Source of the DNA: a virus | Virus record (IMG/VR): IMGVR_UViG_3300042924_000717 | Span: 1-20,149 of that record | DNA: 20,149 nucleotides | Strand: one strand, 5' to 3' | Shown here: piece by piece, positions 1 through 20,149 of the stretch | Layout of the letters: the number at the start of each line of letters is the position of its first letter | Position numbering within the stretch: position 1 is the first letter of the stretch | Notes under the pieces: model-generated | What the model saw: only the letters and a program-made list of their open reading frames with translations | Database searches by the model: none | Told to the model about the DNA's origin: nothing | Made by a program: the position numbers and the translations under genes

Positions 1-1
1 C

Positions 2-298
2 GTGAAAGCTGATCTCACCGCTGGCCGTGCCATGCGCGAGCGCCAGCTCGACATCTTTGAGCAGCAAGACCATCAGTTTCTTGAGCGCTGCCGGGCGCTG
101 GCCGTGCTGGTCTGCACCCAGCGCGGTGAGGTCTCAATCAACGACATCCGCTCCATCATCGAGGTGCCGCCGGGTGTCCATCCATCTGTCTTGGGCGCGG
201 TCTTTCGCACCAAGCAGTTCAAGTCGGTCGGCTACACAGAGGCCGTCCATCCCCAAGCGCATGCCAGGGTGGTGCGTGTTTACAAATTACAGGAGTAA
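2..298 (+). CDS. Small phage protein with winged-helix-like C-terminal half; 5' end may lie outside the window
   Basis: This is a 98-residue reading frame from a GTG at the very edge of the window. The true start may be further upstream, because no ribosome binding site can be seen. The N-terminus is charged and helical (RERQLDIFEQQDHQFLERC). The second half has a segment like 'VSINDIRSIIEVPP', then 'HPSVLGAVFRTKQFKSVGY' and a final 'ARVVRVYKLQE'. That pattern (helix, helix, then a beta hairpin with 'GAVFR...F...G' and 'RVVRVY.L') is what I associate with small winged-helix-like proteins often found beside phage recombination or replication genes. No enzymatic motif is visible. It ends 3 nt before the exonuclease ATG, and its last codons carry that gene's AGGAG ribosome binding site, so the two are co-transcribed. 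A DNA-binding role is inference only. Confidence 0.7.
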   Translation: MKADLTAGRAMRERQLDIFEQQDHQFLERCRALAVLVCTQRGEVSINDIRSIIEVPPGVHPSVLGAVFRTKQFKSVGYTEAVHPQAHARVVRVYKLQE

Positions 299-301
299 AA
301 A

Positions 302-1261
302 ATGGCAGGCAAATTAACAGATGACAAACAAATGAGCGCCAGCCGGTTGCCCGGCTTGCTCGGGTTCAGCCGGTACAGCACCCCGAATGATGAGCTGCAA
401 TACAGCATCAATGCCATCGATGGCAAGGAGCGGCCAGACATTGGCAATGAGGCCATGGGCTGGGGCAATACGCTTGAGCCGGTGATCTTGCAGCAAGCAG
501 CCATGCGGCTGGGCATCACCGACTACGACACCCAGATTGGCCAGGCCTACACGCACAGCAGCATTCCGCTGTCGTGCAGCCTGGATGGCGTTGGCCACGG
601 CACCGGGCAGGAGATCTTTCCAGACCCAGACAAAGGGATCTTTGTGGTTGGCCAAGACTCAATCGTGCTTGACGGGCCCGGCGTGCTGGAGGCAAAGCTG
701 ACCAAGACCATGCCCGAGGAAGTGCCGCACCTGGCGCGTGGCCCGATTCAGTTACAAGGCCAGATGCTGGTGACGGGGCACAAGTGGGGCGCTGTTGCCG
801 TGCTGTATCAGGGCATCGAGCTGCGCGTGTTCCTGTTCGCACCGCACTACGACACCCAGAAAGAGATCGTCAAGGCGGTGCTGGCCTTTGAGCAAAAGCT
901 AAAAACCTACCAAAAAACTGGAGCCATAGATTGGTACCCGCCAGAGAGCAGCAAAGAGCTCGACCGGATCTACCCCATGGCCGCTGACAGGGAAGAGATC
1001 CAACTGCCTCCCAGCGTAGGCGACCTGGCCAAGGGCATCATTGAGAACAAGGCCGCGATCCGCGCAGCCGAGGCCAGCATTGATGAGGCTGAGAAACTGA
1101 TCAAGCAGGAGCTTGGCCAAGCCGAGCGTGGCCGGGCTGGCCAGTACATCATCAACTGGCCAATGCGCAATTACAAGGATGCGCCCGAGCGGCTGGTGCC
1201 AGCCAAGAAGGCGTACAGCGTGCGCCAATCAACCCTGTCAATCAAGGAATGGCAGACATGA
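302..1261 (+). CDS. YqaJ-like phage exonuclease (lambda Red-alpha type 5'-3' exonuclease)
   Basis: The 319-residue product fits the YqaJ/lambda exonuclease branch of the PD-(D/E)xK nucleases. These enzymes degrade the 5' strand of double-stranded DNA ends to leave 3' single strands for an annealing partner. Visible signatures in order are 'GNEAMGWGNTLEP' near residues 48-60 (conserved acidic residue E59), 'SCSLDG' with the metal-ligand aspartate D95, the E-x-K pair in 'GVLEAKLTK' (E130, K132), and 'IQLQGQMLVTGHKWGAVAVL' (149-168), the typical Q-rich strand and helix after the active site. The C-terminus (about 240-319) is helical. The ATG at 302 is preceded by AGGAG at 291-295. Its TGA overlaps the next ATG as ATGA. 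The RecT-family gene downstream completes a Red-like pair, supporting a role in recombination, end repair or concatemer processing rather than restriction. Confidence 0.9.
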   Translation: MAGKLTDDKQMSASRLPGLLGFSRYSTPNDELQYSINAIDGKERPDIGNEAMGWGNTLEPVILQQAAMRLGITDYDTQIGQAYTHSSIPLSCSLDGVGHGTGQEIFPDPDKGIFVVGQDSIVLDGPGVLEAKLTKTMPEEVPHLARGPIQLQGQMLVTGHKWGAVAVLYQGIELRVFLFAPHYDTQKEIVKAVLAFEQKLKTYQKTGAIDWYPPESSKELDRIYPMAADREEIQLPPSVGDLAKGIIENKAAIRAAEASIDEAEKLIKQELGQAERGRAGQYIINWPMRNYKDAPERLVPAKKAYSVRQSTLSIKEWQT

Positions 1262-1437
1262 ACCTACCCGACAAGCCAGCCATCTGGCATGCCTATGAGA
1301 AGGCTGTTGTGGCCATGCTTGATGCAACCGACTGCACTGAAGATGAGGCCGAGGCCTTTGTCGATGCCATGACAAACCTAATTTTTACCACCATGAAAAC
1401 CTACTTGAAAGAAACAAATGCAACTGACAACCACTAA
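1258..1437 (+). CDS. Hypothetical 59-residue acidic protein between exonuclease and RecT
   Basis: This gene is not recognised. It encodes 59 residues, helical and acidic in the middle ('TEDEAEAFVDAM'), with no membrane segment or catalytic motif. I place the start at the ATG at 1258 and not at the in-frame ATG at 1249. The AAGGA at about 1244-1248 is correctly spaced only for 1258, and that choice gives a four-base ATGA overlap with the exonuclease stop. The 3' end overlaps the RecT gene by 20 nt. Being locked between an exonuclease and its annealing partner, it is almost certainly translated with them. It may modulate the pair, but that is inference from position alone. Confidence 0.72.
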   Translation: MNLPDKPAIWHAYEKAVVAMLDATDCTEDEAEAFVDAMTNLIFTTMKTYLKETNATDNH

Positions 1438-2491
1438 CAGGGGCTTTGCCCCCACCACCCTCACCGAGGCCATGACCTTCTCAGACATGCTGGCCAACTC
1501 CAGCATGGTGCCCCGTGCCTACCAGGGCAAGCCTCAAGACATCCTGGTCTGTGTCCAGTGGGGCATGGAGATGGGGCTGGCACCCATGCAAGCACTCCAG
1601 AATATCGCTGTCATCAATGGCAAGCCCTCGGTCTATGGTGACGCACTCATGGCGCTGGTGCAGGCCAGCCCTGTCTGTGAGGATATTGAGGAGTTCTTTG
1701 AGGGTGAGGGCACGCCCAACCCGGTGGCCGTCTGCGTGGCCAAGCGCAAGGGTCGCACGCCAGTGACCGCCAAGTTCTCAGTGGAGGATGCCAAGCGTGC
1801 TGGCCTGTGGGCCAAGCAGGGGCCATGGACGGCATACCCAAAACGCATGATGCAAATGCGAGCTCGCGGCTTTGCGCTCAGGGATGCCTTTCCTGATGTG
1901 CTCAAGGGCATGATCACCGCCGAGGAGGCGCAGGACTATCAGGAAGAAACCAAACCCCGACAGGTGGCTAAACCGGCTAATCCGCTGGACATGATCGCGC
2001 CAACACCCATGATTGAGCAGACCAGCAACCCGGCGGTGATCGAGTCAGTGTTTGCCCACGATCAGGAGGCCGACACGGTCAATGAGCTGGTCGCCCAGGC
2101 CAAGGCTGACAGTGGTGAATCAGACTTTGTGCTCAAGGCACTCAGCGAGGCCAGCGCTTTTGCAGACAAAATGGTTGAGCGCTTTGAAGTGTTGAACATC
2201 CCCGAGGTGACCGAGCAGGCACCCACAGGCGAGCTGTTTGCTGTCCTGCTGCCCGGCAAGGACAAGCCGCACTCAATGCACGGCACGCTGGAAGAGTGGC
2301 AGGATGCCTATGAGGCGGTTGCTGAGAAGACTGCCATGGCCACCAAGGTGCCAGCGCGGGAGCGTATGACCAAGCTGCGTGAGCTGCGTGAGCTCAATGA
2401 GCCCACCATCGGCAAGGTTGAGATGATCGCTCGCATCAGGCATACCGCTGCCTACAGCAAGCGGCTGGGTGCGCTGGGTGCAGCTCAGTAA
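1418..2491 (+). CDS. recT: RecT-family single-strand annealing protein
   Basis: The 357-residue product has the RecT-family core in its first 165 residues: 'SSMVPRAYQGKPQDILVCVQ' (28-47), 'GLAPMQALQNIAVINGKPSV' (53-72), and 'WTAYPKRMMQMRARGFALR' followed by 'DAFPDVLKG' (137-164), the most conserved stretch. These proteins coat and anneal complementary single strands made by the partner exonuclease, here the YqaJ-like gene just upstream. Residues from about 175 onward are a long, charged, poorly conserved extension ending in a basic helix, longer than many RecT proteins. The ATG at 1418 lies inside the preceding gene with only a weak GAAAG-type binding site, so translation is probably coupled. 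Downstream lies a hairpin and then convergent genes, so this is the last gene of the plus-strand operon. Confidence 0.88.
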   Translation: MQLTTTNRGFAPTTLTEAMTFSDMLANSSMVPRAYQGKPQDILVCVQWGMEMGLAPMQALQNIAVINGKPSVYGDALMALVQASPVCEDIEEFFEGEGTPNPVAVCVAKRKGRTPVTAKFSVEDAKRAGLWAKQGPWTAYPKRMMQMRARGFALRDAFPDVLKGMITAEEAQDYQEETKPRQVAKPANPLDMIAPTPMIEQTSNPAVIESVFAHDQEADTVNELVAQAKADSGESDFVLKALSEASAFADKMVERFEVLNIPEVTEQAPTGELFAVLLPGKDKPHSMHGTLEEWQDAYEAVAEKTAMATKVPARERMTKLRELRELNEPTIGKVEMIARIRHTAAYSKRLGALGAAQ

Positions 2492-2499
2492 CTAGGCGC

Positions 2500-2531
2500 G
2501 GGTGCTGCTGGTCATGGTGCCAGCAGCGCCC
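2500..2531. terminator. Hairpin between the two convergent operons
   Basis: GGGTGCTGCTGG (2500-2511) pairs with CCAGCAGCGCCC (2520-2531) around the 8-nt loop TCATGGTG. The stem is 12 bp with a single T/G position, which is a tolerated wobble in the plus-strand RNA but an A/C mismatch in the minus-strand RNA. It lies between the RecT stop (2489-2491) and the endolysin stop (2535-2537). No clear U-run follows on either strand, so it is not a textbook intrinsic terminator. It is best called a probable terminator, processing or stability hairpin at the convergent junction, mainly serving the plus-strand transcript. Confidence 0.6.
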
Positions 2532-2534
2532 AGC

Positions 2535-2951
2535 TTACGCAAAGGGCCGGGTGCCCTGCTTGTCAATGATCAGCGCTTGGCGGCGTGGCTTTTCGCTGAT
2601 GCTGATGTGCGTCCAGGCATCAAACTCACGGATGATCTGGTCGTAGGGCAGGCCAGCCGCAATGATCGCCCTGACCACAGCGTCCGGTGTCATGCCCGGC
2701 ACCTTGAAGTCAGCAGCGCAGCCGGTGCGGTGCTGGCTGGTGTCCTTGCTGCCCACGCTGTCGTTGACTTGCTTTGACCGGAAGGCACTGTTGATCATCA
2801 CGGGCTTGCCATCAAGCGCAGCCTTTACTTGCTCCAAAAATTCTGCAAGCAGCACCAGGTTGGCCATCTCTGCATCATTCGGGGTGTTGTCAAACTGGCG
2901 GTGGCTGGTGGCTGTCAGCTCTTCCAGCGTGAAGTGTTCTGTGAGGTTCAT
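2535..2951 (-). CDS. Endolysin, peptidase M15 family (zinc peptidase)
   Basis: The 138-residue single-domain protein fits the M15 (M15_3-like) peptidases that cleave peptide bonds in peptidoglycan. 'SAFRSKQVNDSVGSKDTSQH' carries the conserved Arg (R58) and the first zinc ligand H74 in the S-x-H-x3-G-x-A-x-D pattern. D81 is the second ligand. 'REFDAWTHIS' gives the likely catalytic E109 and the third ligand H115 in W-x-H-x-S. All key residues are present, so it should be active. No signal peptide or cell-wall-binding domain is seen, so release would rely on a holin. The holin gene lies immediately upstream with an ATGA overlap (2948-2951), and an AAGG-type binding site is well placed. It is the last gene of the late operon. 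The exact bond cleaved cannot be told from sequence. Confidence 0.92.
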   Translation of the reverse strand: MNLTEHFTLEELTATSHRQFDNTPNDAEMANLVLLAEFLEQVKAALDGKPVMINSAFRSKQVNDSVGSKDTSQHRTGCAADFKVPGMTPDAVVRAIIAAGLPYDQIIREFDAWTHISISEKPRRQALIIDKQGTRPFA

Positions 2952-3358
2952 TTTTTAGCCTTCATGTCCATGATTTTTTCCAGCGTGCGGCCACCAAAGT
3001 AAAAGCTCATCACCAGCATACCCCACTGGCCAAGCAGGGTGACATAGACCTCGTTGGCATCCAGCTTGAAGGCAGACATCATGGCAAATACAAAGTAGCC
3101 AATGAAGATGGCGACCAGTGTCATGGGCCTGATGTTTTTGGACAGCCAAGAGTCCGAGGCCATGTCAGCAGTATGCCGGGCACTTAGGTTGTTTTGCTCG
3201 GCCTTGTACAGCTCGGTATCGTTGGCCAGCTTGGCCAGCTCGCCATCCTGCGCCATCTTGGCCAGGTCAAGCTGGGCTTTGGCCTTGGCCTCTGGGTCAG
3301 GGATCAGTTTGTCAATGAGCTTGCCGCCCACGCTTAACAGTGCATCGAGTCCAATCAT
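2948..3358 (-). CDS. Holin, GTA-type '3TM' holin family
   Basis: The 136-residue protein has an amphipathic N-terminus ('LDALLSVGGKLIDKLIPDPE'), a charged helix with alternating Ala/Lys/Glu, then two clear membrane segments at about residues 79-95 ('TLVAIFIGYFVFAMMSA') and 104-122 ('VYVTLLGQWGMLVMSFYFG'), ending 'GGRTLEKIMDMKAKK'. The arrangement 'PD.EAKA.A' plus a C-terminal 'SFYFGGRTLEK' is typical of the holin family first named for gene-transfer-agent release. Such proteins permeabilise the inner membrane so the endolysin can reach peptidoglycan. The start has a good AGGAG site located inside the end of the upstream gene. The gene is joined by four-base ATGA overlaps to both its neighbours, which suits coordinated lysis timing. 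Confidence 0.85.
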   Translation of the reverse strand: MIGLDALLSVGGKLIDKLIPDPEAKAKAQLDLAKMAQDGELAKLANDTELYKAEQNNLSARHTADMASDSWLSKNIRPMTLVAIFIGYFVFAMMSAFKLDANEVYVTLLGQWGMLVMSFYFGGRTLEKIMDMKAKK

Positions 3359-3963
3359 TGCTTACTCCTGGATAACATGGTTGCGGCAATTTGCAGCATT
3401 GCCTTTGCTTGATCAAGGTCTTCTGGCTGCGTAGCCCAGCCGACTGTGATCTGTCCGACAAAGCGCCCCGGCTCCGGTGGCACGCTGATACGGCATGTGT
3501 ACGCGACACCTCTTGCGATGTACCACAAGCCCATCTCTGATTGAGCTGACTTGTACTCACCGCATGGGATCTCGCTGGCCATCAGCTTGACCACATCGGC
3601 ATTGTTGGCTGCGTTCTGGGTGAACAGGCCGACATCCAGCCCATCATTCGTTTTGTCTCTGCCGTTCTTGCCATAGGCACGGTACAGAACCCGAGTGCCA
3701 AACATGCTGTTGACCTTGAACACGGCCACCACCAGCGCACCAGACTGCTTGAACAGGTGCGCGGCTGCGTCCTCCACCCTGTCCTCTGCAATGCTCGGGA
3801 TCTTCTTGGACTCTTTGTAGGCACCGATCAACAGGTCTTGGTTTGCGTAGACAAAGTACCCAGCAAAGGTGAGCACGGCCATGAGCACCATGGCAAACAG
3901 ACGGAAGGGGCTGCTGACATAGGCCAGCACCTTGTCAATTAGGGCAAGGCGCTCGTCTGCCAT
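3355..3963 (-). CDS. Membrane-anchored protein of unknown function in the lysis block
   Basis: The 202-residue protein is not recognised with certainty. One N-terminal membrane segment is visible (about 21-40, 'RLFAMVLMAVLTFAGYFVYA') without a cleavage site, followed by a soluble domain of about 150 residues. That domain alternates strands and helices ('GALVVAVFKVNSMFGTRVLY', 'GLWYIARGVAYTCRISVPP', 'GRFVGQITVGWATQPEDL') and has two cysteines (C134, C157). The order of a strand-rich N-part, a helix, then 'CRI.VPP..G.FVGQI.VGW' recalls the general GAF fold, but I see no ligand site and treat this as a weak analogy. It overlaps the holin by 4 nt. Position suggests a lysis accessory, for example a periplasm-facing regulator or spanin substitute. 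That is inference. Confidence 0.72.
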   Translation of the reverse strand: MADERLALIDKVLAYVSSPFRLFAMVLMAVLTFAGYFVYANQDLLIGAYKESKKIPSIAEDRVEDAAAHLFKQSGALVVAVFKVNSMFGTRVLYRAYGKNGRDKTNDGLDVGLFTQNAANNADVVKLMASEIPCGEYKSAQSEMGLWYIARGVAYTCRISVPPEPGRFVGQITVGWATQPEDLDQAKAMLQIAATMLSRSKQ

Positions 3964-3966
3964 AAC

Positions 3967-4437
3967 TCACCCGCGCTGCTCCATGATGCCAAAGCTGAAA
4001 TACAAGATCACCCCGACCAAGCTGAAAAAGACAAGCGCCAGCAAGGCCAACTCAATGACCTCGTCTATTTCTTTCTTGCGCTTTTCAGCAGCCTCGCGCT
4101 CACGCCGAGCGTCATGGGCAGACTCCACATCCATGGCCGCTGCTCTGGACTTGATCTTGTTCCAGACATCGATCTTGCCGCTCTGCATGAACAGCAGTTG
4201 CAACTCGTCCTCAAAGCGCTTGGCCTGGTCAAGTGCCATCTCAATCTGGATGGCCGTGCCCATGCTGGACTTTGACTTCTTGGCGGCAACCGCCGCCTTG
4301 CTGGCCGTGGACTTTGCATCGAAGTACTTGCCAAGCACAGGGCCAAGCGAGCTCACATCGTCAACAGTCTTGCTGACCTTCTTGATCAGGGCGACTGCTG
4401 CCTGGATACCAGCGAGGGCTGTTAGAGGATCGATCAT
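3967..4437 (-). CDS. Hypothetical coiled-coil protein with C-terminal membrane anchor
   Basis: The product is 156 residues beginning 'MIDPLTALAGIQAAVALIKK'. A central Lys/Glu/Ala-rich stretch (about 65-127) is predicted by eye to form a long helix or coiled coil. One strong membrane segment lies near the C-terminus (about 129-150, 'ELALLALVFFSLVGVILYFS'), so the protein is probably tail-anchored with its bulk on one side of the membrane. The start is the ATG at 4437, because GGAGG at 4446-4450 sits 8 nt upstream. A GTG eight codons earlier (4461) lacks such a site. Similar 'MIDP.TA..' proteins occur beside lysis or tail genes in environmental phages, with unknown function. The ATG overlaps the stop of the upstream 39-residue gene. 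A lysis-related role is only suggested by location. Confidence 0.75.
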   Translation of the reverse strand: MIDPLTALAGIQAAVALIKKVSKTVDDVSSLGPVLGKYFDAKSTASKAAVAAKKSKSSMGTAIQIEMALDQAKRFEDELQLLFMQSGKIDVWNKIKSRAAAMDVESAHDARREREAAEKRKKEIDEVIELALLALVFFSLVGVILYFSFGIMEQRG

Positions 4438-4553
4438 TTTTTCTTCCTCCACTGAAGGCACCAGACCAGCAGCCGGTCAGGTGTCCATGTCCACTTGATG
4501 CACTCAAGGGCAGGCGACTGCGCTGCTGGCGGTGGTGGCGGCAGCGCGTCCAT
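4434..4553 (-). CDS. Small 39-residue protein with conserved-looking Cys/Trp pattern
   Basis: A 39-residue frame fills the gap between two membrane-protein genes. It begins 'MDALPPPPPAAQSP' and continues 'ALECIKWTWTPDRLLVWCLQ' then 'WRKKK'. The C-x-K-x-W ... V-x-C-L-x-W pattern resembles tiny proteins I recall in other T7-like and environmental phages (a 'CVKYEW...VVCLEW' type), function unknown. The ATG at 4553 comes 2 nt after the TGA of the upstream gene. Its own TGA overlaps the next ATG as ATGA. Filling the gap with overlaps at both ends is strong positional support. There is no membrane segment, and 'ALEC' is not a proper lipobox, so it is not a clear Rz1 lipoprotein. The GGAGG of the next gene lies inside its last codons. 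Confidence 0.62.
   Translation of the reverse strand: MDALPPPPPAAQSPALECIKWTWTPDRLLVWCLQWRKKK
4446..4450 (-). promoter_or_regulatory. Ribosome binding site deciding the start of the 156-residue gene
   Basis: On the minus strand GGAGG lies 8 nt before the ATG at 4435-4437. This is a near-ideal Shine-Dalgarno and argues against the upstream GTG at 4459-4461, which would place this motif inside the coding region. Confidence 0.8.
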
Positions 4554-4555
4554 GA

Positions 4556-4756
4556 TCAGAGCAGTATTTTCTTGAGCAGTTCAGCGGCAAAGCCTGGCCC
4601 AAGCAGCGTGACCGCAATCAGCGCGTACAAGATGTACTCAATGCGAGACATGCGCTTGCTGCCTGACTCAAACGATTTCTGGATCGCCTCGTAGCGCAGC
4701 GCACAGACTTCCTCATGCGTAGCTAGCCTAGCATCTGTTGCGTCAATTTGGTTCAT
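4556..4756 (-). CDS. Small single-span membrane protein, possibly holin-like or lysis accessory
   Basis: The product has 66 residues. It has a hydrophilic N-terminal helix ('DARLATHEEVCALRYEAIQK'), a basic linker ('GSKRMSRIEY') and one membrane segment (about 40-60, 'YILYALIAVTLLGPGFAAEL') with a short basic tail. The 'R...HE.VC..RY..I' then 'R...IEY.LY' pattern is common to small membrane proteins in environmental phages. In overall shape it recalls XhlA-type haemolysin/holin accessory proteins, but I cannot assign it to that family. It overlaps the upstream 116-residue gene by 14 nt and has only a weak binding site, so coupled translation is likely. A role in lysis or lysis timing is inference from size, topology and location. 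Confidence 0.68.
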   Translation of the reverse strand: MNQIDATDARLATHEEVCALRYEAIQKSFESGSKRMSRIEYILYALIAVTLLGPGFAAELLKKILL

Positions 4757-5093
4757 TTACTTCAACCCAAGATAATGTGGCCTCATTCCATGAGTAACGC
4801 TTGCCGTCAGTTGGCATTGGTGTTGGTGCAGACCACAGGCAAGTGTCCTCGCTCATAGTCCATGATGGGTAAGGCTTGGGTGGGATAAACGCATCACGGC
4901 CTGAGTCGTAGGTGTAACCAACCCCAGCGTAGTTCTTACGCAGAGGCGTGTTGCCATTGGCGTGAACACCGCCGTGCGTGTTGTATGAGGTCTGCACCCA
5001 GCCGTGACCAAAGATGCCAGTGTCAATGACATCTTGTTCGGCAACGATTACTTGAGTGACTATCCCGTTTTCTACTTTTGCAAAGTGTGACAT
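4743..5093 (-). CDS. Conserved phage protein of unknown function (tail fibre-adjacent, 'MSHFAKVENG' type)
   Basis: The 116-residue protein begins 'MSHFAKVENGIVTQVIVAEQ' and continues with 'LRKNYAGVGYTYDSGRDAFI', 'PPKPYPSW', 'EDTCLWSAPTPMPTDGKRY' and a final 'SWNEATLSWVEV'. I recognise this as a family very common in environmental phage genomes, usually near tail fibre genes. Its biochemical role is not known to me. It is rich in Trp, Tyr and Pro with no membrane segment or enzyme motif. The repeating 'P.PY.SW......CLW..P.P.P' and 'Y.WNE....W' look like short beta units. It follows the glycine-rich adhesin by 9 nt and has a clear AAGGA site. A small virion component or fibre-assembly helper is plausible from position only. 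Confidence 0.82.
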   Translation of the reverse strand: MSHFAKVENGIVTQVIVAEQDVIDTGIFGHGWVQTSYNTHGGVHANGNTPLRKNYAGVGYTYDSGRDAFIPPKPYPSWTMSEDTCLWSAPTPMPTDGKRYSWNEATLSWVEVNEPN

Positions 5094-5102
5094 GGTTTTC
5101 CT

Positions 5103-7475
5103 TTAAGCTGTGTAAGTTCCAGATGATGTGTAAGTCAGAATTGTGTTTGCGCCGCTTGTTGTGACAGTCGGTGAGCCTGTGGTTGTGCCAGAGTATTTGG
5201 TTGTTGGAATAGACAAGATGACTACGCCCGAACCGCCTGCGGCAGCCGTTACATTTGCACTAAGACCACCGCCGCCACCACCACGATTGGCAGTTCCAGC
5301 CGTTGCATTAGAAATATTAGCGTAAGCACCATTACCTCCACCTCCAGCGCCGCCTGAAGCCACTCTCTCATTATTTCCACCACCACCACCGCCAGCGTAA
5401 GTTACAGATGAACCCGTAATTGATGATGCAGTTCCATCACCACCCTCACCTTGTGCATCTGTATTTCCTGCTTCTCCTGCACCGCCGCCACCGCCAGCCG
5501 CAAATTCAGGGGATGTATTTAATCCCGAACCACCATTATTACCTTGTGATGGAGATGTGCTAGGCGTGTTTCCTATGCCAACAGTTGTCGAATCAAATCC
5601 AGCGCCGCCACCAGAACCACCGCTTTTCCCATTATTACTTGGCGAGGCAGCGCCACCATTTCCACCGCCGCCGCCAGCAGTTGATGTAATTGTGGAGAAC
5701 ACAGAATCATTTCCGTTATTTCCTCCCGCACTTCCACCCGCGCCAACAGTGATGGTGTATGAAGTACCTGAAGTTAGAGCAAATCCTGTGCCTGTTCTAA
5801 AACCACCCGCACCACCACCGCCAGCATTATTATTGCCGCCACCACCGCCGCCGCCTGCAACTACCAAATATTCAATAAAAACAAGAGGGACTAAAGACCC
5901 GCTGGTCGTAAATGTATGGATAGTGTTGCCACCAGAAGTAGTGACTGTGCCGCCGCTAAACACTTGTGATCCAGCGTAAGAGATGATGACTACGCCAGAG
6001 CCGCCTGTTCCACTTGAGCCACTCGTACCGCCGCCGCCGCCACCGCCGCCAAGGTTTGCAGTTCCTGCTGTGCCACTTCCCGCGCCATTGCCAGCGCCGC
6101 CACCACCTGTACCGCCTGTTGATGTGCCAGAATTGCGACCTGAACCGCCGCCGCCGCCTGCGTAAGTGACGCTAGAACCTGAAATTGAGGACGCTGTACC
6201 GTTGCCGCCGTTGCCTGCCGTGCTTCCGCTTGCATTCCCGCCCACTGCACCCGCTCCACCGCCTCCACCACCGGGGTAATTACTGCCATCGCTATTTCCA
6301 GCGCCGCCGTTGTTACCTTGACCAGATATACCAGTTCCACCCGCACCGCCGTAAAAACCGCCGCCGCCAGAACCACCATTTTTGTCTACAGTGCCGCCGT
6401 GTTCGCCGCCCCCTCCTCCAGTTGAGGTGATTGCATTAAAAACAGAGGCCGAACCTTTACCGCCTGAGTTTGGATATGTGCTTGAAGTACCACCGCCACC
6501 GACTGTAATTGTGTAAATAGAATTTGCGTCAATCTTCAGTCCAGAGCCAGCAAGTAAACCACCCGCGCCGCCGCCACCGCCACCAGAACCACCGCCACCA
6601 CCACCAGCCACTACCAAGTAACTTGCAGTTACAGATGACAAAGGGCTAAGTGCGCCAGAAGATGTGAATGTGTGAATGAAGTTACCGCCTGATTGGGTAA
6701 CAGTTCCACCACCGAATAATTGTGTTGCGCTTGTGTAGGAGATGATGACGATACCTGAACCACCATTACCAGCAGTAACAGTGCCTGTAGAGCCGCCGCC
6801 ACCAGAGCCTGTGCTTGCTGTTGCGCTGGTCGGGTTAACCGCAGGAGTAAATTTAGCCCCGCTACCGCCAATACTAGAGCCACCAGCACCAACCGCGCCG
6901 TCATATGATGAGCCGCCACCGCCGCCAGCATAAGTAACAGATGCGCCTGAAATGCTTGATGCAGTTCCTGCTCCCCCCGTGCCGCCGCCAGCGCCTGTTC
7001 CCGTTCCAGTGCTTCCGCCTACTGCACCCGCACCGCCACCGCCACCGCCAGCCCAGTTGCCTGATGTTGAACCTGTGCCGCCGTTGTTGCCTTGGCCTGA
7101 AGTTGCTGTGCCTATTGCACCTGATGTTCCACCGCCGCCACCGCCTGAACCACCAGAACCTGCGGCAATAGAGTCATATCCACCTTTTCCGCCACCTACT
7201 GCGGATGTGGCATACCCACTGAATGTTGAGTTTGCGCCATTGGTGTTATTAGAGCCGCCTGCACCAACAGTAACCGTGTAAGACAAAGTTGGGTTTAAAG
7301 ACACCGTGCCTGTTAAAAGACCACCTGCGCCACCACCGCCACCGCCGTTTGTGCTACTTCCACCACCTCCGCCACCGCCACCCGCTACGATTAGGTAACT
7401 AGCAGTAACCGATTGCAATCCTGTCCACCCAAAGGCGGCAAGCGCAGCAGCTCCAATTTTTGATAGACGGGGCAT
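5103..7475 (-). CDS. Giant glycine-rich tail adhesin with three homologous polyglycine modules
   Basis: The 790-residue product is dominated by runs of glycine. Three homologous modules follow a short N-terminal hydrophobic segment ('SKIGAAALAAFGWTGLQS'): about 22-280, 281-532 and 533-790. Each opens with 'YLVVAGGGGGG', contains 'YT[IV]TVG.GG', 'GQGNNGG', 'GTASSI[ST]G[AS]SVTYAGG' and 'GGSG[IV]VI[IL]S', and ends in a strand-rich 'GGTVT.SGGN.IHTFT.SG'. Polyglycine stretches of this kind form packed polyglycine-II helices in phage adhesins such as T-even gp38-type tips, and the family is annotated as glycine-rich tail or receptor-binding protein. It directly follows the tail fibre gene, so a role at the fibre tip in host recognition is likely. 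The ATG at 7475 has AAGGA 8 nt upstream. No autocleavage or chaperone domain is apparent. Confidence 0.85.
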   Translation of the reverse strand: MPRLSKIGAAALAAFGWTGLQSVTASYLIVAGGGGGGGGSSTNGGGGGGAGGLLTGTVSLNPTLSYTVTVGAGGSNNTNGANSTFSGYATSAVGGGKGGYDSIAAGSGGSGGGGGGTSGAIGTATSGQGNNGGTGSTSGNWAGGGGGGAGAVGGSTGTGTGAGGGTGGAGTASSISGASVTYAGGGGGSSYDGAVGAGGSSIGGSGAKFTPAVNPTSATASTGSGGGGSTGTVTAGNGGSGIVIISYTSATQLFGGGTVTQSGGNFIHTFTSSGALSPLSSVTASYLVVAGGGGGGSGGGGGGAGGLLAGSGLKIDANSIYTITVGGGGTSSTYPNSGGKGSASVFNAITSTGGGGGEHGGTVDKNGGSGGGGFYGGAGGTGISGQGNNGGAGNSDGSNYPGGGGGGAGAVGGNASGSTAGNGGNGTASSISGSSVTYAGGGGGSGRNSGTSTGGTGGGGAGNGAGSGTAGTANLGGGGGGGGTSGSSGTGGSGVVIISYAGSQVFSGGTVTTSGGNTIHTFTTSGSLVPLVFIEYLVVAGGGGGGGNNNAGGGGAGGFRTGTGFALTSGTSYTITVGAGGSAGGNNGNDSVFSTITSTAGGGGGNGGAASPSNNGKSGGSGGGAGFDSTTVGIGNTPSTSPSQGNNGGSGLNTSPEFAAGGGGGAGEAGNTDAQGEGGDGTASSITGSSVTYAGGGGGGNNERVASGGAGGGGNGAYANISNATAGTANRGGGGGGLSANVTAAAGGSGVVILSIPTTKYSGTTTGSPTVTTSGANTILTYTSSGTYTA
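5106..7412 (-). repeat. Three diverged tandem modules of about 760 bp inside the adhesin gene
   Basis: On the minus strand the copies run approximately 7412-6636, 6635-5880 and 5879-5106. They align at the protein level from 'YLVVAGG' to the 'HTFTSSG' ending and differ in the loop lengths between glycine runs. Dense GGN codons make the plus strand extremely C-rich here. The pattern is best explained by internal duplication followed by divergence or recombination. Confidence 0.85.
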
Positions 7476-7485
7476 CTGCGTGTCC

Positions 7486-9195
7486 TTATGCGAACTTGGT
7501 TACAGAGGCCAACACAGTAAACGCAGCACTGCCTGTTTTGATAATTACATAGGTGTAGCTGTCAATTGAGCTTGCATTGCCGCTTGTCGGGGCAGAACCA
7601 CCCTGCCATTTTGGCGTGACAGTGGAGCCATCAACTTGGACAACAGAGTTGTAGTAGGCCGTAGCGCCGTTGGTCACCAGGAATGTGGCAGACAAAGACT
7701 CGCCCGTGGACATGATGGTGTTCAGTGATGTACCGCTTGAACCCCTGAAGTTCACAGTGAAGTTGCCACTGGCATTGGTGGTGTAGTACAGAACCGATTG
7801 GGTTGTGACATCAAAGTTAATTGTGCCTGTGGCCGCAGTTGCAGAGACAGTTGCAACCTCAAGAATGTTGGAGGTCTTCAAGTCTGCATTTGACGCAGTG
7901 CCTGCAAAGGTCTGGAGCGCTGTGAATGTCTGCGCCACATCGGTCTTGGCCGTGTCTGCGTCAAACGCTTGGACATCCGTGCCAATAGCCAACCCCAAGA
8001 ATGTACGGGCTGATGCGCCACCGGCACCCAAGGTAGTCAGGTCGGCATCGTAGGCCTGGACATTGGTGCCGATCACAAGGCCAAGGTTTGTCCTGACAGT
8101 TGCAGCAGACGCTGTCAGCTCAGACAGATTGTTTGCAGTGAGCAGATACGCAGCACCAGACACATAAGCGGCCACCCAAGCAGAGCCTGTGTACAAGCGC
8201 ATCTCTGGCACTGTCGTGTTGTAGTACAAGGAGCCAGCAAGCAAAGCGTTGCCGTCATTGTCTAGCGTTGGATCGCTTGCTTTGGGGCCAAGGTAGCGAT
8301 CATCAAAGTTGTCATACGCAGCCAAGGCTGAGTCGCGTGCCGCTTCAGCAGCGCTCTGTGCTGTGGCTGCATTGCTGGCGCTTGTACTCGCGGCAGAGGC
8401 AGAGCTGGACGCATTGCTTGCGCTGGTGCTTGCATTGCTGGCCGAGGTGGATGCGTTGCTGGCTGATGTGCTGGCTGCTGAGGCAGAGGCTGCTGCGTTG
8501 GTGGCCGAGGTTGTTGCTGATGCGGCATCAACCAGCAGAGTCCATTTTGCAGAGTCAGCGTTGGTGGTAATCGGCAAAGCCCCGCTTGAGGTATGCGCCG
8601 TGATGACTTGGAAAATGTTGTTGGTGGTGGTGTCCTTTGCAATGTCTCGCACATAGTAGACAGTGCTAGCAGCCCAGTTGCCACGGTTGGTGCCCAAGGT
8701 TTCGCCCAGTGCAGGGTTGCCATTGGCATCAAAGCCCAGCGTCTTGTTGGCTCGCAGTGATGCAAGCGGCAAGGTCATGTTGATGTTGGTCGGGTCTGTC
8801 TGTGGAGCTGACAGCGCCCTGACCAAGCCCTCAGCATTTTGCTGGGCAAAGATAGTCTGCTGATCCAGCTCATCATTAAGCGTGTTGGCAAAGAAGTCGC
8901 CGCCGGTTGTGAAGTCGGTTGCCCTGGCAATAGTGCGGTTGCCGACAATGGCGTACTGGGTTGGCGAGGTTGGTGCCAGCGCCAAGCCGGTGGCTGTGAT
9001 GGTCACCGAGCCGGTACCGTTGGCGTTGATGACCACTGTGTAGTGGGTGGTCAGCGTCAGCAGGACATCGTCCTTGAACACGGCAATGTCGGTGTTGGCC
9101 AGGATCTCAAAAGTGAACGCATACGGCCCCTCGCCACCAGTGCCACTGGGTGCGTAGACTGCTCGGCGGGTTACATTGCTGATTGGGATGGCCAT
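7486..9195 (-). CDS. Tail fibre protein with T7-type N-terminal attachment domain
   Basis: The product has 569 residues. Residues 1-150 match the T7 tail fibre N-terminal domain: 'MAIPISNVTRRAVYAPSG', 'PYAFTFEIL...DIAVFKDD', 'VVGNRTIARATDF'-like 'IVGNRTIARATDFTTGG', then 'LNDELDQQTIFAQQNAEGL'. This domain fixes the fibre to the tail. Residues 168-222 ('GNWAASTVYYVRDIAK', 'VITAHTSSG') look like a small carbohydrate-binding-type module. Residues 224-290 are a Ser/Ala/Asn heptad coiled coil. 'ASDPTLDNDGNALLAGSLYY' and 'MRLYTGSAWVAA' (306-344) form a motif common in environmental phage fibres. Two 'LGL.IGT.VQA[YF]DAD' repeats follow, then a strand-rich C-terminus of about 130 residues. It has a good AAGGA site and precedes the adhesin by 10 nt. 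The fibre probably presents that adhesin, though this is not proven. Confidence 0.92.
   Translation of the reverse strand: MAIPISNVTRRAVYAPSGTGGEGPYAFTFEILANTDIAVFKDDVLLTLTTHYTVVINANGTGSVTITATGLALAPTSPTQYAIVGNRTIARATDFTTGGDFFANTLNDELDQQTIFAQQNAEGLVRALSAPQTDPTNINMTLPLASLRANKTLGFDANGNPALGETLGTNRGNWAASTVYYVRDIAKDTTTNNIFQVITAHTSSGALPITTNADSAKWTLLVDAASATTSATNAAASASAASTSASNASTSASNASTSASNASSSASAASTSASNAATAQSAAEAARDSALAAYDNFDDRYLGPKASDPTLDNDGNALLAGSLYYNTTVPEMRLYTGSAWVAAYVSGAAYLLTANNLSELTASAATVRTNLGLVIGTNVQAYDADLTTLGAGGASARTFLGLAIGTDVQAFDADTAKTDVAQTFTALQTFAGTASNADLKTSNILEVATVSATAATGTINFDVTTQSVLYYTTNASGNFTVNFRGSSGTSLNTIMSTGESLSATFLVTNGATAYYNSVVQVDGSTVTPKWQGGSAPTSGNASSIDSYTYVIIKTGSAAFTVLASVTKFA
7948..8103 (-). 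repeat. Two-copy 'LGL.IGT' repeat in the tail fibre
   Basis: Fibre residues about 365-416 contain 'TNLGLVIGTNVQAYDADL' followed by 'TFLGLAIGTDVQAFDADT', about 30 residues apart and still similar at the DNA level. This kind of short repeat is frequent in trimeric phage fibre shafts. Confidence 0.75.
8368..8472 (-). repeat. 21-bp coding repeats (heptad STSASNA) in the tail fibre
   Basis: Five tandem copies of a seven-residue unit ('STSASNA' and variants) span about fibre residues 242-276. The spacing suits a trimeric coiled-coil shaft. Copy number may vary by replication slippage. Confidence 0.8.
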
Positions 9196-9228
9196 GATTC
9201 AATCCTTGCTTATGGAAATTGTACGGGT

Positions 9229-12114
9229 TTACTTGGGTTTGTAATAGAGGCCGTTGGCTTTTTTAAGCTCTTCAAGCTCATCAATTTTTGGCTGTAGGCT
9301 GGGCTCTTCTATTTTGAGCTGGTCTTTGGCTGCGTTCATGTATTTGGAATGTACTCTCTGCACCGTCTTTTGCTGATCATCCAGCGACAGCAAGTCAAAG
9401 CCTGGGGTCTGCATGATGTTCAAGATCTCAGCCTTGCTTGGCAGCTCCTTGCCGTAAATGGTCAGCAGCCGGTTGTACTGCACAGCATCTATCTCAACAC
9501 CTTCGATCTTGCGGTCGGGCATGCCAATGGGTGAGCCCATCCGCACCAGCAAGTCATCCACCTCCGAGAACTGCTGGGATGTGACCCTAGTTGGCAGCAC
9601 CAACTCATAGACTGCACCCGTGCCTGACTTGGTCGCATCGCCCCACAGGTTCAGCACTTCTGGCAAGTCTGCATTGAAGTACGGGATGCGCGACTTGTAC
9701 TTGTTAAACGCCTCAACAAAGCCGCGCATGCCCATGGACAGCTCGGGGCTGGCGCGGGTGTCCCGGTTGGTCGGGTCAGACAGCCGCTCAAAACCAGCAA
9801 GCATTGAGCTATAAGCACCAGCGGGTGAGCCGCCAATAACAAAACTACCGGCCTGTTTAATTATTTGTTCAATGCCTTTTTTAATTTTTTCATCTTCGTC
9901 TGCACCTGTTTTGCCCATACCAAGCACTTTGGCAATTTCTGCAAGACCCTGCAAATAAGGTTGCTCTGCCAAGTATTCGTAAAGGCCAAAAGCTCCACCT
10001 AAAAATACCTCGGCAATTTTGTTGTCATCAGACTCTCGTTGAGCGTATTCACTGTAGTCTGCGGCAATTGCCAAAAAGCCAGACATAGGATCCATGCCGT
10101 TGTAGCTGTAATATTTGCCGCCAATTTTGAGGGAGTACGGCTGCCACCCGTCACGGATCAGCGCGTCACGGTCTTCTTTCCGTACAGGGCCACTTCCAGT
10201 AATCATCCCTTCAGCGGCCAGTGACCCAAAGGTCGCCAGAGTTGCTGTGCCAAGCGTTACCTTGGCCAGAGCCATGTCGCGGTACACGCCACCCTTGGCG
10301 ATCTCTTCACGCCACTGGCTGGACAGTGGGGCAAACGGGGTGCGCTCAACAAGTTGCAAACCAATGTTGGCTGGTGTTTTAAAGAAAGGTTGAACCACTT
10401 TCATAATTGGATTGTTGAAGACTTTTTGCAGCCCCTTCAAGACCGGTGGCAATTCAGCGGTAAAGGTTCCTTTTTGAGCAAAAAGGGAGGCAGCTTCATC
10501 TAGGTCGCGTGGTGGGTTTTGATACAGGCTGATGGCTTCGGCCTCCATCTTTGCCAGAGCATCAGCTTCGGGAACGCCAGCTTCTATCGATTCGCGGTAG
10601 ACCGTCTTGCTGCGCCGAATGATCAGAGTGTTGAGCTCCATCCGATACAGCGTACCTTTAAAAAATTCATCCTCTGCCATGAGAGCTCTGCCTGGCAGCG
10701 TAACTGCTGTGCCATAGTAGTCAATGGCCTTGGCAAACCATTTGTCCTGCTCAATACCAAAGCCAGCAGAACTGATTGCTGGGACAGTATTGCCGCGCTG
10801 GGCCTCAACCTTGCTCATCAAGTCGCTGGGCTGATTTTTCTTAAAGGCAGTGCTTGCCAATTCCAAACCTTCAAGGACTCCATTGCGCAGCGACTGCATC
10901 ATGGTCAGCGCTTCATCGTAAGCAATTTTGTCTTGCGCGGATCCTGGAAGTAAATCTCCCCATTTGGTAACAAGGTTGGGCATCCGTCCTTCGCGCACAG
11001 CCTTCGGCAAGAAGTTCGAATACATTGAGGCCACCAAACGCTCGGGCATTTGATACAAGCCCATCGTACTGTTGCCGACAATGTTCTTGGCATGCGACAC
11101 GCCGCTAGACAGCAGCCCATTGATGTAGGTGGTGAACCACACATCTTTCACGCTCGACATCATCGACTTCTCAACCAGAGCATTCTGAGCGGCACGCGAC
11201 TCCAGCGTCAGGTAGGACTTGGCCAAGTCAGACAGGGCAGCGTCACCACCGTACTCATCAATCACCTGGCGCACGATAGCAGCATTGCCATCGCGGGGGA
11301 TGCGGAACACAGCCAGCGACCGAGCTGTCTCGGTCTGGATGCCCTTGACACCGCGCTGGATCAGGCCGTGGAAGGCGATCTGCTGGCGCAGCTTGAGCTT
11401 GTCCACATCGGTGGCCGTGCCGCTGTTGACCATTTTGAACAACTTGTCGAGTTCGTTGGCGCTGGACTCCAGCACCTCCAGCGCTTTGTAGGTCTCGACA
11501 GCGTTGGCCATCATCTTGCCGTCAGTGCCGATCAGGCGCGACAGGAAGGCCTCGCCAATGCCCGACTCAGCAGCCTTGTCCTTGATCTCTTGGAAGGTGA
11601 CCGCCTTGGTGCGGATATTCAGCGCATCGGCCACGCCGCCCACAATGGCAGCGGCATCCTCGGTCTGGTAGCGGGACAGGTTGAACGGCTCATCAGGCGT
11701 GCCGCCGGGTTTACCCTCGGTGATGCCAAAGGTCTGCCTGCGGGTGACAGCTCGCTCAACGGCCTCTGTCAACGGCTGGTCAGCCTCGGGGATCAGCTTA
11801 AAGCGGCTAGCCTTGGCAGCATCAGGCAGCTCGCCGGGCAAAGCACGCGCAGCCTCGGGCACCAGGTTGCGCTCGGCCTTGGTGGCTTGCCGGGTGATCA
11901 GCTTGCGCAGAGCAGCGTCCATCGGGCCTGCGACTTGGACACCCTCCTCCATGGACGGGGTGCCGATCTCAGCAACCTCGGGCATCTGAGTTGTGTCGGC
12001 TTGAACGGCCCCAGGCATGGGCTCTAAAGGGATGTCCTCGGCAGGCGTGCTGGGCGCAGCACTCGGCAGGATCTGGCCAAGGCGCTGCTCAAGGGGTTTC
12101 TGCTCAATGGCCAT
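9229..12114 (-). CDS. Very large putative internal virion (ejection) protein, polyvalent-protein-like
   Basis: The 961-residue product sits in the position of T7 gp16. The N-terminus (1-70) is Pro/Glu-rich and probably disordered. Residues 325-350 carry 'WFTTYINGLLSSGVSHAKNI', 475-495 'GRALMAEDEFFKGTLYRMEL', 578-590 'FFKTPANIGLQLV', then a hydrophobic stretch (614-642) and 'DGWQPYSLKIGGKYYSYNGM' (655-674) with 'AIAADY'. I associate these motifs with large polyvalent or ejected proteins of tailed phages, especially 'LLS...H..N...N', 'DEFFK' and 'GW.PYS.K......YSYN'. No lytic transglycosylase signature is visible. The C-terminus ends in a Lys/Glu helix. The ATG at 12114 forms TGATG with the upstream gene and has AGGAG 7 nt before it. 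Function as a genome-ejection protein is inferred from position and motifs. Confidence 0.75.
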   Translation of the reverse strand: MAIEQKPLEQRLGQILPSAAPSTPAEDIPLEPMPGAVQADTTQMPEVAEIGTPSMEEGVQVAGPMDAALRKLITRQATKAERNLVPEAARALPGELPDAAKASRFKLIPEADQPLTEAVERAVTRRQTFGITEGKPGGTPDEPFNLSRYQTEDAAAIVGGVADALNIRTKAVTFQEIKDKAAESGIGEAFLSRLIGTDGKMMANAVETYKALEVLESSANELDKLFKMVNSGTATDVDKLKLRQQIAFHGLIQRGVKGIQTETARSLAVFRIPRDGNAAIVRQVIDEYGGDAALSDLAKSYLTLESRAAQNALVEKSMMSSVKDVWFTTYINGLLSSGVSHAKNIVGNSTMGLYQMPERLVASMYSNFLPKAVREGRMPNLVTKWGDLLPGSAQDKIAYDEALTMMQSLRNGVLEGLELASTAFKKNQPSDLMSKVEAQRGNTVPAISSAGFGIEQDKWFAKAIDYYGTAVTLPGRALMAEDEFFKGTLYRMELNTLIIRRSKTVYRESIEAGVPEADALAKMEAEAISLYQNPPRDLDEAASLFAQKGTFTAELPPVLKGLQKVFNNPIMKVVQPFFKTPANIGLQLVERTPFAPLSSQWREEIAKGGVYRDMALAKVTLGTATLATFGSLAAEGMITGSGPVRKEDRDALIRDGWQPYSLKIGGKYYSYNGMDPMSGFLAIAADYSEYAQRESDDNKIAEVFLGGAFGLYEYLAEQPYLQGLAEIAKVLGMGKTGADEDEKIKKGIEQIIKQAGSFVIGGSPAGAYSSMLAGFERLSDPTNRDTRASPELSMGMRGFVEAFNKYKSRIPYFNADLPEVLNLWGDATKSGTGAVYELVLPTRVTSQQFSEVDDLLVRMGSPIGMPDRKIEGVEIDAVQYNRLLTIYGKELPSKAEILNIMQTPGFDLLSLDDQQKTVQRVHSKYMNAAKDQLKIEEPSLQPKIDELEELKKANGLYYKPK

Positions 12115-14369
12115 CACTTAGCTCCTTTGGCAGAAATCGCACTGCCTTGATTTACGCCTGGCTGCTGTCCTGCTTGGGTAGGTCTTCCGGTTCGCTGGGG
12201 TCTATTGGCAGCACCACCTTGGACAGCTCGCGGAACAGCGCCAGCGGATCCTGAGTCTGGGATGTTGGTGCCGATTGCGGCGGCGAAATCATCAATGAGT
12301 TCACGATTTACTCCTGGCCATGTGTACCACGCTTTGCCAAAATATTCGTTTGGCGTACCGTCTGGTAATGTGTCTTTGCTGAAGAATTTTACACCAGGAA
12401 AGTCATCAGGTATTACCCCATTTTTCTTTTCCATGACATGCTTGAACATTTCATCCAAATCATTTTTGGTCATGGCCACTTTGTCGCCGCCTGCCGTCTC
12501 GTAGACAAACCTGTTGCCGCCTTCTGGCGTGCGCTCATAGGTGATGCCAAAGCCACGCTCATGCGTGCGGCCCTCTTTAACCGGAACATTGGCAAAAGGC
12601 AAATTGGCACCTTCTGCCTTTTTGACAATTGTTTCAAGGGTTGGGTGAGCAACCTCTTGGCCAGACGATAACACCCAGCTCTCCCAGTGGTAGCGCCCAA
12701 TGCTGGCCTTGTCAGCTCGGCCAACCTCCTTGTATAGATCCTGTACGCGCAAAGCCAAAGATCGCTCTAGCGCCTCGTATGTGGCAAGGCCTGGGCCTCC
12801 ATCAAACAGATGAGCCACATTGTCATAAATCTTGTCGCCGCCAGCAAACAGGCGGTTGATCTGAATACGATCTAACACCATGACATCTTCACGGCCAGAC
12901 ACCAACAAGGCAAAGGACAGCACCTTATTCTTGATGCCAACACCTTCGGCCAAGCTATAGAAATCGCGTCTGATCTGTGGCCCTGTCATCTGTGGATCGG
13001 CAACCATATCGTGCAGTGCCTGTAACTTGGTGCGGCCATCAGGCAATTTCTCGCTCATCTTGGGCAAGAATGTTCGCAAGAAATCATTGGCGTTGCTGGT
13101 CACCATATTGCCGGGACTGCCAGCAGGAATCGTTTGACCGATCATTTTTAAACCAGTGTCAATGTCAGCCTGCGTGTACTCGCCGCGCACGGCCTTTTGG
13201 ATAAGCGGCTGCATAGCCTCGGCAAGATCAAGAAAGCCAGACTCATGCGGGTAGGCAGATGCCCTGCGCGAAAGCATGGCCCAGAACATCAGGGTACCGG
13301 TTGTGTCTGCTTTGGCTGTTCCGTTTTGATAGATGTTGCGGAATTTATCTACCACTGCAAAGCCACGATCAGCTTCATCAATCTGGTTTTTGCTCATAGA
13401 GCCAAACCAGCTTGACCATTTTTTCATATCGTTGACATTGCTGATCAACCAGCTTGGCGGGATCGGAACTTCATTGGAGTTGTAGACATTGGCCATCATG
13501 GTGGCAAATGATTCATTTGACTTTAACGGGTCAGGGAATGCTGTCGCCAAATCATCCAACCGTGTAGAAACATCTTGATAGTTGCCGGGGTTGACATCAT
13601 TGACAATGTTTTGGCCTTTGCCATCTGGCGTGTATGAGCCGGTTACCTTGACTCGATATTCTGGCAACAACTGCAAGTTCTTTTCGGCAGTGACTTTTTC
13701 ACTTAATTTTGCTGCGCCATTGTCAACCATGGCAGATGAGTTCATGGTCATTTGACCATAACGCTCAAGCGGCACAGCGCCCATCCGCACTGGCATGCCA
13801 CCTTTCTCCGCTATGTTGAGCATCATTTCAGCAGCCTTGGGGGCAAGCTGCTTTGTTGCTTTTATTGTGCTTAGTGTTCCCGGCACCAGACCAAGTGCAG
13901 CACCGCCGGTTTGCAGCGCAGCCGTCCCATAATCTCCGCGCTTGGCTGAACTCACAGCATCGCCAAGCATTTGTCCAGACTCTTCCATCTGCATTGTTGT
14001 GCCCAAATATGGCGCAAAGTCTGCAAGACCAATATCTAAAGGCAAATTGCTGCTAGGGCCACCAATCAATGTTTGCGCATTCTTGCGAGCTTTGTATTGA
14101 TCCATGCCCAAGTCTACAAATTTAGACTGCAAGAAGTCAGCCAATCGTTGCCTTACAGTTGGCTCGATAGCCTTGATGGTGTCTGGATACCTTCCGGTGT
14201 AGGCCTGCTCGGGCATTCCCCGAGAAATGCCAGCCTCGGCCAGCAGAACATCACCAGGCTGTCTGCCTGGGGCTGTTTGCTCTGGCATGGCCACCTCAAC
14301 CGGCTCATCCGGGAATTGCATGGCGGTCAATGCTGACAGGTACTTGTTCTCAATGGGGCTGTAGGCCAT
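12114..14369 (-). CDS. Large putative internal virion (ejection) protein
   Basis: The 751-residue product lies between the gp15-like gene and the 961-residue gene. A charged, Pro-rich N-terminus (1-60) is followed by helices and a Gly/Ala-rich stretch (136-165). Residues about 465-545 form the most distinctive part: 'IRRDFYSLAEGVGIKNKVLS', 'FALLVSGREDVMVLDRIQIN', 'DGGPGLATYEALERSLALRV'. This resembles helical domains with a 'K..SF......V..LDR' signature found in large phage proteins, faintly like helix-hairpin-helix glycosylase folds, but no catalytic residue can be assigned. Then come 'GRYHWESWVLSSGQEVAHPT' (558-577) and a strand-rich part, ending in a low-complexity Gln/Gly/Pro tail (from about 705). 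The start has GAGGA at suitable spacing. Virion location is inferred from the operon. Confidence 0.72.
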   Translation of the reverse strand: MAYSPIENKYLSALTAMQFPDEPVEVAMPEQTAPGRQPGDVLLAEAGISRGMPEQAYTGRYPDTIKAIEPTVRQRLADFLQSKFVDLGMDQYKARKNAQTLIGGPSSNLPLDIGLADFAPYLGTTMQMEESGQMLGDAVSSAKRGDYGTAALQTGGAALGLVPGTLSTIKATKQLAPKAAEMMLNIAEKGGMPVRMGAVPLERYGQMTMNSSAMVDNGAAKLSEKVTAEKNLQLLPEYRVKVTGSYTPDGKGQNIVNDVNPGNYQDVSTRLDDLATAFPDPLKSNESFATMMANVYNSNEVPIPPSWLISNVNDMKKWSSWFGSMSKNQIDEADRGFAVVDKFRNIYQNGTAKADTTGTLMFWAMLSRRASAYPHESGFLDLAEAMQPLIQKAVRGEYTQADIDTGLKMIGQTIPAGSPGNMVTSNANDFLRTFLPKMSEKLPDGRTKLQALHDMVADPQMTGPQIRRDFYSLAEGVGIKNKVLSFALLVSGREDVMVLDRIQINRLFAGGDKIYDNVAHLFDGGPGLATYEALERSLALRVQDLYKEVGRADKASIGRYHWESWVLSSGQEVAHPTLETIVKKAEGANLPFANVPVKEGRTHERGFGITYERTPEGGNRFVYETAGGDKVAMTKNDLDEMFKHVMEKKNGVIPDDFPGVKFFSKDTLPDGTPNEYFGKAWYTWPGVNRELIDDFAAAIGTNIPDSGSAGAVPRAVQGGAANRPQRTGRPTQAGQQPGVNQGSAISAKGAK
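12122..12126 (-). promoter_or_regulatory. Ribosome binding site deciding the start of the 961-residue gene
   Basis: AGGAG on the minus strand is 7 nt from the ATG at 12112-12114 but only 4 nt from the GTG immediately before it (12115-12117). The ATG is therefore the better start and gives the compact TGATG junction with the upstream stop. Confidence 0.7.
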
Positions 14370-14371
14370 GC

Positions 14372-16174
14372 TTAGTTTCCTCGAGCTCTCTTGAGCAGCT
14401 TCTCAAGCTCATTAATTTGTCGCATCTTGGCGGGATCATTGCCAGCCTTTTGACGCAGGGCAGGCAGATTTTCTTCCGTTACCGGCCCTGTAATCCAATC
14501 ACGGCCTGATTTGTACTTGCCGTCTGCGCCTTTGGCAAACTCAGCCAGCGACTTCTGTGCGGCCTTGGCATCTTCGCTGTTTCGGCGCTTGACAATGTTG
14601 TCTTCAAGCTGGGTCAAGATCTGGCGCGGTGTCAAGGTCTTGTTGTCAAGTGCAGCCGCTGACTGAATCTGAAATGCCTCGGCTTGCAATTCTTTGCGGC
14701 GCTTGAACTCCTCGCCCTTGGGGTCAAGAACCACTACGCTACCAGCAATTACTGGGATGCCAGCAAGCTGGGAGATGCCGCGCTCAAGCTGAGAGCTGTC
14801 GCTCTTGTTGTCGCTTTGTAGCAGCTTGAGAACTGATACAGCATCTTTGCCGGTGATGCCTTTGCCAACCAATGCCTTGATCTGGGATGAGTCAGTGATG
14901 GTGTTGTTGTAGATGCCATCAATCAGATTAAAAAGAATGCCCTGGTTGGACTCAGCTTCTTTCACTGGCTTTGGCTCCAGCACATCCTTGAGGATGCCAA
15001 CCGACACCGAGCCCTCTGGCAAAGCGAGTAGCTGTTTAATCAGCGCCTTGCGCTCGGAGCTGTTCTCTGCCAGCGGAAAGATCTGCTCCAACAGGTTAAT
15101 GGCTTGACCCTCGGCAACTCGCTTGTCATCTGCTATCTTGGCATCCTTGATCGACTTGCGCTGATTGACGGCCACCATGAAGTTGGCAGTCACCTTGGCC
15201 ACCGACTCAAAGTCATTGGTGATCATGGATTGCAGCACCGGGCTCATGTTGCCCAGGTCGCCAGCCTTTAGCTTGGCCAGCGTCTTCTCTGGGTCAGCCA
15301 TGTTGGCATCAGACATTAGCGCCTTGGTTACAGCGTTGATCTTTGCTGTGCGCAGTGCCACCTCAAACTTAGTGCTGTAGCCGGTCTGCAAAGCCTTGTC
15401 GCCAAGCAGCAGGGATTGAGTCAGCACATTCTTGCGGAACACATCCGCGAGCTCGTCAACAGAACGCACCTGGCCGGTTGAGTCTGTAAAGCTGCCTTGC
15501 GATACCGTTTCTTCCAGCAATCTAATACTGTTGTCAAAGTCAGCGTCAAACTTGGCAATGCGTTGGTTTTTGGCTCTTTCTAGCTCGGCCTTGTAGGCGG
15601 CATTGAGCACAGTGTTGCCGTGCGTGGCCATGGTGGCGCGAAACTTAATTGAGGCTTCTGGGTCACTGTTTGCCAGCGCTTTAGGAAAGAAGCCGTCTGA
15701 CATGGCTTTAATCTTGGCGCCGACCTGCTCTGATGTGACGCTGCCGTTTTCTACACCAACCAACAATTTGTTGAGCTCGTTGCGGCCTTCAATTTCAAAA
15801 TGGCTTGACAGCTCCAAGCTGCGAGCCTTGGCCACGGCCTGATCAAAGAAGTTGAGCGAGCCGGTGCTGCCAATTGAAGATGTTTCACCCCGACCGCCAA
15901 GGCCAATCGTCACCCCGTTTTTTGCAGCCTCAAGCTGTTCGGCTGAAGGCGGGTTGCTTGCAACATATTGCAAGCCTTCTTGCTGGCGCAGGGTGCCTGC
16001 CATCTGGAATGCACTTGCGCTCATGCGGTCGAGAACCTGGGCAAGCTGGCCAGCACCTTGAGCCGCCACCCGTGGGCCAATGTAGTCCACCGACTGCTGC
16101 TGGGCCTGCACCATGGGCACGCTGCCGACCGAGCGAATTTGCATCTGACCTGATTCGATTCGTTGGGTGGCCAT
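14372..16174 (-). CDS. Internal virion protein, T7 gp15-like
   Basis: The product has 600 residues, shorter than T7 gp15 (about 750). It begins 'MATQRIESGQMQIRSVGSVP' and continues 'QSVDYIGPRVAAQGAGQLAQ' and 'VLDRMSASAFQMAG', an N-terminal signature common to internal core proteins of T7-like environmental phages. The rest is almost entirely helical, rich in Ala/Lys/Glu/Leu, as expected for proteins that partly unfold and refold during ejection. No enzyme motif is visible. It lies directly after the gp14-like gene (2 nt gap) with only a weak binding site, so coupled translation is likely. Order gp12-gp14-gp15-gp16 position is conserved with T7, which is the main support for the assignment. 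Confidence 0.82.
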   Translation of the reverse strand: MATQRIESGQMQIRSVGSVPMVQAQQQSVDYIGPRVAAQGAGQLAQVLDRMSASAFQMAGTLRQQEGLQYVASNPPSAEQLEAAKNGVTIGLGGRGETSSIGSTGSLNFFDQAVAKARSLELSSHFEIEGRNELNKLLVGVENGSVTSEQVGAKIKAMSDGFFPKALANSDPEASIKFRATMATHGNTVLNAAYKAELERAKNQRIAKFDADFDNSIRLLEETVSQGSFTDSTGQVRSVDELADVFRKNVLTQSLLLGDKALQTGYSTKFEVALRTAKINAVTKALMSDANMADPEKTLAKLKAGDLGNMSPVLQSMITNDFESVAKVTANFMVAVNQRKSIKDAKIADDKRVAEGQAINLLEQIFPLAENSSERKALIKQLLALPEGSVSVGILKDVLEPKPVKEAESNQGILFNLIDGIYNNTITDSSQIKALVGKGITGKDAVSVLKLLQSDNKSDSSQLERGISQLAGIPVIAGSVVVLDPKGEEFKRRKELQAEAFQIQSAAALDNKTLTPRQILTQLEDNIVKRRNSEDAKAAQKSLAEFAKGADGKYKSGRDWITGPVTEENLPALRQKAGNDPAKMRQINELEKLLKRARGN

Positions 16175-16176
16175 GC

Positions 16177-16788
16177 TTATGTCACTTTCAAGTAATCAGT
16201 GGCACCCTTGAGCAAGGTTGCATTGGCCAAGATGCCACCCGTCCTGCGAGCAGAAGCTCCAGCAAAATCAAGTTGGCCAGCCTGGCTGCGTGCGCTGTAC
16301 AGGTTGAGCATGTTCTGGTAGTCGGTTGATTGCAGCATGGCGCTGGCATCCTCAAAGCCCAATACCCTCGCGGTCAGGGCGTTAAGGTCGGAGATCCCAA
16401 CATCGCGCATTGTTGCGGCCACATTCTCGCGCTGCACAGCAGCCACAGAGCCCTCGCCCACCACCACGCCACTGGCAGCAGCCCGAGCTCGCATAGAGGC
16501 GTTGGTGGCACGCATGTTCTTGAGCAGGGTGTTGCCAGCGATCTGGTAGTTCTGCGCCTCAATTTCAGCCTTCTTGACCGTGCGGCCAGCTTGGATGGTG
16601 GCGTACTGCTCGCTCATGTCGGCACGCACCTCGGCCACCATCAGCGTGTCGCGTGCCTGTAGGAGGTAGCTTGTCTGCTGGTTTATTGCCGCAGCCTTTT
16701 GAGCCTCGGCTGCGCCGTAGGCACCAATGAGGCCTGCCGCACCCGCCATCTGGCCTGCATACGGATTTGCTGCTGGTGTTGTTGCCAT
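16177..16788 (-). CDS. Internal virion protein, T7 gp14-like
   Basis: The product has 203 residues, close to T7 gp14 (about 196). It is Ala/Gly-rich at the N-terminus ('GQMAGAAGLIGAYGAAEAQK') and continues as long helices with the family pattern 'QARDTLMVAEVRADMSEQYA', 'AQNYQIAGNTLLKNMRATNA' and 'ARAAASGVVVGEGSVAAVQR'. The 'G....GS......' segment after a 'R..A..SGV..G.GS' helix is characteristic of gp14-like core proteins. In T7 this protein is ejected first and reaches the outer membrane, making the exit channel. Here it follows tail tubular B by 3 nt with an AGGG-type binding site. The C-terminus ('RTGGILANATLLKGATDYLK') is also Gly/Ala-rich. Confidence 0.86.
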   Translation of the reverse strand: MATTPAANPYAGQMAGAAGLIGAYGAAEAQKAAAINQQTSYLLQARDTLMVAEVRADMSEQYATIQAGRTVKKAEIEAQNYQIAGNTLLKNMRATNASMRARAAASGVVVGEGSVAAVQRENVAATMRDVGISDLNALTARVLGFEDASAMLQSTDYQNMLNLYSARSQAGQLDFAGASARRTGGILANATLLKGATDYLKVT

Positions 16789-16791
16789 GTC

Positions 16792-19008
16792 TTATGTCCC
16801 TGAGAAAACAGCCACGCGATAGTCGAGGCCGAGCAAATTCATCTTGAGCGGCAGATCTTGGGACAGCTCAATAGACTGCTCGCGGCTGTAGCCAAGCACG
16901 CCATTAACGCGCTTAATTCCGGTGAACTCTGGCACGGGATCATCAAGCAGTGGGTTGTCAAACAAGCGGAAAGCCACCGGCTGGTTGTTGATGATCAGGT
17001 TCTGGGTCTCATTGACCACAGCGCTGATCTCGACAATGCGCTTCTTGAACGACACCCTGCTGCCGGTCTGTAGCTTGACCTCGGCAGGCATGGTCTTGAC
17101 AAACACGCTGATGGGCAGGCCGACCTCAAAGCTGGTGGTGCTTTCCCGATCAAAGGTTACAGCGCCGCCGCCGCTCACAGTTTCATTGCCTTGAGGTGAG
17201 CCATCACAAATTACATTGAGCGACTTGCCAATGTGGGGCAGGCCACTTCCAACACCCCCAGCAGAGGCACCAACAAACGCACAGTCGGTGAAGTACTCGT
17301 AGCCAAACATTTCAATGAAGTACCTGTCAACGCTGTTGAATGTTCGCTTGGTCACCGCATAGATCGTATTAACATCCACGCCCACATCAATGAACCGGCC
17401 ATCGGTGGTGAACTCGCTGGGGCTGGTTACTTGCTGGCTGCGCATGATGCTGAAGGCTGCAATGCTGCCGTCATCGGTGTTGGTCATCAGCAACAGATCA
17501 GCCTCTTCAGTGCTGGATGCCTTGCGCAGGGCGACCCTCTGCGGCCCCTTGAGCAAGTGCCCGGACAGCAGCGAGATGCGCTGGGTGATGTAGGTCAACT
17601 GAGTGTCGTTAAAGATGAACTCGTTGAGCGACTTGCCCTGGCGCTGAATGTAGATTGAGCCAGAGTCCACCGACTGCACCCGGGTGCCAGGCTTGATGCC
17701 ATTGCGACTCACATTCTTGAATGTGAAGGTCAGCGGCGTGACCGGATCAGATCCAGCTTGCGGAATGAAGAACTCGCCGCCCGTGCTGAACACTTGGAAG
17801 TCACGCCCAGAGATGATGTCAGTGATGACATTCAGGTCGTTGGTATCCAGCGTGGCCTCGACCGCATCATCATCCAGCGACTCGCTCGGCACAAAGTCAA
17901 AGAACAGGCCGATCTTTGAGCCCCAGATTGTGGATGGCCGAGACTTGCTGCCGCCAAAGTAGAGCCTGCCTTCGTGGAAAGTTACTGTGCGTGGCCAGCC
18001 CTTGGTGCTCGACCAGACATCTTCATAACCATGTTCAATTTCCCATTTGCCCTGATCAATGGTAGAAGTTGAAAAAAACGGGTATTCAACAACAGCCCTA
18101 ATTTTAGTGTCTGTCAACACTTCAACAATTCGGGCACGCCCTTGAGGCTGCGCATTTATATATTGGTTTACCGCCGCCGCCTTAAAAGATGAAATTTCAT
18201 ATTGGCTGGCGCTGTTTGGTGTTGTCACCCAAGCAGGATGAACTGTCAAAACCTTGGTTGTGCCGTCGTAGTCTTCGCATAAGCGTGTCTGTCCAACACC
18301 AGTTCCAGATGTGATTTCAATAAACATGCCAACATAAATATCATCGACAGAACTTGATGCCGACTTTAAAGTAATAGTACTGGAAGTCGCCGCCTGCGCC
18401 GTGCCGGTAGTATGGTTGGTGTTTGTAGCAGTTAACTCCACATTTCCAGAAACAGCCGTCAACGCCAATGTACTTGTTGTGCGAATGTGTGTATCAAGTT
18501 CAAAAGCATATTTTGGTATTGAATCAAAATTGATAGATGCAACTTGCCATGCTGTATCACTTGTCCTGGTGATTCGCACAGGCTGTAAGTCAGGATGCAC
18601 CACGATCAATGTATCGGCAGACTGAGTCCAGCACATATCGTCAACAATGTCGCTGCCAATTGTGGTGGTCAAGTAGCTGTTGCCGGTGCCATTGATGTTG
18701 GCCTGCACCACGCCATTTTTGATGACATGCATGCGGTTGTGGGTAAAGCACAACATGTAGCTGTCAGTGACTGAGAACTGGAAAGACACCAACCGCACGC
18801 CATTGCCAGCGCTTGGGGTGCTGCTGTTTGGCAGCTCAAACACATGCTTGGTGCCTGGCCTGCGGCGCAGCCCACCTTGGGGCTGGATCAGCACATTGGT
18901 GGCTTTGGCCAAGGCGTTGTTGTACGCAGCCAGGTCTACCCGCGCACGCAGCAGCGGGTCAAGCTCGCCGGTTGCAAAGTTGGTGGTGAACTCGACAAAA
19001 CGGGGCAT
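16792..19008 (-). CDS. Tail tubular protein B (T7 gp12-like nozzle protein)
   Basis: The product has 738 residues (T7 gp12 about 794). The N-terminus 'NFATGELDPLLRARVDLAAY' and 'NVLIQPQGGLRRRPGTKHV' is diagnostic of the family. Other typical stretches are 'WTQSADTLIVVHPDLQPVRI' (127-146), 'GWPRTVTFHEGRLYFGGSKS' (337-356) and 'STGGEFFI' (about 410). This protein forms the distal nozzle of the short tail and gates DNA exit. Residues about 201-272 form an extra beta-domain described separately. The ATG overlaps the stop of the upstream tail tubular A gene by one base (TGATG), so the two subunits are likely translationally coupled. The AT content is higher across about 18030-18550 than in the rest of the gene. 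Confidence 0.93.
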   Translation of the reverse strand: MPRFVEFTTNFATGELDPLLRARVDLAAYNNALAKATNVLIQPQGGLRRRPGTKHVFELPNSSTPSAGNGVRLVSFQFSVTDSYMLCFTHNRMHVIKNGVVQANINGTGNSYLTTTIGSDIVDDMCWTQSADTLIVVHPDLQPVRITRTSDTAWQVASINFDSIPKYAFELDTHIRTTSTLALTAVSGNVELTATNTNHTTGTAQAATSSTITLKSASSSVDDIYVGMFIEITSGTGVGQTRLCEDYDGTTKVLTVHPAWVTTPNSASQYEISSFKAAAVNQYINAQPQGRARIVEVLTDTKIRAVVEYPFFSTSTIDQGKWEIEHGYEDVWSSTKGWPRTVTFHEGRLYFGGSKSRPSTIWGSKIGLFFDFVPSESLDDDAVEATLDTNDLNVITDIISGRDFQVFSTGGEFFIPQAGSDPVTPLTFTFKNVSRNGIKPGTRVQSVDSGSIYIQRQGKSLNEFIFNDTQLTYITQRISLLSGHLLKGPQRVALRKASSTEEADLLLMTNTDDGSIAAFSIMRSQQVTSPSEFTTDGRFIDVGVDVNTIYAVTKRTFNSVDRYFIEMFGYEYFTDCAFVGASAGGVGSGLPHIGKSLNVICDGSPQGNETVSGGGAVTFDRESTTSFEVGLPISVFVKTMPAEVKLQTGSRVSFKKRIVEISAVVNETQNLIINNQPVAFRLFDNPLLDDPVPEFTGIKRVNGVLGYSREQSIELSQDLPLKMNLLGLDYRVAVFSGT
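18193..18408 (-). other. Promiscuous beta-domain embedded in tail tubular B
   Basis: Residues about 201-272 include 'STITLKSASSSVDDIYVGMF', 'IEITSGTGVGQTRLCEDYDG', 'TTKVLTVHPAWVTTPNSASQ' and 'YEI'. I recognise the 'D.Y.G..I.I.SGTG.GQ.R.I..Y.G.TKV.TV..AW...P...S.Y.I' pattern as a short module that recurs in unrelated phage tail and structural proteins. It lies within an AT-richer segment of the gene, which suits exchange or insertion. The boundaries are approximate. Confidence 0.6.
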
Positions 19009-19622
19009 CAGTTCCTCACTGCAATCAGGCTGTAGTCTTCAATGACTCGCACGGGATTGTTCTGGCCATCAATCTGGGCAGCAGTGCGGAAGTAGCCGCC
19101 ACGGCCATTCTCGCTGATGTCGCCTGTGGCCACGCGCTGCCACTTGTTGGCCTTGTCTTGCTGCTCGGTCACGGTCTCGGCAATGTGCCATGCAACCATA
19201 TATTTGAGCAATTGCACAAAGTATTGCGGCATCGCAAACTCTGGCACGCTGTATTGGTAGTCAATGAAGACTTCGGGCTGATTCGTCAGGAGCTTGTCGC
19301 CCTGGATCTCCCAATCCTGCCGTGGGCGAGCGCCTGGCTGCGCGGTCTCATAGACGGCGCGGGGGCTGGCGAGTCGGTCACCCGGCAGTTGATATTCGTA
19401 CAGCCATACGCTGTTTGGGGTGGTGATCAGCTTCGCAAGCTGCACCTTCTTCATGCCAAATGTCCACGGGTACATGACCAGGGTGGAATCACGGATGTCG
19501 GGATACAGGCGGTCGCAAACACTCGACTCGTCTGTGCCGTCATTGAAAGACGATATTGCCTTTGCCCCGATCAGGAGGAGGGCATCAGAGCAGATCGAAA
19601 CACCAGTGTCACCAGCAGCCAT
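19008..19622 (-). CDS. Tail tubular protein A (T7 gp11-like gatekeeper)
   Basis: The product has 204 residues (T7 gp11 about 196). The N-terminus 'ICSDALLLIGAKAISSFNDG' and 'CDRLYPDIRDSTLVMYPWTF' matches the family pattern 'ICN.AL..IGA..I.SF.D......C...Y...R...L...PW'. Later 'LPGDRLASPRAVYE' and 'LLTNQPEVFIDYQYSVPEFA' also fit. It forms the adaptor ring between portal and nozzle. A GAGGGG binding site precedes the ATG at 19622. A hairpin terminator lies 22 nt further upstream, so this is the first gene after it and its expression depends on read-through or an unseen promoter. The stop shares a base with the tail tubular B start. Confidence 0.92.
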   Translation of the reverse strand: MAAGDTGVSICSDALLLIGAKAISSFNDGTDESSVCDRLYPDIRDSTLVMYPWTFGMKKVQLAKLITTPNSVWLYEYQLPGDRLASPRAVYETAQPGARPRQDWEIQGDKLLTNQPEVFIDYQYSVPEFAMPQYFVQLLKYMVAWHIAETVTEQQDKANKWQRVATGDISENGRGGYFRTAAQIDGQNNPVRVIEDYSLIAVRN

Positions 19623-19644
19623 TTGAACCCCTCAATGTAAGAAA

Positions 19645-19676
19645 GGCCATCCTCCGAGAATCCCCAGAAGATGGCC
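19645..19676 (-). terminator. Intrinsic terminator between capsid-associated gene and tail genes
   Basis: In minus-strand RNA, GGCCAUCUUCUG pairs with CGGAGGAUGGCC around the 8-nt loop GGGAUUCU: 12 pairs, two of them G-U. It is followed by UUUCUU. The two G-U positions become C/A mismatches in plus-strand RNA, which supports function on the minus-strand transcript. Its position after the capsid block and before tail tubular A corresponds to T7 T-phi between genes 10 and 11. Confidence 0.78.
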
Positions 19677-19694
19677 CAGTTGACTCAACACCGA

Positions 19695-19970
19695 TTAGTC
19701 GGTGTCAGTTGCGCTCACGGTAGTTCCGTCAGCAATGTCAACCACACCAGCCGAGGATACAGCATTGACATAAGTCAACACCAAACTTGGCGTAGTAGCG
19801 TCATAGACAAAAATAATGTCACCCACATTTAACAGCGATGCAATGCTGTCAAAGTAGCTCACAGTGTTAACCGTGGCTTGAGTATCTGTTGTCTTATACA
19901 GATACATGTTGGGCGCGTTTCCAGATTTGGAAGCGCAAACGGTCACAAGACCAGTGCTAGAAAAAGCCAT
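19695..19970 (-). CDS. Small capsid-associated protein (possible decoration protein)
   Basis: The 91-residue protein 'MAFSSTGLVTVCASKSGNAP', 'MYLYKTTDTQATVNTVSYFD', 'LLNVGDIIFVYD' and a Val/Ser/Thr-rich end ('VVDIADGTTVSATDTD') belongs to a family of small, beta-rich proteins I recall directly beside major capsid genes in many phages. Its role is usually not established, and decoration or head-fibre-like roles have been proposed. No membrane segment or enzyme motif is seen. A strong AGGAGGG binding site (19978-19984) sits 7 nt before the ATG, consistent with high expression. The gene starts 15 nt after the capsid stop and ends 18 nt before the terminator hairpin, so it shares the capsid transcript. 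Confidence 0.78.
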   Translation of the reverse strand: MAFSSTGLVTVCASKSGNAPNMYLYKTTDTQATVNTVSYFDSIASLLNVGDIIFVYDATTPSLVLTYVNAVSSAGVVDIADGTTVSATDTD

Positions 19971-19985
19971 TTTGCGACCCTCCTA

Positions 19986-20149
19986 TTAAGCCGCAGCCGC
20001 TGTGTCGCGTGCGGTAATTTTCACAATACCTTCACTATCGATGGCAATTGCGCCTGCGCTAAACAGGGCATTGACAAGATAGCTGGTCTTCTCTGGGATG
20101 TAGTTGATCTCGGTCTTTGGAGCGATACCTTCTGCATAGCCAATCGCAT
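19986..20149 (-). CDS. Major capsid protein, C-terminal fragment
   Basis: Only the last 53 codons are inside the window, and the gene continues past the right edge. The translation includes 'AIGYAEGIAPKTEINYIPEK', 'TSYLVNALFSAGAIAIDSEG' and 'IVKITARDTAAAA' before TAA, which is followed at once by an in-frame TAG. The 'INYIPEKTSYLVN....AGA..ID..GIV.I' ending is typical of T7-like/HK97-fold major capsid proteins from environmental podophages. The small capsid-associated gene follows closely. Assignment rests on this short C-terminus and on its position before the tail tubular genes. Confidence 0.8.
   Translation of the reverse strand, partial: AIGYAEGIAPKTEINYIPEKTSYLVNALFSAGAIAIDSEGIVKITARDTAAAA

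What the first reader, a model, noticed from the sequence alone, without database searches (positions are those of the whole stretch)
18030..18550. AT-richer patch in tail tubular B carrying a promiscuous beta-module
Between flanks that are clearly more GC-rich, this stretch uses A/T-ending codons and encodes an extra domain ('YVGMFIEITSGTGVGQTRL', 'KVLTVHPAW') of a kind found in unrelated phage tail proteins. The nozzle protein appears to have gained or swapped a surface module, possibly facing fibres or the cell surface.
Basis: partly seen in the sequence, partly recalled or inferred. Interest (0 to 1): 0.5.

Follow-up and report, generated by a model that had tools for sequence, protein, structure and literature searches.

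The report
Swapped tip cassette in phage nozzle
In this short-tailed phage, the stretch of the DNA-injection nozzle gene that should encode the cell-facing tip has been replaced, as one block, by a divergent version shared with other phages, which hints that the nozzle tip helps choose or engage the host.

Summary
The patch is real and its coordinates are good. In the nozzle (tail tubular B) gene, codons 142-329 (window 18022-18585, minus strand) have low third-position GC (0.35 against about 0.7 around them; 0 of 5000 synonymous shuffles reach this). Against the sister backbone L013 the rest of the gene is mostly 91-100% identical (one second dip, codons ~556-630), the patch 51-65%. Trees of patch and backbone conflict strongly: near-identical patches sit on distant backbones and the reverse. 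This is recombinational exchange of an allelic cassette, not a recent domain gain: the 76-residue domain inside it is in all 80 closest relatives kept, but absent from the MEP301-type nozzles aligned and from contigs such as L217. By predicted fold and alignment to T7 gp12, the cassette covers the nozzle tip, which in T7 points at the outer membrane. Some related nozzles carry other inserts there. The phage's own RecE/RecT-like pair is a plausible engine. A host-surface role of the tip is inferred, not shown.

The parts
16792..19008 (-). nozzle / tail tubular protein B gene, 738 aa (phrog_376)
18022..18585 (-). exchanged cassette, codons 142-329 (188 codons): the predicted nozzle-tip segment with AT-ending codons
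18190..18417 (-). 76-residue beta module (residues ~198-273), all-or-nothing insertion relative to MEP301-type nozzles; homologues in other phage tail proteins
18418..18585 (-). 5' part of cassette, residues 142-197, tip entry
18022..18189 (-). 3' part of cassette, residues 274-329, core tip strands kept in relatives without the insert
18586..18657 (-). 5' conserved anchor, codons 118-141 (72 nt), identical in window, L013 and L014: compatible place for the upstream exchange point
17989..18021 (-). 3' conserved anchor, codons 330-340, identical with L013 (with L014 up to the second base of codon 339): compatible place for the downstream exchange point
17164..17298 (-). second variable segment, codons 571-615, just past the propeller (fibre-dock side by analogy with T7); differs independently of the tip cassette
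19008..19622 (-). adaptor / tail tubular protein A (phrog_394), same order as in MEP301
302..1261 (+). YqaJ / RecE-like recombination exonuclease (PF09588, phrog_434): candidate engine of exchange
1418..2491 (+). RecT-like single-strand annealing protein (PF03837, phrog_561): candidate engine of exchange
7486..9195 (-). tail fibre gene used to ask whether fibre and tip alleles travel together

Best explanation
The patch is an allelic cassette encoding the distal tip of the nozzle, replaced as one block of 188 codons by homologous recombination through conserved flanking coding sequence. Shown: the compositional break, sharp ends, strong conflict between the trees of cassette and backbone, and repeated movement among backbones. 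Shown by prediction and homology only: the cassette covers the tip that leaves the beta-propeller. It carries a 76-residue beta module that is also found in other tail and baseplate proteins. Inferred: the source was a phage with AT-richer codon use; the phage's RecE/RecT-like pair makes the exchange; and the tip is kept variable because it touches variable host surface (a secondary or irreversible receptor contact before the nozzle opens). The confidence given is for exchange plus tip placement; the last inferred step alone I put at about 0.45.
For: GC3 break beyond all shuffles. Window against L013 in 30-codon windows: 92-100% up to codon 150, 51-65% in windows within 151-330, 91-98% within 331-570, a second dip to 72-83% in windows within 556-630, then 92-100%; exact ends at codons 142 and 329. 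In 300-bp bins of 14.1-20.1 kb, the two bins 18001-18600 are the lowest against L011, L012 and L013 (64-67%; all other bins there 74-100%). Cassette type B (9 of 81 rows) needs 1 change on the cassette tree and 6 on the backbone tree; holding the B rows together on the backbone is rejected (dlnL 702, AU p 7e-10). L007/L024: cassette 97% but backbone 77% identical (AU p 2e-5). L021 and L080 are backbone sisters with cassettes in opposite classes (AU p 3e-11). Of 136 distinct pairs with backbone identity >=0.92, the cassette is <0.80 in 16 and each of four control segments in 0. Backbones only 65-76% identical carry the B cassette at 76-88% over residues 198-325 (L183, L184, L185, L187). Tip mapping: model pLDDT 84.6, pTM 0.78; 8ck1 Z 40.4, T7 gp12 chains Z 25.5-27.1, and propeller-only chains align over model residues ~46-572 with ~280 residues, leaving room for an inserted tip; window 335 aligns with T7 337. 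T7's tip leaves a blade-3 loop and protrudes towards the outer membrane (PMC6702177, passages). RecE- and RecT-like genes are present.
Against: No donor genome was identified. The host-contact role is untested. Segment 571-615 of the same gene is at least as variable (27 of the same 136 pairs <0.80), so the tip is not the only exchange site. Type-A cassettes are also slightly AT-rich (mean dGC3 -0.067) and the type-B carrier L060 hardly more so (-0.05), so composition is a weak marker of class. The groups put to the AU tests were named after the trees were seen. Sequence alignment to T7 covers only the 3' side of the tip (probability 67); the 5' side rests on the predicted fold. One chain was predicted, so exposure in the hexamer is by homology. 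In T7 evolved on LPS mutants, none of the listed gp12 changes falls in residues 146-297, where its tip lies (PMC6962156, passages).
Confidence: 0.72

Rival explanations
1. The same exchange is neutral or structural: the tip tolerates sequence change, and the cassette moves only because recombination is frequent in these phages and conserved anchors flank it. No role in host choice. (It differs from the best explanation only in the last, inferred step.)
For: Other parts of the genome are mosaic too: six relatives that align on both sides do not align at 12301-13800, and codons 571-615 vary independently. In SU10, domains inserted in the nozzle propeller act in the channel itself (PMC9509320, passages).
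Against: Four control segments of the same gene never fall below 0.80 in the 136 close pairs. The variable part coincides with the predicted tip. Some related nozzles put other domains at that place. In an Acinetobacter podophage a change in TTPB altered adsorption (PMC10904470, passages), in a domain not established here.
Confidence: 0.3
2. Fast local divergence without exchange (relaxed or diversifying selection, with codon use drifting along).
For: In the bands of close pairs below 0.97 backbone identity the cassette is on average more divergent than the control segments.
Against: L007/L024 cassettes 97% identical on 77% backbones; AU tests; sharp ends at identical anchors and a synonymous composition break.
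Confidence: 0.04
3. Assembly chimera of two phages in a metagenome.
For: The window is a virus record of a contig collection, not an isolate known to me.
Against: The same cassette and cassette ends are in the separate records L003-L006, from four differently numbered IMG/VR datasets, with flanks that differ in L005 and L006.
Confidence: 0.02
4. Recent gain of a new surface domain by this phage.
For: The 76-residue domain is missing from MEP301, from the 11 MEP301-type representatives of alignment A1 and from L217-L219. L217 is 88% identical in backbone to the insert-bearing L183.
Against: All 80 closest relatives kept have it. One origin of the insert is not rejected (AU p 0.317); gain and loss cannot be told apart.
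Confidence: 0.04

Closest known systems
T7 gp12 nozzle (PDB 6r21, 7ey9, 9jyz)
   Same: Platform, seven-bladed propeller and a distal tip that leaves the propeller (PMC6702177, passages); Z 26.8-27.1 for these three.
   Different: About 12% identity; its tip is a beta-barrel with a two-turn 3-10 helix; no exchange of tips is described in the passages read.
Carin 1 phage nozzle 8ck1 and LME-1 phage orf18 9efk
   Same: Closest solved relatives: Z 40.4 and 38.4, sequence matches E 8e-57 and 9e-30.
   Different: Part of the tip finds no match: profile positions 221-330 in 8ck1 and 227-274 in 9efk lie outside all reported stretches.
MEP301-type nozzles (Methylophilales phage MEP301, MW452941)
   Same: Adaptor-nozzle gene order; 54% identity on both sides of the insert.
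   Different: Lacks the 76-residue module.
SU10 nozzle with four Ig-like domains
   Same: Extra domains inserted into the propeller between blades 2 and 3 form the distal nozzle (PMC9509320, passages).
   Different: Other domains; there they straighten into a long nozzle on attachment.
Nozzles of Vibrio phages 1.185.O and PS25B.1 and of contigs L369, L370, L375
   Same: An extra module in the tip segment.
   Different: The module is E1_FCCH-like (above Pfam's cut-off in the two Vibrio phages, below it in the three contigs); the window module shows no match to such segments (hhalign probability 0.2).
Module copies in Microcystis phage Mae-JY22 (phrog_11439 protein) and Klebsiella phage phiKp_32 (beta-helix protein)
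   Same: Homologous ~65-72-residue module, hhalign probability 99.2 and 98.2.
   Different: The proteins that hold it match tail fibre/spike families, not nozzles.

Membership tests
podophage nozzle / tail tubular protein B | sequence profile of the family | tested here: met
   phrog_376 E 2.4e-116 over residues 7-734. Pfam-A gave no family at E<=0.1 for this protein; PF25675 Phage_nozzle passes its cut-off in three of the ten proteins.
podophage nozzle / tail tubular protein B | fold: platform plus beta-propeller with a tip inserted in the propeller | tested here: met
   model pLDDT 84.6; phage tail-complex chains fill ranks 1-27, propeller-only chains follow and align over ~46-572; Foldseek agrees
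podophage nozzle / tail tubular protein B | gene directly after the adaptor (tail tubular A) | tested here: met
   19008-19622 is phrog_394; same order in MEP301
podophage nozzle / tail tubular protein B | hexamer at the tail end that gates DNA | not testable with these tools
   single chain predicted only
recombinational exchange of an allele | cassette and backbone trees conflict | tested here: met
recombinational exchange of an allele | sharp ends next to conserved sequence | tested here: met
   codons 118-141 and 330-338 identical with L013 and L014
recombinational exchange of an allele | donor lineage identified | tested here: inconclusive
   apart from loci L175-L178 (the same contigs as L003-L006), the nearest cassettes in the scan are 80-81% identical over 191 residues (L024, L179-L182)
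E1_FCCH domain | profile match of the module | tested here: not met
   no Pfam family for the 86-residue module at E<=10; for the 142-residue stretch only two unrelated families below their cut-offs; hhalign probability 0.2 against six FCCH-like segments
carbohydrate-binding module 5/12 | profile match of the module | tested here: not met
   not listed for the module; matches in some relatives, one of them (L375) above the cut-off
promiscuous phage tail module (no family name found) | same module in unrelated tail proteins | tested here: met
   25 of 81 module ORFs show no more than 100 residues of nozzle similarity outside the module; of 22 of these scanned, 5 match T4 Gp8, 5 BW3TFN, 1 Baseplate_J, 2 phrog_290, 1 phrog_11439
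diversity-generating retroelement target | reverse transcriptase and template repeat | not tested
   not searched; block exchange at 51-65% nucleotide identity does not look like it

The most novel reading that the evidence does not exclude
The nozzle tip of these podophages is a second, exchangeable receptor-contact site. Natural populations keep a pool of tip alleles and of inserted modules that move by homologous recombination through conserved propeller sequence, independently of the tail fibre and of a second exchange site at the fibre-dock side of the same protein.
Probability: 0.35. Interest if true: 0.7.

Novelty: new variant of a known kind. Interest (0 to 1): 0.48.

Why it matters
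Host range of short-tailed phages is usually credited to fibres and spikes (general knowledge). A tip cassette that moves on its own among otherwise close phages makes the role of the nozzle tip in the last step before DNA release directly testable, with natural allele pairs on near-identical backbones. It also warns that nozzle genes used as phylogenetic markers can hold two exchange sites.

Tried and rejected
Pfam and PHROGs on the module alone gave no usable family. A first structure prediction with 31 rows was poor (pLDDT 56) and was replaced by one with 79 rows. Duplication of the module from the downstream core tip was asked by hhalign: probability 16, not supported. A scan of viral contigs with the vir555 nozzle found no relatives. 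A scan of genome contigs with the module alignment could not start. The published Acinetobacter TTPB change could not be placed: in record OP019135.2 position 21,623 falls in the gene annotated as terminase large subunit, so it is cited as TTPB only, not as tip. Fibre co-inheritance: 19 of 20 records have a fibre match; by score the best after L003's own is in the record of L012 (type-A tip, 80% over 1-521), while the type-B record of L006 has 83% over 1-284 and 60% over 224-349; only 5 of the 20 records are type B, so this is no test. In the listings (titles and abstract starts) I saw no paper on exchange of nozzle tips; this covers the open PMC subset only, and PMC papers cited here were seen as passages.

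Full report
What was checked. The window is itself a whole virus record of 20,149 bases. The gene in question is 16792-19008 on the minus strand, 738 aa, phrog_376 tail protein at E 2.4e-116. It lies directly after the adaptor gene (phrog_394), as in Methylophilales phage MEP301.

Composition. GC falls to 0.43-0.47 between about 18000 and 18700, and 18001-18500 is the lowest 500-bp window of the record (0.448); 200-bp windows within 19700-20049 are nearly as low (0.445-0.47). Codon positions show that the outer part of the dip (residues ~100-141) keeps GC3 at 0.6-0.8. The break in codon use starts at codon ~143 and runs for 187 codons, GC3 0.353; 0 of 5000 free and 0 of 5000 synonymous shuffles are as low. 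Nine other genes of the window were compared: eight have GC3 0.53-0.75, the glycine-rich gene 5103-7475 has 0.36, and 0.25 in its lowest 187 codons. So the patch is extreme for its gene, not for the record.

Relatives. A scan of viral contigs found 570 relatives, of which the best 80 were kept. All 80 hold the 76 residues at 198-273. Identity to the window in five regions (1-130, 131-197, 198-273, 274-340, 341-738) is 98-99/70-71/56-63/65/95-96% for L011-L014, but 83/77/80/91/82% for L021 and 83/79/76/89/82% for L024. So two classes of cassette exist: type B in 9 of 81 rows, type A in 72. Against L013 and L014, codons 118-141 are identical, divergence begins at codon 142 and ends at 329, and codons 330-338 are identical again.

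Exchange. On the cassette tree the classes need one change, on the backbone tree six. AU tests reject the B rows as one backbone clade (p 7e-10), nine rows of the window's backbone clade as one cassette clade (p 1.2e-4), L007+L024 on the backbone (p 2e-5) and L021+L080 on the cassette (p 3e-11). These groups were named after seeing the trees, which the test does not allow for. Among 64 distinct genes, 136 pairs have backbone identity of at least 0.92; the cassette is below 0.80 in 16 of them, codons 571-615 in 27, and each of four control segments in 0. All 6 of the pairs at 0.95 or more with a cassette below 0.80 involve the window's own lineage (window, L003 or L005 against L013 or L014). 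A scan with the cassette itself found 47 loci: L183, L184, L185 and L187 carry type-B sequence at 76-82% (insert) and 84-88% (274-325) on backbones 65-76% identical. Composition by class: dGC3 (cassette minus backbone) is -0.067 +/- 0.053 in 56 distinct type-A genes (lowest -0.19), -0.36 in the window, and from -0.05 (L060) to -0.40 (L006) in the 8 distinct type-B genes.

The 76-residue module. It is missing in MEP301, in all 11 MEP301-type representatives of alignment A1 and in L217, L218 and L219 (L219 is a fragment). On a backbone protein tree of 47 rows the trait needs 3 changes, but one origin is not rejected (AU p 0.317; bootstrap not fully settled), so gain and loss cannot be told apart. 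A consensus query found it in one phage record, a Microcystis phage, and the window's own stretch found it in one, a Klebsiella phage. Hhalign gives probabilities 99.2 and 98.2. Of the 25, 22 were scanned; three with the same ORF length and match figures as a row kept were left out. Tallies, which may overlap: 5 match T4 Gp8, 5 BW3TFN, 1 Baseplate_J, 5 phrog_438, 5 phrog_977, 2 phrog_290, 1 phrog_11439 and 1 phrog_9010; the rest are unassigned. The query alignment was headed by the Microcystis copy, which favours non-nozzle hits, so 25 of 81 is no estimate of abundance.

Where it sits. The 79-row model has pLDDT 84.6 and pTM 0.78, and 68-94 in the ten-residue blocks of the cassette. Foldseek and VIA-align put phage tail chains first: Carin 1 8ck1 Z 40.4, LME-1 9efk 38.4, T7 gp12 chains 25.5-27.1. 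Propeller-only proteins align over model residues ~46-572 with about 280 residues. Hhalign pairs window 335-559 with T7 337-571 (E 5e-5, probability 67). In T7 the tip leaves a loop of blade 3, stabilised by Y146, Y281 and W297 at the propeller base, and protrudes towards the outer membrane (PMC6702177, passages seen). Hence the cassette is the tip; the 5' half of that statement rests on the model. Across 79 nozzles, aligned by MAFFT, the propeller segment 339-545 varies only from 202 to 215 residues, while the tip segment varies from 104 to 253. Extra tip domains of other kinds occur: FCCH-like in two Vibrio phages (above Pfam's cut-off) and in L369, L370 and L375 (just or clearly below it), and ones without a Pfam match in L343 and L365. 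Two other expandable sites exist, before residue 155 and after 545.

Mechanism. The window encodes a RecE-like exonuclease and a RecT-like annealing protein. Recombinases of the Rad52-like superfamily, RecT among those tested, act on diverged sequence with short identical stretches in temperate E. coli phages; [quoted passage not shown] The anchors here are 72 nt upstream and 29-35 nt downstream against L014 and L013, though those shared with the real donor are unknown. That these enzymes did the exchange is inference.

Function. In Acinetobacter phage vB_Ab4_Hep4 a single change in TTPB altered adsorption and host range, and purified TTPB competed for adsorption (PMC10904470, passages); which domain it lies in was not established here. 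T7 evolved on LPS mutants acquired gp12 changes (PMC6962156, passages), but none of the listed positions falls between 146 and 297; this speaks against a dominant role of the T7 tip in LPS choice and is counted so. SU10 shows that nozzle domains inserted in the propeller can act in the channel itself (PMC9509320, passages), a structural alternative to receptor contact.

Verdict. A real and well-placed observation; the swap is firmly supported, the gain is not, and the host-surface role is a reasonable but untested inference.

Noticed in passing
17164-17298: Second variable segment of the nozzle gene, codons 571-615 (window v L013 75%, L005 v L013 96% although window and L005 share the tip cassette): an independent exchange site on the fibre-dock side.
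   Followed up: partly
12301-13800: Within the gene 12114-14369 this stretch does not align by DNA with six relatives (L006, L010, L011, L012, L017, L038) that align on both sides of it: another mosaic stretch.
   Followed up: no
5103-7475: Glycine-rich (PF21722) 790-aa gene with GC3 0.36, as AT-leaning as the tip cassette.
   Followed up: no
19700-20049: Another low-GC stretch (0.445-0.47 in 200-bp windows) around the small phrog_18004 gene.
   Followed up: no
302-2491: YqaJ/RecE-like and RecT-like genes close together in a phage contig with T7-like tail genes.
   Followed up: partly
L217, L218, L219: Nozzles of the window's wider clade that lack the 76-residue module; L217 is 88% identical in backbone to L183, which has it.
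   Followed up: yes
L452: Two neighbouring ORFs each carry a copy of the module (residues 397-474 and 182-262 of the stop-to-stop frames).
   Followed up: no
L181: Type-B cassette with GC3 0.26 and 0.23 in residues 198-273 and 274-325 on a backbone of GC3 about 0.5: the cassette is AT-rich there too.
   Followed up: no
L363, L370, L371: Nozzle homologues with large extra segments at two other places, before residue 155 and after 545 in window numbering; the one in L371 after 545 is FCCH-like above Pfam's cut-off.
   Followed up: partly
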